Shown: piece after piece, positions 1-64,000 of the stretch | Layout: each line of letters starts with the position of its first letter | Position numbering within the stretch: position 1 is the stretch's first letter | Assembly: GCF_003344865.1 (NCBI RefSeq) | Contig: NZ_CP031165.1 | Coordinates: forward strand, 5,337,910 to 5,401,909 | Length of the DNA: 64,000 nt | Reading direction: 5' to 3' | Origin: Euzebya pacifica | GTDB lineage: Bacteria; Actinomycetota; Nitriliruptoria; Euzebyales; Euzebyaceae | Made by a program: the position numbers and the translations under genes | The notes under the pieces: generated by a model | Told to the model about the DNA's origin: nothing | The model's database searches: none | What the model saw: the letters and a program-made list of their open reading frames with translations, nothing else

Positions 1-776
1 TGCTCAGCCCATGCGGGGCGCTGCTCCTCCCCTCCTTCTTCGCCTACGCCTTCGACAGCTCGGGCCGCCTGCTCGCCCGCACGGGCGTGTTCTGGCTGGG
101 GCTCGTCACCACGCTGGTCCCCCTGGGCGTGTCGGCGTCGGCCGCCACCCGGCTGGTCAGGACCAACCAGGACACCGTTGTCGCCGTCGCGGCCGGGCTG
201 GTGATCGTGCTCGGCGTCGTCACGGCGTTGGGCGGTGGGTTCGTGCTGCTGCCGTCCCGTCTCTCCTCGCGCACCGCACCGGCGGAGGGGAGCGGGCCCT
301 GGGGCGTCTACGTGCTGGGGCTGGCCTACGGCCTGACGGGGTTCTGCACCGGCCCGATCCTCGGGTCGATCCTGGTGCTGGCCGCGGCCGGCGGACAGCC
401 CCTGCGGGGCGGGGCGCTGCTGGCGGTGTACGCCGTCGGCATGGTCGTCCCCCTCATCGTCCTCGCCCTGCTGTGGGAACGGATCGGCGACCGGGTGCTG
501 CGCATGCTCAGGGGACGCGAGCTGCAGGTCGGACGGCTTCGCCTGCACACGACGTCCCTCGTCTCCGGCCTCCTGCTGATCGCCGTCGGCGTCCTGCTGC
601 TGGTCGGTGGCGGGTCGCTGGTGGAGTCCCCCGACCTCGCGCTGCTCGGCGCCCGGGCGGAGGAATGGGCTCGGACCGTCGGCGCCCGTGTGCCCGATCG
701 TGCGCTGGCCGTCGTCGCCGTCGTCGCGGCGCTGTGGTGGTTCGTCGCCCGCCTCCGCGAGGGCCCCGACCGCTGA
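1..776 (+). CDS. CcdA/DsbD-like membrane protein, 5' truncated by window
   Basis: The reading frame is already open at base 3 and begins inside the protein with a SPCGALLLPSFFAYAF-like segment. This matches the first transmembrane helix of CcdA/DsbD-type thiol-reductant transporters, which move electrons across the membrane to extracytoplasmic thiol proteins. At least five hydrophobic helices follow, including a second GLTGFCTGPI segment whose cysteine could pair with the first, as expected for the family's two intramembrane cysteines. The true start lies upstream of the window. The next gene encodes a thioredoxin-fold protein only 37 bases downstream, so a redox-related operon is plausible. 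It could be another DsbD-superfamily member rather than true CcdA. Confidence 0.72.
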   Translation, partial: LSPCGALLLPSFFAYAFDSSGRLLARTGVFWLGLVTTLVPLGVSASAATRLVRTNQDTVVAVAAGLVIVLGVVTALGGGFVLLPSRLSSRTAPAEGSGPWGVYVLGLAYGLTGFCTGPILGSILVLAAAGGQPLRGGALLAVYAVGMVVPLIVLALLWERIGDRVLRMLRGRELQVGRLRLHTTSLVSGLLLIAVGVLLLVGGGSLVESPDLALLGARAEEWARTVGARVPDRALAVVAVVAALWWFVARLREGPDR

Positions 777-813
777 GGCGGAATGCCGCCCCTCCCATCG
801 GGGTTGGGCGGAC

Positions 814-1539
814 ATGGCCGACGTTGCGTTCTGGTTCGATCCTGTCTGTCCGTTCGCGTGGATGACCAGCAAGTGGGTGCGGCTGGTCGCCGAGCAACGG
901 GAGTACGACGTGGAGTGGCGGCTGATCTCGCTGCGCCTGCTCAACAGCCACGTCGACTACGACGCGCACTTCCCACCGGAGTACGAGGAGGGGCACACCT
1001 CCGGCCTGCGGATGCTCCGTGTCGCCGCGAAGGCCCGTGCCGACCACGGGTCGGCAGCCCTCGGTCCGCTCTACGAGGCGTTCGGGGCCCACATCTGGGA
1101 CATCGACCCGCCTGCCGACGAGCTCGAGCACCGGAAGTGGTTGGGGACACCGGATCACGTGGCCCCCGTGCTGGCACAGGCGGGGTTGCCCGTCGACCTG
1201 GTCGACGCCCTGGACGACGAATCCTGGGACGAGGAGATCCGTGCGGAGACCGACCTGGCGCTGTCGCTGACCGGCAAGGACGTCGGCACGCCGATCATCC
1301 AGTTCCAGCCGCCGGACGGGGTGGCGTTCTTCGGCCCGGTGATCAGCCGACTGCCCTCCCCCGACACCGCCGTCGAGCTGTGGGACCACGTCATCGGCCT
1401 CGCCGGATACGCCGGCTTCGCCGAGATGAAGCGCAGCCTTCGCGAGCGACCGCAGCTTCGTGTCTGGGGCCACACCGACGACGCGGGCGCCGGTGCACAG
1501 GAGGACTGGCACGGCGGGTCCCGCCGCCAGAAGCGCTGA
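814..1539 (+). CDS. DsbA-family protein, Rv2466c (mycothiol-dependent nitroreductase)-like
   Basis: This 241-residue cytoplasmic protein opens with the strand FWFDPVCPFAWMTSKW, typical of the Rv2466c family of thioredoxin-fold oxidoreductases that use mycothiol in actinobacteria. A cis-proline region (GTPIIQF) and a helical insertion fit the DsbA fold. The active-site motif reads Cys-Pro-Phe-Ala at about residues 12-15. The resolving cysteine of the classical CxxC is therefore absent, and the enzyme would have to work as a monothiol relying on mycothiol. The ATG at 814 starts immediately at the family N-terminus; upstream in-frame codons belong to an unrelated frame of the preceding gene. It probably shares a transcript with the CcdA-like gene. 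Confidence 0.8.
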   Translation: MADVAFWFDPVCPFAWMTSKWVRLVAEQREYDVEWRLISLRLLNSHVDYDAHFPPEYEEGHTSGLRMLRVAAKARADHGSAALGPLYEAFGAHIWDIDPPADELEHRKWLGTPDHVAPVLAQAGLPVDLVDALDDESWDEEIRAETDLALSLTGKDVGTPIIQFQPPDGVAFFGPVISRLPSPDTAVELWDHVIGLAGYAGFAEMKRSLRERPQLRVWGHTDDAGAGAQEDWHGGSRRQKR

Positions 1540-1575
1540 TGGTCAGGACGCGCTGAGGGTCAGGCGGGGCGCCGC

Positions 1576-2520
1576 TCAGGCAGGGGTGGGCGCCGCGTCG
1601 GCAAGGCCGCGGATGGCCCGGTAGTCCTCGGGATCCATCGGCCGTCCCGACACCGTCGACAGCGCCGGGTCGTGGGCGAGGTAGGCCTCCTCACCGTTCC
1701 GCCACGCCTCCACGTACCGATAGAACGGCACGATCGGGTGGACGTGGTGCAGCAGGTGGTAGTTCTGGCTGAACAGCAGCGGGGTCAGCACCTTCTCCCA
1801 TCCGATGATGTTGCGGGTCGACTGCAGCCGCCGGTCGGTGGTGGTGCCGTCGAGGCCGTGGTGGGGCAGCCAGTCGAACCACCAGGCCAGCACGACCAGG
1901 GCGATGCGCTGGGGGACGACGTACAGCAGCAGCAGCTCGGGACCGAATCCGGCCACCACCAGCCCGACGATGGCGCCGATCGCGACGACCGCCACCACGA
2001 CTGACTCGGTGATCTCCTTGCGGGGACGGTCGCGCCACCCCTTCAGGTAGAACGACGCGTAGTGCACGTCGACCAGCATCCAGCGGAACGGAAGCTGCCA
2101 GGCGGGACCGTGGATCATCCAGCTGTCGGGGTCGAGCTCGTCGCCTTCGTTGACGAACCGATGGTGGGTGAGGTGGATGTGGCGGAACAACGGAAACGAC
2201 GCGTAGGAGGCGACGAACGGCACGGCCACCCGGCCGAGCAGCTCGTTGACCGACCGGCGTTTGCCGAGCCCGCGGTGGGCTGCGTCGTGCAGCACCGTGA
2301 ACATGCCGAAGGACACGAACGCGTGGACGGGCATCGTGACCCAGAGGCTGATCGAACCGGTCAGCGCGCCCCATGCCATGACCCCCCAGGCGATCAGCAG
2401 TCCCACGGCGAGCGCGACCGTCGGCCAGGCGACCTCGGGACGAGGGACCCCGGGCGAGGGGATGCGGGGAAGCCGGATCCGGTCGGACCCGGTGCTGGCG
2501 GTGGTGTCGGACTGCGACAT
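1576..2520 (-). CDS. Membrane fatty acid desaturase / hydroxylase-type diiron protein
   Basis: This 314-residue integral membrane protein carries the three histidine boxes of the fatty acid desaturase superfamily: HDAAH at residues 78-82, HIHLTHH at 114-120 and HLLHH at 255-259. These ligate a diiron centre that inserts double bonds or hydroxyls into acyl chains or carotenoids. Hydrophobic segments lie at about 33-75 and 170-215. The protein is short and has a WxPHHGLDG motif before the last box, resembling the CrtR/FADS-like group, so the substrate (acyl lipid or carotenoid) is not settled. The ATG at 2520 is followed by a polar N-terminal tail of about 30 residues. A 6-base inverted repeat lies just upstream and may bind a repressor. 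Confidence 0.85.
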   Translation of the reverse strand: MSQSDTTASTGSDRIRLPRIPSPGVPRPEVAWPTVALAVGLLIAWGVMAWGALTGSISLWVTMPVHAFVSFGMFTVLHDAAHRGLGKRRSVNELLGRVAVPFVASYASFPLFRHIHLTHHRFVNEGDELDPDSWMIHGPAWQLPFRWMLVDVHYASFYLKGWRDRPRKEITESVVVAVVAIGAIVGLVVAGFGPELLLLYVVPQRIALVVLAWWFDWLPHHGLDGTTTDRRLQSTRNIIGWEKVLTPLLFSQNYHLLHHVHPIVPFYRYVEAWRNGEEAYLAHDPALSTVSGRPMDPEDYRAIRGLADAAPTPA

Positions 2521-2538
2521 GACGACCTCGGCTCGGGG

Positions 2539-2564
2539 GTTTACAAGTTTCCTAGAACGTAAAC
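2539..2564 (-). promoter_or_regulatory. Inverted-repeat operator candidate upstream of desaturase
   Basis: GTTTAC at 2539-2544 is mirrored by GTAAAC at 2559-2564 across a 14-base spacer. The element begins 19 bases upstream of the desaturase start, in an AT-rich island that stands out from the GC-rich surroundings. Its size and symmetry suit a dimeric TetR- or MarR-type repressor site overlapping the promoter. No regulator gene is adjacent, so the partner is unknown. Confidence 0.45.
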
Positions 2565-2590
2565 TCCCGAGGCGAGGTGGTCAACCCCCG

Positions 2591-5500
2591 TCAGTCTCGG
2601 CGAGTGGGAATCCAGCAGGCCCAGCCGAAGGCCGGATCGGCGGTCCAGCTCCGCCCACCGAGATCCACCGGCAGGCCGAGCAGCGCCGCCGACACCGTGT
2701 CCGGGCCGATCGACGGCAGCGCCGGCGCGGCGATCTGCTCGTGCGCAGCCTGGGCCTCGAACGCCCCGTCGGTCAGCCGCACGATGTCGATGCCCCGCAG
2801 GGAGTCGGCCACGAAGACCACGTCACCCCGCCACCGCGGTGCGAACGACAGGTTGACCAGCGGCCGGTGGAAGGCCACCTGGATCGGGTCGGTCGGGTCG
2901 GACACGTCGACGAACCGCGTCCCCTGCCCGTACCAGGAGTAGGCGACGATGGAGTCCTTCATGTCGAAGTAGTGGGCGCTGCACAGCGGGATCGGACCGG
3001 GCTCGCCCGCGGCGATCGGGCTCCACGTCCCGACGGTCCGCAGGCGGAACGGCTCCTCGGGGGTGGACACGAAGCCCTCGCCGGCGAAGGACCCCTCGAG
3101 GGTGACGATGTTGAACAGCCCGTCGCTGGTGCAGGCCGACGTGAAGGCCTCGTCCGTGGCGTAGATCAGCTCCCCCTCCGCGAAGCCGCTGGTCTCGAGG
3201 TCGGCGCCGAGGTCGGCCTCGTCGCCGACGGGACGGTAGGAGTTGTGGATGACCCCACCGGAGCTGTCCTCACCCTCCAGCGTGCCGCCGGCGAAGGGCA
3301 CCGGGTCGGCCGGAGTGGCCTGTCGCGTTGCGCCGGTCAGCGGGTCGACGTGCGTGCCGAAGGTGTGGAAGCCGTAGACCCCACCACGGCTGGACACCCA
3401 GGCGAGGCCGTCGGCATCGACCTGCACGTCGTGGGCGTAGTCGGTGACGCCGTCGTTCTGGTTGGTCAGCAGTGGCATGGGGTGGGTGAACGGACGCTCG
3501 GGGTCGGTGATGTCGGTCACGAACACCGGACGGCCGCCCCACTCGTCGGGTTGGTGGGTGCCGGTCGCCGGGCCGCCGGACCACAGGTGGTCGCACACGG
3601 CCATGGACCCGTCGGCGCGCTGGGAACGGACGCAGGTGGCGGTGTGGCCAGCGGGCAGCTCGTGGAAGACGATTCGGCGCAGGGCCGCCGGGTCGGTGGC
3701 GTCGATCAGGTAGACGCCCGCGACACCGTCGTCGGTCGAGCCGCCGTAGGCCCGCGGGTCCCGCGAGAGCATCACGAGCTTGCGCTCGACGTCGACGTCC
3801 ATGTCCTCGTTCTCCCAGAAGTCGGGCATCTCCAGGCTGTCGAGGAACACGGGGGCGGACGGGTCGGTGACGTCGAAGCTCTGGAGGCCGAACCGTCCGG
3901 TGGCGAACAGGACGTCGCGGTCGCCGTAGTCGATGAAGTTGAGGGCGGTGACGTCGTTGAGGCCGTCGATGTGGGCGACGAGCTCGGTGTTGCCCTGGGT
4001 CGCCGGACCGGGGACGAACGGGACGGCCTGCTGAGACTCCCACTCGGCGTACTCGCTGCCGATCACGCTGAAGGGCGTGAAGGTGTTCCCGACGGTGATG
4101 CCGTATCCGACCGGGTCGTCGTCGACCTGCTGCTGGGCCACCCCCACCCCGTCGATGCAGCCGGTGCCGTCGTCGATGGCGGTCACCGGCATGCCGTCGG
4201 CGGTGGTGATGGCGATCCCGTCGGACTCCACCCCACCCATGGACGCGCACAGCCGGTCGTCGTCGAGCGAGACGAAGGCCAGGCCCTCGCCATCGGCCCC
4301 GACCGCAGCGGTGTAGCGGGCGCTGAACTGCACCGCCCCCTCGACGCACACGTCCTCGTCGTCGCCGGTGGCGCAGGCCCGGATCACGGCCAGTCCGGGC
4401 GTGGATGAGGTGAACCGGAGCCGGGCGATCCCGTCGTCGTCGGCCAGGACGGCCGCTTCCATGCCACCGCCACCCAGCGGAAGATCGGCTGGGGCGACGT
4501 CGTCGCTGACGATGGTCGCCATCGCACGGCTGAGCGTGTCCGGCACGATCGTGAACCGGACCTCCGGGCCGCTGGCGACGTCGCCGGAGGCCGGCGCCAG
4601 GGCGCGGCTGCCGCCGTACAGGTCCACGGCGAGCTCGTGGGTCTCGCCCACACGCACCACGGCCTGGGTCGGGAACAGGGACGGGTCGACAGGACACAGC
4701 TCGCTGGAGCCAAGGGCGTCGACGACCGGGGTCACGTCGGCATCGGCCACGACGGCGGTGCCGCCGGCGACGATCACACGAGCCACGCGGCAGCCGATCA
4801 AGCCGCCAACCGCATCCGCGGCGGCGCTGCCGCCGGTCAGCAGCAGTGGCGAACGGAGCGCACCGGCCAAGGGGGCTGCGGCCAGCGCGTCGGGGAAGTC
4901 CGCGCCCGTCGCCAGCACGACATCGGTCGGGGTCCAGCCGACGACGTCACCAGCGTAGCGGGCGACTTCGGCAGCGGTGGCCTGTCGCGAGTCGCCGGCC
5001 AGGCGGCGCACGTCGTAGCCCTCGGACCGGACGGTGTCGAGCACCTCGGGCGACACCACGGCGGTGCCGCCGACGATCAGGACCTGATCGACATCCAGCT
5101 GGGCCAACGCGTCCAGGGTGGCCTGGGGCACCTCGGCGGTGTCGGTCAGGAGGATGGGCAGGCCAGCACCGGCAGCCAGCGGCCCGGCCACGAGGGCGTC
5201 GGCGAAGGTCCCGGCCGCGACCAGGACCGCGGTCGTCTGCTCGTCGATGCGACCGACCTCGCGGCCGGAGGTGGCGATGGCCACGGCGGTGTCGACACGG
5301 CTGTCGCCGGCCAGCCGTTCCACGTCCAGCCCCATCGCCTCGAGCTCGTCGACCACGGCCTGCCCGACGGCACGTTCGCCACCGAGCACCACCGCGTCGG
5401 TCGGCTCGAGCTCCTCGATGGCCTTGACGGTGGCCCGGGGCAACGCATCGGGCCCGGTCAGCAGCACCGGTGCGGCCAGGAAGGCCCCGGCGAGCGCGTC

Positions 5501-5704
5501 GGGGAATTCGTCGGCGCGGGCGATGACGACGGTGTCGCTGGGCGGGGTTGCGACGGCCAGGGCCGCAGCGGTCTGGACCCTGTCGGCCCCGGCGTGGCGG
5601 ACGACCTGCGGATCCTCCTGACCACTGACCGCGGCTGGTGACAGGCCGGCCACGAGGGCGACGACGAGGAACAGGACCTGGGTGAGACGTGATCGTGACT
5701 GCAT
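2591..5704 (-). CDS. Secreted CWB2 cell-wall-binding protein with LVIVD-type beta-propeller
   Basis: This 1,037-residue exported protein starts with a Sec signal peptide (hydrophobic residues 8-27, cleavage near VSG-QE). Three putative cell-wall-binding repeats 2 (CWB2, PF04122) follow at about residues 35-335. Each has a GG-containing strand such as VVLGGERAV or LIVGGTAVV and a helix of the form RLAGDSRVDTA. In clostridial S-layer proteins such triplets dock on anionic wall polymers. From about residue 550 the chain has LVIVD-type propeller blades (FDVTDPSAPVFL, FVDVSDPTDPIQV, GIDIVRLTD). A linker of about 200 residues contains paired cysteines. It is probably a surface protein with an unknown propeller ligand. 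It is divergent from the adenosine kinase gene and 70 bases upstream of the desaturase. Confidence 0.85.
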   Translation of the reverse strand: MQSRSRLTQVLFLVVALVAGLSPAAVSGQEDPQVVRHAGADRVQTAAALAVATPPSDTVVIARADEFPDALAGAFLAAPVLLTGPDALPRATVKAIEELEPTDAVVLGGERAVGQAVVDELEAMGLDVERLAGDSRVDTAVAIATSGREVGRIDEQTTAVLVAAGTFADALVAGPLAAGAGLPILLTDTAEVPQATLDALAQLDVDQVLIVGGTAVVSPEVLDTVRSEGYDVRRLAGDSRQATAAEVARYAGDVVGWTPTDVVLATGADFPDALAAAPLAGALRSPLLLTGGSAAADAVGGLIGCRVARVIVAGGTAVVADADVTPVVDALGSSELCPVDPSLFPTQAVVRVGETHELAVDLYGGSRALAPASGDVASGPEVRFTIVPDTLSRAMATIVSDDVAPADLPLGGGGMEAAVLADDDGIARLRFTSSTPGLAVIRACATGDDEDVCVEGAVQFSARYTAAVGADGEGLAFVSLDDDRLCASMGGVESDGIAITTADGMPVTAIDDGTGCIDGVGVAQQQVDDDPVGYGITVGNTFTPFSVIGSEYAEWESQQAVPFVPGPATQGNTELVAHIDGLNDVTALNFIDYGDRDVLFATGRFGLQSFDVTDPSAPVFLDSLEMPDFWENEDMDVDVERKLVMLSRDPRAYGGSTDDGVAGVYLIDATDPAALRRIVFHELPAGHTATCVRSQRADGSMAVCDHLWSGGPATGTHQPDEWGGRPVFVTDITDPERPFTHPMPLLTNQNDGVTDYAHDVQVDADGLAWVSSRGGVYGFHTFGTHVDPLTGATRQATPADPVPFAGGTLEGEDSSGGVIHNSYRPVGDEADLGADLETSGFAEGELIYATDEAFTSACTSDGLFNIVTLEGSFAGEGFVSTPEEPFRLRTVGTWSPIAAGEPGPIPLCSAHYFDMKDSIVAYSWYGQGTRFVDVSDPTDPIQVAFHRPLVNLSFAPRWRGDVVFVADSLRGIDIVRLTDGAFEAQAAHEQIAAPALPSIGPDTVSAALLGLPVDLGGRSWTADPAFGWACWIPTRRD

Positions 5705-5829
5705 CGCAGGGGACTACGCCGTTTGCGACGGGAGGCTTACGCAGCGTCAGCAGTGGACAGGTGGTCGGGATCCGCGGGGAACGGACGGTTACGGTAGGGC
5801 GTCGCCATTCACCCCAGAGGACCTTCCCC

Positions 5830-6816
5830 ATGCGCATCGCTGTGACCGGCTCCATCGCCGAAGACCTGCTCCTGACCTTCCCCGGCAAGTTCGCCGACAT
5901 GATCCTGGCCGATCAGCTGGAGCGGCTCAGCCTGAGCTTCCTTGCCGATGGCATGCAGCGTCGTCGTGGCGGCGTGGGTGGCAACATCGCCTACGGCATG
6001 GGGCAGCTGGGCGCGAACCCGATCCTCGTGGGCGCTGTGGGCGACGACTTCCTGGCCGAGTACAAGCCGTGGCTGGAACGCAACGGCGTCGACTGCGACT
6101 CCGTCTACGTCTCGCCCGACAAGGGCATGGCACGGTTCCTGTGCACCACCGACGCCGCCCAGTCCCAGATCGCGACCTTCTACTCCGGTGCCATGGAGGA
6201 CTGCAAGGAGATCGACCTGGGCCCGATCGCGGAGGTGCACGGCGGCCTCGACCTCGTCGTGGTCTCCCCCAACGGCCCCGAGGGCATGCTGCGCCACACC
6301 CGCGACGCCCACGCCATGGGCATCGACGTGGTCGCCGACCCCAGCCAGCAGCTGGCCCGGATGCACGGCCCCGAGATCCGGCCGCTGATCGAGGGCGCCA
6401 AGTACCTGATCTGCAACGACTACGAGCGGTCACTCATCACCAAGAAGACCGGCTGGTCCGACGAGGAGCTCCGCGCACAGGTCGAGGTACTCGTCACGAC
6501 CCACGGGGCCAAGGGGGCCAGCATCGAGCAGCCGGGGCAGGACGAGCTGACCGTCCTCGCCGTCGCGCCACAGGACGACGTCGAGCTCGAGCCGACCGGA
6601 GCCGGTGACGCCTTCCGCGCCGGGTTCCTGTCCGGCCTCGCGGCGGGACTGCCGCTGGAGTCCAGCGCCCAGCTGGGGTGCGCCACCGCCACGCTCGCCC
6701 TCGAGACCGTCGGCCCGCAGGAGTACGTCGCGTCACCCGCAGCGCTGCGCCCTCGGCTGGCGACCGCCTACGGCGACGAGTCCGCTGAGGCGATCATCGA
6801 CGCGTTGGACTTCTGA
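5830..6816 (+). CDS. adoK: Adenosine kinase, PfkB/ribokinase family (AdoK-type)
   Basis: The 328-residue protein resembles mycobacterial AdoK (Rv2202c) over its length: RIAVTGSIAEDLL at the N-terminus, the RGGVGGNIAYGMG substrate-binding glycines, ADPSQQLARM in the middle and EPTGAGDAFRAGF near residue 258, where the aspartate is the catalytic base of PfkB kinases. AdoK phosphorylates adenosine to AMP with ATP for purine salvage. The ATG at 5830 is preceded by an AGAGGA ribosome-binding site and matches the family N-terminus; earlier in-frame codons would add an unrelated leader. Other PfkB sugar-kinase activities remain possible. A short hairpin separates it from the convergent protease gene. 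Confidence 0.85.
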   Translation: MRIAVTGSIAEDLLLTFPGKFADMILADQLERLSLSFLADGMQRRRGGVGGNIAYGMGQLGANPILVGAVGDDFLAEYKPWLERNGVDCDSVYVSPDKGMARFLCTTDAAQSQIATFYSGAMEDCKEIDLGPIAEVHGGLDLVVVSPNGPEGMLRHTRDAHAMGIDVVADPSQQLARMHGPEIRPLIEGAKYLICNDYERSLITKKTGWSDEELRAQVEVLVTTHGAKGASIEQPGQDELTVLAVAPQDDVELEPTGAGDAFRAGFLSGLAAGLPLESSAQLGCATATLALETVGPQEYVASPAALRPRLATAYGDESAEAIIDALDF

Positions 6817-6828
6817 GCCGACCCCCGG

Positions 6829-6857
6829 GCTGACCGGCCGTCGACCCTCCGGTCAGC
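6829..6857. terminator. Hairpin between convergent adoK and CWB2-protease genes
   Basis: GCTGACCGG at 6829-6837 pairs perfectly with CCGGTCAGC at 6849-6857 around an 11-base loop. It lies between two convergent genes and overlaps the last codons of the protease gene, so it could stop transcription from either side. No U-tract is present. Confidence 0.45.
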
Positions 6858-8628
6858 TGATCGCGTCGCGAACCTGGTCGGCGACGGTGGTCGACAGCGC
6901 AGCGGTGCCGCCGTACAGCACGGCGTCCTCGAGGATGTCGGCGACCCCCCTGAGGTGGTCACCGGTCGGCGTGGACAGGCTGGAGGAGGTCGACAGCAGC
7001 ACGGGCCCGCCACGCTGGGCGATGTGGGCCCCGCCGGCAAGCGCGTCGGCGAAGACGTCGACACGGGCGACCCCCACGACCGACGCGGTCGGGAACCATT
7101 CGTTGGCCACCGCGACCGCGGTCTCGACCGGGTCCTGCCCACCGACTGCTCGACGGCCCGGGTACGCCGTCGTGGCGGTGGCACCGACGGTGACGACTTC
7201 GGCGTCGGCGTTGGCGGCGAGGTAGGCGTCCACCGCAGGGTGGGTACGCGAACCGTCGGTCAGCACGACAACCCCGTCGGCGGCATCGGCTGCCGGTCCG
7301 GCGACGAGGGCGTCGGCGAAGCCGATCCCGTCAGCCAGCATCACCGTGGCGGGGTCGTCGGTGACCGCGTCGGCCACGGCCAGGGCGGTCTCGATCCGGC
7401 TGTCACCAGCGAGCCGGACGACCTGGTAGCCGTCGGCGGTCAGGCTGCTGGCGACCCCGTCGCTGATCGCCGCGGTGCCGCCGAGCAGGTAGACGGTGCC
7501 GCCCGGCGCGAGGATCCGCTGGATCTCCTCGTCCGTGGCGGGATGCAGGCTGTCGCCACCGGTCAGCAGCACGGGCGCGTTGCGGTCGGCGGCCAGGGGT
7601 GTGCCGGCGAGGGCATCGGCGGCGACGTCGGCACGACCGAGCACGACCGCGCCGGCACCGAGCACGCCGAAGGCGTCGCGCGAGGCGGCGACGGCCGTTT
7701 CCACCCGCGAGTCGCCCGACAGCCGCTGCACGCCGTCGGCCGGTGTCGGGGATTGGCCCGTCGCGGTGTCGACGGTGGCCCCGTCGGCGTCGAACAGCAG
7801 CGTGCCGTCGGCGAGGGCGATGTCGAGGTCGGTGTGGGTCTCGAGGTAGGCCAGCATGCGCGAGAGGTCGCTGACGCCGTTGGCGCCGATGTTGGGCAGG
7901 ACCTCGAGGGTCGAGAGGACGCCGAAGGCCCGACCCTGCCCGTCGATGAACGCGCTGCCGGAGTCACCGGGGATGCCCGGGTTGAGGAGGGTCCGGACGG
8001 TGTGGGTCCACCCCTCTCCCGACTGTCCCTGGGAGGTGCCGGTCTTGGCGTTCAGCCCCGGCCGCAGGCCGGAGTTGCCGTAGGTGTGGACGGTGTCGCC
8101 GGAGGCGGTGCTGGCGACGATCCCGTGGGGCCCGCCCCAGTAGGGGACGCTGGGGTTGACCAGCGGCACGTCGACGGGGTCGATCCGCACGAGCGCCAGG
8201 TCGTTGTACCGGCAGGCGTTGGGATCGGTCTCGCCGACCGCCTGCATGGTGTCCCAGCTGGAGTACACGAGCACACCCGGCCGGGTCGCCCCGTCGATCT
8301 CGACCTCGACCCCGAGGCCCTGGGTCGTGGCAGCACACCCGTCGGTCTCGTCGGACCCGTCGTCGCTGGCGCAGTGGGCTGCCTGACCCAGGTAGACGGC
8401 GCCAGCACTGTCGGTGAAGACGAAGTTGGCCGTGCACTGCCCACCGCCGGTCACGGTCTGCACGCCGGGGTGGATCGTCGCGTCGCTGAAGGGCACCCAG
8501 CCGGGGGCGGCCTGCGCATTTGCGGGGGCGGGCAGCAGCGCGAGCGCGCCGAGGAGGACGGTGGCCGCCAGGAGGGCCGCCAGTACGGCGACGGCCCGTG
8601 GGGTCGCGCGGGAAGAGGTCGTGGTCAT
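6853..8628 (-). CDS. Secreted trypsin-like serine protease with CWB2 repeats
   Basis: This 591-residue protein has a long signal peptide (hydrophobic 12-33, cleavage near ANA-QA). A chymotrypsin-fold protease domain covers about residues 40-270, with the catalytic triad visible as H85 (QAAHCAS), D143 (YNDLALVRI) and S223 (PGIPGDSGSAF). Three CWB2 repeats follow from about residue 300 to the end (RLSGDSRVETA, RLAGDSRIETA and the weaker GGQDPVETA), which should hold the protease on the cell wall. The ATG overlaps the VanW stop codon in an ATGA arrangement, so the two genes are translationally coupled. The protease substrate is unknown. A roughly trypsin-like fold is clear; its specificity cannot be read from the sequence. 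Confidence 0.88.
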   Translation of the reverse strand: MTTTSSRATPRAVAVLAALLAATVLLGALALLPAPANAQAAPGWVPFSDATIHPGVQTVTGGGQCTANFVFTDSAGAVYLGQAAHCASDDGSDETDGCAATTQGLGVEVEIDGATRPGVLVYSSWDTMQAVGETDPNACRYNDLALVRIDPVDVPLVNPSVPYWGGPHGIVASTASGDTVHTYGNSGLRPGLNAKTGTSQGQSGEGWTHTVRTLLNPGIPGDSGSAFIDGQGRAFGVLSTLEVLPNIGANGVSDLSRMLAYLETHTDLDIALADGTLLFDADGATVDTATGQSPTPADGVQRLSGDSRVETAVAASRDAFGVLGAGAVVLGRADVAADALAGTPLAADRNAPVLLTGGDSLHPATDEEIQRILAPGGTVYLLGGTAAISDGVASSLTADGYQVVRLAGDSRIETALAVADAVTDDPATVMLADGIGFADALVAGPAADAADGVVVLTDGSRTHPAVDAYLAANADAEVVTVGATATTAYPGRRAVGGQDPVETAVAVANEWFPTASVVGVARVDVFADALAGGAHIAQRGGPVLLSTSSSLSTPTGDHLRGVADILEDAVLYGGTAALSTTVADQVRDAIS

Positions 8629-10373
8629 GGCAGCTTGTAGTCGATCCGGAACGTGTCGGTGTCGACGTTGCCCTCCTGCGGTGTGGCGATGCGGCTGATC
8701 GACATGCGGAACCCCTCGGCGGTCTGCTCACGGGGACCCATCGTGGTCTCGACCTCGAACCAGGGCGTGGACCAGAAGGTGACCGTGACGGAGTCGTCGG
8801 TGACTGCGGTGTCGACCAGTATCCAGTGCGGCGTGTTGTTGTTCAGCTCGAGGTCGACACCCGGGTAGTCGATCGTCGCCTCGCGTCCCGCGGGATAGCG
8901 GTCGAACCAGAAGGAGTGGGGGGTGTGGGTGATGATGTCGATGCCGCTGAACCACATGGCGTTGAAGAAGGTGGTGCCGAACTGGCTGACCCCGCCGCCG
9001 ACGTCGTCGATGAACTCGCCCTCGAGGATCGCACCGGCCTCGACGAACCCGCCCTCGCGGGTCCGTTCGCCGACGGCGTGGTTGATGTCGAGGTTGCCGC
9101 CGGGCGGGACGAGCATGCCGTCGACGATCTCTGCGATGCGGTGGATGTTGGTGACGCGGCCCTGGCCGGGTTCGTAGAAGGTGGTCCAGGTGCTGACGGG
9201 CGCGACGATGCCGAGCTCCGCCGGGTCGACGGGGTCGGTGACCTCCTCGCCCTGCACCTCGGCGGTGGGCTGGTCGGCCTCCATGGCGGCGACGATGGCC
9301 TCGACGGTGGCGTCGAGGTCCGGGTCGAGCCCCGGCTCGCCGACCTCGCTGACCAACCGGCCGGTCACGGTGGACACGTCGCCGTAGGCCGGGTTGTCGG
9401 CGGGCCCGCCGCTGCCGGGGTCGGGCAGGGGATCCTTGGTCGGAGTGGGCGAACGATCCTCGACGCGGATGCGGGGAAGCGGACCGATCGCGGCGCGTTC
9501 GAGGAACGCCGTCAGGGCCGGCGGCGGCTGCTCGGCCGACGGCACGATGCGGAGGCGCTGGCGTTCGATCTCGTCGGGGTCCTGCTCGACCGCCAGCAGC
9601 TGGATCAGGGCCTGCTCGCCCAGCTCGACGTCGATGGTCTCCCGCAGCGGCACCCCCACCCCGTCGACGGTCTGGGAGTCCTCCGGCACCGCCTGCGCCT
9701 GCAGGGTGATGGGGGTGTCGGTGAGCGACTCGATCCGTTCGACCGCGGCGTCGACGCTGACCTGGGTGATCCGTGGCTGTACCGATTCGGCCTCCAGCTG
9801 CACCTGCAGGCTGGCGGGCCACTCGGCGAAGGGCATGGTCTCGAGGGCCGCGACGGCCGTGCGGAACCCCTCGCTGATCATCGCCGGGGTCACGTCGATC
9901 CCCACGACCGCATCGCTCACGCGGAGGCCCGACGCGGTGATCTCGATGTCCCCGTCGGTGGGGTCGCTGGAGAGTCGTTCCGCCAGCTCGTCGGTGTCAC
10001 CGGTGGTGAAGAACAACCCGACCGGCAGCACGGTCGCGTCGCCACCGCTCACCCTCGCGAGCCAGTCGTCGAAGCCCGTGGCGTTCTCGGCGGCGCGGGC
10101 CACGCCCTGCACGTCGAAGCTGACGCCCAGCGCGCCGGCGGTGACCTCGGCCCGTTCCTCGCCGGTGGCCACCACGACCGGCATCGACAGCAGCCGTTGG
10201 CCGATCCGTTCGGCCGTCTCGACCGCGGCGTCGGGGTCGCCGACGGGCTCGCCGGCCAACGTGGTGCCCGGCGGCAGGTCCTGCGCCTTGACGGCAGCGA
10301 ACCCGCCGGCCGCGAGCACGACAACGGCAGCCACGCCGACGGCGATGGCCCAGGTCCTCTGACGAGCAGTCAT
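8625..10373 (-). CDS. VanW family protein, membrane-anchored
   Basis: This 582-residue protein has a single N-terminal membrane anchor (residues 9-28). A large extracytoplasmic region contains repeats like the YoaR-type putative peptidoglycan-binding domain and, at about residues 395-530, a VanW domain (FYEPGQGRVTNIHRIAE, GGGVSQFGTTFFNAMW, PHSFWFDRYPAGREATIDY). VanW proteins occur in some vancomycin-resistance clusters, but most, like this one, lie outside them and have no proven reaction; a role in wall remodelling is inferred. It is the first gene of a two-gene operon with the CWB2 protease, overlapping it by 4 bases. It is divergent from the Fur-family gene, with 131 bases between the starts. 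Confidence 0.85.
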   Translation of the reverse strand: MTARQRTWAIAVGVAAVVVLAAGGFAAVKAQDLPPGTTLAGEPVGDPDAAVETAERIGQRLLSMPVVVATGEERAEVTAGALGVSFDVQGVARAAENATGFDDWLARVSGGDATVLPVGLFFTTGDTDELAERLSSDPTDGDIEITASGLRVSDAVVGIDVTPAMISEGFRTAVAALETMPFAEWPASLQVQLEAESVQPRITQVSVDAAVERIESLTDTPITLQAQAVPEDSQTVDGVGVPLRETIDVELGEQALIQLLAVEQDPDEIERQRLRIVPSAEQPPPALTAFLERAAIGPLPRIRVEDRSPTPTKDPLPDPGSGGPADNPAYGDVSTVTGRLVSEVGEPGLDPDLDATVEAIVAAMEADQPTAEVQGEEVTDPVDPAELGIVAPVSTWTTFYEPGQGRVTNIHRIAEIVDGMLVPPGGNLDINHAVGERTREGGFVEAGAILEGEFIDDVGGGVSQFGTTFFNAMWFSGIDIITHTPHSFWFDRYPAGREATIDYPGVDLELNNNTPHWILVDTAVTDDSVTVTFWSTPWFEVETTMGPREQTAEGFRMSISRIATPQEGNVDTDTFRIDYKLP

Positions 10374-10504
10374 CGCCCTCGACGGTAGTGCGACTCGGGG
10401 TCACGAGCCGAGAAGCGTGCCGCGTCCGCGCTCCGCCCCTCGACCGGCCCACCTCGTCGGGCCGGGGGTGGATCTATGCTCGGCACCGTGAAGGGCTCCA
10501 CCAC

Positions 10505-10936
10505 ATGACCGGACAGGACGTCGAGGCGGTGCTGCGGGCCGGCGGTCATCGCATCACCCGCCCTCGCACCGCGGTCTGGGCTGCCCTCGTCGACGCCGAC
10601 GACCACCTGACCGCCGAGGAAGTCGCCGCCCGGGTCGAGCAGCAGGACGCCGGTGTGAACCTCGCCTCGGTCTACCGGACCCTCACGCTGTTCGAGGAGC
10701 TCGAGCTGGTCCGGCAGTCACGGTTGGGCGACGACCCAGCCGGGCGTTGGGAGATCACCCACCCCGACGACGACTTCCACCTCGTCTGCACCGTCTGCGG
10801 GGCGGTCGACCATCACGTCGGATCCCTGGTGCAGACCGTTCGCGACCACCTGGAGGGCGGTCACGGCTTCGCCGTCGACGAGGTCGACCTGACGGTCCGG
10901 GGTCGCTGCGCCGCCTGCGCGGGCGCCACCGCCTGA
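10505..10936 (+). CDS. Fur-family metal-responsive repressor
   Basis: This 143-residue protein has the Fur fold: an N-terminal winged helix (GGHRITRPRTAVWAALVDA, LASVYRTLTLFEELELV) and a C-terminal dimerisation domain with HLVCTVCGAVDHH and RCAACAG, whose two CxxC pairs form the structural zinc site. The ATG at 10505 follows an AAGGG ribosome-binding site 9 bases upstream, and a TATGCT motif at 10475-10480 may be its -10 box. The next operon encodes a cobalt/nickel-type ECF transporter and begins behind a perfect palindrome, so this regulator probably senses that metal (Nur- or Zur-like). The exact metal cannot be assigned from sequence. Confidence 0.87.
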   Translation: MTGQDVEAVLRAGGHRITRPRTAVWAALVDADDHLTAEEVAARVEQQDAGVNLASVYRTLTLFEELELVRQSRLGDDPAGRWEITHPDDDFHLVCTVCGAVDHHVGSLVQTVRDHLEGGHGFAVDEVDLTVRGRCAACAGATA

Positions 10937-10965
10937 GGCCTTCTCCGCACCCCTGAGGACAGTCA

Positions 10966-10982
10966 TTGCGAACGGTTCGCAA
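10966..10982 (+). promoter_or_regulatory. Palindromic operator candidate for the Fur-family regulator
   Basis: TTGCGAACGGTTCGCAA is a perfect 7-base inverted repeat around a 3-base centre. It lies 29 bases after the regulator stop and 52 bases before the cbiM start. Fur-family proteins bind palindromes of this size, so metal-dependent repression of the transporter is the simple reading. The site also shows that the longer upstream extension of the cbiM frame is not coding. Confidence 0.62.
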
Positions 10983-11034
10983 CAAGGGCAGACTCGAGTT
11001 CAGCACATCGCTGGACCGAGCCGAAAGGCATGCC

Positions 11035-12048
11035 GTGCATGCACCAGATGGGTTCCTGACCGCAGGCACCGCCGTCGCGACAGGGGCGATCAGCACCGGT
11101 GCGGTCGCCGTGGCGCTGCGCCAGACCCGTGACCGGCTGCGGGACAAGCAGATCCCCCTGGCCGGCATCGCCGCGGCGTTCGTCTTCGCCGCCCAGATGT
11201 TCAACTTCCCCGTGGCCGCCGGCACCACCGGCCACCTGCTCGGTGGCGCGCTGGCCGCGATCCTGCTGGGCCCGTGGATGGGTGCGCTGGTCGTCACCGT
11301 CGTGGTGCTGGTGCAGGCGCTCGGCTTCGCCGACGGCGGGCTGACGGCGCTGGGCTACAACGTGCTGAACATGGCGGTCGTCACCTCCTTCGGGGGCTAC
11401 GGCGTGTTCGTGCTGATGCGACGGATCCTGCCCGCCAACGGCAGCGGTGTGGTGGCGGCCTCCGGGGTGGCTGCGCTGGCCTCGGTCGTGCTGTCCTCCA
11501 TGGCCTTCTCCCTGGAGTGGCTGTTCGGCGCGTCGGCGCCGGTGGCGTTCGACACGGTGTTCGGTGCGATGGTGGGCGTGCACCTGCTGATCGGGGTCGG
11601 CGAAGCCGTCCTGACCGCGTTGGCCGTCGGGGCGGTGCTGGCCGCCCGTCCCGACCTGGTCCACGGCGCCCAGGACCTGGACCGCAGCCAGCTGGCGGAC
11701 CGACCCAAGGTGTCGATGAAGGCGTTCGCCGTCGCCGGCCTGCTGGTCGCGGTGCTGTTCGCCACGGTCGTCAGCCAGTTCGCCGCCTCCGACCCCGACG
11801 GGCTGGAGCGCGTCGCGGAGGACCTCGAGTTCGTCGAGCAGGGCGCGGAACACTCGTTGGCCGGCGGCATCTTCGCCGACTACGCCACCGCCGGGATCGA
11901 CAACGAACAGCTCAGCCTGGCCGTCGCCGGCGTGACCGGACTGGTCCTGGTCCTGCTGGTGGGGGGCGGGGTGCTGCTCGCCGTCCGCGGTGGTCGCCGG
12001 GCGCGGGGTGAGACCCCGGACGTGGGCCGCACCCCCACCGAGGTCTAG
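11035..12048 (+). CDS. cbiM: Cobalt/nickel ECF transporter substrate-binding subunit CbiM, fused to PDGLE domain
   Basis: The GTG start at 11035 gives an N-terminus of Met-His-Ala-Pro-Asp-Gly. In CbiM/NikM the amino terminus and His2 are metal ligands, so this start is strongly preferred over the longer frame. An AAAGG ribosome-binding site lies 6 bases upstream. Residues 1-220 contain the multi-helix CbiM core that binds Co2+ or Ni2+. After a linker, a further membrane helix, the ASDPDGLERV motif and a C-terminal helix make up the PDGLE (CbiN-like) module, here fused in one 337-residue chain. cbiQ starts 3 bases later. Cobalt versus nickel is unresolved; no cobalamin genes are in view. Confidence 0.9.
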   Translation: MHAPDGFLTAGTAVATGAISTGAVAVALRQTRDRLRDKQIPLAGIAAAFVFAAQMFNFPVAAGTTGHLLGGALAAILLGPWMGALVVTVVVLVQALGFADGGLTALGYNVLNMAVVTSFGGYGVFVLMRRILPANGSGVVAASGVAALASVVLSSMAFSLEWLFGASAPVAFDTVFGAMVGVHLLIGVGEAVLTALAVGAVLAARPDLVHGAQDLDRSQLADRPKVSMKAFAVAGLLVAVLFATVVSQFAASDPDGLERVAEDLEFVEQGAEHSLAGGIFADYATAGIDNEQLSLAVAGVTGLVLVLLVGGGVLLAVRGGRRARGETPDVGRTPTEV

Positions 12049-12051
12049 CCG

Positions 12052-12816
12052 GTGGCTGCCGGCCACGCCCACGCGCTCTACGTCCACGGACACAGCCCGG
12101 TCCACCGCCTGGCCCCCGAGGTGAAGGTCGCCGCCGCCTTCCTGTTCGTCATCGGGGTGGCGTTGACCCCCAACGAGGGCACCTGGGCGTTCGGCGTGGA
12201 CCTGGTTGCGCTGCTGGTTGTCGTGCGGCTGGCCGAGCTGCCGCTGCGCTTCGTGGCCTCCCGCGCGATGGTCGTGCTGCCCTTCATCGTCTTCGCCGTG
12301 TTCATCCCGTTCATCGCCTCGGGCGACCGGGTCGAGGTGCTGGGGGTCGCGGTGTCGGCCGAGGGGCTGGCCGCCGCCCGGGCGATCGTCGCCAAGTCCG
12401 TGATCGGCGCGTCGACCACGGTGGTGCTGGCCGGCACGACCGAGACGCCGGCCATCATGGCGGGACTTGCACGCCTGCGGGTGCCCGTGGTCCTGACGAC
12501 CATCGCCACGTTCATGATCCGCTACCTCGAGGTGCTGACCGGCGAGCTCGGCCGCATGCGGACCGCCATGACGGCGAGGGGCTACGACCCCCGCTGGTTG
12601 TGGCAGGTCAAGCCGATCGCGTCGTCGGCCGGGGCGCTGTTCGTCCGGTCCTACGAGCGCGGCGAACGGGTGCACGCCGCCATGCTGGCCCGCGGGTTCA
12701 CCGGCGAGATGCCCGCCCCGTCGTTGCGGCACGGCGACACCCGCCAGTGGCTTGCCGTGCTGTGGCTGCCGGCCGTCTCGATCGCCGCGACCGTGGGTAC
12801 GGTGACCAGCCTGTGA
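12052..12816 (+). CDS. cbiQ: Cobalt/nickel ECF transporter transmembrane subunit CbiQ
   Basis: This 254-residue membrane protein is the energy-coupling transmembrane (T) component of the ECF transporter. It starts at GTG 12052, three bases after cbiM. Hydrophobic helices occupy about residues 25-120 and 135-160. The cytoplasmic segment has the MTARGYDP and MLARGFTG motifs, the two Ala-Arg-Gly signatures of T components that contact the ATPases. A further helix lies at the C-terminus. Its stop overlaps the cbiO start (GTGA). It couples ATP hydrolysis by CbiO to metal release from CbiM. Confidence 0.9.
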   Translation: MAAGHAHALYVHGHSPVHRLAPEVKVAAAFLFVIGVALTPNEGTWAFGVDLVALLVVVRLAELPLRFVASRAMVVLPFIVFAVFIPFIASGDRVEVLGVAVSAEGLAAARAIVAKSVIGASTTVVLAGTTETPAIMAGLARLRVPVVLTTIATFMIRYLEVLTGELGRMRTAMTARGYDPRWLWQVKPIASSAGALFVRSYERGERVHAAMLARGFTGEMPAPSLRHGDTRQWLAVLWLPAVSIAATVGTVTSL

Positions 12817-13586
12817 CCGTCCCCGCTCCCCCTCCGGTGATCGACCTCGACGGCGTCGGCTTCACCTATCCCGATGGCCACCGCGCACTCGACGGCTTCA
12901 CCCTCGCGGTGGGGACCGGCGAGTCCGTCGCCGTGCTCGGCCCGAACGGGTCGGGAAAGACGACGTTCGCGCTGCACCTCAACGGCATCCACGAGCTGCA
13001 GGAGGGCCGGGCAGCCATCAGCGGCCTGCCCATCGCCCACGAACACCTACCCGAGATCCGTCGGCGCGTCGGCATGGTCTTCCAGGACACCGACGACCAG
13101 CTGTTCATGCCGACGGTCCGCGAGGACGTGGCGTTCGGGCCCCACAACCTGGGCCTGCGCGACGGCGAGCTGGACGTTCGGGTCGAGGAGGCGCTGGAGA
13201 AGGTCGGCGCCAGCGGGCTGATCGACCGAGCCCCCCACCACCTGTCCGGCGGCGAACGACGTCGCGTGGCGCTGGCCACCGTGCTGTCGATGCAGCCCGA
13301 CGTGCTGGTGCTGGACGAACCGACATCCGGCCTGGACCCGGCGGGCCGTCGCGAGCTGGCTGGGGTGCTGGCCGAGCTGCCGATCACCAAGCTGCTGATC
13401 ACCCACGACCTGCCGTTCGCGCTGGAGCTGTGCGACCGAGCGGTCATCGTCTCCGGGGGTCGGGTCGTCGCCGACGGCTCCTGCGTGGACGTCCTGGCCG
13501 ACGAACCGCTCCTCCACGCCCACCGCCTCGAGCTGCCGTTGGGCTTCGACCCCCGCGCCGGCTGGGCCGCCCGCCACACCCCCTGA
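12813..13586 (+). CDS. cbiO: Cobalt/nickel ECF transporter ATPase CbiO
   Basis: This 257-residue ABC ATPase has Walker A GPNGSGKTT (residues 43-51), a Q-loop (VFQDTDDQLF), the signature LSGGERRRVALA, Walker B VLVLDEPTSGLDP and H-loop LLITHDL. The GTG at 12813 overlaps the cbiQ stop, giving tight translational coupling; longer upstream frames are unrelated sequence inside cbiQ. It supplies energy for the CbiMQ complex and presumably works as a homodimer, since no second ATPase gene is present. Three 50-base tandem repeats begin only 6 bases after its stop. Confidence 0.92.
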   Translation: MTVPAPPPVIDLDGVGFTYPDGHRALDGFTLAVGTGESVAVLGPNGSGKTTFALHLNGIHELQEGRAAISGLPIAHEHLPEIRRRVGMVFQDTDDQLFMPTVREDVAFGPHNLGLRDGELDVRVEEALEKVGASGLIDRAPHHLSGGERRRVALATVLSMQPDVLVLDEPTSGLDPAGRRELAGVLAELPITKLLITHDLPFALELCDRAVIVSGGRVVADGSCVDVLADEPLLHAHRLELPLGFDPRAGWAARHTP

Positions 13587-13591
13587 CGCGT

Positions 13592-13741
13592 GTCGCCCCA
13601 CCGGCCGCCCGCGCGGGTGAGCCGACACCCCTCGCATGCGGGTCGGACCACCGGCGCCCGGCGCGGGCCAGACGACACACTTCGTAGGCGTGTTGCACCA
13701 CGGGCACCCAGCGCCGGCCAGGCGACAAGCCTCTGGTGTGC
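13592..13741 (+). repeat. Three tandem 50-nt intergenic repeats downstream of cbiO
   Basis: Units begin at 13592, 13642 and 13692, exactly 50 bases apart. They share a GTCG or GTTG start, a CCACCGG block about 7 bases in, and a core near GGCCAGACGACACAC (clearest in the second unit). The units are diverged, with no reading frame conserved across them. A related array lies at about 34194-34344. The remaining sequence to the aldehyde dehydrogenase promoter is GC-rich with nothing recognised. Confidence 0.7.
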
Positions 13742-13853
13742 GGGGCGGGACCGGGTCTCCTCCGCCAACGAGGCAGGGGCGGGCCGGGCGGGCGGGACCT
13801 ACGATGCGAACCTGACACCGTCGTCAACACCACCAGCCCCGGAGGGCCGAGCC

Positions 13854-15287
13854 ATGGAGCACACACGAGAGTTCTACATCGACGGCAAGTGGGTGCCGCC
13901 GACGACCGATGCCACCCTCGACGTCATCAACCCGACGACCGAGGAGCCCATCGCCACCATCGCCATGGGAGGTGCCGCTGACGTCGATGCCGCTGTGGCC
14001 GCCGCCAAGCGCGCCTTCACGACCTTCTCCCGGACCACCCGCGAGGAGCGGCTGGACCTGCTGCAGGAGGTCATGAACCAGTACAAGGCGCGGATGGACG
14101 ACCTGGCCCAGATCCTCCACGACGAGATGGGCTGCCCGATGCCCTTCGCGTCGAAGGTGCAGATCCCCTCCGGCTACGGGCACTTCAAGGCCGCCAGCAA
14201 GGTCCTGCAGAACTACGAGTTCGAGGTCGACCAGCGCACGACCCGGCTGCGCCACGAGCCCGTCGGGGTCGTCGGCATGATCACCCCGTGGAACTGGCCG
14301 CAGAACCAGATCACGTGCAAGGTCGCCCCGGCGCTGGCCACCGGCTGCACGATGGTCCTCAAGCCGTCGGAGATCGCCCCGCTGGACGCCATCGTCCTGG
14401 CCGAGATCCTCGACGCCGCAGGCGTGCCCGCGGGTGTCTTCAACCTGGTCAACGGTGACGGCCCGTCGGTCGGCGCGGCCATGTCGGCCCACCCCGACAT
14501 CGACATGATGAGCTTCACCGGCTCGACGCGTGCCGGCATCCTCGTCCAGAAGTCCGCTGCGGACACCGTCAAGCGGGTGGCGCTGGAGCTGGGCGGCAAG
14601 TCCGCCAACATCGTCCTGGACGACGCCGACTTCGCCAAGGTCGTCCGCCGTGACGTCAAGGGCATGATGAGCAACAGCGGCCAGTCCTGCAACGCCGGAA
14701 CCCGCATGCTGGTCCCCAACGACCGTATGGACGAGGTCGCCGAGATCGCGAAGGCCGCTGCCGAGTCCGTCGTCTCCGCCCCCGAGGGCGAGGGCATGGT
14801 CATCGGCCCGGTCGTCAGCCAGGCGCAGTTCGACAAGATCCAGGGCCTGATCCAGTCCGGCATCGACGAGGGTGCAACCCTGACCGCGGGCGGCACCGGC
14901 CGTCCCGACGGCGTCGACACCGGCTGGTTCGTCAAGCCGACGGTGTTCACCAACGCCACCAACGACATGCGGATCGCCCGCGAGGAGATCTTCGGGCCGG
15001 TCATGACGATCATCGGTTACGACGACGAGGCCGAGGCCATCGAGATCGCCAACGACAACCCCTACGGCCTCTCGGGCTACGTGAGCTCCGGCGACATCGA
15101 GCGGGCCCGCGCGGTGGCCAGCCAGCTGCGGACCGGCATGGTCCACGTCAATGGCGCGCCGGCGGACATCTTCGCCCCGTTCGGTGGCTACAAGCAGTCG
15201 GGCAACGGCCGCGAGTGGGGTCAGCTCGGGTTCGAGGAGTACCTCGAGACCAAGGCCGTCATGGGCTGGACGCCCCGCGAGGACTGA
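13854..15287 (+). CDS. Aldehyde dehydrogenase family protein
   Basis: This 477-residue NAD(P)-dependent dehydrogenase oxidises an aldehyde to the acid. The key residues are visible: N147 in TPWNWP, the general base E245 in LELGGKS and the nucleophile C279 in SGQSCNAGTR. The EEIFGPVM and PFGGYKQSGNGRE cofactor and C-terminal motifs are also present. ATG 13854 has a GGAGGG ribosome-binding site 7 bases upstream, and a TACGAT at 13800-13805 could be the -10 box. The substrate cannot be read; the sequence fits the broad betaine/aromatic aldehyde group. It is monocistronic and ends in a strong hairpin. Confidence 0.9.
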   Translation: MEHTREFYIDGKWVPPTTDATLDVINPTTEEPIATIAMGGAADVDAAVAAAKRAFTTFSRTTREERLDLLQEVMNQYKARMDDLAQILHDEMGCPMPFASKVQIPSGYGHFKAASKVLQNYEFEVDQRTTRLRHEPVGVVGMITPWNWPQNQITCKVAPALATGCTMVLKPSEIAPLDAIVLAEILDAAGVPAGVFNLVNGDGPSVGAAMSAHPDIDMMSFTGSTRAGILVQKSAADTVKRVALELGGKSANIVLDDADFAKVVRRDVKGMMSNSGQSCNAGTRMLVPNDRMDEVAEIAKAAAESVVSAPEGEGMVIGPVVSQAQFDKIQGLIQSGIDEGATLTAGGTGRPDGVDTGWFVKPTVFTNATNDMRIAREEIFGPVMTIIGYDDEAEAIEIANDNPYGLSGYVSSGDIERARAVASQLRTGMVHVNGAPADIFAPFGGYKQSGNGREWGQLGFEEYLETKAVMGWTPRED

Positions 15288-15315
15288 TCGGCCCACCCAG
15301 TCACCCAGCAACGTC

Positions 15316-15347
15316 GAGCGCCCGAGGTCTGATGACCTCGGGCGCTC
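15316..15347. terminator. Strong hairpin between convergent genes
   Basis: GAGCGCCCGAGGT at 15316-15328 pairs perfectly with ACCTCGGGCGCTC at 15335-15347 around a 6-base loop. It lies between the aldehyde dehydrogenase and the convergent CWB2 gene and can serve both. There is no U-tract, as is common in GC-rich actinobacteria. Confidence 0.75.
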
Positions 15348-15387
15348 GTCGTGGTGCGGCGGAAGGCGGCGGCCTTCCGTCGGCGGT

Positions 15388-17337
15388 CTACTCCGCGGTC
15401 AGGCGCTCGAGCGTCTGCTCGAGGGCGACCGCGTCGTCGCCGTAGCGGTCGGCGAAGCTGCGGGTCGAGGAGTCGAAGCCCGACAGCCCACCGAGGATGC
15501 CGGTGACCTCGGTGACCAGGCCGGTCACCGCGTCGGAGGAGTCGATGTCGAGGATGTCGACCAGGTCACCGAGCGAGCCGAGGACGGAGTCGTCGACGAT
15601 GCCGGCCAGCAGGGTCTCCACACCGGTCAGCAGGTCGTTCAGCTGGTCCAGCGGGACGACCCGCGACTGCGAGCCGAGGACGTCGTCGATGGCGTCGAGG
15701 ATGTCCACCAGCGCCGCGGCCTGGACCGGGTCGGAGGTGTCGATCGGCGCGGCGAGGGCCGCGTCGAGGTTCTCGAAGATCGGGATCAGCGCGGCCTGAC
15801 GGGACGTCGAGACGCGGTTGCCCTCCGGACCGATGACGCGCTCGAACGCGGCACGGACCTCGGTCGGCTGGGCGGCCATGGCGCTGGCGAACGCCGCGCT
15901 CGGGTCCTCCGGGCAGTCGGCCTCGCTGTCGTCGGTGTTGCCGTCACCATCGCAGTCGGTGCCGTCCTCGCCCGGGGGCGTCTCCTCGTCACCGTCGACA
16001 CCGATGATGGAGAGGATGGCGCCGAGCAGGCCGGGGGAGGTGCCGTCGGAGCCGGGGATGATGCCCTCCAGCAGGCCGAGCAGCTGGTCGAAGACCGGGC
16101 CGAGGACGTCCTCGAGGACACCGCCGGTCAGCTCGTTGACCTCGTCCAGCAGGCCCAGCATCAGCAGCGCGGCGGTCTCGCAGGCGAGGAAGTCGACGAA
16201 GCTGTTGCAGATCAGCGGGAGGTTGTTGAGGCGCAGGGCGTTGGAGAGGAGGCCGTCACCGAGGTAGGCGATGGTCTCCGGCGGCAGCAGCGGGCCGTCG
16301 GCCAGGATGACCGGGGCCTCGTAGACCGCACCGTGTGCTGCGGCGGCGAACCCGGCCGACCACAGGGGCTCCTCGACGGAGCCGGCCTCGGTCAGGATCA
16401 GGCGCGAGGTGTCGGCGGCGTCGAGGAAGCCCATGAAGCGAGCGATCTCGATGGCGGTGCCGTAGCGGTTCTCACCGGCGACGCGGGTCACGGTGATGCC
16501 CATGTCGGTCAGGGTGTCGGCAACCTCGGGTCCGATGGCGGCCTCGCCACCGACGATGACGACCTCCTCGACACCGGAGTCCTCGAAGTAGGTCTCGGCG
16601 GCGGGGTGCAGGTAGCCGGTGGTGGTCAGGAGGGCCGGGTACTCCATGGAGGAGCCCAGCGGGCCAGCACCGAGGGCGTCGGCGTAGGCCTGGGACTGGT
16701 CGGAGCCCTCTTCGGGGTAGGCCCGCATCAGCAGGGCGGTGTCGGCGTCGGGCGCGACGTGCTCGGCCAGCATGGCGGCGGTCTCGACACGGGAGGGGCC
16801 ACCGACGCGGCTGACGTTGTCCTCGCCGAAGTTGGCGACGAACTTGGACTCCAGGTCGGGGGAGATGGCGTCCTCGGAGCCGAGGAGCAGGATCTCGGTG
16901 GCGCCGAGGCGGGTCAGCTCGTCGGCGATCCGCAGGTCGAGGTCGTCGGTCTGCGTGAGCAGCAGCGGCGCGCCGGCGATGCCCTGGGAGGCGACGGAGG
17001 ACAACGAGTCGGCGAACACGTCGTCACGGCCGATCATGACCAGGTTGGCGCTGTCGAACGTGACGCGCGACAGGGCGATCGAGGCCTCGACCGCGTCGTT
17101 GGCGTCGAGCCGCACCGCGTTGTCGAAGGGCACGTCACCGAGGGCGTCCCCGAGCGGCTCGGTGATCGTCTCGATGACGTCCTCGAGCGGATCGAGGATG
17201 GCGCCGATGACACCCGGGGGCGCGATCGGGAGGTCGTCGAGACCGGGGATCTGGGATTGGGCGGGAAGGGTCATCGCCAGGGCGAGGACCGCGGCGATCA
17301 CGCCGGCGAAGGCGGATCGACGAAGAAGGGCACTCAT
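15388..17337 (-). CDS. Secreted CWB2 protein with acidic, helical C-terminal region
   Basis: The ATG at 17337 gives a 649-residue protein with a signal peptide (about 1-29) and an AAAGGTGAT ribosome-binding site 7 bases upstream. A second in-frame ATG at 17346 is too close to that site. Three CWB2-like repeats fill residues 60-400 (RVGGPSRVETA, RVAGENRYGTA; VIVGGEAAI), the first and third being weak. A cysteine pair follows. The next stretch (DCDGDGNTDDSEADC) resembles a calcium-binding thrombospondin type 3 loop. A helical region of about 150 residues, rich in LLxxLD patterns, ends the chain and is not recognised. The M42-like peptidase gene lies upstream on the same strand. Confidence 0.75.
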   Translation of the reverse strand: MSALLRRSAFAGVIAAVLALAMTLPAQSQIPGLDDLPIAPPGVIGAILDPLEDVIETITEPLGDALGDVPFDNAVRLDANDAVEASIALSRVTFDSANLVMIGRDDVFADSLSSVASQGIAGAPLLLTQTDDLDLRIADELTRLGATEILLLGSEDAISPDLESKFVANFGEDNVSRVGGPSRVETAAMLAEHVAPDADTALLMRAYPEEGSDQSQAYADALGAGPLGSSMEYPALLTTTGYLHPAAETYFEDSGVEEVVIVGGEAAIGPEVADTLTDMGITVTRVAGENRYGTAIEIARFMGFLDAADTSRLILTEAGSVEEPLWSAGFAAAAHGAVYEAPVILADGPLLPPETIAYLGDGLLSNALRLNNLPLICNSFVDFLACETAALLMLGLLDEVNELTGGVLEDVLGPVFDQLLGLLEGIIPGSDGTSPGLLGAILSIIGVDGDEETPPGEDGTDCDGDGNTDDSEADCPEDPSAAFASAMAAQPTEVRAAFERVIGPEGNRVSTSRQAALIPIFENLDAALAAPIDTSDPVQAAALVDILDAIDDVLGSQSRVVPLDQLNDLLTGVETLLAGIVDDSVLGSLGDLVDILDIDSSDAVTGLVTEVTGILGGLSGFDSSTRSFADRYGDDAVALEQTLERLTAE

Positions 17338-17473
17338 GGACTGCATCACCTTTGTACGGGGAGGGTGACAGGGCACTGTCGTTTGCTGGCTACAAATGAC
17401 TAGTCGGTCATACTGCACCCGAACTTGAACGGAAGCGAACAAGTCGTCCCGAATCTTTTGGGCTGGACGACGT

Positions 17474-18529
17474 TCAGTCCGTGGCGTCGCGCAGGACCCG
17501 CATGGCGTTGGCGATCGCGGTCACCGAGGTCGTCTCGGCGTTCGTGTGGTACATCGTCGTCGGCACCTGCAGCGTCGCGCCGTTGACGAACTCCGCCGTC
17601 CCCCGGACGAGCCGCCCGAGCTCGGTCCGCCCCAACGGCAGCTCGTCCCGACCGTTGAACCGACGCTCCTCGTTGAGTCGTTCGATCAGCCGGTCCTTGA
17701 CCACGACGGGGATGTCGTGGGACTGCGAGATCTGGATGAGCCGGCTGACGGTGGGGACGGAGAAGCGCGCGGTCTCGTCGCGCCAGCGCAGCACGACGGC
17801 GCCGACGTCCACGGCCTCGGTGTCGTCGAAGGGTGAGGTGTCGAGCACGATCAGCGTGTCCGGCGCCTGGACGTGGCGCAGCAGCTCGTGGTTGAGGTAG
17901 CGCCAGCTGGCCCCGATCTCCTCTTCCGCGGTGAACACGACCGTCCCGTCGAAACCGCCCTCGACCAGGACCAGCGCCATCGCCACGCCCAGCACGTTGT
18001 CCAGCTGCGCCTGGACGTGCTGCCCCTCCTGGACCACCTTTCCCTGGAAGGCCACCGGTGTGGCAGTCAGGATGGCGTCGAGCCCCTTGACCGGCACCTC
18101 GATGCCGAGGTCGTCGATGCCGCAGACGGCCATGTGGTCCACCCGCCCGTCGGCCACCGTGTTTCCGGTCCGTGGGTCGTAGGCCCGCACCTCCTCGTCC
18201 CCGAAGCGCGTGCACACCGTTTCGGCGAACGCGTGGCGATGGGAGTTGGCCACGCCCCGGATCGCCGGCAGCACGTGCGCGGCGTAGGTGAAGGTACCGG
18301 GCGCGGTGCAGATCAGTCCGTGACGGTCGGCATGGGCGGAGATGACGACGCGGCCGCCGCGTGCCCCGTTGCCGACGACCCCGCCTTCGGTGCTGGTCAC
18401 GTCCAGGCCGGCGGTGTGCAGTTCGCGCGCGAGGTGCCGCATGAGTGGCCCCTCGTAGCCCACTACCGAGGGGACCGCGACCAGCTGCTGGAGCTTGGTC
18501 AGCACCCGGTCCACGTCGTCGCCGATCAT
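17474..18529 (-). CDS. M42-like metallopeptidase
   Basis: This 351-residue protein resembles the M42 aminopeptidases (glutamyl aminopeptidase/FrvX-like), dinuclear metal enzymes of the cytoplasm. The likely metal and catalytic residues are the histidine and aspartate in SAHADRHG, the aspartate in QLDNVLGV, the glutamate pair in FTAEEEIGASW, the aspartate in IVLDTSP and a histidine in TMYHTNAETTS. The long insert with GRVDHMAVCGIDDLG and the GKV segment fits the M42 cap domain. The ATG at 18529 lies 9 bases after a TAGCGT box, suggesting a very short leader. Its substrate is unknown. Some M20 peptidases share this layout, so the family call is not absolute. Confidence 0.75.
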   Translation of the reverse strand: MIGDDVDRVLTKLQQLVAVPSVVGYEGPLMRHLARELHTAGLDVTSTEGGVVGNGARGGRVVISAHADRHGLICTAPGTFTYAAHVLPAIRGVANSHRHAFAETVCTRFGDEEVRAYDPRTGNTVADGRVDHMAVCGIDDLGIEVPVKGLDAILTATPVAFQGKVVQEGQHVQAQLDNVLGVAMALVLVEGGFDGTVVFTAEEEIGASWRYLNHELLRHVQAPDTLIVLDTSPFDDTEAVDVGAVVLRWRDETARFSVPTVSRLIQISQSHDIPVVVKDRLIERLNEERRFNGRDELPLGRTELGRLVRGTAEFVNGATLQVPTTMYHTNAETTSVTAIANAMRVLRDATD

Positions 18530-18608
18530 CGCCTCGCAACGCTACCGGAGTGACAGACCCCGTGGTGGTCCTGTACGGGACTCGTTAGTGACTCCGCCCA
18601 GGGACCGG

Positions 18609-18683
18609 CCGCGTTTGCCGAACACGATCCCACCCGGACGTCGTTCCGAACTCCTTTCAGTTGCGAGGAAAACGCGGCAGGAA
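18609..18683 (+). other. Long-range inverted repeat in leader of RCC1-like gene
   Basis: GCCGCGTTTGCC near 18609 matches GGAAAACGCGGC near 18672 in inverted orientation at 11 of 12 positions, with about 50 bases between the arms. It lies in the 228-base region upstream of the RCC1-like gene. The stretch could form an RNA stem-loop in the leader, but it fits no riboswitch consensus I recognise. Nothing else is recognised in this intergenic stretch. Confidence 0.3.
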
Positions 18684-18757
18684 TCTTCCGTTCGCGCCGC
18701 GAACCCCAGGGGAAGCGGCCCCATCAGGGGGGCCACCACCGACGAGAAGGCCCTTGC

Positions 18758-20515
18758 ATGGACCGCACCGCCCGACGCTTCCCCCCACCGCTCCTGCTGG
18801 TCGCGGCACTGGTAGCTGGAATGTTGTCAGCCAGTCCATCGGCCGCCGCTGGCAACGACCTGGCCCTCGGGGACACCGCGACGGCTTCCACGGTCACGGT
18901 GGCAGCCGGAGATGGCTTCGGATGTGGGATGACTGCGTACGCCGACGTCGAGTGCTGGGGCCAAGGACCTGTCGCGGGGCCAGCCTTCCTTGGGGGCCTG
19001 CATTCGATCACCGCGGGCACCGGCCACCTCTGCGGTCTCGAGATGCGAGGACCGGATGAGCCCTCTGGTGGGGTCTCCTGCGTGGGCGACAACACGAGCG
19101 GCCAAGCACCTCACTGGAGGCCCGGCCCCTACAGCACCATCACCGCCGCGTCGAATCACACGTGTGCCTTGACGACTACCGGGCGCGCAGACTGTTGGGG
19201 CAGCAACGATTACGGCCAGGCATCGGACAGGCGCGGCCCCTTCTCGGCCATCGACACGAGCCAGTACTACACCTGCGCCGTGACCGTCGCGGGCGCAGCG
19301 GCCTGTTGGGGTTCGTACGGCATCGACGACTCAGAACTCGACCGTCCGGGCCCGTACACCGACATAGCCGTGGGCAGTGGCTTCGCATGTGCGGTGGACA
19401 CCGATGACGCAATCGACTGCTGGACACTCGGTTCGTACGGTCGCGACATGACGGAGGTTGATGGCGAAGGCGGACCGTACACCGCTGTGACAGCCTCGGA
19501 GAACCACGTATGCGCGCTTGCCTCCGATGGCTACGCCGACTGCTGGGGTTCCCAGTCAGGCGCAGGACCGTACCTCACCATCGACGCCAGCCCTTCGCAG
19601 ACGTGTGGACTGATCCACGACGGCTCGGCCGTCGAGTGCTGGCCCGCCTGGGAGTCAGACCCGACCGTCTACACGCGCAGGGACTTCGCCCTGCCCATGA
19701 CCGTGTCGTCATGGCTGCCGACCCCCAATGCCGACGGGTGGCACCGGGAACCCGTTTCGATCACCTACTCGTGTTCCGGCGGCGTGACCTACTTCGGTAC
19801 GACGACCACCTGTCCCGATCGCACGGACGTGACCGGCGACGGCATCCACTCGATCGCCGGTATCGCTGTCGATGACACCGGCGAGCTGCAGGTGACCAAC
19901 ACCGTCAACATCGACACCACTGCTCCGACCGTCCTGCCCCTGTTCGACAGTCAGCCGACCCAGGGCGGATGGTTCAACCGGCAGGTGCTCGTCACCTTCG
20001 ACTGCAGCGATGCAACGTCCGGCGTCGCGACCTGCTCGAGCCCCGTCACGGTCGACACCGACGGCATCACGACGGTGAATGGCACCGCAACCGACATGGC
20101 CGACAACGCCACATCGACCCCCGTCACGGTCAAGCTCGACATGCAAGCACCCACCAGCACCTATGCCGGGGAAGGCCTCGGCTTGGGGATCAGCATTACC
20201 CCCGGTTCAGCCCTCACCGGTACGGCAGACGACACCACTTCTGGCATCGGCGCTGTCACTGTGCGGCTCACGGACGCCGACGGCGCCACCACCTCGCTCG
20301 ATGCTGAGCTGGACTGCAGCACCGGCGAACTCATGATCCACCGAGGGCCTTCGGCCGAGGACGATGCCAACGCGGGGCTCGGGGGCGAGGGTGCCTCGTG
20401 CACGTGGCGCGTCGACAACGCCCCGTCCGGCAGCTGGACGCTGTCCACGAGCGCCAGCGACATGGCAGGCAACGTCGAAGAACCTGTCGACCACGGGACC
20501 GTCATCATCGTGTGA
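18758..20515 (+). CDS. Secreted RCC1-like cysteine-rich beta-propeller with Ig-like C-terminus
   Basis: This 585-residue exported protein has a signal peptide (residues 10-31). Six to seven RCC1-type blades follow at about 40-300. Each carries a cysteine pair in the pattern (H/F)xCAL...xCWG (NHTCALTTTGRADCWG, YYTCAVTVAGAAACWG, FACAVDTDDAIDCW, NHVCALASDGYADCWG), likely disulfides within blades. The remainder (VSITYSCSGGVTYFG, VLVTFDCSDATSGV, GSWTLSTSASDMAG) looks like Ig-like or bacterial adhesin domains. Function is unknown; adhesion or ligand capture at the surface is an inference. Codon use looks somewhat less GC-biased than that of its neighbours. A GAGAAGG ribosome-binding site precedes ATG 18758. 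Confidence 0.7.
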   Translation: MDRTARRFPPPLLLVAALVAGMLSASPSAAAGNDLALGDTATASTVTVAAGDGFGCGMTAYADVECWGQGPVAGPAFLGGLHSITAGTGHLCGLEMRGPDEPSGGVSCVGDNTSGQAPHWRPGPYSTITAASNHTCALTTTGRADCWGSNDYGQASDRRGPFSAIDTSQYYTCAVTVAGAAACWGSYGIDDSELDRPGPYTDIAVGSGFACAVDTDDAIDCWTLGSYGRDMTEVDGEGGPYTAVTASENHVCALASDGYADCWGSQSGAGPYLTIDASPSQTCGLIHDGSAVECWPAWESDPTVYTRRDFALPMTVSSWLPTPNADGWHREPVSITYSCSGGVTYFGTTTTCPDRTDVTGDGIHSIAGIAVDDTGELQVTNTVNIDTTAPTVLPLFDSQPTQGGWFNRQVLVTFDCSDATSGVATCSSPVTVDTDGITTVNGTATDMADNATSTPVTVKLDMQAPTSTYAGEGLGLGISITPGSALTGTADDTTSGIGAVTVRLTDADGATTSLDAELDCSTGELMIHRGPSAEDDANAGLGGEGASCTWRVDNAPSGSWTLSTSASDMAGNVEEPVDHGTVIIV

Positions 20516-20679
20516 CGCGGTTGGCCCACCGTCGTCCGAGGTGCGGCGCACGCGCCAAAGACCAGGGGGCATCAACGCACGCCGACCTCGCGCGCGAGCC
20601 AACAGGGACGGCCTCGACTGAAGTAGCGTCAGTCGGGTCGTCCGGTTCGGGCGGCGACATCAGCCAGGCGGAGGTCGTC

Positions 20680-22812
20680 ATGAGGGATTCAGCCCGTGTT
20701 CTCGTCACTGCGCGCGGAGGGAGATGGGCGGCGGTCCTGGTGGCGTTGTTGGTCATCGCGATGGCGGTGCCCGCCGTCGCACAGCTTCCGGCCGGTAGCC
20801 GCATCGGCAACGACGACGACCCGACCGCGGCGTCGATCGACATCTCGACCAGCACCCGCCCGGATGGATCGGTGGCGCGGGTGGTCCTCGGCCGCAACGA
20901 CGTCTTCCCCGACAACCTGGCCGGCTCCGGCGCCGCCGGTGCCGACGGGGCGTTGCTGCTGGTCGACCCCGCCCCAGCCGGACTGTCCGAAGACGTCGGT
21001 CGCGAGATCGCCCGGTTGTTGCCGACCGATGCGCCGGCGGAGTGCGGCACCGGACTGGACGCCGAGGTGATCCTGCTCGGCGGTGAGGCCGCGCTGTCCG
21101 CACAGCTGTTCACCGACCTGGAGGAGAACTTCTGTGTCGACCGCCTGGCCGGTCCGTCGCGGGTCGAGACCTCCACAGCGATCGCGGCGGCGCTGCTGGC
21201 GTCGGGCGCACCCCGTGGGACGCTGCTCGTTGCACGGGACGACAACCCTGCTGACTCCGCAGCCGCAGGCGCATGGTCGGCCGCAACCGGATCGCCCATC
21301 GTGGTGACGTCGTCGACCTCGTTGCACCCGTCGGTCGCCGCGCTGCTGGACCCCGCGAACGGCCAGTGGGACCGCGTGGTCCTGCTCGGTGGCACGGCCG
21401 CGCTCAACGCCGATGTCGAGGCCCAGGTCCGTGCCGCGGCGGGGGCCGGGACCGAGGTCGTCCGCATCGCCGGCGCGGCCCGGGACGACACGGCGCTGCA
21501 GATCGGGCTGCAGCTGTGGGGCGGCACGGCCGGTGCGGCCGTCGCCATCGTCAACGGCTACTCCGACACGTTCTGGACCTACGCGCTGCCGGGCGGCGTC
21601 GCCGCGAGCTCGGTGAACGCCCCGCTGCTGTACGTCCAGACCGACGCCGTCCCCGGCACCACCGCCAGCTACCTCGGCGACCGGATGCCGACCGTCACCA
21701 CGATCGGTCCGGCCGGCCAGGTCAGCGACGCGACGAAGGCCGAGGCCGAACGGATCGCCGGGGGCGGCGGGACGACACCTCCGCCTGCGGCCAACGACCT
21801 GCGGATCATCGGCCTGACCCCGGATGCGGACGGGACCGTGACCGTGACCGCCGCGCCGGGCGACTACTCCATCACCGTCGTGGCCACCGCGGCGGACGGC
21901 AGCAGCCAGGTCTTCTTCGACGGGGTCACCGGCCCCGGCATCGCGCTGGGCCAGGGCGACATCGCGGAGGGCGCGACGTTCGGCGACAACGCCCTGGTCT
22001 TCCCGTTCCTGCCCGACCAGCAGGTCCAGCCCGGCGACTACGCCTTCCCCCTGTTCAGCGATGGGGGCATCGGCACGGTGCAGGCCATCGTGAAGTCCGG
22101 GGACCCCAACGCCCGACAGGTGCTGGACGCCAACTTCTACGTGGTGACCGACCACCAGTCCATCGACGAACAGGCCGAGCGCGATGCCCTGTCGGGGACC
22201 TACCGCCAGATCGGTGAGCAGATCTTCGGCCAGCAGAACCTCGGCGTCGGGACGATGCAGATCCTGGACGTGCCCGCGGACCTGAAGGCACGACACAGCC
22301 AGCTCGAGGTCGCCGCGGATGAGGGCAACTCGCCCGAGATCCGTCACCTGTGCAGCAGCCTGCGCGGGCTGAGCGGCGAGGCCCGGACCATCAACTTCGC
22401 GATCGTCGACAACATCGTGGACGACCCGCCACCGCCTCCGGGCCAGGACGCCGGCGAAACCGAGGGCATCGCGGCCGGCATCCCCGGCGTGCCGCTGCTG
22501 GCCGACATGGGCAACTCGTGCGTCATCATCATCGCCAACGGCGGACGTGACATCAGCCAGCTCGGCACGACGACCTGGCACGAGGCCGGGCACTTCCTGG
22601 GCCTGTTCCACACCTCCGAGGAGGACGGTGCGACGTTCGACCCGCTGCCCGACACCCCGGAGTGCCGTGACCCCAACGGCGACGGGACGATCGACGAGCA
22701 GGAATGCGGTGCGGCCGGTCAGAACTTCATGTTCTACGACTCCGACTCGACCAACATGACCGCGCACCAGGCGTTCGTCATGCGGCACAACCCGCTGTTC
22801 CGACCGGCCTGA
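20680..22812 (+). CDS. Secreted CWB2 protein with metzincin-type zinc protease domain
   Basis: The ATG at 20680 follows a GGAGG ribosome-binding site and opens a 710-residue protein with a signal peptide (about 1-32, cleavage after VAQ or AVA). Three CWB2 repeats cover about residues 45-360 (RLAGPSRVETS, RIAGAARDDTA, VILLGGEAAL, VVLLGGTAAL). A proline hinge (TTPPPAAND) leads to a domain of about 140 residues and then a protease domain with HEAGHFLGLFH starting at H634. This is the metzincin zinc motif HExxHxxGxxH, followed by a likely Met-turn in QNFMFYDSD, closest to pappalysin-like M43 enzymes. It is probably a wall-docked endopeptidase of unknown substrate. Confidence 0.85.
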   Translation: MRDSARVLVTARGGRWAAVLVALLVIAMAVPAVAQLPAGSRIGNDDDPTAASIDISTSTRPDGSVARVVLGRNDVFPDNLAGSGAAGADGALLLVDPAPAGLSEDVGREIARLLPTDAPAECGTGLDAEVILLGGEAALSAQLFTDLEENFCVDRLAGPSRVETSTAIAAALLASGAPRGTLLVARDDNPADSAAAGAWSAATGSPIVVTSSTSLHPSVAALLDPANGQWDRVVLLGGTAALNADVEAQVRAAAGAGTEVVRIAGAARDDTALQIGLQLWGGTAGAAVAIVNGYSDTFWTYALPGGVAASSVNAPLLYVQTDAVPGTTASYLGDRMPTVTTIGPAGQVSDATKAEAERIAGGGGTTPPPAANDLRIIGLTPDADGTVTVTAAPGDYSITVVATAADGSSQVFFDGVTGPGIALGQGDIAEGATFGDNALVFPFLPDQQVQPGDYAFPLFSDGGIGTVQAIVKSGDPNARQVLDANFYVVTDHQSIDEQAERDALSGTYRQIGEQIFGQQNLGVGTMQILDVPADLKARHSQLEVAADEGNSPEIRHLCSSLRGLSGEARTINFAIVDNIVDDPPPPPGQDAGETEGIAAGIPGVPLLADMGNSCVIIIANGGRDISQLGTTTWHEAGHFLGLFHTSEEDGATFDPLPDTPECRDPNGDGTIDEQECGAAGQNFMFYDSDSTNMTAHQAFVMRHNPLFRPA

Positions 22813-22834
22813 TCCGGGCGGGGAGGGCCGGGGG

Positions 22835-23206
22835 CTAGAAGGCCTCCGGGCCGAACCGCATGATCGCGACGAACAGGGCGAGCGCGCCGAGGACGACGTT
22901 GGGCGGGACCTTCGACGCCTCGTCCAGGCGAAGGTGGGTGGCTGCGGCGAGCACCATCACGATGACCAGGCCAGCCGCGGCGAGGGGCGTCAGGACCGGC
23001 AGGATGCCGGTGGCCGCCGGGAGGATCAAGCCGAGGGCCGCGGCGACTTCCACCGCGCCGACCGCCTTGACCTGCGCAGGGGAGACCCCCTCGACCCAGG
23101 CCATGTCGGCACGCAGGTCGTCCTTGGACTTGGCGAGCTTCATCGCCCCCGCGGCGAGGAACAGGAGGGCGAGGACGGTCTGGACGATCCAGAGGGCAAG
23201 GTGCAC
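22835..23206 (-). CDS. DoxX-family membrane protein
   Basis: This 123-residue protein with four hydrophobic helices matches the DoxX-like family (ALLFLAAGAMKLAKSKD at the first helix, VKAVGAVEVAAALGLILP in the second). Family members are small membrane proteins, some linked to redox stress or quinone chemistry, with no single proven role. It is divergent from the MarR gene with two palindromic operators between them, so it is probably repressed by that regulator. Confidence 0.8.
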   Translation of the reverse strand: MHLALWIVQTVLALLFLAAGAMKLAKSKDDLRADMAWVEGVSPAQVKAVGAVEVAAALGLILPAATGILPVLTPLAAAGLVIVMVLAAATHLRLDEASKVPPNVVLGALALFVAIMRFGPEAF

Positions 23207-23228
23207 GGGAAGGCCTTTCGGGAGATCA

Positions 23229-23240
23229 ATGAACGTTCAT
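23229..23240. promoter_or_regulatory. MarR operator candidate 1 (doxX side)
   Basis: ATGAACGTTCAT is a perfect 12-base palindrome 23 bases upstream of the doxX start. A near-identical copy lies 39 bases away (centre to centre), on the marR side. Paired identical palindromes between divergent genes, one of which encodes a MarR repressor, point to autoregulation and co-repression of doxX. Confidence 0.72.
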
Positions 23241-23267
23241 GAGAATGGTCGCGCAGCCTACAACTCC

Positions 23268-23279
23268 ATGAACGTTCAC
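23268..23279. promoter_or_regulatory. MarR operator candidate 2 (marR side)
   Basis: ATGAACGTTCAC contains the same 10-base palindrome TGAACGTTCA as the first site. It lies just upstream of the TAGGGT box at 23291-23296, where a bound repressor would block RNA polymerase at the marR promoter. Confidence 0.72.
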
Positions 23280-23302
23280 GCTATTCCGCGTAGGGTGTAG
23301 CC

Positions 23303-23803
23303 ATGACCGACGCGGAAGAGCCCCGCTGGCTGGACCCGACGCAGATGGCCGCGTGGGTGCGGCTCGTGCAGGTCATGGCGTGGCTGCCACCGAAGCTGGA
23401 CGAGGCGCTCAAGCCCCACGGCCTGAACACCTTCGAGTACGGCATCCTGGTCAGCCTGTCCGACGCCCCCAACGGGCAGGTTCCGGTGAGCACCCTTGCG
23501 GCCAGGGCCAGAGGGTCGCAGTCACGCGTGTCCCACGCGGTCACGCGACTGCAGGCGAAGGGGTGGGTGTGCAGGTCGGCGTCCACAACCGACCGGCGGC
23601 TGAGCATCGTCACGCTGACCGACGCCGGTCGGGCCCGGCTGGTCGCCGCGGCCCCCGACCACGTCGAGTCGGTGCGGGAGTCGGTGATCGACGTACTCGA
23701 CGACGAGCAGCTGCTGGGCCTCGGATCAGCGTGCGCGGCGATCGCCCGGGGCCTCCAACCTGCTGACCTGCCGGGGATGGCGCCGCCCGGTCCCTGGGAC
23801 TGA
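23303..23803 (+). CDS. MarR-family transcriptional regulator
   Basis: This 166-residue protein has a typical MarR winged helix (FEYGILVSLSDAPNGQV, VSTLAARARGSQSRVSHAVTRLQAKGWV, wing STTDRRLSIVTLTDAGR) with helices at both ends for dimerisation. It likely represses itself and the divergent doxX gene through the two TGAACGTTCA palindromes. A TAGGGT box ends 6 bases before ATG 23303 and no ribosome-binding site is seen, so the mRNA is probably leaderless. The inducing ligand is unknown. Confidence 0.88.
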   Translation: MTDAEEPRWLDPTQMAAWVRLVQVMAWLPPKLDEALKPHGLNTFEYGILVSLSDAPNGQVPVSTLAARARGSQSRVSHAVTRLQAKGWVCRSASTTDRRLSIVTLTDAGRARLVAAAPDHVESVRESVIDVLDDEQLLGLGSACAAIARGLQPADLPGMAPPGPWD

Positions 23804-23884
23804 CCGGCTGCGCACGCGGAAAGGCGCACAGACCTTCCAGAACCACCGGTCGGACAACCTGCAACAGCGGTAGCATTCCTGGTC

Positions 23885-24328
23885 GTGGAGCATCACCTGG
23901 CACAGGCGAACGTCGCGTACGCCCTGGCCTCGCTCGACAGCCCGAAGATGGCAGGCTTCGTCCGTGCATCAGCGCATGTCAACCGAGCAGCCGACGCGGC
24001 CGACGGGTTCGTCTGGCGCCTGCAGGACGCCGCCGCCGTCCCCTTCCTCGGCGACGAGCGCTGGGTCGTGAACGTCTCGGTGTGGCAGTCGATGGCGGCG
24101 TTCGAGACGTTCTCCTTCAGCGACCCGCACCGACGGATCATGCAGCTGCGCAGCCGATGGTTCGAACCGCACAACCAACCCGCCACGGCCTGCTGGTGGG
24201 TGCCCGCCGGCCACCTCCCCGACCTGGCGGAGGCACACCGTCAGGTGCTGCGCCTGTGGGAGGACGGCACGTCCGCGGAGGTGTTCGGCCTCGGCACGGG
24301 GGTGCCGCCCGCACCCCCGGTCAGCTGA
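23885..24328 (+). CDS. DUF3291 domain protein
   Basis: The GTG at 23885 starts a 147-residue protein opening EHHLAQANVAYALASLDSPKM, the signature of the DUF3291 family, with the conserved RWVVNVSVWQSMAAFETF and WWVPAGHLPDLAEA motifs. This is a dimeric ferredoxin-like (antibiotic-monooxygenase-like) fold; no activity is established. A TAGCAT box at 23871-23876 lies 8 bases before the start, with no ribosome-binding site, suggesting a leaderless transcript. Its tail nearly meets the convergent msrA gene. Confidence 0.82.
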   Translation: MEHHLAQANVAYALASLDSPKMAGFVRASAHVNRAADAADGFVWRLQDAAAVPFLGDERWVVNVSVWQSMAAFETFSFSDPHRRIMQLRSRWFEPHNQPATACWWVPAGHLPDLAEAHRQVLRLWEDGTSAEVFGLGTGVPPAPPVS

Positions 24329-24344
24329 GCAGGGTCCGCGACGC

Positions 24345-25046
24345 TCAGGCCTCCGGCAACGTGGCCTTCGCCGCACCCTGGCCGTGGGCCTCGAGGTCGT
24401 AGCCGACCTGGCAGAAGCCGTGGTTGCAGTACCCGCCGGGGTTCTTGTGCAGGTAGCCCTGGTGGTAGTCCTCGGCGTAGTAGAAGACGCCGTCCCCGGC
24501 CTCGGCGGCGGGCCGGATCTCGGTGGCGATCTCGCCGTACCCGGCCTCCGTCAGCGCCTGCTGGTAGCGGGCGCGGGAGTCCTGGACTGCCGACATCTGC
24601 TCGTCGGTGGTCGGGTAGACCGCCGAGCGGTACTGGGTGCCGATGTCGTTGCCCTGCCGGTTCGGCGTGGTCGGGTCGTGGTTCTCCCAGAACGCCTTGA
24701 GCAGCACGTCGAGGTCGACCTGCTCGGGGTCGAACACGACCTGCACGGCCTCGGTGTGGCCCGTCTGCGCGGTGCAGGTCTCCTCGTAGGTGGGGTTCCT
24801 GGTCCAGCCACCCATGTAACCCGCGGCGGTGGAGTGCACGCCGGGGATCTGCCAGAAGATGCGCTCGGCGCCCCAGAAGCACCCCATGCCGAAGGTGATG
24901 ACCTCGTGTCCCTCGGGCCACGGCCCCTTCAGCGGTGTCCCCAGCACGACGTGGCGATCGGCCACCGCGAGCTCGGCGTCGCGGCCGGGCAGGGCGTCAT
25001 CGCGGGTGACCATGGTTGTCTTGTTGCCTGACAGGAATCGGAACAT
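24345..25046 (-). CDS. msrA: Peptide methionine-S-sulfoxide reductase MsrA
   Basis: This 233-residue enzyme reduces methionine-S-sulfoxide in proteins, using thioredoxin or an equivalent. The catalytic cysteine is C56 in [10 protein letters not shown]. The GYMGG, YRSAVY and [12 protein letters not shown] family motifs are present. The C-terminal GYCNHGFC region supplies the resolving cysteines. ATG 25046 is preceded by GGAGG at proper spacing; the much longer open frame upstream is an antisense shadow of the hydrolase gene. The N-terminal extension of about 45 residues is common in actinobacterial MsrA. Confidence 0.93.
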
Positions 25047-25151
25047 GTCGCCTCCAACGCGCCGGGCCGTCCACGCTATCCCGATGTCACCGACTCGTGA
25101 GGAGTGGTCGGCCGGCAGGGATCGGCCGGGGTGGCGTCGAACCCTCCGGTC

Positions 25152-26852
25152 ATGCACACCCTCCTCCCCTCCCTGACCAGGGTCCTCACCGCGCTCGCCG
25201 CAGCGGTCCTGGTGCTGACCCTCCTCCCCTCCGCGCCGGCAGCCGCCGGCAGCGTGTATCCGGGGACGCAGTACCGGGAGGAGTTCTTCGACATGGGCGA
25301 CCCCACCTTCACTCGCCTCCACGCCGACCTGCTGCGCGACGAGGACGTCCCGTGGACCGTCGAGCAGCCAGTGATCCTGGTGGTCAGCCCCTACACCAAC
25401 CACACCACCACCGCGGCGAGCCCCCTGTACGGCAACCCGGCTGGCGGCGGCGGCATGCACGAGCGCTTCTTCGACTTCCTCGACGTCACCGACGCCATCG
25501 AGGAGGGCTACACGATGGTGCAGGTCGACCTGCCGGGCTTCGGCGGATCGAGCGGGTGCAACGACTGGGGCGGCCCGGTCGAGCAGGGTGCGGTCAAGGC
25601 GGCGGTGGAGTGGGCGGCCAGCCAGCCGTGGTCCAACGGCCGCGTCGGCATGCTCGGCAAGTCCTACGACGCCTGGACCGGGCTGATGGGCATGGCGCAG
25701 GACCCGATCGGCCTGGAGGCGGTCATCTCCATGGAGCCGGTGTTCTCGGGCTACCGCTACGGCTACAACAACGGCGTCCGGTTCACCAACAGCGTCGCCA
25801 CCCCTGCGCTGTTCTCCGTGATCGACGCCACCCCCGGCGGCTACGCCGACTCCCCCGAGTACGTGCTCAACAGCATCGGCACCCCCTACTGCTACGGCCT
25901 GAACATCGCGCTGCAGCAGCAGGACTCCGAGGACGTGGCGTTCTGGGCCGTGCGGGACCTCGTCCGCCAGGCCGCCGGCTCCGACATCCCGCTGTTCCTC
26001 ACCCAGGGCTTCCTGGAGACCAACACCAAGGTCGACGCAGCGCTGGACTACTGGAACGCGATGGACGACTCCGCCGGTGAGAACCACATGTGGATCGGCC
26101 AGTTCGACCACGTCCGCGGCTACGAGATGCAGGGCGAACGCTTCGCCATGGGCCGTTCGACGTTCGCTGCCCAGGCGATGAGCTTCCTCGACGAGCACCT
26201 CAAGGGCATCGAGCCGACCCCGGCGACCGACTTCGAGGCCATCGCGGTGCAGGACAACTTCGGCCGCTACCGCGCCGAGACGGCCTACCCGTCAGCCGAC
26301 ACCGTCCTGCTGAACACCTCGCTTCGGTCCGGCACCTACAGCGACGGCACCGGCGGCGGCATCCACTCGGTCTCGCAGCCCCTGCCCCACGACGTGTGGC
26401 TTGCCGGCGAGCCGCGCTTCTCCGCCAGCGTCACCACGACGGTGCCTCGCGGCAACATCACCGTCCTGACCTACGACATCGACGAGGCCGCCGGCACCCG
26501 GACGCTGATCAACCGCGGCACCTCGTTGATCCGCGGCGTCGGTGCGCAGCAGGTCGACATCCAGATGTACGCCCAGGACTGGGTCGTCGAGGAAGGCCAC
26601 CGCATCGGCGTGGAGGTCCGCGGCACCAACAGCTTCTGGGTCCACGTCCCCACCGGACAGACCATCACCGTCAACGACGCCGACATCGCGCTACCGTTCC
26701 TGACCGCCGACCGAACCGACTTCCTCGACGGCGAGTCGACCCCACGGTTGGAGTCCCACCTGGCCGGCAACGCCGCTGACCTGGGCCCGATCGTCACCGG
26801 CAACGAGGTCCCCTTCACCCTCCCCGCGGCCATCGACACCGGCGCGCGCTGA
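25152..26852 (+). CDS. Secreted CocE/NonD-type (S15-like) alpha/beta hydrolase
   Basis: The ATG at 25152 gives a 566-residue protein with a signal peptide (about 1-32, cleavage near AAA-GS). The N-terminal alpha/beta hydrolase domain shows the nucleophile elbow [12 protein letters not shown] and the strand [14 protein letters not shown] typical of the X-Pro dipeptidyl-peptidase/cocaine esterase family. A histidine in [10 protein letters not shown] may be the catalytic base. The C-terminal region of about 200 residues matches the family's jelly-roll domain. It probably hydrolyses ester or peptide bonds outside the membrane; the substrate is unknown. Earlier in-frame starts lack a signal-peptide context. 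Confidence 0.82.
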
Positions 26853-26909
26853 GTCAGCAGGTGCCCGTCAGCAGGCGCCGGTCAGCCGGCCCCGGGTCAA
26901 CAGGCGTTG
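26853..26909. repeat. 14-nt tandem repeats in a convergent gene junction
   Basis: Units of GTCAGCAGGYGCCN begin at 26853, 26867 and 26881, a 14-base period, with a decayed fourth copy from 26895 that runs into the last codons of the convergent CWB2 gene. They fill the whole junction between the S15-like hydrolase and that gene. No hairpin stronger than the local GC content is evident. Confidence 0.55.
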
Positions 26910-28960
26910 GGGACGGCGTAGGGGGCCACGGCAGCCTCGTCGGCCAGCAGTCGGTTGGCCGGGACCAGGCTGCCGTTGACGGCATCCAGGTCGAACACGT
27001 GCCACCAGGTGTGTTCGGCCGTACCGTTCAACGGGACGGCCATCTCCGCCACCAGTCCGGCGCTGTCGAAGACCTGCACGACGGCGTTGGACTGCGACAG
27101 CGTCTCGCCCCCGGAGAACCGGTGGACGGCGTAGCGGTAGGTACCGGCGACTGCTTGGCTGATGGTGACGGTCTCGGGGCCGAAGCCGCTGACGTCGTCG
27201 ATGTCCAGGGCCGCGAACGGGCAGGCGTCCAGCGACCCGCGTGGGCCGTAGTAGACGTGGTAGGGCTGGGACTCCGGCGTCCACAGGTGTGAGTCCAGGT
27301 CGGCCGGGTTGTCGTCCCACGACAGCACGATCCGCAGGCTGCCCGCTGCCAGCTCGGGGGACAGCAGCAGCGTCGTCGCGGTGTCCTGCGCCGGTTCCAC
27401 GCTGACCGTCGTCGGCGCGCCCGGCACGTAGCCGTCTGCGGTGGCGGTGACGGTGTAGCTGCCACCGGGCAGGTCGGTGAACGCGTACTCACCGGCGGGG
27501 CCCGTGGTGGTCGTCGCCCCCGAGGACAAGGCCACCGTCGCCCCGACCACCGGTTCGTCGGTCGTGGCCGAGCGCACCGTCCCGCTCATCGTGCCGCCCG
27601 GATAGGTGGCGGTCGTGGTCTGGGTCGACCCGTTGGACAGCGGCACGCCGACGACCAGGGTGCAGGGCTCCGGCAGCGAGGCCGACGTCGTGACGGTGAA
27701 GGTCCCCTGCTCCAGCGGTGCGGATGCTGGCTGGTCCAGGCAGGTCCCGTCGAGGGTCACCTCGGCGGTCTGGGCGAACGCCGTCGACCCACCCTCGACG
27801 GTCACCGTCACCTCCTGACCGGGGGTCAACGTCGTCGCGCTGGCCGGGACGAACAGGACGTTCGCCGAGGCAGGCAGGCCGAGGTCGACGCGTGCCGTCT
27901 CGCAAGCGGCGATCGGGGTGACGCAGGTCAGGACGGGGTCGTCGGTGGCCGCCGTGGGGACGGCGAACCCGCCGGTGTTGGCAGCCAGGAAGGTGCTGGT
28001 CGGGGCGGGCAGGGCGTCTCCGGAGGCGAGGACGATCGGTGCGTCGAAGTGGGCGGAGTGCGCTGCTGCGGCGAACCCGCCGGCCCACGCATCGGCGCCC
28101 TGTCCCTCCACGAGGGTCACCCGCTCGACGTCGTCGGCCCCCTGGGCGCCGAGCTGGTCGGCCACGGCGACGGCCGTGTCGAAACGGGTGGGGCCGGAGA
28201 TCCGCTCGGTGGCCATGCCCATGCCACGGACCTCGTCCTCGACCGCCTGCGAGATGGCTGCGGTCCCGCCGACGATGAGCACCTCGTCGATGGTGGAGGA
28301 TGCCAGGTAGTCACGGGTCGAGGCCGGCAACGCGTCGGTCGAGGTCAGCAGGACCGGCGCCTCCAGCTCGGCGGCCATGCCGCCCGCGGCCAGCGCGTCG
28401 GCGAAGGCCTGGGACTGGTCGGCGCCGGAGGACGGGAACGCCCGTGCCAGGACGGCGGTGGTCGCCTGCGGGGCGTCGATGGCGGCGATGGTCGTGGCCG
28501 TCTCGATGCGGGTGGTGCCGGCACGACGCTCGACGGTGTAGGTGCCGGCCAGCTGCTGCTCGACGATCTCACCGATGGCGGAGGTGCCGCCCAGCAGGAT
28601 GACCCGGTCCGCCCCGAGGCGCTGCAGCTCGGCGACCACGCGGTCGGGCACCGGGCCCTGCGGCGGCACGAGCAGTAGCGGACTGCGGCTCTGCAGGACC
28701 CCGGACGCCAAGGAGTCGGCGAACACGTCGCTGCGGCCCATGACGACGGTGGTGGTGTCGGGCAGGGGTGTCGCTTCCGACAGCCGAACCGCAAGCTCGA
28801 CGTTGGAGGGGGTCTCCTCGGACTTGACGACCAGCAGGGCATCGCTGGTCGTCGTGGACTGGGCGCGGCTGGCGGGTGCCGTCGACACGAGCGCGGCGAG
28901 GACGCCGAGCAGGGTCAGCAGGGCCACCAGCGGCAGCAGCGCAGGAACTCGAGATGCCAT
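26897..28960 (-). CDS. Secreted CWB2 protein with carboxypeptidase-regulatory-like and DUF2135-like domains
   Basis: This 687-residue protein has a signal peptide (residues 6-34). CWB2 repeats lie at about 45-350 (RRAGTTRIETA, RISGPTRFDTA; VILLGGTSAI, VLIVGGTAAI). An Ig-like stretch with cysteines follows. Next comes a carboxypeptidase-regulatory-like beta-sandwich at about 475-555 (GTVRSATTDEPVVGATVAL, GEYAFTDLPGGSYTVTATA). A C-terminal domain begins LRIVLSWDDNPADLDSHLW, like the DUF2135-type secreted domains. No catalytic residues are apparent, so a binding or structural surface role is more likely than an enzymatic one. Confidence 0.8.
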   Translation of the reverse strand: MASRVPALLPLVALLTLLGVLAALVSTAPASRAQSTTTSDALLVVKSEETPSNVELAVRLSEATPLPDTTTVVMGRSDVFADSLASGVLQSRSPLLLVPPQGPVPDRVVAELQRLGADRVILLGGTSAIGEIVEQQLAGTYTVERRAGTTRIETATTIAAIDAPQATTAVLARAFPSSGADQSQAFADALAAGGMAAELEAPVLLTSTDALPASTRDYLASSTIDEVLIVGGTAAISQAVEDEVRGMGMATERISGPTRFDTAVAVADQLGAQGADDVERVTLVEGQGADAWAGGFAAAAHSAHFDAPIVLASGDALPAPTSTFLAANTGGFAVPTAATDDPVLTCVTPIAACETARVDLGLPASANVLFVPASATTLTPGQEVTVTVEGGSTAFAQTAEVTLDGTCLDQPASAPLEQGTFTVTTSASLPEPCTLVVGVPLSNGSTQTTTATYPGGTMSGTVRSATTDEPVVGATVALSSGATTTTGPAGEYAFTDLPGGSYTVTATADGYVPGAPTTVSVEPAQDTATTLLLSPELAAGSLRIVLSWDDNPADLDSHLWTPESQPYHVYYGPRGSLDACPFAALDIDDVSGFGPETVTISQAVAGTYRYAVHRFSGGETLSQSNAVVQVFDSAGLVAEMAVPLNGTAEHTWWHVFDLDAVNGSLVPANRLLADEAAVAPYAVPNAC

Positions 28961-29021
28961 GCCGAATCACTCCGTCTCGCGGCCCCTCCAGTGTCTCCGC
29001 CGGGGCGCGACATCGGTGATT

Positions 29022-30254
29022 CTAGGACTTTCGAGCGCCGAATGGGATGCCGTTCAGCACAACGTCACGGGCATCGTCGGCGGGGTCCCAGAGGGCGTCC
29101 GGCTCGTCGAACGGGTCGCGGGCCAGGATGACCAGGTCGGCGAACGAGCCCTCGCCAAGACGACCCACCCGGTCGTCGCCGAGGAGCTCGGCGTTGCCCC
29201 GTGTGGCCGCACGCAGGACGCCGGCGGTGCCCATCACCTCGTGCTGCAGGCGCAGGCCCTGCAGCTGGTCGTCCTCGAGGTCGCCCATCAGGTCGGTCCC
29301 GAAGCCGATGGTGACCCCCTCCTCCGCGGCGATGTCGATCGCGCGCTTGCCGTGGTCGAGGACCTCCAGGTTCTTGGCCTTCTGCACCGGGGTCAGGCCG
29401 ATCTCGTCCACCCGGCGGTCCATCGCGTCGTAGGTGGCCAGTGTGGGCACGAGCAGCGCACCCGAGCGGGCCATCACCTGGGCGGTCGCGGCGTCCAGCA
29501 GGTTGCCGTGCTCGATGGACCGCACGCCGTTGGTGACCGAGTGCACGATGGCCTCCGGCGAGTAGGCGTGGGCGGCCACGTAGCTGCCGCGTCGGATGGC
29601 CTCGTCGCAGACGGCGCGCACTTCCTCGGGGGAGTACTGCGGGATGCGCAACGGATCGGTCAGGGAGATCACCCCGCCGGAGGTCATGATCTTGATGGCG
29701 TGGGCGCCGGTGCGGAACCGCTCGCGCACGGCCACGCGGAGGGGTTCGACGCCGTCGACGACCTCGGAGGTGTGGTGGCAGCAGGTGTCCACGGCGAGGT
29801 CACCCGGACGGGGGTCACCGTGGCCGCCGGTCTGTGACAGCGCCGGCCCGGTGAAGAGGTAGCGCGGCCCGGCGATCAGTCCCTCGTCGATGGCGCGTCG
29901 CAGGCCGATGTCCCCACCGGCGACGTCCCGAACGGTCGTGAACCCGCGGCGCAGCGCCCCGCCGAGACGCTTGGTGGCCTTGGCCGTGACGTAGCTGAGC
30001 GGCGTGGCCTCCATGACCAGCATGTCCAGGCCGATGCCGTAGGCATGGAAGTGGGCGTCGACGAGTCCCGGGATCACGACCCGTTCGCGCGCGTCGAGCA
30101 CAGGACGGCCATCGAGGGCCCCGGCGTCGGTGATCGCCTCGACGATCCCGTCGCGGATGTGGATGGCACCGTCGACGATCCCGTCGTCGGTCGCGGTCCA
30201 GATGCGGGCGTTGTCGATGGTCAGCGTTCCTGCGGCGGTCATGCCGCGCATCAT
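29022..30254 (-). CDS. Amidohydrolase-superfamily metal-dependent hydrolase (imidazolonepropionase-like)
   Basis: This protein of about 410 residues has the amidohydrolase barrel. The metal-binding HxH lies in LVDAHFHAYG, the lysine expected to be carbamylated in AIKIMTSGGV, further histidines in AAHAYSPEA and SIEHGNLL, and the catalytic aspartate in GFGTDLMGD. The closest group is the Xaa-Pro/arylalkylphosphatase-like hydrolases that cleave cyclic or dipeptide amides; the substrate is unknown. Starts at 30254, 30251 and 30242 are all in frame and none has a clear ribosome-binding site, so the first residues are uncertain. It is divergent from the small zinc-ribbon gene. Confidence 0.82.
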   Translation of the reverse strand: MMRGMTAAGTLTIDNARIWTATDDGIVDGAIHIRDGIVEAITDAGALDGRPVLDARERVVIPGLVDAHFHAYGIGLDMLVMEATPLSYVTAKATKRLGGALRRGFTTVRDVAGGDIGLRRAIDEGLIAGPRYLFTGPALSQTGGHGDPRPGDLAVDTCCHHTSEVVDGVEPLRVAVRERFRTGAHAIKIMTSGGVISLTDPLRIPQYSPEEVRAVCDEAIRRGSYVAAHAYSPEAIVHSVTNGVRSIEHGNLLDAATAQVMARSGALLVPTLATYDAMDRRVDEIGLTPVQKAKNLEVLDHGKRAIDIAAEEGVTIGFGTDLMGDLEDDQLQGLRLQHEVMGTAGVLRAATRGNAELLGDDRVGRLGEGSFADLVILARDPFDEPDALWDPADDARDVVLNGIPFGARKS

Positions 30255-30302
30255 GGCAGGAGCGAGGGTTGCCGGCCGCGGCCTCGGGGTAGTCGAAAGG
30301 GC

Positions 30303-30542
30303 ATGGAACCGAAGATTCGTGTCTGGCTGGACGAGAACCGCTCGCTGATCCATCACGCCTCGGCGTCGCAGGTGGAGAACCTGACCGTGACCGAGGCCGA
30401 CGGCACCACCGACTGTGGCCTGACCGGCCGCATGCACCTCGTGCACCACGAGAACGTCGACATGGGCAAGCTCTGCCCTGGCTGCCAGGCGGTGTCGGGC
30501 GTCCGACCGGCACTGGCCGGACAGGACCTCGGCCCGGTCTAG
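30303..30542 (+). CDS. Small protein with a zinc-ribbon-like CxxC
   Basis: This 79-residue protein is preceded by an AAAGGG ribosome-binding site. It has one CPGC pair (MGKLCPGCQAV) and a lone cysteine earlier (TTDCGLTG) close to histidines in MHLVHHENV. Together these could bind one metal ion. No known family was recognised. It lies between a divergent amidohydrolase and a co-directional HIT gene 65 bases downstream. Coding is supported by the ribosome-binding site and sensible composition, not by homology. Confidence 0.6.
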   Translation: MEPKIRVWLDENRSLIHHASASQVENLTVTEADGTTDCGLTGRMHLVHHENVDMGKLCPGCQAVSGVRPALAGQDLGPV

Positions 30543-30607
30543 GCACGGTCAGCCAGGGCCCCGTTCCGTCTGGGACCCGGCCGACCCGACCCCTAGCCTG
30601 ATCGGCG

Positions 30608-31036
30608 ATGGCGAAACCATGTGTGTTCTGCGAGGTCATCGCCGGCGGCAACGGCACCGCCGGTGAGGAGACGCTGGTTGTCGACGAGTCCGATGTCGTG
30701 GCGTTCCTCGACATCCGGCCGCTCTTTCCCGGCCACCTGCTGATCGTGCCGCGCCAGCACGTCGTCACCCTCGACCAGCTGCCGCCGGAACAGCTCGCGC
30801 CGCTGTTCGGCGTCGCCCAGCGGGCGGTGACGGCCATGCAGACGACGCTCGGCGCCCAAGGTGCGTTCGTCGCGAACAACAACATCGTCAGCCAGTCCGT
30901 CCCGCACCTGCACGTGCACGTGGTTCCCCGCACGAAGGGCGACGGGCTCAAGGGCTTCTTCTGGCCTCGCAAGGGCTATCGCGACGAGGCGCACCGCCTC
31001 GAGGTCCTGCACACACTGCGCGACGCGCTGGCCTGA
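30608..31036 (+). CDS. HIT-family nucleotide hydrolase/transferase
   Basis: This 142-residue protein has the histidine triad HLHVHVV (H100, H102, H104) with the nucleophilic middle histidine, the FLDIRPLFPGHLLIVPRQH strand and an N-terminal CVFC zinc pair typical of bacterial HIT proteins acting on nucleoside phosphoramidates or dinucleotides. A TAGCCT box at 30594-30599 ends 8 bases before the ATG and no ribosome-binding site is present, suggesting a leaderless mRNA. The exact substrate is not predictable. Confidence 0.9.
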   Translation: MAKPCVFCEVIAGGNGTAGEETLVVDESDVVAFLDIRPLFPGHLLIVPRQHVVTLDQLPPEQLAPLFGVAQRAVTAMQTTLGAQGAFVANNNIVSQSVPHLHVHVVPRTKGDGLKGFFWPRKGYRDEAHRLEVLHTLRDALA

Positions 31037-31119
31037 ACCCACCAGCGTTCGGCCGACCGTGACGCCCCGGTGCCACCTATACACAATTCCTTTGCACACT
31101 TTCTCTGCACTGTGTCACG

Positions 31120-31698
31120 ATGGCCGACATGGACGACCGCGTCACCCTTGACAGCGACAAGCTGCGCTGTCTTGCCCACCCCCTCCGGAGCCGGCTGCTG
31201 GGCGCGCTGCGCCTGGACGGCCCCGCCACGTCGGCCAAGCTGGCCAGACGGTTGGGCACCAACACCGGCGCCACCAGCTACCACCTGCGGGAGCTGGCCG
31301 AGGTCGGCCTGGTCCGCGAGGTCGAGGACCTGGGCACGGCCCGTGAGCGGTGGTGGGCCGCCGCCCACCAGATGTCGTCGTTCAGCGAGGCCGACTTCCG
31401 CGAGGACCCCGATGACCGGGCGGCGGTGGACTGGCTGATGGCCCACAACCTGCAGCTGACGACCCGCTGCAGGGAGGACTGGCTCACCGGTCGGCAGGGC
31501 TGGACCGAGGAATGGGTGCGGGCCAGCGACGTCAGCGACTACGCGCTCGAGCTGACCCCCGCGCAGACGCGGGCGATGAACGACGAGCTGGCGGCCGTCA
31601 TCGAGCGGTATCGCGTCGAGGGGCCGGCGGAGGAGGGGGACGTCCAGCAGGTCCTCGTGCTGCTCGACGCCTTTCCGGTGCGGGAGGTCCGGCTGTGA
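31120..31698 (+). CDS. ArsR-type winged-helix regulator
   Basis: This 192-residue protein has an N-terminal ArsR-like winged helix (LRCLAHPLRSRLLGALRLDGPATSAKLARRLG, TGATSYHLRELAEVGLV) and a C-terminal helical effector region. Its stop overlaps the MFS exporter start (GTGA), so it probably regulates its own operon. The upstream 40 bases are unusually AT-rich and contain ACAC...GTGT half-sites that could be its operator. No metal-binding cysteine set is visible, so the ligand may be an organic molecule exported by the MFS pump. Confidence 0.83.
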   Translation: MADMDDRVTLDSDKLRCLAHPLRSRLLGALRLDGPATSAKLARRLGTNTGATSYHLRELAEVGLVREVEDLGTARERWWAAAHQMSSFSEADFREDPDDRAAVDWLMAHNLQLTTRCREDWLTGRQGWTEEWVRASDVSDYALELTPAQTRAMNDELAAVIERYRVEGPAEEGDVQQVLVLLDAFPVREVRL

Positions 31699-33188
31699 CC
31701 GGCCACGTCGAGGCGGCGGACATCCGCCGTCGATTCCTCCTCCTGCGGGCCACCCGCTGGCTGCCGACCGGGCTGCTCATTCCCGTCTTCGTCCTCGTCA
31801 TGCTGGACCGCGGACTGACGCTGGGACAGATCGGCCTCGTCACAGCCGGTCAGGGCATCGCGATCATGGCCCTGGAGCTGCCGACCGGCGGGTTGGCCGA
31901 CACGCTCGGGCGGCGGCGGGTGCTGCTGATCGCCGGCGCGGTCGAGCTGCTGGCCGTTGGCCTGTTCATCGTGGCCGACACCGTGCCGTTGCTGCTCGGC
32001 GTGTGGGTCCTGCAGGGCGTCTACCGGGCGTTGGAGTCCGGGCCGCTTGACGCGTGGTTCGTGGACCGCTCCCAGGCGCTCGACCCCGACGCCGACCTCG
32101 AACGCGGCCTGTCCACCGCCGGGGTTGTCCTCGGTCTGGCGATCGCGGGCGGTGCGGTCCTGTCGTCAGTGCTCGTCGCCGCCGCGCCGTTCCCCGGACT
32201 CGATCCCCTGCTCGGCCCGGTGGTGGCCGCACTCCTCCTGCGCGGTCTCGACCTGGTCGCCATCCTGCGGCTGATGGACGAGCCCGAACGGGCCGGCCAC
32301 CTGTTCGACCTGCGCGCGGCCGTCCGAGACGTGCCACGGGTGATCCGGACCGCCGCCATCGACGTCCGGGCGTCGGTCGCCCTCCGGGCGTTGTTCGCGG
32401 TCGAGCTGCTGTGGGGGTGCGGCATGATCGCCTTCGAGGTGTTCACCCCGGCGCGCCTGGAGCAGGTGTTGGGCGACACCGACGCGGCAGCGGTCTACTT
32501 GGGTCCATCCAACGCGGTCGGGTGGGCCGCGGCGGCGGGAGGCGCGGCGTTGGTGCCGCTCCTGACCCGGCGTCTGCGGCCTCGCCACGCTGGCCCGATG
32601 TTGCTGGGCCTGCTGGCTGGCGGCGTGGTCGTGATCGGAACGGCGGGGACGGCGGCGTTGATCGTCGTTGGCTTCGTGGCGACCATGGCCATGCACGGCG
32701 CGGCCAACCCCGTGCACCAGGGCCTGCTGCACCGCGCGATCACCGCGCCCGAGAACCGCGCGACCCTGGTCAGCGTCAACTCCTTGACGGCCAGCTTGGG
32801 GGGCACCATCGGCGGAATCGGCCTGGGTGTCCTGGCCGACGCCACCACCCTCACCGTCGCGGGTCTGGCCGGCGCCGCGGTCATCGCCGCCGCCGGCCCC
32901 CTCTACCTCCTCACCCGGCCCGTTCAGGCGGCCCACCCCTCCCCTCCCTTGTCGCCACACCCGCCTTGTTGTCAACCGGTGGGTGCAACAAGTTGGGCGA
33001 GTTGGGCGGCTGGGGTCTTCCAGCCGAGGGTTTGTCGGGGGCGGGTGTTGAGGCTCTCGGCGAAGTCGTTGAGGTCCGCTGGGGTGTGGACTGACAGGTC
33101 GGTGCCCTTGGGCATGTACTGGCGCAGCAACCCGTTGGTGTTCTCGTTGGAACCGCGTTGCCAGGGCGAGTGGGGGTCGCAGAAGTAG
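31695..33188 (+). CDS. MFS transporter whose 3' end is overrun by an IS30 element
   Basis: The GTG at 31695 overlaps the ArsR-type gene. Residues 1 to about 415 form a 12-helix major facilitator with the loop motif GGLADTLGRRRVLL after helix 2 (the family's GxxxDxxGRR signature), consistent with a drug or metabolite exporter. After helix 12 (AAAGPLYLLTRPVQAA) the frame stays open through the 50-nt repeat remnant and into the antisense strand of the transposase. The predicted protein of 497 residues therefore gains about 75 residues from the IS30 element. The native stop is not present. Transport function could survive because the membrane core is complete. Confidence 0.8.
   Translation: MTGHVEAADIRRRFLLLRATRWLPTGLLIPVFVLVMLDRGLTLGQIGLVTAGQGIAIMALELPTGGLADTLGRRRVLLIAGAVELLAVGLFIVADTVPLLLGVWVLQGVYRALESGPLDAWFVDRSQALDPDADLERGLSTAGVVLGLAIAGGAVLSSVLVAAAPFPGLDPLLGPVVAALLLRGLDLVAILRLMDEPERAGHLFDLRAAVRDVPRVIRTAAIDVRASVALRALFAVELLWGCGMIAFEVFTPARLEQVLGDTDAAAVYLGPSNAVGWAAAAGGAALVPLLTRRLRPRHAGPMLLGLLAGGVVVIGTAGTAALIVVGFVATMAMHGAANPVHQGLLHRAITAPENRATLVSVNSLTASLGGTIGGIGLGVLADATTLTVAGLAGAAVIAAAGPLYLLTRPVQAAHPSPPLSPHPPCCQPVGATSWASWAAGVFQPRVCRGRVLRLSAKSLRSAGVWTDRSVPLGMYWRSNPLVFSLEPRCQGEWGSQK
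32951..32963 (+). repeat. Partial 50-nt repeat unit left of the IS30 element
   Basis: GTCGCCACACCCG matches the start of the 50-nt units elsewhere in the window (for example GTCGCCTCAGCCG at 34245). It is cut off by the left end of the insertion sequence, suggesting the element landed inside the array. Confidence 0.5.
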
Positions 33189-34192
33189 ACGGGCACGTCG
33201 GTGTCGATGGTGAACTGGACGTGCTCGGCCATCTCGATGCCCTGGTCCCAGGTGATGGACCGCCGCAGGTGCTCGGGCAGCCCGGTGATCGCGGTGGTCA
33301 TGGCATCGCGCACCGTCGCGGCGGTCCGGTCGCCATCGAGGTGCATCAGCATCACGTAGCGCGTGGAGCGCTCCACAAGGGTGCCCACCGCGGACTTGCC
33401 GTCCTTGCCGATGATCAGGTCGCCCTCCCAGTGACCGGGCACGGCACGGTCCTCCACCTCCGCGGGCCGCTCGCTGATCATCACCATGTCGTGCATGCGT
33501 GGCCGGGGAGACCGACCGGAGGGGACCCGCTTGGCCCGACCGGTCCGCAGGCACGACGTCAGCTCGCGTCGCAGCTCGCCCCGCCCCTGGACGTACAGCG
33601 ACTTGTAGATCGTCTCGTGTGACACCGTCATCGACTCATCGTCGCCGAACCGCTCCTTGAGATCTGCCGCGATCTGCTGGGGCGACCACAGTCTGCGCAG
33701 GCCGTGCTCGACGAGGCCGGCCAGCTCCGCGCAGCTGGCGAGCTTGGTCGGCTTGGCCCGCCGTGCCTGCTCGTGGGCACGCTTGTGGGCAAGCATCGGC
33801 CGGTAGGCCTCACGGCCACCGTTGCGGTCCACCTCGCGCCACACCGAGGACTTGTGCCGGCCGACCCGATCGGCGATGGCCTGATAGGTCTCGCCCCGAC
33901 CGATCCCCAACCGGATCTCCACCCGATCATCAAGCGACAACCGGTGCGGTGAGGGATCAGTCGCAAGCTCTGCCCGCAACACCCCACCGAACGGCTTGAG
34001 CACGTTGAGGAAGCTGCCCACGGAGATGTCGACCTCCTCAAGGATCTGCCGGCGGCCCTGACCGGCTCGTGCCCGACGGATCACCTCCGCCCGCACCTCA
34101 TCAGGCAACCGCAGCCACCGCTTCTCACCCTTGGCCCTCGACATCACCATGACCTACCGCCTCCACCTCGAAGTGTCGTGTTGCAACGAAGT
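32964..34192 (-). mobile_element. IS30-family insertion sequence
   Basis: The element of about 1.23 kb contains one transposase gene. Candidate terminal inverted repeats are imperfect: CTTGTTGTCAAC at the left end (about 32965) and CTTCGTTGCAAC read inward from the right end (about 34192). The left end overlaps the transposase stop. It is inserted between a partial 50-nt repeat unit (32951-32963) and the rest of that array. Exact ends and target duplication could not be fixed by eye. Confidence 0.72.
32972..34150 (-). CDS. IS30-family transposase
   Basis: This 392-residue protein has helix-turn-helix segments at the N-terminus (RRQILEEVDISVGSFLNV, LDDRVEIRLGIGRGETYQAIADRVGRHKSSVWREV). The DDE catalytic core has D in GHWEGDLIIG, D in TWDQGIEMAEH and E in NENTNGLLRQY. 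The C-terminal RPRQTLGWKTPA is typical of the family. It is intact, with no frameshift, so the element may still be active. It is transcribed against the MFS gene. Confidence 0.95.
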   Translation of the reverse strand: MVMSRAKGEKRWLRLPDEVRAEVIRRARAGQGRRQILEEVDISVGSFLNVLKPFGGVLRAELATDPSPHRLSLDDRVEIRLGIGRGETYQAIADRVGRHKSSVWREVDRNGGREAYRPMLAHKRAHEQARRAKPTKLASCAELAGLVEHGLRRLWSPQQIAADLKERFGDDESMTVSHETIYKSLYVQGRGELRRELTSCLRTGRAKRVPSGRSPRPRMHDMVMISERPAEVEDRAVPGHWEGDLIIGKDGKSAVGTLVERSTRYVMLMHLDGDRTAATVRDAMTTAITGLPEHLRRSITWDQGIEMAEHVQFTIDTDVPVYFCDPHSPWQRGSNENTNGLLRQYMPKGTDLSVHTPADLNDFAESLNTRPRQTLGWKTPAAQLAQLVAPTG

Positions 34193-34193
34193 C

Positions 34194-34344
34194 TTGAGGC
34201 TGCCCGAACCCATGACGACCCAGCCGACACACCCCCACGACCTTGTCGCCTCAGCCGCACCCCCTGCCGGCCAGACAACACGGTCTCGAACCTTGTCGTC
34301 ACACCGGCACCACCGGCCGGCCAGACGACACACCGCGGGGACGC
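34194..34344 (+). repeat. Second array of 50-nt tandem repeats, right of the IS30 element
   Basis: Units start at about 34194 (51 bases, 5' half diverged), 34245 and 34295. The last two are exactly 50 bases and share CCGGCCAGACRACAC with the second unit of the array at 13592-13741. The array sits between the insertion sequence and the phoX terminator. No conserved reading frame crosses the units. Confidence 0.68.
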
Positions 34345-34347
34345 GAC

Positions 34348-34373
34348 GGGCCGCCCCACGAGGGAGGCGGCCC
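34348..34373 (-). terminator. Hairpin downstream of phoX
   Basis: GGGCCGCC at 34348-34355 pairs with GGCGGCCC at 34366-34373 around a 10-base loop, 20 bases beyond the phoX stop. It probably ends the phytase-phoX transcript. No U-tract follows. Confidence 0.5.
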
Positions 34374-34393
34374 GGGCGTGAACGCGTGGTGGG

Positions 34394-36409
34394 CTAGGAG
34401 CCGACGACGCCGCCGCCGGTCTTCCAGATCGAGATCATGGCCGGGCGGGCGCCGCGGCCGGGATCGGGGAACTGGCTGATGGGTGCGGCCAGCGTGCCGC
34501 CGTCACCGGGGTGCTGGACCGCGCAGAACAGGGTCTGGCCGTCGGGGGTGAACTCCGGACCGCAGGCCTCGGCACCGACCGGCACCGACAGGAACTGCTG
34601 CACGTGGCCGCGCTCGGACCCGGTCAACGGCACCCAGTGGAAGGCGTCGTTGAGCTCCAGCCCACCGGGCTGGCCGTCGGTGGCCACCAGCAGGTCCCCG
34701 GAGGGCGTGAACGCCAGGTTGTCGGGGGCCGAGATCGGCGAGACCTGGGACTTGTCGTACCCACCGAAGAAGGTCGAGTCGTCCTCGGGGTCACCGCAGA
34801 GCAGCAGGAAGTCCCAGCTGAAGGTGGTCGCACCGACGTCGTTGCCGGCCTCGACCAGCTCGATGACGTGGCCCCACTGGTTGTCCAGCCGCGGGTTGGC
34901 GGCGTTGACGCCGACTTCCTCGGTGCGACGGGTGTTGTTGGTGCAGGCCACGTAGACGTACCCGGGACGGTTCGGGTCCGGCTGGACGTCCTCGGGACGG
35001 TCCATCGGGGTTGCCCCGACGGTGTCGCCGGCAGCGCGTGCGCGGATCAGCACGTCGCCCTGGTCGGCGAACCCGTTCTCGGCGGTCAGGCCGTTCTGGC
35101 CGTGCACGAGCGGGATCCACTGACCGGTCTGGTCGTCGCTGAACGTCGCGACGTACAGCGTGCCGTCGTCCAGCAGCGCCATGTTCTCCTCCAACGTGTT
35201 GTCGGGGGAGTAGGTGCCGTTGGACACGTACTTGTAGAGGTAGTCGAACCGCTCGTCGTCACCGAGGTAGGCGACCAGGCGGCCGTCGGGGGCGACGGTG
35301 GTCTCGGCACCCTCGTGCTTGAAGCGCCCCAGCGCCGTGTGCTTGCGCGGCACGAAGTCGGGGTCGTAGGGGTCGATCTCGACGATCCACCCGTGGCGGT
35401 AGGGCTCGTTGGGCTCCTTGGACAGGTCGAAGCGGTCGACGAACCGCTCCCACTTGCGACCCGACGCCTCGTAGGCCACGCCGTAGCGGTCGTGGTCGAC
35501 ACGCACGGGGTCGTCCTCGGCCGGCGCCGCGGCACCGTCGGGCAGGCCGAAGTACTGGTTGAAGTTCTCCTCGGCGGTCAGGATCGTGCCCCACGGGGTC
35601 TTGCCACCCGCGCAGTTGTTGAACGTGCCCATGACCTCGGTGCCCGACGGGTCGGTGCTGGTCCGGAGCTTGGCGTGGCCAGCGGCCGGGCCGGTCATGG
35701 TCATCGGCGTGGTGCCGGTGATGCGCCGGTTCAGCGCACCGCCGCGGCGGTAGTACATGGCCCCGCCCTCCCGGTAGACCTCGACGACCGAGGCGCCGTG
35801 GGCGGCGATCTCGATGTTGACCTGGACCTCGGTGGGGTTGTCCGGGTCGTAGGAGGCGAACATCAGCTCGCCCTGGGTGTACTCGTGGTTGACCACCAGC
35901 AGGCCCTCGTCGGACTCGGTCCCACCCCGCGTGGCCGGCACGAAGGCGACGAAGTCGTTGTTGTAGCCGAACGCGCCCTCCTGCTGCTCCACGGTCAGGT
36001 TGGAGTAGTCGGTGGTGAGGCCGGGGGTGCCCTTGATGATGGGGTCACCCCAGCGCAGGAAGGTGTTCCAGCTGTAGCCCTCGGGCACGACGACGCTGTC
36101 GGCGCTGGACGCCGAGATCGGCGTGAAGCCGATCTGCGTGCCGTCCTGCGCCATGGCAACGCGTTCGGTGGCGAGGCCGTCGAGGCTGGCGGTGGCCAGG
36201 ACCATGCCGGCGAGGGCACCGCCCTTGAGGATGTTGCGCCGCGAGATCATGCGGGCAGCGACCGCACCGAAGTCGTCGACCGCCGCGGCGCGGGGGTTGG
36301 ACGGCGCCGTGTGGCATTCGTCGTTGCACTTGCTGGTGCACTTGCTGAAGGTGCCGGAGTGCCAGCTGCCGAAGAGGGGCAGGGCCTGGCGGCGGGTGGA
36401 GTGCGTCAT
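34394..36409 (-). CDS. phoX: PhoX-family alkaline phosphatase, Tat-exported
   Basis: This 671-residue protein belongs to the PhoX (DUF839) family of secreted calcium/iron phosphatases that release phosphate from organic esters. A twin-arginine signal, SRRNILKGGALAG, begins at residue 56, preceded by an unusual leader with CTSKCNDEC. Family motifs include EGLLVVNHEYTQ-like (DEGLLVVNHEYTQGEL), GTFNNCAGGKTPWGTILTAEENFNQYF, GRFKHEGAET and DRPEDVQPDPNRPGYVYVACTNN. The gene follows the phytase-like CWB2 gene by 55 bases on the same strand and likely shares its PHO-box promoter. The GGAGA upstream of the ATG is a ribosome-binding site. Confidence 0.9.
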   Translation of the reverse strand: MTHSTRRQALPLFGSWHSGTFSKCTSKCNDECHTAPSNPRAAAVDDFGAVAARMISRRNILKGGALAGMVLATASLDGLATERVAMAQDGTQIGFTPISASSADSVVVPEGYSWNTFLRWGDPIIKGTPGLTTDYSNLTVEQQEGAFGYNNDFVAFVPATRGGTESDEGLLVVNHEYTQGELMFASYDPDNPTEVQVNIEIAAHGASVVEVYREGGAMYYRRGGALNRRITGTTPMTMTGPAAGHAKLRTSTDPSGTEVMGTFNNCAGGKTPWGTILTAEENFNQYFGLPDGAAAPAEDDPVRVDHDRYGVAYEASGRKWERFVDRFDLSKEPNEPYRHGWIVEIDPYDPDFVPRKHTALGRFKHEGAETTVAPDGRLVAYLGDDERFDYLYKYVSNGTYSPDNTLEENMALLDDGTLYVATFSDDQTGQWIPLVHGQNGLTAENGFADQGDVLIRARAAGDTVGATPMDRPEDVQPDPNRPGYVYVACTNNTRRTEEVGVNAANPRLDNQWGHVIELVEAGNDVGATTFSWDFLLLCGDPEDDSTFFGGYDKSQVSPISAPDNLAFTPSGDLLVATDGQPGGLELNDAFHWVPLTGSERGHVQQFLSVPVGAEACGPEFTPDGQTLFCAVQHPGDGGTLAAPISQFPDPGRGARPAMISIWKTGGGVVGS

Positions 36410-36464
36410 GGCGTAGCTCGTGTCTCCTGGATGGTGGGGGTGTGCGTGCGTGGCAGGTGGCAGG

Positions 36465-39400
36465 TCAGCCCTGGCCGAAGACGGTGTCCTCGGTGCCCAG
36501 GTCCATGAAGAGGGTCTGGCCGATGGCGTCGTCGAGGCCGTCGTTGTCGGTGGCGATCCACACGTGGCCGTTGCCGGTGATGCCGAGGCCCTCGAGCTTG
36601 TCGGGGGTCACGATCGAGGCGTCCTCGAGCTCGTCCAGCAGGTCCAGCGCCGGGGTGACGGGGACCGCCTGCAGCGGCTGGCCGTACGCCACGAAGGTCG
36701 CGGCGGCCAGGTCGACGGTGGTGACTCGCTTGATGGCCGCGAAGCCACCCAGCTGGTTGTCCCGCTCGACGATGGCGAAGGTGCCGTCGGACAGGGCGGT
36801 GATCTCCGACAGTCCGACCCAGCCACCGTTGGCGGACTCGGGCTCGGCCTTCTCGTAGGTCGCGAACGCCCAGGTGCCGTCGGTCGGGTCGAGGCGGGCG
36901 ATCTTCACGGTGTTGTCCTCGTCGTCGGCCCACTCGCGCTGGACGACGGCGTAGACGTACTCCGTGGAGCCGGACTCGTCGGTGCCGATGGCGACGCCCT
37001 CGAACCCGCTGGAGGTGGCCTGTTCGACGAGGGCGGCAGGCAGGTCGTACTCGGCCTGGACCGCACCGGTGGCGTCGGTCAGCACGAGGGCGTTGGGTCG
37101 CTCCTCGCCGTCGTCGGTGTAGCGACCCTCCGACGCCAGCCAGAAGCCGCCCTCGGGTGCGATCGCGATGCCCTCGAGGTCGAGGTTGAACGAGGCACCC
37201 GTCACCGGGATGCGCCCGGTGATCAGGCCGGCGTCACCGGAGGCGTCGATCGGGTAGATGTAGCCGACCCCCAGGATGGAGTCGCTGACGCCGTGGAGCA
37301 TGTCGCCCTCGGCGGATCCGGCGAGGCCGGACATGGCCGTCCAGGGCGTGGGGACCCCGTCCACCTCGGTGCTGGTCAGCATCGGGTAGGTGGGCGCGGA
37401 CGCCCCGTGGGTGTAGATGGTGACGATGGAGGTGGGCAGGCCGACCTCTTCTTCTTCTGCCGCCAGGTTGGTCTCGGCGGCGACGACGAACAGGCCCTCG
37501 TCGGGGATGGCCTTGAGGCCCTCGGGGCCGATGCCGGTGGGGAGCGTCTGCAGGGGCGTGACGGCACCTGCGTCGTCCAGGGTGTAGACCCCGACGGCGT
37601 TGGCCCGCTCGGCACCGATGAAGACGTGGGTGGTGTCGTCGTAGGTCCCGGTCTCCGCACCCTCGGGCTCGACGCCCTTGTTGGCGGAACGGGCCTCGGG
37701 GTAGTGGCCGGCGGCGATCAGCTGGTGCTCGAGGCTGTTGCCGGCCTCGTACTCCACGGTGCCGTCGATGTTGAAGATCGTCCAACTGCGGCTGCCGCCC
37801 TCGACGCCGTCGGCGTCGGCGTAGTCGCCCTCGTTGGCCGAGGCGAAGGAGTCGTCGTCGATCCAGCTGACGGCGTCGGCCTCACGACGACGCGTGATGG
37901 TCTCGGTCGGCTGCAGGTCGCCGCTCTCCTGTGGTCCGATCGCCTCTTCCGTGGCGTCGACGTCCTCGAGGGTGACCTCACCCATGGAGAAGTCCTCGGT
38001 CACCGTGCCGGTGGGCAGGTCGACGATGGCGAAGTGGTTGTTCTCCTGCATGGAGACCGCAGCCACGTTGTCGTCGTTGATGTCGACGTACTCGACCTCG
38101 GGGTCGCTGGGGGCGACGTCGGCCAGGCCGGTCAGGTCGACGTCGGTGGCCGTCCAGGCGGTCGGGTCGTCGTCGCTGGTGTCGACGACGACGAGCTTGC
38201 CGCCGGGGGCCTGCGGGATCAGGCCGTCGTTGGCGTCCTCGTCGCGCTCGTTCTCGATGGCGATCGCGGCGTACGTGCCGTCGGGGGAGATCGCGACCGA
38301 GTCGGGCTGGCCGCCCAGGTCGATGGTGGCGACGGTGGTGGCGTCGGTCAGGTCGATGACCCGCAGCTCACCGGAGGGGTTGACGAAGTCGGGGCTGGTG
38401 TTGACCCCGACGAGGGCCAGGTCGCCGAGGATCGCCACGCTGGTCGGCTCGCCGCCCAGGTCGATCGTGCCGCCGCCGGTGGGGGCCGCAGGGGTGGCGA
38501 TGTCGATCATGCCCAGCGACTCGTTGGGCGAGTCGGTGAAGACCAGCATGTCGCCGCCGGCCCAGTAGTCGATGATCTCTGCGGAGACGTTGCCGTTGGC
38601 GGTCACGTCGTAGGTGGCGGTGTGGGTGAAGTAGCGGCGCCCCTCGCCACCGGCGGCGGCGCAGGCGATGTCGGAGACGTTCGGGCCACAGACGACGCCG
38701 GCGGCGGGGTTGGCGTCCAGCCAGGCCCGCGTGGCCTCGGGGACCATGTCGCCGTTGACGAGCAGGACGACGGTGTCCCCGTCGGCTGCCGCGCCGGCTG
38801 CGGCGAACCCGCTGGCCCAGCCGAACTCGTCGAAGCCGTCGACGAGGACGACGGTCGTGACGTCGGTGCCGGGAGCGTTCGCGAGGTACCCGGCGATGGC
38901 CGAAGCGGTGGTGGTCCGCTCCGGGCCCTCGAGGCGGGTGACGGCGACACCCAGGCCGCGCAGGTCGGCGACGGTCGCGTCGCTGATCGCGGCGGTCCCG
39001 CCCAGCACGAGGATCGTGTCGATCGGGCTGGCCTCGATGGCGGCCTTGGTCGAGTCCGACAGCATGCCGGTCTCGGTCAGCAACACCGGGTGACCCAGGG
39101 CCGAGGCCAGCGCGCCACCGGCGATGGAGTCGGCGAACTGTGCGGTGGGGTTGCCCTCCACCCCGAAGGCACGGGCAAGCACCGCCGTGGTGGCGCTGGC
39201 GCCGAGCTCGGCGTAGGTGTCCAGCGCCGTCTCGAGGCGGGTCGCGCCCTCGTAGCGGACGACGGTCAGGCCCTGCGCGGTCAACGCGTCCTCGACGGCC
39301 TGCGACACCGCGTCGACGCCACCGAAGACGTGCACGGTGGTCGCGCCGAGGCGGTCGATCTCCGACTCGGTGGCCGCGTCGAGCGATCCGGTTGCGGTCA

Positions 39401-39653
39401 GCAGCAGCGGACCGTCGATGACGCCCTGGGCGAAGCCGGAGGACAACGCGTCAGCGGACTCGTCGTCTCGGGCCAGCGCGACGTCGGTGGCACCGTCGGG
39501 GTAGGCGTACTGGCTCAGGGCGATGGCATCGGCGACGGGGGAGCCACCGTCGAGGTCGGCAACGCCCTGCGCGGTGGCCACTGCGCTCGGCAGCAACGAC
39601 AGCCCCAGCGCAGCGATCGCGAGGATCGCGAGGATTCGGAGTCGGATTGGCAT
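36465..39653 (-). CDS. Secreted CWB2 protein with phytase-like beta-propeller
   Basis: The ATG at 39653 (GTG at 39662 is in frame but too near the AGAAGG site) gives 1,062 residues. A signal peptide covers about 1-30, with cleavage near ATA-QG. CWB2 repeats lie at 35-330 (RYEGATRLETA, RLEGPERTTTA; ILVLGGTAAI). The remaining 700 residues form WD40/YVTN-like blades (VRVIDLTDATTVATIDLG-type) and an esterase-like-activity-of-phytase domain (SFNLDLEGIAIAPEGGFWLASE, SSGFEGVAIGTDESG, GNGHVWIATDNDG). The acidic loops suggest calcium binding. Together with PhoX and the upstream PHO-box-like repeats this points to phosphate release from organic phosphate at the wall. Activity on phytate itself is unproven. 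Confidence 0.85.
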   Translation of the reverse strand: MPIRLRILAILAIAALGLSLLPSAVATAQGVADLDGGSPVADAIALSQYAYPDGATDVALARDDESADALSSGFAQGVIDGPLLLTATGSLDAATESEIDRLGATTVHVFGGVDAVSQAVEDALTAQGLTVVRYEGATRLETALDTYAELGASATTAVLARAFGVEGNPTAQFADSIAGGALASALGHPVLLTETGMLSDSTKAAIEASPIDTILVLGGTAAISDATVADLRGLGVAVTRLEGPERTTTASAIAGYLANAPGTDVTTVVLVDGFDEFGWASGFAAAGAAADGDTVVLLVNGDMVPEATRAWLDANPAAGVVCGPNVSDIACAAAGGEGRRYFTHTATYDVTANGNVSAEIIDYWAGGDMLVFTDSPNESLGMIDIATPAAPTGGGTIDLGGEPTSVAILGDLALVGVNTSPDFVNPSGELRVIDLTDATTVATIDLGGQPDSVAISPDGTYAAIAIENERDEDANDGLIPQAPGGKLVVVDTSDDDPTAWTATDVDLTGLADVAPSDPEVEYVDINDDNVAAVSMQENNHFAIVDLPTGTVTEDFSMGEVTLEDVDATEEAIGPQESGDLQPTETITRRREADAVSWIDDDSFASANEGDYADADGVEGGSRSWTIFNIDGTVEYEAGNSLEHQLIAAGHYPEARSANKGVEPEGAETGTYDDTTHVFIGAERANAVGVYTLDDAGAVTPLQTLPTGIGPEGLKAIPDEGLFVVAAETNLAAEEEEVGLPTSIVTIYTHGASAPTYPMLTSTEVDGVPTPWTAMSGLAGSAEGDMLHGVSDSILGVGYIYPIDASGDAGLITGRIPVTGASFNLDLEGIAIAPEGGFWLASEGRYTDDGEERPNALVLTDATGAVQAEYDLPAALVEQATSSGFEGVAIGTDESGSTEYVYAVVQREWADDEDNTVKIARLDPTDGTWAFATYEKAEPESANGGWVGLSEITALSDGTFAIVERDNQLGGFAAIKRVTTVDLAAATFVAYGQPLQAVPVTPALDLLDELEDASIVTPDKLEGLGITGNGHVWIATDNDGLDDAIGQTLFMDLGTEDTVFGQG

Positions 39654-39733
39654 CTTGTGCACGGCCTTCTGATCGGGGTTCTGACGACATGGGGGCAGGC
39701 ACGCCTGCCCGCGGTCCCCGGTTCATAGCCCGT

Positions 39734-39787
39734 GCGATGAGAACGCTGGATAGCGGTGGATGAACGCGCGCCGATCAGTGGGTGAAC
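39734..39787 (-). promoter_or_regulatory. PHO-box-like direct repeats upstream of the phytase-phoX operon
   Basis: On the minus strand three GTTC-headed repeats read GTTCACCCACT (39777-39787), GTTCATCCACC (39755-39765) and GTTCTCATCGC (39734-39744). They are spaced 22 and 21 bases apart, about two helical turns each. Streptomyces PhoP sites use GTTCACC-type repeats with 11-base steps, so this looks like a PHO box with degenerate intervening units. A TATGAA (39722-39727) lies downstream as a possible -10 box. Confidence 0.6.
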
Positions 39788-39802
39788 TCGCGCGTCAGCC
39801 GG

Positions 39803-40555
39803 TCACGCCAGGAAGTCGGCGAAGATGATCAGGTTGTGGTCGTAGCTGCCGTCGACGAGGTCGCCGTGGCAGGTGATCAACCGCAGCTCGGGACGGTTGG
39901 TCGGCCCGTAGACCGCCTCGGTCGGGAACCGTTCCTTGCTGGGCGCCATCGAGCTGCGAACCGCGAAGACGGCCGAGGTGCCGTCGGCCCGGTCGATGAT
40001 GATCCGGTCCCCGCGGTCGACCCGACCGAGGTCGAAGAACACCGCCGGCCCCTCGAAGGAGTCGACGTGGCCGACCACGACCGCGGCGCCGCGCTCCCCG
40101 GGTTCGGCCCCACCCTGCCACCAGCCGGTGGTGGCGAAGTCGGTGGGGACCTCGAGGGCACCGGCCTCGTCCACCCCGAGCGCCACGACCTGCGCATCGA
40201 CCCCGATGGCGGGGATGCGGATCCCCACGGGGTCGGCCACCTGCCCGTCGTTGATCGGCGGCCCCCAGTCGGGCGCCGGCCGCGGCATGGGGACGTCGTC
40301 CGCCGCTGGGCCGACGGCCGGGCCCCGGCCGGCCAGCCCGAGTCCGTCCAGAAGGGGCAGGGGTGGGGCCTCGACGCGGGCGATGTCGGGTGAGGTGACC
40401 GCGCCACCCGGTCCGGCCGCGCGTGGTGGTTCGGCACCGTGCACGCCGGCGGCCACGCTCATCGCACCGGCCAGCAGCAACGCGGCCGCACCCAGGAGCC
40501 GGATGCGACCGGGTCGGGTCGGGACGGGGCCCGCCGTGTCGGCCACGGCGGCCAC
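39803..40555 (-). CDS. Class F-like sortase with altered active site
   Basis: This 250-residue protein has an N-terminal membrane anchor (residues 18-40), a proline-rich linker, and a sortase domain from about residue 108 (GIRIPAIGVDAQVVALGV). The catalytic histidine is in VVGHVDS and the cysteine in RLITCHGD. In class F sortases the arginine follows in a YRDN-type motif, but here the equivalent reads SYDHNLIIFA, with no arginine. The enzyme may therefore be impaired or use another residue. No LPXTG-type substrate was found among the secreted proteins of this window. The start codon is GTG with GGAGGAG upstream. Confidence 0.8.
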   Translation of the reverse strand: MAAVADTAGPVPTRPGRIRLLGAAALLLAGAMSVAAGVHGAEPPRAAGPGGAVTSPDIARVEAPPLPLLDGLGLAGRGPAVGPAADDVPMPRPAPDWGPPINDGQVADPVGIRIPAIGVDAQVVALGVDEAGALEVPTDFATTGWWQGGAEPGERGAAVVVGHVDSFEGPAVFFDLGRVDRGDRIIIDRADGTSAVFAVRSSMAPSKERFPTEAVYGPTNRPELRLITCHGDLVDGSYDHNLIIFADFLA

Positions 40556-40585
40556 GCTACTCCTCCCGGACGGGGCGGCGCCGGG

Positions 40586-41689
40586 TCAGCGCAGGGTGAC
40601 GGAGACTCCGTAGCGGATGTCGACGCTGACGTTGATGCCGAGCAGGCGCAGGGCCGACAGGCTCAGCGTGGGCAACGGCAGGGTGCTGATGCCGAGGACG
40701 TCCGGGGCGTCCGGCTCGTCCATCTCGAGCATCACGAGGCTGAACTCGTCGTCGTCGAAGTAGGTGCCGTCGAAGCCGTCGTAGTCCTGGCCGTGTTCGG
40801 CGCAGTGGGCGTTGCGGGCATCCCGATCGGCGTCGTCGTCATAGGCCATGCCGTCGCGGATCATCGCGGCCAGCAACGTCGACCCGCGCTCGATTCCCTG
40901 ACGCACCAGCTCGGCGATCAGCGGGTCGCCGTAGGTCATCAGGGTCGCGTTGTGCCATGCCCGTTCGCGCCACTCCTGGATCACCTGCGCGACGGTGAAG
41001 CCGGTCAGGAGGTCGTCGCTGGAGTTGGTGTCGAAGGTGGGGTCGAACCGAGCGACGATCTCGGGGCCCATGTCGTCGGCGACGTTGTTGAGGAACTCGT
41101 TGACGCGTTCGTGATCGGGCTTGCGGGAGTTCCCGTCCTCGTCGGTGAGGCCGATGTCGGCGATCACGAACGGGAGGTCACGGTTGATGTGGGCGTTCAT
41201 GCCCATGAGGAAGTTGCCGACAGCCGGCAGCTCCTGGCCATCGGCGGCGGAGAACGCCTCGCGCCAGGCCGGGGCCACATCGCTGACGTTGCCCTTCGTC
41301 CAGTCCTGCTGCGGCTGGGTGTAGTAGCTGGCGAACACCGAATCGTAGTGGTGCATCCAGGGGACATCGTCGTAGAAGCCCGGGATCTGCGAGGACTCGT
41401 AGTAGGCCTCCGTGGTGCGGGTGTACCCCAGCTGGAAGATGGCGTTGTGGTCGCAGGTGCGGGCCAGCTTGCGCAGGTCGCGGTTCATCTTGCGGATGAT
41501 CGACTCCACACAGCGGTGGCTGCCGTTGGTGCACTCGTTGGCGCTGGACGTGTCGATCCCGGGGGTGAACCCGGGCACGAGCTCACCCCAGTTGAGGAGG
41601 GGTGGGGTCGCCGCCGACGCGGTACCGGGCACGAGCGGCAGCATCAGCGCCACCACCAAGGCCATCGTCACGCGTTGGCTACGCCGCAT
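40586..41689 (-). CDS. Secreted DUF5995-like protein
   Basis: The ATG at 41689 opens a 367-residue protein with a signal peptide (about 1-27, cleavage at ASA-AT). The body has motifs I associate with DUF5995: CVESIIRKMNRDLRKLA, YDSVFASYY, FLMGMNAHINRDLPFVI and GRGSTLLAAMI-like (ERGSTLLAAMI). The conserved histidines and aspartates in NAHINRDLP suggest a metal- or substrate-binding site. No reaction is known. A tail of about 60 residues ends in alternating hydrophobic residues (STLPLPTLSLSAL). The long open frame upstream of the start is an antisense shadow. Confidence 0.72.
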   Translation of the reverse strand: MRRSQRVTMALVVALMLPLVPGTASAATPPLLNWGELVPGFTPGIDTSSANECTNGSHRCVESIIRKMNRDLRKLARTCDHNAIFQLGYTRTTEAYYESSQIPGFYDDVPWMHHYDSVFASYYTQPQQDWTKGNVSDVAPAWREAFSAADGQELPAVGNFLMGMNAHINRDLPFVIADIGLTDEDGNSRKPDHERVNEFLNNVADDMGPEIVARFDPTFDTNSSDDLLTGFTVAQVIQEWRERAWHNATLMTYGDPLIAELVRQGIERGSTLLAAMIRDGMAYDDDADRDARNAHCAEHGQDYDGFDGTYFDDDEFSLVMLEMDEPDAPDVLGISTLPLPTLSLSALRLLGINVSVDIRYGVSVTLR

Positions 41690-41932
41690 CACTGTCCCCT
41701 TACTCGCTGTGTTCCCCGTCTGCGTACAGCGTGACGGGTCGGTCACACAGCGTTCAATGACGAGAAGGGGCCATCCTCGAGGGACATCCGAACTAGTCAT
41801 CGCCTGCTGCAGACGTGGGTGCTCGGACACCCGGCAGGTCGGGCGCCTCTCCCGGGTCGGCCGGTGACCGCTGGAGCTGAGGGCTCCGGCGGATGCGTGC
41901 CGGCGCAGCGGGGTCTGCCACAGTAGGCAGCC

Positions 41933-42880
41933 GTGTCCGATTCCCCCGAGCCGTCCTCCGCTGCACGCCGCCCCGGCGGCTGGCGTGGTGCCGTCCGTGT
42001 CCTGTATCTGGTCGTGGTCGTGGCGGCGTTCGTGGTGGCGGTCGTGGCACGCCGGGAGGAGATCGGCGACCAGCTGGCCCTGACCGACCCGGTGCCGCTG
42101 ACCGCGTCGATCGTCGCCGGCCTGCTGGGGGTCGGGGTCAGCGGCCTGGTGTGGCGTCGCATGCTGCACGGCCTCGGGTCGTCGTTGACCCTGCGCCCGG
42201 CCGTCCGGGTGTTCTTCCTCGCCCAGATCGGCAAGTACCTGCCGGGCAGCCTGTGGCCGGTGCTGGCCCAGGCCGAGCTGGGTCGCGACCACGGGGTGCC
42301 GCGCCGCAGCGCCGTGGCAGGACAGACCCTCTTCATGTGGGTGCACCTGGTCACCGGCGTGGCGCTCGGCGTGCCGACGATGGCGGTGACCGGTCAGCTG
42401 CCGGTGTGGACGGCGCCGCTGGGCCTGCTCGTCCTCGTGCTGCTGCTGCCGGGACCGTTGACGACGGTCATCGACTGGCTGCTGACCAAGGCAAGGCGGA
42501 CCCCCCTGCCGGCTCGCCCCGACGGCCGCGACATGGCCATCGCCGTCGCGTGGGCCGTCGTCATGTGGGTGCTGTACGGGCTGCACATCCACTGGCTCGT
42601 CGACGCGTTCGAGTTCTCCGCCCCGGGGATCGGGCCGGTGCTGGTGGCCATCGGCGCCTTCGCGGCGGCGTGGTCGGCCGGGTTCGTGTTCCTGATCGCT
42701 CCGGCGGGGGCGGGCGCGCGCGAGGTCGTGCTGGTCGCGGCGCTGGACACGGTCACCGCGGCGGACACGGCGCTGACCGTCGTGCTGCTCAGCCGCCTGG
42801 TGCTCACCCTGGCCGACGGCGCGTGGGCGCTCGCCGCCGCGTGGATCGGTCGGCGTCGGGTGACCGACCGGGTCTCCTGA
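41933..42880 (+). CDS. UPF0104/LPG-synthase-TM-type membrane protein
   Basis: The GTG at 41933 starts a 315-residue membrane protein with seven to eight helices. It has the GKYLPGSLWPVLAQAELGR motif typical of the lysylphosphatidylglycerol synthetase transmembrane (AglD/MprF-N) family and an ending helix pair with APAGAGAREVVLVAAL. Members flip or bind lipid-linked molecules. The MprF synthetase domain is absent, so lysyl-lipid synthesis is not indicated. The 243-base region upstream holds only the DUF5995 promoter area, with nothing else recognised. Confidence 0.75.
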   Translation: MSDSPEPSSAARRPGGWRGAVRVLYLVVVVAAFVVAVVARREEIGDQLALTDPVPLTASIVAGLLGVGVSGLVWRRMLHGLGSSLTLRPAVRVFFLAQIGKYLPGSLWPVLAQAELGRDHGVPRRSAVAGQTLFMWVHLVTGVALGVPTMAVTGQLPVWTAPLGLLVLVLLLPGPLTTVIDWLLTKARRTPLPARPDGRDMAIAVAWAVVMWVLYGLHIHWLVDAFEFSAPGIGPVLVAIGAFAAAWSAGFVFLIAPAGAGAREVVLVAALDTVTAADTALTVVLLSRLVLTLADGAWALAAAWIGRRRVTDRVS

Positions 42881-42943
42881 GCGAACCTCCTGACGGGGCC
42901 TCCTGACCGGCAGGGGTGGACGGCCACGAGAACATCGGTGGCC

Positions 42944-43339
42944 ATGGACCTGACCACCCCGGCGTTGCTGTTCCCCGCCATCTCGTTGTTGCTGCTGGCC
43001 TACACCAGTCGGTTCGTCGTGCTGACCAACGTCATCCGCCAGCTGGCGGCGATGCCGGATGCACCGCCGGACCTCGTCGCCCGACAGATCGACAACCTGG
43101 GCGGTCGGCTCCGCATCATCAAGTGGATGCAGGGGCTGGGCGTGGCCAGCTTCATCTGCTGCTCCCTCTCGATGTTGTTCCTGTTCCTGGGCTCCCGGAC
43201 GGCCGGCCACTGGGCCTTCGGCATCAGCCTGGGCCTGCTCGTCGCGTCACTGGTGTGCTCGCTGCTGGAGGTCCAGCGGTCGACCCACGCGATCGAGGTC
43301 GAGATCCAGGCCTTCCGCGACCGGACGACCCAGCCCTGA
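42944..43339 (+). CDS. DUF2721 family membrane protein
   Basis: This 131-residue protein has three hydrophobic helices and the DUF2721 opening LTTPALLFPAISLLLLAYT, followed by RQIDNLGGRLRIIKWMQ, a conserved cytoplasmic loop of the family. An in-frame GTG at 42938 would add two residues and cannot be excluded. The function of the family is unknown. The gene lies 63 bases after the UPF0104 gene and may be co-transcribed. Confidence 0.75.
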   Translation: MDLTTPALLFPAISLLLLAYTSRFVVLTNVIRQLAAMPDAPPDLVARQIDNLGGRLRIIKWMQGLGVASFICCSLSMLFLFLGSRTAGHWAFGISLGLLVASLVCSLLEVQRSTHAIEVEIQAFRDRTTQP

Positions 43340-43426
43340 TCCACGGCTACTGGCGCGATCGGGGCCCGACCCACCTCCACGTGGGTACCGGCACGATCCG
43401 CGGGAAGCCCCCGGAGGGCGGCGCAG

Positions 43427-44074
43427 TCAGATGGCGTCGACGCGTGCGCGGAGGGCCGTCCAGGGGAGGGGCTGGCGGATGTCGGCGACCGCGCCGACCT
43501 GCGACACGAAGCGCAGGAACGCCGGCGAGCCCCAGTGGTTGAGGTGCCCCGGGGTGTTGCCGAAGTCCTTGACGTGGCGGCCGGTGAAGAAGTTGCCCAT
43601 GCGGAACAACGGCTCGCGGGGGACGCTGAGCACGAGGTGGCGCCCCGACACGCGAGCCATCTCCCTCAAACCCGCATCCGGGTCGGTCAGGTGCTCGCAC
43701 ACCTCCACCGCCAGGACCAGGTCGAAGGTGTTGTCGGCGAACGGCAGGCCGTGGGCGTCGCCGTGGAGGAACCCGACCTGGTGATCGCGGCCCTGCCAGT
43801 CCTGGCGCAGCCCGGCGTCGGGCAGGTCCAGCGCGGTCACCGTCGCCTCGGGGAAGCGGGCGCGCAGGCGATCGGCGATCTCGCCCTCGCCGCAGCCGAC
43901 CTCGAGCACACGGGTGATCGGTCCCTCGGCCGCGACGCCGTCGAGCAGCTCGTCGAGCGCCGCGAGGAAACGCTTGGTGAGGTACTGGATCAGCGGGTTG
44001 CCGCCGCCGTACTTGTTGTGGTGGTTGCCGATGACGATGTCGGGCGTCTCGGGCGCAGGGGTGCTGGTGCTCAC
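43427..44074 (-). CDS. Class I SAM-dependent methyltransferase
   Basis: The GTG at 44074 starts a 215-residue protein with a classical SAM-binding motif I (VLEVGCGEGEIAD), an acidic residue at the end of strand 2 (TALDLPDA) and the FDLVLAVEVCEHL motif of strand 4. The opening (NHHNKYGGGNPLIQYLTKRF) resembles methyltransferases acting on small molecules or glycans. A TACCGT box lies 6 bases before the GTG, suggesting a leaderless mRNA. Longer frames upstream are not supported. The substrate is unknown. Confidence 0.8.
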   Translation of the reverse strand: MSTSTPAPETPDIVIGNHHNKYGGGNPLIQYLTKRFLAALDELLDGVAAEGPITRVLEVGCGEGEIADRLRARFPEATVTALDLPDAGLRQDWQGRDHQVGFLHGDAHGLPFADNTFDLVLAVEVCEHLTDPDAGLREMARVSGRHLVLSVPREPLFRMGNFFTGRHVKDFGNTPGHLNHWGSPAFLRFVSQVGAVADIRQPLPWTALRARVDAI

Positions 44075-44219
44075 CCCACAACGGTACGCGACCGTCCGCG
44101 AGGACTCCGTTGGCCGGCCGTTCAGCCACACCGCGCCGGGGGACCCACCCTGATCGGTCCCCGACGCGACCCGTCGCGTACGATCCGTCCACCCTGGCCC
44201 CAACAGTCCCGAGCGAGAC

Positions 44220-45488
44220 GTGCCCTTCGACGCCAAGCTGCTGAGCATCCCCTTGATCTCGGGGATCATCGGCTACGTCACGAACTACGTGGGCATCAAG
44301 ATGCTCTTCTACCCGGTGCAGTTCGTCGGGTTCACCATCCCGGGCATCGCCCCACTCGGGCGGCTGCTGCCGCGCAAGCTGCAGTCCATCCCGGGGGTCC
44401 TGACGGGACAGGTCGGCTGGCAGGGGGTCATCCCGTCCCGCGCCGCCAAGATGGGGTCGATCGCGGTCGACACGGGCGTGTCCAAGCTGGGTTCGCCGGG
44501 CGAGTTCTACGAGAAGCTCAACCCCGAACGGATCGCCGAGCACATCCTCACCACCTCGCGCGCCGACATCCGCGAGCTGGTCGAACGGCTGATCGACCGC
44601 GAGTACGGCCGGCTGTGGCGCGACGCCCCGTCGGCGGTCCGGGAGATGGTCCACGAGCGGGTCCAGGCGCAGCTGCCGGCCATCGTGCACCGGGTGACCG
44701 AGGAGATCGGCGCCAACATCGACCAGATCCTCGACATCAAGCTGATGGTCATCCGCCACATCGAGGCGCACCCGGAGCTGGCCAACGCGATCTTCCTCGA
44801 GGTCGGCGAGAAGGAGCTCAAGTTCGTCATCAACGCCGGCGCCTACTACGGCTTCGCGCTCGGCATCCCCTCGATCTTCGTCTTCAGCGCCGTGCAGCAG
44901 TGGTGGGTGCTGCCGATCGCCGGGATCATCGTCGGCTACCTGACCAACTTCATCGCCATCAAGCAGATCTTCCTGCCGATCGTCCCCACGAAGTATGGCC
45001 CGATCACCCTCCACGGCCTGTTCATGCGTCGCCAGCCGGAGGTGTCGCGGCAGTACGCCAAGCTGATCGCCACGGAGGTCGTGAACCTGCAGAACATCGG
45101 GCAGGAGTTCATGACCGGCCGGCGCTCGGACCGCACGAAGGCCATGATCGCCTCGGCGCTGAGGCCGGCGATCGACGGTGCCGTCGGCCCCCTCCGACGA
45201 GCGGTCCGCCTGGCGGTGGGGCCGGCCCAGTACGACGCCATCAAGGAGTCGATGGCGACCGAGGCGCTGGACTACACACTGGTGCCACTGTCCGATCCCG
45301 AGTTCAACGCCAGCCAGGCCAAGGAGCTGGAGGACCTGCTGACCGAACGCATGAAGGCGCTGCCACCCCACGACTTCGCCGAGCTGCTGCGCACCGCGGT
45401 GGAGGAGGACGAGTGGATGCTGATGTTCATCGGCGCCGTCCTCGGCTTCGCCGCAGGCGTCCTGCAGACCGCCTTCACCCTGGTCTGA
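44220..45488 (+). CDS. DUF445 family membrane protein
   Basis: This 422-residue protein has the paired DUF445 helix motifs ISGIIGYVTNYVGIKMLFYP at the N-terminus and IAGIIVGYLTNFIAIKQIF in the middle. They flank long amphipathic segments, and a third helix closes the protein (MLMFIGAVLGFAAG). The symmetry suggests two halves from an ancient duplication. Function is unknown; homologues are predicted envelope-associated proteins. GTG 44220 is the start. The next gene follows after 10 bases and is probably in the same operon. Confidence 0.8.
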   Translation: MPFDAKLLSIPLISGIIGYVTNYVGIKMLFYPVQFVGFTIPGIAPLGRLLPRKLQSIPGVLTGQVGWQGVIPSRAAKMGSIAVDTGVSKLGSPGEFYEKLNPERIAEHILTTSRADIRELVERLIDREYGRLWRDAPSAVREMVHERVQAQLPAIVHRVTEEIGANIDQILDIKLMVIRHIEAHPELANAIFLEVGEKELKFVINAGAYYGFALGIPSIFVFSAVQQWWVLPIAGIIVGYLTNFIAIKQIFLPIVPTKYGPITLHGLFMRRQPEVSRQYAKLIATEVVNLQNIGQEFMTGRRSDRTKAMIASALRPAIDGAVGPLRRAVRLAVGPAQYDAIKESMATEALDYTLVPLSDPEFNASQAKELEDLLTERMKALPPHDFAELLRTAVEEDEWMLMFIGAVLGFAAGVLQTAFTLV

Positions 45489-45498
45489 GGCCCCAACC

Positions 45499-46410
45499 AT
45501 GAGCACCGACCGAGAGTTCCCCGACGACGACCGCGCCCGTACCGACACGGGCCTGCCGGTCGTCCCGACCGCACGCGCAGTCGACGCCGGTCGCCAGATG
45601 GCCGACGACCTGTCGCTGCAGGCCGATCCCGTCCGGGTCGTCACCGCCGGCGTGGGGCTGGCCCGCCTGACCGTCGGCGCCACCGCCCGCCTCGGCCGCT
45701 GGGGGCTGGGCGCGTCGATGCGCATCGGCAACCGGGTCATCAAGGCCGCGGTCGCCGGCGAGACGGCGACGTCGCTGCTGGACGACGCCACCGAGGCGTT
45801 GCGCGAACAGGCCCGCGACCTGCTGGGCATCGTCGACGACGCCGGCCGCGTCGTCGGGCTGCAGATGCCCCGCGAGCAGCACCGTGCCCTCCCCGACCGG
45901 TCGGCCGACGACCTGCAGGCCAAGGGTGCCGCGTTGCTGGAGGCGTCCGCCGACGTCACCTACGACGAGCCGTACCACCCGGCCTACGCCCGGATCCTCG
46001 ACCAGATGGCCCCCGACGAGGCGCGCATCCTGCGGCTGATGGAGCTGGAGGGCCCCCAGGCCATCGTGGACGTCCGGACGTCCAGCCCGATACCCGGCGC
46101 GTCGGAGCTGATCGAGTCGGACCTCAACATGGTCGGCGCCGAGGCCGGCTGCCGGTACCTCGACCGTGTCCCGGCCTACCTCAACAACCTCCAGCGCCTC
46201 GGGCTGATCGCCCACTCCAGCGACCAGGTCGAGGACCACAGCCGTTATCAGGTGCTGGAGGCCCAGCCCGACGTGCTCGCCGCGCTGCGCAGCCACAGCC
46301 GGACCAAGACGATCCGCAAGAGCCTGCGGGTCACCCCGTTCGGCACCGACTTCGCCCGGACCTGCCTGCTGGGACGCGGCGGCACGATCGACGACCCCGT
46401 CAGCGGCTGA
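45499..46410 (+). CDS. DUF4393 (Abi-alpha-like) protein
   Basis: This 303-residue protein contains the DUF4393/Abi-alpha pattern: PYHPAYARILDQMAPDEARILRLM, a short PQAIVDVR segment, and YLNNLQRLGLIAHSS near the end. A hydrophobic or amphipathic stretch lies at about residues 45-75. The family name comes from abortive infection proteins, but most chromosomal members are uncharacterised and there is no defence island here. It sits 10 bases behind the DUF445 gene. A phage-defence role is only a possibility. Confidence 0.7.
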   Translation: MSTDREFPDDDRARTDTGLPVVPTARAVDAGRQMADDLSLQADPVRVVTAGVGLARLTVGATARLGRWGLGASMRIGNRVIKAAVAGETATSLLDDATEALREQARDLLGIVDDAGRVVGLQMPREQHRALPDRSADDLQAKGAALLEASADVTYDEPYHPAYARILDQMAPDEARILRLMELEGPQAIVDVRTSSPIPGASELIESDLNMVGAEAGCRYLDRVPAYLNNLQRLGLIAHSSDQVEDHSRYQVLEAQPDVLAALRSHSRTKTIRKSLRVTPFGTDFARTCLLGRGGTIDDPVSG

Positions 46411-46434
46411 CCCCTCGTCGTCAGCTGATGGGGG

Positions 46435-47370
46435 TCACTGCCGGTTGGGCCCGGCGCTGTGCTTGCTGGTGCGCACGATCAGGTCGGCGAGCAGGCCCAT
46501 CGAGAACAGGATGAGGCCGGTGATCAGCAGCAGCACGGTGTTGATCGACAGGGCGAAGGGGTCGCCGTTGGTGATCGCCCCACCGATGACGTCGTAGAGG
46601 AACTTGGCGCCGCCGAGGAACAGCAGCATCAGCGCCATGGGGACGAACACCCGCAGCGGCTCGAAGAACGTCACCATCCGCACGACCTGCAGGATGTAGC
46701 GGTAGGCGTCCTTGATCGGGTGGAAGTGGGACCGGCCGGCACGCTGGGCGTAGTCGATCGGCATGTACTCCACGACCAGCCCGTTGGAGAGGAACGACAG
46801 GGTGATCGTGGTCACGCAGGAGAAGCCGGTCGGCAGGAGCCCGAGGTAGGGCAGCGCATCGGCCCGCTTGAACGCGCGAAGGCCCGAGTTCAGGTCGGGA
46901 ATCTCCGTGGCGGTCAGGTACTCGGCCAGGCGACGGATCATGAACTTGGCGGGCACGCGCAGCAGCTTGTGGGTGCCTTCCTCGGTGCGACGGGCGCCGA
47001 CGACCTGCTGGGCCCGACCGGTCTCGAGGATGTCGATGAGCTCGGGGATCCGCTCGTTGGGGTAGGTCATGTCGGCGTCGGTCCACACGACGTACTTGCC
47101 GTAGGCCTCCTGGCTGCCGATCCGCCGGGCGGTGCCCGACCCGCGGTTGACCGGGAAACGCATCAGGCGGACGAAGGGGCGGCCCTCGACGGCGTCACCG
47201 GTGCCGTCGGTGGACCCGTCGTCGATGACGAGGATCTCGAAGGAGTAAGGACTCTCCTTCATCGCCGCGGTGATGCGGTCGACCTCCTGGCCGATGTGGC
47301 CCACCTCGTTGAGGGCGGGAAGGACAACGGTGACGTCGAGGTCGGTCACGGGGGGCATCTGCTCGTTCAT
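46435..47370 (-). CDS. Family 2 glycosyltransferase with C-terminal membrane helices
   Basis: This 311-residue GT-A enzyme shows VTVVLPALNEVGHIGQEVDRI, the metal-binding region LVIDDGSTDGTGD and WTDADMTYPNE, and an acceptor loop near AQRAGRSHFHPIKDAYRYIL. Two hydrophobic helices follow (MALMLLFLGGAKFL, VLLLITGLILFSMGLLADL). This layout matches DPM1/GtrB-like transferases that load a sugar onto a polyprenyl phosphate. ATG 47370 is 10 bases after a TACCAT box. The sugar and the pathway cannot be deduced from neighbours. Confidence 0.85.
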   Translation of the reverse strand: MNEQMPPVTDLDVTVVLPALNEVGHIGQEVDRITAAMKESPYSFEILVIDDGSTDGTGDAVEGRPFVRLMRFPVNRGSGTARRIGSQEAYGKYVVWTDADMTYPNERIPELIDILETGRAQQVVGARRTEEGTHKLLRVPAKFMIRRLAEYLTATEIPDLNSGLRAFKRADALPYLGLLPTGFSCVTTITLSFLSNGLVVEYMPIDYAQRAGRSHFHPIKDAYRYILQVVRMVTFFEPLRVFVPMALMLLFLGGAKFLYDVIGGAITNGDPFALSINTVLLLITGLILFSMGLLADLIVRTSKHSAGPNRQ

Positions 47371-47440
47371 GGCTGCACGGATGGTACGACGAGCAGGCGA
47401 GGGCACACGCTGGCCGCCCGGCCGCCTACGCTGCGTGCCG

Positions 47441-48559
47441 ATGAGCCACTCCTCCTCCCACACCCGCGCGACCGTCGCCGTCGCCGCCGGCCGGCCCGAC
47501 CGCGTGCCCGGCAACCCGCTGTCGCAGCCGCCGGAGTTCGCCTCCGTCCGGCACGCGCCGACCCCGTCGGAGTACGGCCGCTACACCAACACCTCCTTCG
47601 ATGCGGTCGAAGCCGCCATCGGGGCGCTGGAGGGCGGCACCGCGGTCGTGTTCGCCTCCGGGATGGCCGCGATCTCGGCGCTCGTCGAGGTCGCCGTCAG
47701 GGGGCGACCGGGCCTGGTCCAGCCGCTGGACGGCTACCACGGGACCCGTGCGCTGCTGGACGCCACGACCGGGCTGCTGACCGACTCGGTGGATGTCGCC
47801 AACACCGAGGCGTTCCTCGACGCGCTGCCCATCGGCGGCGTCGCGTGGGTCGAGAGCCCCACGAACCCGCTGATCACCGTCGCCGACCTGGGGGCGTTGG
47901 CCGACGGCGTCGCCGCGAAGGACGGGATGCTGGTGGTGGACTCCACCGCTGCCTCGCCGGTGGTCCAGCGCCCGCTGGAGCTGGGCGCCGACGTGGTGGT
48001 GCACTCGGTCACCAAGTTCCTCGCCGGCCACTCCGACCTGCTGATGGGGGCGGTCGTCACCCGCAACGAACAGCTGGTCGAGGCGCTTCGGGCCCACCGC
48101 GGCCTGCACGGCGCCATCCCCGGGCCGATGGACTGCTTCCTCGCCCTGCGTGGCATCCGCACCCTCGACGTGCGCGTGCAGCGAGGGCAGGCCAACGCGC
48201 TGGAGCTCGCGCGTCGACTGGACGCCCACCCGCTGGTGCAGCGTGTCCACTATCCCGGCCTGCCGACGGACCCCGGTCACGAGGTCGCGACCCGACAGAT
48301 GGACGGCTACGGCGCGCTGCTGTCGTTCGTCCTGCCGACCGCCGAGGCCGCCGACACCGTCTGCGCCGCCGCCGAGCTGATCGTGTACGCCACGAGCCTC
48401 GGCGGGGTCGAGTCGTCGATGGAACGTCGCAACCGCCAGCCGGGCGAGGAGGCGACCCACCCGGGCCTGATCCGCCTGAGCGTCGGCATCGAGGACGTCG
48501 AGGACCTGTGGGCGGACCTGTCCGCCGGACTCGACGCGGCGGCGGACGCCGCCGGATGA
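47441..48559 (+). CDS. Cys/Met-metabolism PLP-dependent enzyme (cystathionine gamma-synthase/lyase family)
   Basis: This 372-residue PLP enzyme shows YGRYTNTSFDAVEAAIGALEGG, the cofactor-contacting VVFASGMAAI, WVESPTNPLITVAD, and the Schiff-base lysine in VVVHSVTKFLAGHSD. The C-terminal SLGGVESSMERR is also typical of transsulfuration enzymes, which make or break cystathionine and related thioethers. Which reaction it performs is not decidable. A TACGCT box (47427-47432) lies 8 bases before the ATG, consistent with a leaderless mRNA. The stop overlaps the next gene (ATGA). Confidence 0.85.
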   Translation: MSHSSSHTRATVAVAAGRPDRVPGNPLSQPPEFASVRHAPTPSEYGRYTNTSFDAVEAAIGALEGGTAVVFASGMAAISALVEVAVRGRPGLVQPLDGYHGTRALLDATTGLLTDSVDVANTEAFLDALPIGGVAWVESPTNPLITVADLGALADGVAAKDGMLVVDSTAASPVVQRPLELGADVVVHSVTKFLAGHSDLLMGAVVTRNEQLVEALRAHRGLHGAIPGPMDCFLALRGIRTLDVRVQRGQANALELARRLDAHPLVQRVHYPGLPTDPGHEVATRQMDGYGALLSFVLPTAEAADTVCAAAELIVYATSLGGVESSMERRNRQPGEEATHPGLIRLSVGIEDVEDLWADLSAGLDAAADAAG

Positions 48560-48939
48560 CCGTCGAGGAGCTGCGGGCGGCGATCGAAGCGGCCTTCGCC
48601 GGTGACCCCGACGACGCCGCGGAGCTGTTCGCCGACGACGCGGTGCTGGTCGACACCGTCGGCGAGCCGCCGGTCGAGGGACAGGACGCGGTCCTCGCGC
48701 ACTTCCTGGCCTACGGCGGTCGACGCGAGGTCGCGGCCGTGCACGACGTCTGGCTGGCCGGTGACCGCGGCGCGCTGTCCTACACGGTGTGGTTCCGCGC
48801 GGACTCCCACGCCTACGGCCAGCACGGCCGGGTGCTGCTGACCCTCGATGCCCCCGTCGAGGAGGACGGGCGGATCAGCCGCTGGGACGGGGTCTGGGTC
48901 GAACGCGACGCCGACCTCTCGCCCTGGGGCGACGACTGA
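48556..48939 (+). CDS. NTF2/SnoaL-like small protein
   Basis: This 127-residue protein has the NTF2-like cone fold pattern (AAFAGDPDDAAELFADDAVLVDTVG, GQDAVLAHFLAYGG, strand-rich second half). Such proteins are small enzymes or binding proteins with varied functions. Its ATG overlaps the stop of the upstream PLP gene, so it is translationally coupled and may act in the same pathway. The convergent acyl-CoA synthetase gene ends 9 bases later. Confidence 0.75.
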   Translation: MTVEELRAAIEAAFAGDPDDAAELFADDAVLVDTVGEPPVEGQDAVLAHFLAYGGRREVAAVHDVWLAGDRGALSYTVWFRADSHAYGQHGRVLLTLDAPVEEDGRISRWDGVWVERDADLSPWGDD

Positions 48940-48948
48940 CCCCGGAGG

Positions 48949-50610
48949 TCACGAGCCCTGCCCGGGCAGGTCACGGGCGACGACCTTGCCCGTGGGGTTG
49001 CGTGGCAGCTCGTCGAGGAACGTGACGTCGCGGGGGACGCTGAAGTTGGCGAGGTTGGCCTTGACATGGGCGCGGAGCTCGTCGGGATCCGGTGGGTTGT
49101 CTCGGTCGGTGGGCACGACGAAGGCCGCCAGGCGCTGGCCGAACTCCTCGTCGTCGACACCGATGACCGCGGCTTCCTTGACGTCGTCACGGTGGGCCAG
49201 GAGGTCCTCGACCTCCTTGGGGAAGACGTTCTCGCCACCGGAGACGATCATGTCGTCGTCGCGGCCGGAGACGTACAGCCGGCCCTCGGCGTCCAGCGAG
49301 CCGACGTCACCGGTGGCCATGAGCCCGTCGATGGACTCCTTGCCGGCAACGTCACCGGTGTACCCCTCGAACAGCAGGTCGTTGCCGACGAAGATGCGCC
49401 CGATCTCCCCGGCGGGCACGTCGCGCCCGTCGTCGTCGAGGACCCGCAGCGCGGTGCCGAGCGGTGGCTTGCCGGCCGTCCCCGGTGCGGCACGCAGGTC
49501 CTCCGGTGTGGCGATCGTGGCCCAGCTGACCTCGGTCGAGCCGTAGAGGTTGTACAGGGTGGGACCGAAGGCCTCCATCCACTTCGTGGCCAGCGGACCG
49601 GGCAGGGCCGAGCCGCTGGACGCGACGATCCGCAGGTGCGCGAAGTCGCGTTGGGGTCGTTCGTCGGGCGCAAGCTCGAGGATGCGCTGCAGCATGACGG
49701 GGACTGCGGCCATGACGGTGCAGCGGTGGGCCGACAGGTCCGCCAACGCCTGGGCGGGCTCGAACCGGCGGCGCAGCACGACCGTTGACCGCATCGCGGC
49801 GGCGATCTGCAGGTTCGCCAGCCCCCACGTGTGGAACAGCGGCGGCAGGACGAGGCTGGCCTCGTCGGCGCGGACGGGGATGCGGGAGAGGATCGCGGCC
49901 AGCGCGTCGGGACCGCCGGACGAGGGACGCTGCGCGCCCTTGGGCGCACCGGTCGTGCCCGAGGTCATGACCACGGTGCGACCGTGTTCGGCAGGCTTGG
50001 GTGGCTCGGGCCGGCCCACCCCTGCCGCGACCAGCGTCTGGGTGGTCCAGCCGTCGTGGTCGTCGGGGCCCGTTCCGCACAGCACGCGCGGAACGTCGGC
50101 GTCGACCTCCTCGAGCTTGTCGAGCAGGTCGACGTCGACGACGAGGACCTCGATGCCCTGCTGCTCGGCGACGACGGCCGCCTGGGCCGGACTCATCCCG
50201 GTGTTGAGCAGGATGACGTGGGCACCGATCCGCCCGCAGGCCAGCAGCGCCTCGACGAAGCCAGCGTGGTTGCGGGCCAGCAGCCCGACCGTGGACCCGG
50301 CCGTCACGTCGAGCTCCCGCGACATCGCGGCCGCGAGCGCCCCCGCACGGTGGTCGAGCTCGGCGAACGTCACCATGCCGTGGTCGTCGACGATCGCCGG
50401 TCGGTCACCGACGGCAGCGGCTGCCCCGGCGTAGAGGCCCGCGATCGTCGTGCCGTACCGCAGCAGGGCCGGGAGGATCGGTGCGCCGCGATGCAGGCGG
50501 AGCGGGACGATGCCCGACCTGGCGATCGTCCAGGCGATCCGCCCGTACTTGACCCCGCCGCCGAGGGCCGTCGCCGCCCGCCCGCTCAACCCGTTCGTTG
50601 CTCGCTCCAT
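48949..50610 (-). CDS. Acyl-CoA synthetase (FadD-like, AMP-forming)
   Basis: This 553-residue adenylate-forming enzyme activates a carboxylic acid with ATP and CoA. The AMP-binding motif VVMTSGTTGAPKG, the LYNLYGSTEVS motif, the GLMATGDVGSLDAEGRLYVSGR hinge region (in part) and the catalytic lysine in LPRNPTGKVV are all present. An N-terminal extension of about 60 residues with a hydrophobic stretch resembles long-chain FadD types that sit near the membrane. Chain-length preference is unknown. ATG 50610 is taken from the family N-terminus. Confidence 0.88.
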   Translation of the reverse strand: MERATNGLSGRAATALGGGVKYGRIAWTIARSGIVPLRLHRGAPILPALLRYGTTIAGLYAGAAAAVGDRPAIVDDHGMVTFAELDHRAGALAAAMSRELDVTAGSTVGLLARNHAGFVEALLACGRIGAHVILLNTGMSPAQAAVVAEQQGIEVLVVDVDLLDKLEEVDADVPRVLCGTGPDDHDGWTTQTLVAAGVGRPEPPKPAEHGRTVVMTSGTTGAPKGAQRPSSGGPDALAAILSRIPVRADEASLVLPPLFHTWGLANLQIAAAMRSTVVLRRRFEPAQALADLSAHRCTVMAAVPVMLQRILELAPDERPQRDFAHLRIVASSGSALPGPLATKWMEAFGPTLYNLYGSTEVSWATIATPEDLRAAPGTAGKPPLGTALRVLDDDGRDVPAGEIGRIFVGNDLLFEGYTGDVAGKESIDGLMATGDVGSLDAEGRLYVSGRDDDMIVSGGENVFPKEVEDLLAHRDDVKEAAVIGVDDEEFGQRLAAFVVPTDRDNPPDPDELRAHVKANLANFSVPRDVTFLDELPRNPTGKVVARDLPGQGS

Positions 50611-50659
50611 GGCGGTGGAGTGAAGCACACCTCCACCCTGTCGCCGGTGTCGGGTTGGC

Positions 50660-51361
50660 TCAGGCGCCTGTTGCCTCTGCAGCCAGGGTGCCATTCACCG
50701 CGAGGTCGTCGGTCGGCGCGTCCTCCTCGGCGCCCGGTGGGACCACGATGGCGGTGACCGGCACGTCGTACTGGCGTCGCAGCGCCGTGGGGACGTCGGC
50801 ACGCAACCAGCGGGACAGCGCATGGTCGAGCGTGCAGAGGACGATCTCGTCGATGGGCTCGGCGGTCATGACCGACGCGGCAGCCCGCAGGGGGTTGGCG
50901 TCACCGATCCGACCGTGGGCCACGATCCCCACGTCGGTGAGCATCGCCACGGCCCGGCGCAGCCTGAAGCGCGCTTGGGCCAGACCGGCGTCGTCGGTCC
51001 GGGCATCGAGCCCAGCCTCCGCCGCCGCCGGCCGACCCGCGCCCGGGGCACTCGCCAGGTGCTCCGACGGAGTGGCAGGAACGACCACGAACACGCTGAC
51101 GCGTTCGTGGGCCCGCAGGCGTGCATGCATCGTCGCCATGACTGACTCGGACCCGAGCGTCTGGTTGGCGATCAGAAGGATGCGGTGCACCCCGTCGTCC
51201 GATGCGAACTGGCGATACAACGGGCGCGCTTCGTGGGCACCCGGGTAGGCCAGCACCTCCAGCACCTCACCCGGCACGCGGTGATCGTGTGCCATGTGAT
51301 CCGCGAGCTCGGCCCTGTTGGTGAAGCGCAGCGGACAACGGATACAGGTGTGAATGGTCAT
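50660..51361 (-). CDS. C2H2 zinc-finger plus universal-stress-like protein
   Basis: This 233-residue protein begins with a compact zinc-finger motif, CIRCPLRFTNRAELADHMAH (C-x2-C-x12-H-x4-H), which is rare in bacteria. It continues with an alpha/beta domain (HRILLIANQTLGSESVMATM, SVFVVVPATPSEHL, EIVLCTLDHALSRWLRADV, PVTAIVVPPGAEE) that resembles a universal stress/Rossmann-like domain. A GGAGG ribosome-binding site precedes the ATG. It could be a stress-responsive, nucleic-acid- or protein-binding factor. The zinc finger might instead be a mere structural cap. Confidence 0.62.
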   Translation of the reverse strand: MTIHTCIRCPLRFTNRAELADHMAHDHRVPGEVLEVLAYPGAHEARPLYRQFASDDGVHRILLIANQTLGSESVMATMHARLRAHERVSVFVVVPATPSEHLASAPGAGRPAAAEAGLDARTDDAGLAQARFRLRRAVAMLTDVGIVAHGRIGDANPLRAAASVMTAEPIDEIVLCTLDHALSRWLRADVPTALRRQYDVPVTAIVVPPGAEEDAPTDDLAVNGTLAAEATGA

Positions 51362-51459
51362 GGACGACCTCCTCCAAGGCGACTGTCCTCCGGGAGAGGT
51401 GGTTTCGTCAAGGGCGGGTCCGTCCGTCCGGTCCCGGCCAGGCATCCGACCGGCCCCCT

Positions 51460-51508
51460 GCCGTCCACGAGGGAGGCGTTCGCCCCTTCTTCCGCGCCCG
51501 TGGACGGC
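51460..51508 (-). terminator. Hairpin downstream of the CAP-CWB2 gene
   Basis: GCCGTCCACG at 51460-51469 pairs with CGTGGACGGC at 51499-51508 across a 29-base loop, 16 bases past the CAP-CWB2 stop. The long loop makes it less convincing than the other hairpins. Confidence 0.42.
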
Positions 51509-51523
51509 GTCCTTACCGGGGGC

Positions 51524-53329
51524 TCAGCACCCGGGGTCGAGCCGTTCGGCCAACGACGACCGCAGACCCTCGGTGAACGCGGCATCACCGACGACCGCCA
51601 CCTGACTGGCGCAGCCCGGGAGGGCCGCAGCGGTATCGGCGGGCAGGGTGTCCTGACCGGCCATCAGGACCGCCCAGCCCCGGTCGGCAGCCAGGCCGGC
51701 ACCGGCGAGCCCGCTTGCCCACCCGTCCTCGGCGAACCCGTCGATCAACACCACCCCGGTGCCTGCGACGAGCTGCTGGGCGATCGCCACCGCGGTACCC
51801 GTGCGGCTGCTGCCGGCGACCCTGTCGGGGGCGGGCAGGGAGGCCATCACCGCGTCGCTGACGGCGGCGGTCCCGCCCACCACGACGGTCATCGCGATGC
51901 GGAGCTCCTGAAGGGCCGCATCCACCTCGGGCGACAGCGATGTCGAGTCGGTCAGGAGGACCGGCGAGGCCGTGTCGGCCGTCCACGCCCCAACAGCCAC
52001 CGAGTCCGCCCACGCCGCGGTCTGGTCCGCCCCGCCGCTGCCCGCACGGGCAACCACAGCCTCCGTCGAACCCACCGAACCCGTGACGACCCGGGCCACT
52101 TCCACGGCCGTGTGGACACGGGTGGGGCCTGCGAGGCGTCGTGGGGTGAAGCCGAGCGCAGTGACCGCTGACTCCACAGCGCCTGACAACGCCGCCTCGC
52201 CGCCCAGGAGGAACACGGTGCCACCTGCCGGCACGACACGTTGGAGCTCGCCCGCGACGGCGTCATCCAGCGAGCCCGACGGGGTGAGCAGCATCGGACC
52301 CGTACCGGTCAGGGCCGTGCCTGCCAGCGCGTCGGGGAACCGTTCGGCGCTGGCCAGCACCGCATGGGCTGCCGCCGCCGGGAGGAAGCGCTCGGTGCTG
52401 ATACGGACGGAAAGGGACGTGGGGTCCTCGGCCACCACCTCCATGGCAACCGCTGCCGGCGGTTCGGTCGGCTGGGTCGGTTCGTTGCCGATGCCGAAGG
52501 TCCAGGTCAGCGGTGCCCCGTCCACCTCCACGGTGGCCCGGTAGCGGCCGGCGGGCAGGGGATGGCGGGGGAGGATCGACACGGTGTTGCGCAGGATGGC
52601 GCCATCCCCGACCGCCCGGCAGTGCTCGACACCTGCGCCGGTGTCGGTGTTGACCAGGGCAGTCGCACCGATGGTGGACGTCGGCTCGAACGGGTTGTCC
52701 AGCATGGCCAGCACGGGGAACCCGACGGGGGCCACGTACCCGTCACAGTGAGCCCAGGACTCGTCGTAGCTCGGCCCATCGGATGGCGGGAGCTCGACCG
52801 TCGAACCCTCCCCGGGGAAGACGTAGGGGTAGCGGGGCGCGGGCGGTTGGTCCTCGCCGTCCTGCTGGATGGTCCACAGGCCGGCGACGACATCCCCGGC
52901 GTTGGAGGTCTGCTCGGTGAACGTCGCCTGGGCGAATCCGGTCAGCGCGACATCGGGATTGAGCACGTTGACGAGGTGCCCGGGGTCGGTCATCCAGCCA
53001 TCGACCATCGCTGTGGGGGTGGTGCCCGCCAGCTCGTGGGTCAGGTTGGAGCTCCTCGCGGCACGCTGCGCCGCGGGTCCCGCATCGTCGGGGAGCTCGT
53101 GCCCCACCTGACCCGTGCCAGCCATGTAGTTCACGGCCTCCTGCAGCGCCGCGCTGCGTCCGGGGTCCTCCACCAGCGGGTGCAGGCCCGACCCGACTCG
53201 AAGCTCGTTGACCCTCGCCAACCAGTCCGGCTCCTGGTTCCGTTCCGCCGGACCGGCTGCACCGGTCGTGGTCCCTCCCAATACCAGCAGCAGCGCCAGA
53301 ACGGCCACCATGGCTCGACGAGCGGTCAT
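51524..53329 (-). CDS. Secreted CAP-domain protein with CWB2 repeats
   Basis: This 601-residue protein has a signal peptide (about 1-25). An SCP/CAP-like domain covers about residues 30-165 (WLARVNELRVGSGLHPLVED, VGHELPDDAG, TPTAMVDGWMTDPGHLVNVL). A beta-rich region with cysteines follows. Three CWB2 repeats lie at about 320-601 (RLAGPTRVHTA, RVAGSSRTGTA; VFLLGGEAAL, VVVGGTAAVS). CAP proteins are secreted and bind lipids or small molecules or have pathogenesis-type roles; no activity can be assigned. GGGAGG precedes ATG 53329, and a TTTACA/TATCCT promoter lies upstream. Confidence 0.83.
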   Translation of the reverse strand: MTARRAMVAVLALLLVLGGTTTGAAGPAERNQEPDWLARVNELRVGSGLHPLVEDPGRSAALQEAVNYMAGTGQVGHELPDDAGPAAQRAARSSNLTHELAGTTPTAMVDGWMTDPGHLVNVLNPDVALTGFAQATFTEQTSNAGDVVAGLWTIQQDGEDQPPAPRYPYVFPGEGSTVELPPSDGPSYDESWAHCDGYVAPVGFPVLAMLDNPFEPTSTIGATALVNTDTGAGVEHCRAVGDGAILRNTVSILPRHPLPAGRYRATVEVDGAPLTWTFGIGNEPTQPTEPPAAVAMEVVAEDPTSLSVRISTERFLPAAAAHAVLASAERFPDALAGTALTGTGPMLLTPSGSLDDAVAGELQRVVPAGGTVFLLGGEAALSGAVESAVTALGFTPRRLAGPTRVHTAVEVARVVTGSVGSTEAVVARAGSGGADQTAAWADSVAVGAWTADTASPVLLTDSTSLSPEVDAALQELRIAMTVVVGGTAAVSDAVMASLPAPDRVAGSSRTGTAVAIAQQLVAGTGVVLIDGFAEDGWASGLAGAGLAADRGWAVLMAGQDTLPADTAAALPGCASQVAVVGDAAFTEGLRSSLAERLDPGC

Positions 53330-53375
53330 GTTCCCTCCCCAGGGTTCGGTCCCGACTGCTGGGACGAGTCTGCGC

Positions 53376-53403
53376 AGGATACCGGAGCACCCGTTCCTGT
53401 AAA
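53376..53403 (-). promoter_or_regulatory. Promoter candidate for the CAP-CWB2 gene
   Basis: On the minus strand, TTTACA (53398-53403) and TATCCT (53376-53381) are separated by 16 bases, a good match to a housekeeping promoter. The start codon at 53329 lies 47 bases downstream, leaving room for the GGGAGG ribosome-binding site. Confidence 0.5.
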
Positions 53404-53466
53404 GGGGTGGGGCAGACGGGTGCGAAGGGCGCTCAGCGCCGCGGGTTGTTGCCGCCTGCGCGACAG

Positions 53467-54482
53467 TCAGGGCTTGGGTCCCTGACTCCGGCGCGCCCGT
53501 GCCGCATCGGCCGCCCATTCCGCGACGTCCGCCGCACCGCCGTACCTCGAGACGAGCTCGTGGCCGATCCAGGTCAGCTGGTTCCGCACGCCCGTGGGGG
53601 CGGTGACCTCCAACCACTCGACCAACCCTGCGAGCTCGCCCGCGAGGGCGTACTCGTTGTGGCCACGAATGACCACTTCGACACGGCCGTCGTGGATCGC
53701 CCGGCCCACCTCGAGCCGGTCGCCGAGGAGCATGCGGAGCAGCCCCATCCCGCCGGGTGCACACAGCGCCTGGACCTCCAGCGGTGTTCGCCGGCGTTCC
53801 ACCTCGTCGGCGATCTCGCGCCAGCTGTCAGCGAGGTCGAAGTCCTCGGGACGGTCGACCGGATCATCGGTGGGGTCGACGTCGGAGACCCGGTCGATTC
53901 GGAAGGTGCGCGTGCCTGCGTCGGTGTTGGCGACGACGTACCACGTCGACCCCTTGGAAACGATGCCCAGGGGGTGGATGACCCTCCGACTCACGGCGCC
54001 CTCACGGTCGACGTACCCGAACCGCACCTGCACGCGGCGGATCACCGCATCCTGGAGCGCGTCGAGGAACCGCGGCGGCCGATGCTGGATCGGACTGGAC
54101 CCCATCGTTGTGCGTCGACGTGCAACGATGCGCCGGCAGCTTCGGCCTGTCCCCGGAAGGGCTCCGGCAGGGCGTGGACGAGCTTGCGCAACGCAGCCTT
54201 CACCTCCGGCGCCTCGGGCGCCGCCTGGCCCGCGGCGAGGAACAGCGCACGGGCCTCGCCTGCGGTGAACCCCGACAGGTCGGTGCTGGCACCGCCGACA
54301 AGGCGCCACCCGCCGCCTCGTCCACGCACGGAGTAGAGGGGCACACCGGCGACCAGCAACGCGTCGAGGTCACGCCGAGCGGTGCGCACGGAGACCTCCA
54401 GCTCCTCGGCGACCTCCGCAGCCGTGACCTGCCCACGCCGTTGCAGCAACAGGAGGATGGCCACCAGGCGGTCGATTCGCAT
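53467..54482 (-). pseudogene. HTH-WYL transcriptional regulator split by a one-base frameshift
   Basis: The first part, from ATG 54482, encodes a DeoR-like helix-turn-helix (RIDRLVAILLLLQRRGQV, AEVAEELEVSVRTARRDLDAL) and the start of the linker, ending in a stop at 54042. The second part, in another frame down to 53467, encodes the WYL domain (VRFGYVDREGAVSRRVIHPL, GSTWYVVANTDAGTRTFRIDRVSDV) and a C-terminal extension. Inserting one G in the four-base run at 54100-54103 would join them into a 338-residue protein of normal size. The break may be a real mutation, a variable homopolymer or an assembly error. It is divergent from the epoxide hydrolase, its likely target. Confidence 0.8.
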
Positions 54483-54506
54483 GCCAGTCAGACTTCCACA
54501 GAAAAC

Positions 54507-54547
54507 TGGCCAATGGGGTGGCCACTTCAGGGCGGCATGGTGGCCAC
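54507..54547. promoter_or_regulatory. TGGCCA operator cluster between WYL regulator and hydrolase
   Basis: TGGCCA occurs at 54507-54512, and the 8-base palindrome GTGGCCAC at 54518-54525 and 54540-54547, all inside the 65-base divergent intergenic region. The last copy abuts the hydrolase ATG. A cluster of identical palindromes next to a regulator gene suggests its binding sites, but these short GC-rich palindromes could also arise by chance. Confidence 0.4.
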
Positions 54548-55483
54548 ATGTTCGATTCACACGCCTTTCCCACACCCACCCTCGTTCCCGTCAACGGCAT
54601 CACCCTCGAGGTCTTCGAGGCCGGCCGCGAGCACGCGGGCAACCCCATCGTGCTGTGCCACGGCTGGCCGGAGCACGCCTTCTCCTGGCGTCACCAGATG
54701 GGTGCCCTGGCCGCGGCGGGCTACCACGTCATCGTGCCCAACCAGCGGGGCTACGGCCGCTCGTCCCGACCGGTCGAGGTGACCGACTACGACATCGGGC
54801 GCCTGACCGGTGATCTCGTCGGACTGCTCAACCACTACGGGTACGACGACGCGGTCTTCGTCGGTCACGACTGGGGCGCCAACGTCGTCTGGGGCCTGAC
54901 CCTGCTCCACCCGGACCGCGTGAGCCGGGTGATCAACCTGAGCCTTCCCTACCAGGTCCGTGGCGAGACGCCATGGATCGAGTGGATGGAGGCCGTGTTC
55001 GGCGGCGACTTCTACTTCGTGCACTTCAACCGGCAGCCGGGCGTGGCCGACGCGGTGCTGGACGCCAACACCCACCAGTTCCTGCGCAACCTCTACCGCA
55101 AGGACCTGCCGCCTCCCGCCGCACCCGAGCCGGGCAACGCCATGAGCAACCTCGCCACGGCGGGTGCGCCGCTCGGCGAGCCGATCATGGACGACGCCGA
55201 TCTGGCCGTGTTCGTGTCCGCGTTCGAGGAGTCGGGGTTCACCCCCAGCATCAACTGGTACCGCAACCTCGACCGGAACTGGGACCTGCTGGGGAAGGTC
55301 GACCCGATCATCTCGCAGCCGGCCCTGATGGTGTACGGCACACGCGACATGATTGCCCGGTCCGACCAGCTGGCCGACTTCGTCCCCAACGTGGAGGTCG
55401 TCGACCTGGACTGTGGGCACTGGATCCAGCAGGAGCTGCCGGAGGAGACCAACCGGACCATCCTGAGTTGGCTCGAGGGGTGA
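54548..55483 (+). CDS. Epoxide-hydrolase-like alpha/beta hydrolase
   Basis: This 311-residue protein shows the HGWPEHAFSW oxyanion motif and the nucleophile D108 in FVGHDWGANV, characteristic of epoxide hydrolases and haloalkane-type relatives. A cap domain with tyrosines follows, and the histidine is in LDCGHWIQQE near the end. It would hydrolyse an epoxide or ester in the cytoplasm. ATG 54548 starts right after the GTGGCCAC repeat. The neighbouring regulator is disrupted, so expression of this gene may be altered in this strain. Confidence 0.85.
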   Translation: MFDSHAFPTPTLVPVNGITLEVFEAGREHAGNPIVLCHGWPEHAFSWRHQMGALAAAGYHVIVPNQRGYGRSSRPVEVTDYDIGRLTGDLVGLLNHYGYDDAVFVGHDWGANVVWGLTLLHPDRVSRVINLSLPYQVRGETPWIEWMEAVFGGDFYFVHFNRQPGVADAVLDANTHQFLRNLYRKDLPPPAAPEPGNAMSNLATAGAPLGEPIMDDADLAVFVSAFEESGFTPSINWYRNLDRNWDLLGKVDPIISQPALMVYGTRDMIARSDQLADFVPNVEVVDLDCGHWIQQELPEETNRTILSWLEG

Positions 55484-55516
55484 CCGCGCCCCTCCCCGGG
55501 CACCCCCCTGGCGGCA

Positions 55517-56590
<1,074 letters not shown>

Positions 56591-56732
56591 TGTCTTGGTG
56601 GACCTCCGGGGGTCTCGGCTCGTCGATCGGGCTCGTCTCGTCGGCGTCCAGCCTTGCCCACTCGGGGTCGACCTCGCCACTCGGGACGGCACGGCCGGGC
56701 GCGACGGGGCGGATCGTGCCAGAGTCGAGGCC

Positions 56733-57683
56733 ATGCAGCGACTGTCCCGCCTGGTCCTCCTGAGCCTCCTCGGCCTGCTCTCGGCCTGCGCCACCCCCGG
56801 AACGGAGTCGGCCACCGGCCCGACGGTGCCCGAGCTGGTGGACGACCTGACCGAGTCACCGACGCCCAGCGCGGACGAGGACGAGTCCAGCACACCTTTC
56901 TCGGGCCGGACCCACGTGCTGCGGGTCGTCGGCGAGCGGCCGCACGACGCCTCGGCGTTCACCCAGGGGCTGGAGTTCCACGACGGCAGGCTGTTCGAGA
57001 GTCGCGGGTTGTACGGCCAGTCCGCCATGACCGAGATCGACCCCTCCAACGGCGCCGTCCTCTCCTCGACCCCGTTGGGTGAGGAGGAGTTCGGCGAGGG
57101 GGCGACCGTCGTCGGCGACCGGATCGTGCAGATCACCTGGCAGAGCGAGGTCGCCCACGTCTACGACCGCGACACCCTGGAGGCGACCGGCACCTACTCC
57201 TACGAGGGCGAGGGGTGGGGCATCTGCGACATGCCCCGCGGCTCCCTCTGGATGTCCAACGGCACCGCCACCCTCACCGAACGCGACCCCGACACCTTCG
57301 CGACGATCAGCGAGGTCACCGTCACCCTCGACGGTGAGCCCGTCCGCCGGATCAACGAGCTCGAGTGCGTCTCGGGCACCGACCTGGTGCTCGCCAACGT
57401 GTGGCAGACCGACCGGATCCTGGTGATCGACACCACCGACGGCAGCGCCGGCGAGATCGACGCCAGCGCCATCGCCCTCCCCAACGGGCGTTGGGCCGAG
57501 GACGAGGACGGCACCGCCGACGTGCTCAACGGGATCGCCTACGACCCCACGACCGATACCTGGCTGGTCACCGGCAAGCTATGGCCGGTCATGTACGAGG
57601 TGGCGTTCGACTGCGTCGAGGGGTGTGACGACGAGGCGGAGGACGTGGCCTTCCACCTTCCGTACTTCCCGCGCCGGGACTGA
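56733..57683 (+). CDS. Lipoprotein glutaminyl-peptide cyclotransferase (glutamine cyclotransferase)
   Basis: This 316-residue protein has a lipobox ([10 protein letters not shown]) so it should be a membrane-anchored lipoprotein outside the cell. A linker leads to a five-bladed propeller with the glutamine cyclotransferase motifs [45 protein letters not shown] and [18 protein letters not shown]. The family converts N-terminal glutamine to pyroglutamate, which protects exported proteins or peptides. CGAGG precedes ATG 56733. A cysteine pair (FDCVEGCDD) lies near the C-terminus. Confidence 0.88.
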
Positions 57684-57785
57684 CCGCCCGACCTCCCATC
57701 GGCGCTCGCTTCGCGTCCGGCCGGTCGCGCTCGGTAGCATGCGGCCCCCGCCACCCACATCCGCGTCCCGGAACAGGAGCCCCCC

Positions 57786-57992
57786 GTGGCCGTCATCAAG
57801 ACCATCGATCTCGTCGGCGTTTCGACGGAGGGTTGGCAGGACGCCGCCTCCAAGGCCCTCGACGAGGCGGCCAAGACCCTCCGCGGCATCCAGGGCTTCG
57901 ACGTGCTCGAGCAGTCCGCCATCGTCGAGGGCACCGAGATCAGCGAGTTCCACACCCACGTCCGGATCCGGTTCCGCATCGAGCGGTCCTGA
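57786..57992 (+). CDS. Dodecin
   Basis: This 68-residue protein is a full-length dodecin (AVIKTIDLVGVSTEGWQDAA, TLRGIQGFDVLEQSAIVEG, HVRIRFRI). These assemble as dodecamers storing flavin or CoA; the tryptophan in EGWQDA is the usual flavin-stacking residue. GTG 57786 is preceded by AGGAG. 52-nt repeats begin 25 bases after the stop. Confidence 0.93.
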   Translation: MAVIKTIDLVGVSTEGWQDAASKALDEAAKTLRGIQGFDVLEQSAIVEGTEISEFHTHVRIRFRIERS

Positions 57993-58016
57993 CGGGTGAA
58001 CCCGTCCTCGCGCGGC

Positions 58017-58172
58017 GTGTGCGATGGACAGCCTCGACGGGTGGGGAACGCACCCACCCCCGCGCCACGTGTGCGATGGGCACCTTGGTGGGCTGGGGAA
58101 CGCGCACACCGTCGGACCCCGTGCGCGATGGACGCCTGCCGGCGGTGGGGAAGGCACACGCGGCTCGGGCCG
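58017..58172 (+). repeat. Three tandem 52-nt intergenic repeats downstream of dodecin
   Basis: Units start at 58017, 58069 and 58121, exactly 52 bases apart. Each opens with GTGTGCGATGG or GTGCGCGATGG and contains a TGGGGAA block about 26 bases in, followed by a more variable tail. A perfect hairpin at 58161-58186 overlaps the third unit. There is no conserved reading frame across units, and the reverse strand shows a CATCGCACAC end reminiscent of the 50-nt family. Confidence 0.72.
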
Positions 58173-58186
58173 GCCAGCCCGAGCCG
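58161..58186 (+). terminator. Hairpin at the end of the 52-nt repeat array
   Basis: CGGCTCGGGC at 58161-58170 pairs perfectly with GCCCGAGCCG at 58177-58186 around a 6-base loop. It lies 30 bases before the threonine dehydratase start and could end a transcript that includes dodecin and the repeats. Confidence 0.6.
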
Positions 58187-58216
58187 ACGAACCCGTACTG
58201 AGGAGGCGAGGAACCG

Positions 58217-59200
58217 GTGACCCCTGATCTGCCGACCATCGAGGACGTCCGCGCCGCCGCCGGGCGGATTGCCGGCCATGCCGTCCGCACACCCCTGCTG
58301 GAGTCGCCTCGGCTGAACGAGCGGGTGGGCGGCCGGTTGCTGGTCAAGGCCGAGTCCCTCCAGAAGGTCGCCGCGTTCAAGTTCCGCGGGGCGTTCAACC
58401 GCATCTCCCGACTGACGGAGGAGGAGAAGCGGGCGGGCGTGCTGGCGTTCTCCTCCGGCAACCACGCCCAGGCCGTCGCGCTGGCCGCACGGATGGCGGG
58501 CGTGTCCGCCGTCATCGTCATGCCCGAGGACGCGCCGGCCATGAAGCTGACCAACACCCGCGAGTACGGGGCCGAGGTCGTCCTCTACGACCGCTACACC
58601 CAGGACCGCGAGGCCGTCGGCATGGCCGTGGCCGAGGAGCGCGGCATGGTCGTCGTGCCCCCCTTCGACCACCCCAACATCATCGCCGGGCAGGGCACCC
58701 TCGGCCTGGAGGTCATCGAGCAGGCCGCCGAGCTGGGGGCCACCCTCGACACCTTCGTCGTCCCGATCTCCGGTGGCGGGCTGTCGGCCGGCTGCATGCT
58801 GGCGCTGGAGGCCGACTCCCCCGGCACCCGACGCGTCGCCGTCGAACCCGATGACTTCGACGACACCCGCCGGTCGATCGAGGCGGGCGAGCGGCTGCGC
58901 AACGACCCGGACGCCCGCTCGATCTGCGATGCCGTCCAGACCGAGACGCCCGGCCGGCTGACCTGGCCGATCAACAGCCGGTTGCTGCACGAGGTGCTGA
59001 CGGTCTCCGACGACGAGGCCCTGCACGCCATGGCCACGGCGATGGTCGAGCTGAAGGTCGTCGTCGAACCGGGGGCAGCGATCGCCCTCGCCGCGGTCCT
59101 GGCCGGCAAGGTGCCCACCGAGGGCCTGACCACGGCGGTCGTCTGCTCGGGCGGGAACGCCGATCCGGCGATGCTGGTCCGCGCCCTCGAACGCGTCTAG
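58217..59200 (+). CDS. Threonine/serine dehydratase (PLP fold II)
   Basis: This 327-residue PLP enzyme deaminates threonine or serine. Motifs include the Schiff-base lysine in VAAFKFRGAFNRI, the asparagine loop FSSGNHAQAVA, the glycine-rich phosphate cradle PISGGGLSAG and the SGGNADPAM end. It lacks the C-terminal regulatory domain of biosynthetic IlvA, so it fits the short catabolic group. The GTG at 58217 follows GAGGAGGCGAGG. It could instead be a racemase-like relative. Its stop overlaps the convergent small membrane gene by 4 bases. Confidence 0.87.
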   Translation: MTPDLPTIEDVRAAAGRIAGHAVRTPLLESPRLNERVGGRLLVKAESLQKVAAFKFRGAFNRISRLTEEEKRAGVLAFSSGNHAQAVALAARMAGVSAVIVMPEDAPAMKLTNTREYGAEVVLYDRYTQDREAVGMAVAEERGMVVVPPFDHPNIIAGQGTLGLEVIEQAAELGATLDTFVVPISGGGLSAGCMLALEADSPGTRRVAVEPDDFDDTRRSIEAGERLRNDPDARSICDAVQTETPGRLTWPINSRLLHEVLTVSDDEALHAMATAMVELKVVVEPGAAIALAAVLAGKVPTEGLTTAVVCSGGNADPAMLVRALERV

Positions 59201-59544
59201 CGGCCCTTCACCAGCAGCGCTGCGATCACCAGCGTGGCGCCGGCACCGAGGGCCGGCAGGACGGGCGAGACCTCGTCACGGGTGATCGACAACCCCGCGG
59301 CTGCCGCCTCGGTGGCCACGACGAGCGGCAGCGCACCCATCAGCGCCTTGCGTCCCTGCTTGGTCAGCATCATCGCGCCGTAGGTCAGGTTGCGGCCACC
59401 GAAGGCGCGGACGATCGCCCGCATCGACGGGTTGAGGTCCTCCTCGGCCACGCCGAAGAGCTTCATCGCCTTGTCCGGCGCCAGCAGCTCGCCGGCACCG
59501 AATCCGATCGCCGCGGTCGCGGCTGCAACGCTGTACTTGTTCAC
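59197..59544 (-). CDS. Small membrane protein, DUF4267-like
   Basis: This 115-residue protein has three or four hydrophobic segments (AAATAAIGFGAGELLA, GALPLVVATEAAAAGL, VLPALGAGATLVIAALLV) and a soluble loop with AIVRAFGGRNLTYGAMML. It resembles DUF4267-type small membrane proteins, but the match is weak. The GTG at 59544 has a GGAGG ribosome-binding site. Its end overlaps the stop of the convergent dehydratase gene. Confidence 0.65.
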   Translation of the reverse strand: MNKYSVAAATAAIGFGAGELLAPDKAMKLFGVAEEDLNPSMRAIVRAFGGRNLTYGAMMLTKQGRKALMGALPLVVATEAAAAGLSITRDEVSPVLPALGAGATLVIAALLVKGR

Positions 59545-59691
59545 GGGTGTTCCTCCGACTCCAGGGAGGCCGGAGCATAGGGCACACCCCGGCCCCCCGG
59601 GCACGAGGCAAGTGAGCACCCGACCCTCTACGATCAGGCATCCTGCCGTGACATCCACGGCCTCCCGAGCACCGGAAGCGAGCGAACCACC

Positions 59692-60969
59692 GTGCCAGCC
59701 ATCGTCATCGTCGGAACCCAGTGGGGCGACGAAGGGAAGGGCAAGGCCACCGACCTGCTGGCCGACGACGTGAACTACGTCGTGCGGTACCAGGGCGGCA
59801 ACAACGCCGGCCACACGATCATCGTGGGCGACACCACCCTCAAGCTGCACCTCGTGCCCAGCGGCGTGATGTACGGCCACGTCACCCCGGTCATCGGTGA
59901 CGGCGTCGTGGTCGACCCCGGTGTGCTGCTGGAGGAGCTCGACGGGCTGGTCGAGCAGGGGCTGGACGTCTCGCGCCTGAAGATCTCCTCCAACGCCCAC
60001 CTGATCATGCCGTACCACCGCGAGTTCGACGCGGTCACCGAGCGGTACCTCGGTCGGCAGAAGCTGGGCACCACCAAGCGCGGCATCGGCCCGTGCTACG
60101 CCGACAAGGCCTCCCGTGTGGGGCTGCGCGTGCAGGACCTGTACGACATGAAGATCTTCCGGCAGAAGCTGGACGTCGTGCTCAAGGAGAAGAACGCGAT
60201 CCTGTCGCGGGTCTACAACCGGCTGCCCATGAAGGCCGTCGACATCGAGACCGAGTACGCGGTGTACGCCGAGCGCCTGCGCCCCTACATCGCCGACACG
60301 ATGATGCTGCTGCACGAGGGCCTGGAGAAGGGTGAGACGGTCCTGCTCGAGGGCGCCCAGGGCACCCTGCTGGACCTCGACCACGGCACCTATCCGTTCG
60401 TCACCTCCTCCAACCCCGTCAGCGGTGGCGCGATGACCGGTGCGGGCCTCGGTCCCAAGCACATCGAGCGGGTCATCGGCATCACCAAGGCCTACGTCAC
60501 CCGTGTCGGCGCCGGTCCGTTCCCGACCGAGCTGCACGACGAGATCGGCGAGCGGATGACCGCCGTCGGGCGCGAGTTCGGCACCACGACCGGCCGTCGC
60601 CGGCGTGTCGGCTGGTTCGACGCGGTGCTGGCGCGCTACGCCGCACGCGTCAACGGCCTGACCGAGCACTTCCTGACCAAGCTCGACGTGCTCAGCGAGT
60701 TCGACACGCTGAAGATCTGCAGCGCCTACCGCTACCAGGACGAGGAGTTCGAGCACTTCCCGCCGCACCAGACCGCGTTCCACCACGCCGAACCGGTCTA
60801 CGAAGAGGTGGAGGGCTGGCGCACCGACATCACCGAGGTGACGGAGTACGCCAAGCTGCCCAAGCAGGCGCAGGCCTACGTCGAACGCCTCGAGGAGCTG
60901 AGCGGCACCCCGATCCGGTGGGTCTCCGTCGGCCCCGCCCGCCGCCAGACCCTCGAACGCGACATCTAG
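59692..60969 (+). CDS. purA: Adenylosuccinate synthetase
   Basis: This 425-residue enzyme joins IMP and aspartate with GTP in AMP biosynthesis. The family hallmarks are all present: the N-terminal P-loop [11 protein letters not shown], the IMP-binding [44 protein letters not shown] and the [14 protein letters not shown] loop. The GTG at 59692 gives the normal start. It is the first gene of a probable operon with the YdeI-like and aminotransferase genes. Confidence 0.96.
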
Positions 60970-60980
60970 GCATCGGTCCC

Positions 60981-61421
60981 ATGCCCTCGACGACGACCTT
61001 CACCACCACCCTGCTCGCCTTCGGCAACAACACCGGGATAGAGGTGCCACCCGACCACGTCGAGGCGCTCGGCGCCGGGAAACGCCCACCCGTGAAGGTC
61101 GACGTCGACGGCTACACCTATGACAGCACCGTGGCGGTCATGGGCGGCAAGTACCTCCTTCCCCTGAACAAGGCCCATCGCACTGCCTCTGGGCTCGGAC
61201 CCGGGGACCGGGTCACCGTCGTCCTGGAGCTGGTCGAGGGCGAACGCGTCGTGGACGTGCCCGGGCTCCTGGCCGCCGCCCTCGAGGATGCCGGGCTGCG
61301 GGACGCGTTCGACCAGCTGTCGTACTCACGACGCAAGGAGCACGCACGCTCGGTGGCCGACGCCACAAAGGCAGACACCGCCGAACGGCGTGTGGCCAAG
61401 GTCCTCGAGCAGCTCGCGTGA
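60981..61421 (+). CDS. DUF1905/YdeI-like protein
   Basis: This 146-residue protein has an N-terminal DUF1905-like beta-barrel (FTTTLLAFGNNTGIEVP, GKYLLPLNKAHRTASGLGPG) and the YdeI-type C-terminal segment FDQLSYSRRKEHARSVADA. YdeI-like proteins are linked to envelope stress and bacteriocin resistance in some bacteria; no activity is proven. It begins 11 bases after purA and overlaps the aminotransferase start (GTGA). Confidence 0.8.
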   Translation: MPSTTTFTTTLLAFGNNTGIEVPPDHVEALGAGKRPPVKVDVDGYTYDSTVAVMGGKYLLPLNKAHRTASGLGPGDRVTVVLELVEGERVVDVPGLLAAALEDAGLRDAFDQLSYSRRKEHARSVADATKADTAERRVAKVLEQLA

Positions 61422-62647
61422 CCACAGGGGACACCGCGGGTTCCCTCTCCTCCCGTGGCCGCGGGATGCTCGCGGGCGGGTTCGCCAGCTACATCGACGC
61501 CCACGTCGCCCGTCAGGACGATCCGGGGTACGTCAGCCTGGCCATCGCGGAGAACCTGCAGATGTTCGACCTGCTGGGGCCGCGGCTGGAGTCCTTCCCG
61601 CCGGTGCCCCCGAGGGTGGTCGGCTACGACGCCAACGCCGGCAGGCAGGTCCTCCGCGAGGCGATCGCCGGGCTCGTCGGCCGGCGCATGTTCGGTCGGG
61701 CGATCGACCCCGCCCACGTCGGTGTGCTGTCGGGTGCCAGCGCGGTGCTCGAGGCGATGGCGTTCGTCCTCGGTGACCCGGGCGACGGCGTCCTGGTGCC
61801 CACGCCTTCCTACGCCGGCTTCTGGCCCGACCTCGGTGCCCGGGCCGGCCTGGATGTCGTCGGCGTCCCCACACGGGCCGAGGACGGCTACCGGCTGACC
61901 CCGGACATGCTCGACCGCGCCCGCACCGATGCCGGACGGCCGACGCCGATCCTGCTGCTGACCAACCCCGACAACCCGCGCGGGCAGGTCCGCGACCGCG
62001 ACGAGGTCGAGGCGTTGATCGCGTGGGCCGAGGACCGTCGCATCCACGTCATCGCCGACGAGGTCTACGGCCTGACGGTCTTCGGCGAGGGGACCGACTT
62101 CGCCAGCGCCGGGCGGCTGCGCCCGTCCCTGGGCGACCACCTGCACGTCGTGTGGGCCGTCAGCAAGGACTTCGGCATGAGCGGCCTGCGCTGCGGAGCC
62201 GTCGTGACCGAGAACGAACCGCTGCGCAACGCCATCGAGCTGCAGGGCATCTGGACCGGGGTGTCCAGCCTGGCCCAGCACGCCATCGCCGCCATGCTGG
62301 CCGACGACGCGTGGGTCGACACCTACCTGGACGCCATGCGCGATCGCCTCGGCAACCTGGCCGCCACGGTCAGCCGAGCCCTGACCGCCGCCGACGTCCC
62401 GCACCTGCCCCCGACCGCCGGGTTCTTCGTCCTCTGCGACCTGCGGGAATGGTTGGCCGAGCCGACGGTCGAGGCCGAACACGCCCTGTGGCAGCGGATC
62501 CTCGACGAGGCCGACGTGAACCTGACCCCCGGGTCGGCGCTGCGTGCCCCCGACCCCGGCATCTTCCGCCTGTGCTACGCGGCCAACCCACCCGAGGTCG
62601 TGGCCGATGCCGTCGGGCGTGTGATCGAGGTGCTGCGGGCCGCCTGA
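61418..62647 (+). CDS. Class I/II PLP-dependent aminotransferase
   Basis: This 409-residue PLP enzyme shows YVSLAIAENLQMFDLLGPRL at the N-terminus, a cofactor asparagine in LLTNPDNPRGQV, the aspartate and tyrosine in IADEVYGL, the Schiff-base lysine in VSKDFGMSGLRCG and the substrate arginine in FRLCYAANPP. The SLAIAEN opening resembles ACC-synthase-like aminotransferases. The amino-acid substrate is unknown. It is translationally coupled to the YdeI-like gene. Confidence 0.87.
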   Translation: MTTGDTAGSLSSRGRGMLAGGFASYIDAHVARQDDPGYVSLAIAENLQMFDLLGPRLESFPPVPPRVVGYDANAGRQVLREAIAGLVGRRMFGRAIDPAHVGVLSGASAVLEAMAFVLGDPGDGVLVPTPSYAGFWPDLGARAGLDVVGVPTRAEDGYRLTPDMLDRARTDAGRPTPILLLTNPDNPRGQVRDRDEVEALIAWAEDRRIHVIADEVYGLTVFGEGTDFASAGRLRPSLGDHLHVVWAVSKDFGMSGLRCGAVVTENEPLRNAIELQGIWTGVSSLAQHAIAAMLADDAWVDTYLDAMRDRLGNLAATVSRALTAADVPHLPPTAGFFVLCDLREWLAEPTVEAEHALWQRILDEADVNLTPGSALRAPDPGIFRLCYAANPPEVVADAVGRVIEVLRAA

Positions 62648-62722
62648 CCACCGGCAGCAGCGGAACCTGTGCGACCGTCTGCCCGGCCGTGGGGGGTTGA
62701 CCACGGGGGAACAGGGAACGCA

Positions 62723-63856
62723 ATGGCCATGACCCACTCCACCCTCACCCCTGATCCCGTCCTCCGACGAAGCGCGGACCGTGCCCTGGTGACCGTGACG
62801 GTGCCAGCGCCGAGCGAGTCCACCGACGCCGGCGACCGCTTCGACGTCGAGCTGTCCAACGCCCGCCGAAACGTGGTCGAGCTGCTCGACAGCACCCCCG
62901 ACGTGGACGCCGAGTCGACCGCCGACCGCCTCGTCGACGCCCTTCGTGCCCACGGCCACGCCGACGCCATGACGCTCGTTGGTGTCGCTGGACCCGACGA
63001 CATCGCGGTGTTCGCTACGGCCGAGACGCTGCCGGCCGGTGCCGTCGCGGGGCCCCTGCCCGCCCTGGGCGAGCTGATCGCAGCCCAGCAGACGTGGATC
63101 CCCCACGCCCTGGTCATGGTCGACCGGATCGGTGCGGACGTCGAGCTCGTGACCGCCGGCCACGAGGAGATCGACCTGACCGTCGACGGCGAGAGCCAGC
63201 ACATCACCAAGTCCAATCCCGGTGGGTGGTCGCAGCGGCGGTTCCAGCAGCGGGCCGAGGAGCAGTGGGAGGAGAACCTGCGCCTCGTCGCGGACCGGCT
63301 GACGCAGGAGACCCGCGACCGCCACCTGCAGCTGATCGCCCTGACCGGTGACGAGACCGCCGTGGCGATGCTGCAGGACCTGCTCCCAGACGACCTGCAG
63401 GACCTCGTCGTCGACCTCGAGACCGGCGGGCGTGCCGACGACGGTTCCGCCGACCACGTGCAGGAGGAGGCCGACGCGGCCGTCCGTCGAGCCGCCGCCT
63501 ATCACCGCGCCTCGCGCCAGCGAGCGGTCACCGACGCCGTCGGTCGTGGTGACGGGGTCACCGGCCGTCACGACGTCCTCCGGGCGTTGTTCGAGGGCCG
63601 GGTCGAGACGTTGGTCGTGCACCTCCGCGCGGCGGCCGACGCCCATGCCTACATCGGCGACGAGCCGACGCAGATCGTGGCTGACTCCGCCCGCCTGCAC
63701 GAGCTGGACCTGCCCGCGACCCGGGTGCCGCTGGCCGATGGCGCCATGGCGGCTGCAGCGGCCACCGGTGCAGAGGTCGTCGTGGTGCAGGACGCGCTGA
63801 CGGACTACCCCGACGGCCTCGCGGCATCCCTGCGCGGCCACGACGCACTCGGTTAG
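62723..63856 (+). CDS. Rv2629/Vms1-like (archaeo-eukaryotic release factor family) protein
   Basis: This 377-residue protein matches the actinobacterial Rv2629-type family of release-factor-like proteins, with the hallmark GGWSQRRFQQRAEEQW in its middle domain. An N-terminal domain of about 150 residues precedes it, and a C-terminal domain (ALFEGRVETLVVHLRAAAD) ends it. Relatives such as Vms1 rescue stalled ribosomes by cleaving peptidyl-tRNA, so a ribosome-quality role is possible. The ACAGGGA site precedes ATG 62723; a second ATG two codons later is possible. It ends in a strong hairpin. Confidence 0.82.
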   Translation: MAMTHSTLTPDPVLRRSADRALVTVTVPAPSESTDAGDRFDVELSNARRNVVELLDSTPDVDAESTADRLVDALRAHGHADAMTLVGVAGPDDIAVFATAETLPAGAVAGPLPALGELIAAQQTWIPHALVMVDRIGADVELVTAGHEEIDLTVDGESQHITKSNPGGWSQRRFQQRAEEQWEENLRLVADRLTQETRDRHLQLIALTGDETAVAMLQDLLPDDLQDLVVDLETGGRADDGSADHVQEEADAAVRRAAAYHRASRQRAVTDAVGRGDGVTGRHDVLRALFEGRVETLVVHLRAAADAHAYIGDEPTQIVADSARLHELDLPATRVPLADGAMAAAAATGAEVVVVQDALTDYPDGLAASLRGHDALG

Positions 63857-63886
63857 GTCACCCGCCGGCCCGACCCCCGTACACAC

Positions 63887-63924
63887 CACAACGGCGCGAC
63901 CCTCCCCCGGGTCGCGCCGTTGTG
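63887..63924. terminator. Strong hairpin after the Rv2629-like gene
   Basis: CACAACGGCGCGACCC at 63887-63902 pairs perfectly with GGGTCGCGCCGTTGTG at 63909-63924 around a 6-base loop. It sits between the Rv2629-like gene and a gene on the other strand, and is one of the two strongest hairpins in the window. Confidence 0.85.
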
Positions 63925-63964
63925 TTGGTGGATGGCCGGCCTCGCGGCCGGCCGCGGTCGGGTC

Positions 63965-64000
63965 CTAGGACTCGAAGCCGACCGGGAGGTATTCCTCGAC
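63965..64000 (-). CDS. C-terminal end of a gene truncated by the window
   Basis: On the minus strand the frame is open from the window edge and ends EEYLPVGFES followed by TAG at 63965-63967. Its location behind a strong bidirectional hairpin supports a convergent gene. With only 11 codons no product can be named. Confidence 0.4.
   Translation of the reverse strand, partial: VEEYLPVGFES

Follow-up and report, generated by a model that had tools for sequence, protein, structure and literature searches.

A putative phosphate-starvation operon of Euzebya pacifica encoding a CWB2-anchored double-propeller protein and an exported PhoX

Introduction

The PHO box of Streptomyces has the core GTTCACC (PMC4415409), and in the same genus phoU is attached to phoR-phoP (PMC7866108). 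Cyanobacterial and diatom proteins annotated with the Phytase-like family PF13449 have been reported to be induced by phosphate starvation. In Nodularia the protein nsp7010, described as an 'atypical alkaline phosphatase (esterase-like activity of phytase family protein)', rose by 5.5 log2 units under P limitation (PMC9846622), and in the diatom Phaeodactylum the secreted phytase-like protein PtPhos2/HASP1 rose by 7.4 log2 units under phosphate starvation (PMC7283521). Both are linked to the protein studied here by domain annotation and may not be its orthologues. A connection of the family to atypical alkaline phosphatases comes from the annotation in PMC9846622; as the S. elongatus control genome has no PF13449, equating this family with the original PhoA of Synechococcus PCC 7942 is uncertain.

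Here we analysed a stretch of 64,000 nucleotides from the genome of Euzebya pacifica (the window), in which a first-pass annotation, made from the letters alone, had put forward a surface phosphate-scavenging operon. As a hypothesis of regulation and localisation this proposal is supported, since the gene pair is conserved and PhoX has kept its key residues (see below), and we consider it likely from the sequence that the two genes form a phosphate-starvation operon, encoding a CWB2-tethered propeller protein and an exported PhoX.

Results

The first gene lies on the minus strand at 36465..39653 and, by Pfam and NCBIfam, encodes a CWB2-anchored double-propeller protein that is 1062 amino acids long when counted from the ATG and has a Sec-type signal sequence (leader MPIRLRILAILAIAALGLS, read by eye). 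The gene coordinates of the first-pass annotation were retained except for the start codon, which is likely the ATG at 39653 rather than the GTG at 39662, since the GTG is missing from the sister species, where the ATG is present. The CWB2 region (38649..39506, limits approximate) holds two significant repeats and a degenerate third seen by eye (PF04122, E=8e-21; CW_binding_2 74.9 bits against a cut-off of 24.9), and has PDB matches to C. difficile Cwp6 and to S-layer chains. It is followed by a first, choice-of-anchor-I-like beta-propeller (37400..38639), recognised from a partial NF038117 match, from the structure model and from PF22494 in homologues. The NF038117 match is below the family cut-off (113 bits against 300), and PF22494 itself gave no match in this protein at E 0.001, though it is present in most distant homologues. 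The second propeller (36540..37349) belongs to the Phytase-like family PF13449 (E=6e-46; 158 bits against a cut-off of 27.6), with invariant acidic motifs and a propeller fold, so that the proposed joining of a CWB2 anchor to a phytase-like propeller is borne out. No Pfam match to the true beta-propeller phytases or to the histidine-acid phytases was found at E 0.001.

The double propeller and, separately, its second half were modelled with AlphaFold, with a mean pLDDT of 78. Residues 1-413 of the model form a propeller that resembles YncE and WD40 seven-bladed propellers, and the second half gave generic propeller matches; the WD40, YncE, NHL, glutaminyl-cyclase and GH43 propellers that were found are all generic. 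There was no PhoX or phytase chain among the fold matches listed, where a similarity is still possible, and a sequence search of a copy of the PDB with the Phytase-like profile found no close relative. The modelled propeller fold does not identify an activity. It is conceivable, if somewhat doubtful, that the CWB2 protein is not an enzyme and that its propellers bind substrate, metal or polymer at the surface while PhoX hydrolyses: propellers can bind many kinds of partner, the top structural matches are either unrelated enzymes or not enzymes at all, and the activity of PF13449 rests on annotation. Against this reading, acidic motifs (DLEG, SEG, GLSE, ERD, KLEG, TDNDG and others) are invariant in both propellers and recur across phyla, and proteins annotated with PF13449 are induced by starvation (PMC9846622, PMC7283521).

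The gene phoX (34394..36409, minus strand) starts 55 bases after the stop of the propeller gene on the same strand, as had been noted, and encodes a PhoX alkaline phosphatase of 671 amino acids with predicted Tat-type export. The PhoX match (PF05787, E=2e-164; 549 bits) covers the full length of the profile (2-515 of 515), and the protein aligns with P. fluorescens PhoX (3zwu) over about 580 residues. In this alignment the equivalents of Cys179, Glu273, Asp292, Arg385 and Glu387 are conserved, and the motifs NNC, FKHE, GDDE and MDRPE were located. These residues were reportedly assigned by Yong et al. 2014 as Fe/Ca ligands and the phosphate-binding arginine. The twin-arginine N-terminus ISRRNILKGG is followed by a hydrophobic stretch, and scores 21.1 with the Pfam TAT model, below its cut-off of 22.7. 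Before the Tat motif there is a cysteine-rich N-terminal extension, LPLFGSWHSGTFSKCTSKCNDECH (36248-36409), which is conserved and also found in a more distant species of the genus (G003).

Two neighbouring genes were also recorded. Just downstream of phoX, at 32972-34150, lies an IS30-family transposase that is absent from the same place in the sister species (G001), and is therefore taken as an insertion after the split from that species. Directly upstream of the gene pair, a class F sortase (39803-40555) is also found in G001 and was not seen at this position in G003.

Three GTTC-headed repeats had been reported upstream of the gene pair, and we located their starts on the minus strand at 39787, 39765 and 39744, thus 22 and 21 bases apart, all between the end of the sortase gene (39803) and the ATG. 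They were scored with a matrix of an 11-base unit learned from tandem pairs upstream of pstS in 61 genomes of the class, from which the Euzebya pacifica genome had been left out. The learned unit is GTTCACCTGCC, and its conserved core GTTCACC is that of Streptomyces. Half-site 1, GTTCACCCACT (39777..39787), scores 7.7 bits, and half-site 2, GTTCATCCACC (39755..39765), 22 bases further on, scores 8.0 bits. Together they reach 15.8 bits, which upholds the PHO-box-like reading by an independent matrix. The third, weaker repeat, GTTCTCATCGC (39734..39744), was found by reading 21 bases after half-site 2, and a possible -10 element, TATGAA (39722..39727), was seen by eye only; all four elements are on the minus strand. 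Scans for a sigma-70 consensus promoter and for a terminator gave no match.

The site did not show the canonical adjacent 11-base direct repeats on matrix scoring. At 11-base spacing the best pair in this promoter reaches just 7.0 bits against 15.8 at 22, and the unit between the two good half-sites is degenerate (GATCGGCGCGC, -3.7 bits), so the box is atypical and not a textbook tandem. When both strands were searched, about 155 kb of this genome contained a single case of three GTTC repeats at 21-22 spacing, the window site, and 3 Mb of simulated sequence also contained one. The pattern GTTCAYCYAC-N12-GTTCAYCYAC without mismatch was found at the window site only in the 6.37-Mb genome, and a triple 11-base GTTCA pattern gave five loose sites.

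The genome's own PhoP motif was looked for elsewhere and found. PHO boxes precede pstS (20.2 bits), an Na/Pi symporter gene that is followed by a PhoU-like gene (18.6 bits) and a paralogue of phoX, the second PhoX gene (17.7 bits). Another lies in the phoU/phoP intergenic region (L045:9058-9090; 19.9 bits), with half-sites 22 bases apart. The regulon was sampled from stretches of the genome, and the enrichment of sites at phosphate genes is not unbiased, because several of these stretches were picked for pattern matches or phosphate genes. A further strong site among ribosomal protein genes (L101) is probably due to chance. In addition, a PHO-box tandem was observed 36 bases before a gene for a Tat-type TIGR03767 metallophosphoesterase (L103:1501-3018; G000 C1:5699174), which has no assigned function and is a candidate new member of the Pho regulon; this tandem is among the strongest in the sampled stretches. 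The 22-base half-site spacing, seen at the phoU/phoP region, recurs upstream of a homologue in L157, which suggests an alternative operator spacing.

At about C1:4.425-4.428 Mb, divergent from phoU, the genome encodes a PAS-domain kinase that is PhoR/PnpS-like, together with a response regulator. Both score below the curated PhoB/PhoR cut-offs, and thus their PhoR/PhoP-like assignment rests on gene context. It is rather unlikely that the repeats bind another regulator (AfsR-, GlnR- or MtrA-like) and that the operon does not respond mainly to phosphate starvation. The 22-base spacing is non-canonical, the motif scoring covered the pstS-derived matrix, and AfsR and GlnR of Streptomyces compete with PhoP at overlapping sites (PMC4415409); however, this matrix, learned from pstS only, has its best matches in the sampled stretches at phosphate genes, and the products of the operon belong to phosphatase families.

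Three species of the genus (G000, G001 and G003) have retained the gene pair. Protein identity is 88-92% in the sister species G001 and 51-65% in G003, with 88-89% and 51-62%, respectively, for the CWB2-propeller orthologue; the propeller part had no match in G002 or G004. In the G001 promoter both strong half-sites (half-site 1 is identical) and the DNA between them are unchanged, other positions vary, and the third repeat, GTTCTCCTCGG, reaches 9.8 bits. The G003 promoter reaches just 6.2 bits, a score that 8% of windows in that locus equal or exceed.

Some match to the propeller part was found in 32 of the 396 genomes of the phylum, and a substantial match outside the genus in seven (G319, G256, G129, G107, G266, G356 and G191). 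No CWB2 was found in the homologues examined outside the genus, and no PhoX in the surrounding stretches of about 14-15 kb (5 kb for one). Other anchors were seen instead: a lipobox in G129, G107 and G356, an LPXTG-like LASTG tail in G266 and Ig-like repeats in G256. G319 and the proteobacterial homologues had no obvious anchor. Upstream PHO-box-like scores were 20.1 bits in G266 (at 22-base spacing) and 16.4 in G129, borderline in G256 (14.7) and G356 (14.3) and weak in G107 (10.1), and no such site was found upstream of the G319 homologue. The better of these sites are each in about the top 1% of windows in their own locus, and taken singly are modest evidence. That the window site is a chance match, with the operon constitutive or otherwise regulated, is very unlikely: G003 is weak, and scanning many genes yields some chance matches (146 loose tandem matches genome-wide), but a pair scoring this high is expected at about 9e-4 per 150-base region (simulated; one strand, either spacing), the strong half-sites are unchanged in G001 despite the variation around them, and box-like sites stand before distant homologues.

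The pairing had been called unusual. For the anchor this did not stand, as about 150 proteins of this genome carry CWB2 (164 matches to a CWB2-bearing query; 471 candidate CWB2 stretches), which makes CWB2 the default surface anchor of the lineage. What is distinctive is the combination: among the homologues examined, CWB2, the propeller core and an adjacent phoX are found together only in this genus. The CWB2 expansion is extreme for a 6.4-Mb genome, with further examples in the window at about 5042-5317, 16255-17115, 27962-28822 and 51611-52423, and three relatives of the same genus gave 137-149 matches to the same query.

Discussion

In the phosphate-starvation operon that we favour, scarce phosphate would lead a PhoR/PhoP-type system to bind the 22-base-spaced GTTCAYCCAC half-sites and activate both genes, which may be co-transcribed; the activation is suggested by the motif and its conservation. 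The first product would be Sec-exported and held non-covalently on wall polymers by its CWB2 repeats, where the two propellers probably hydrolyse organic phosphate at the surface, judging from their family and from the starvation induction of domain-bearing proteins. The second product would be PhoX, exported through the Tat pathway, in which the residues for metal and phosphate binding are conserved. The freed phosphate would enter the cell through PstSCAB and Na/Pi symport, the genes of which have the same boxes.

A further-reaching scheme, which we regard as speculative and improbable, is a surface system of two steps: the tethered enzyme would act first, on phytate or phosphodiesters caught close to the wall, and PhoX would then hydrolyse the monoesters. 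In this scheme PhoP would also use a skipped-turn operator of 22-base-spaced half-sites, as at phoU/phoP and upstream of a homologue from a different actinobacterial family.

Phytase-like double propellers are widespread, regulation by phosphate has been reported for them in several groups, and the copy of the PDB that was searched holds no close relative; the gene pair, with its known phosphatase partner, is a tractable place to settle their function. Across actinobacterial lineages, one surface phosphatase-like core appears to be retained with one anchor exchanged for another (CWB2, lipobox, LPXTG-like). The PHO-box matrix used here is class-wide and can also serve for actinobacteria that have been little studied.

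Compared with known systems, the PhoX of the window resembles P. fluorescens PhoX (PF05787, 3zwu) in its full-length match, predicted Tat-type export and Fe/Ca-site and phosphate-binding residues, and differs in its cysteine-rich N-terminal extension and in adjoining a Phytase-like gene. The propeller protein shares the exported two-propeller core of choice-of-anchor I / esterase-like phytase proteins (PF22494 and PF13449), whereas its anchor is CWB2 and the others are lipoproteins, carry an LPXTG-like tail or have no recognised anchor. With C. difficile Cwp6 and SlpA it has in common the use of CWB2 repeats as anchor, but the cargo is different. The promoter is like the Streptomyces PhoP PHO box, with its GTTCACC 11-base direct repeats, in half-site sequence, in the genome's own motif and in having phoU divergent from phoP-phoR, and unlike it in the distance from one good half-site to the next, which is 22 rather than 11 bases and takes in a degenerate unit. 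Each of these elements is known, the combination alone is lineage-specific, and the locus is a new anchor form of a known surface-phosphatase theme.
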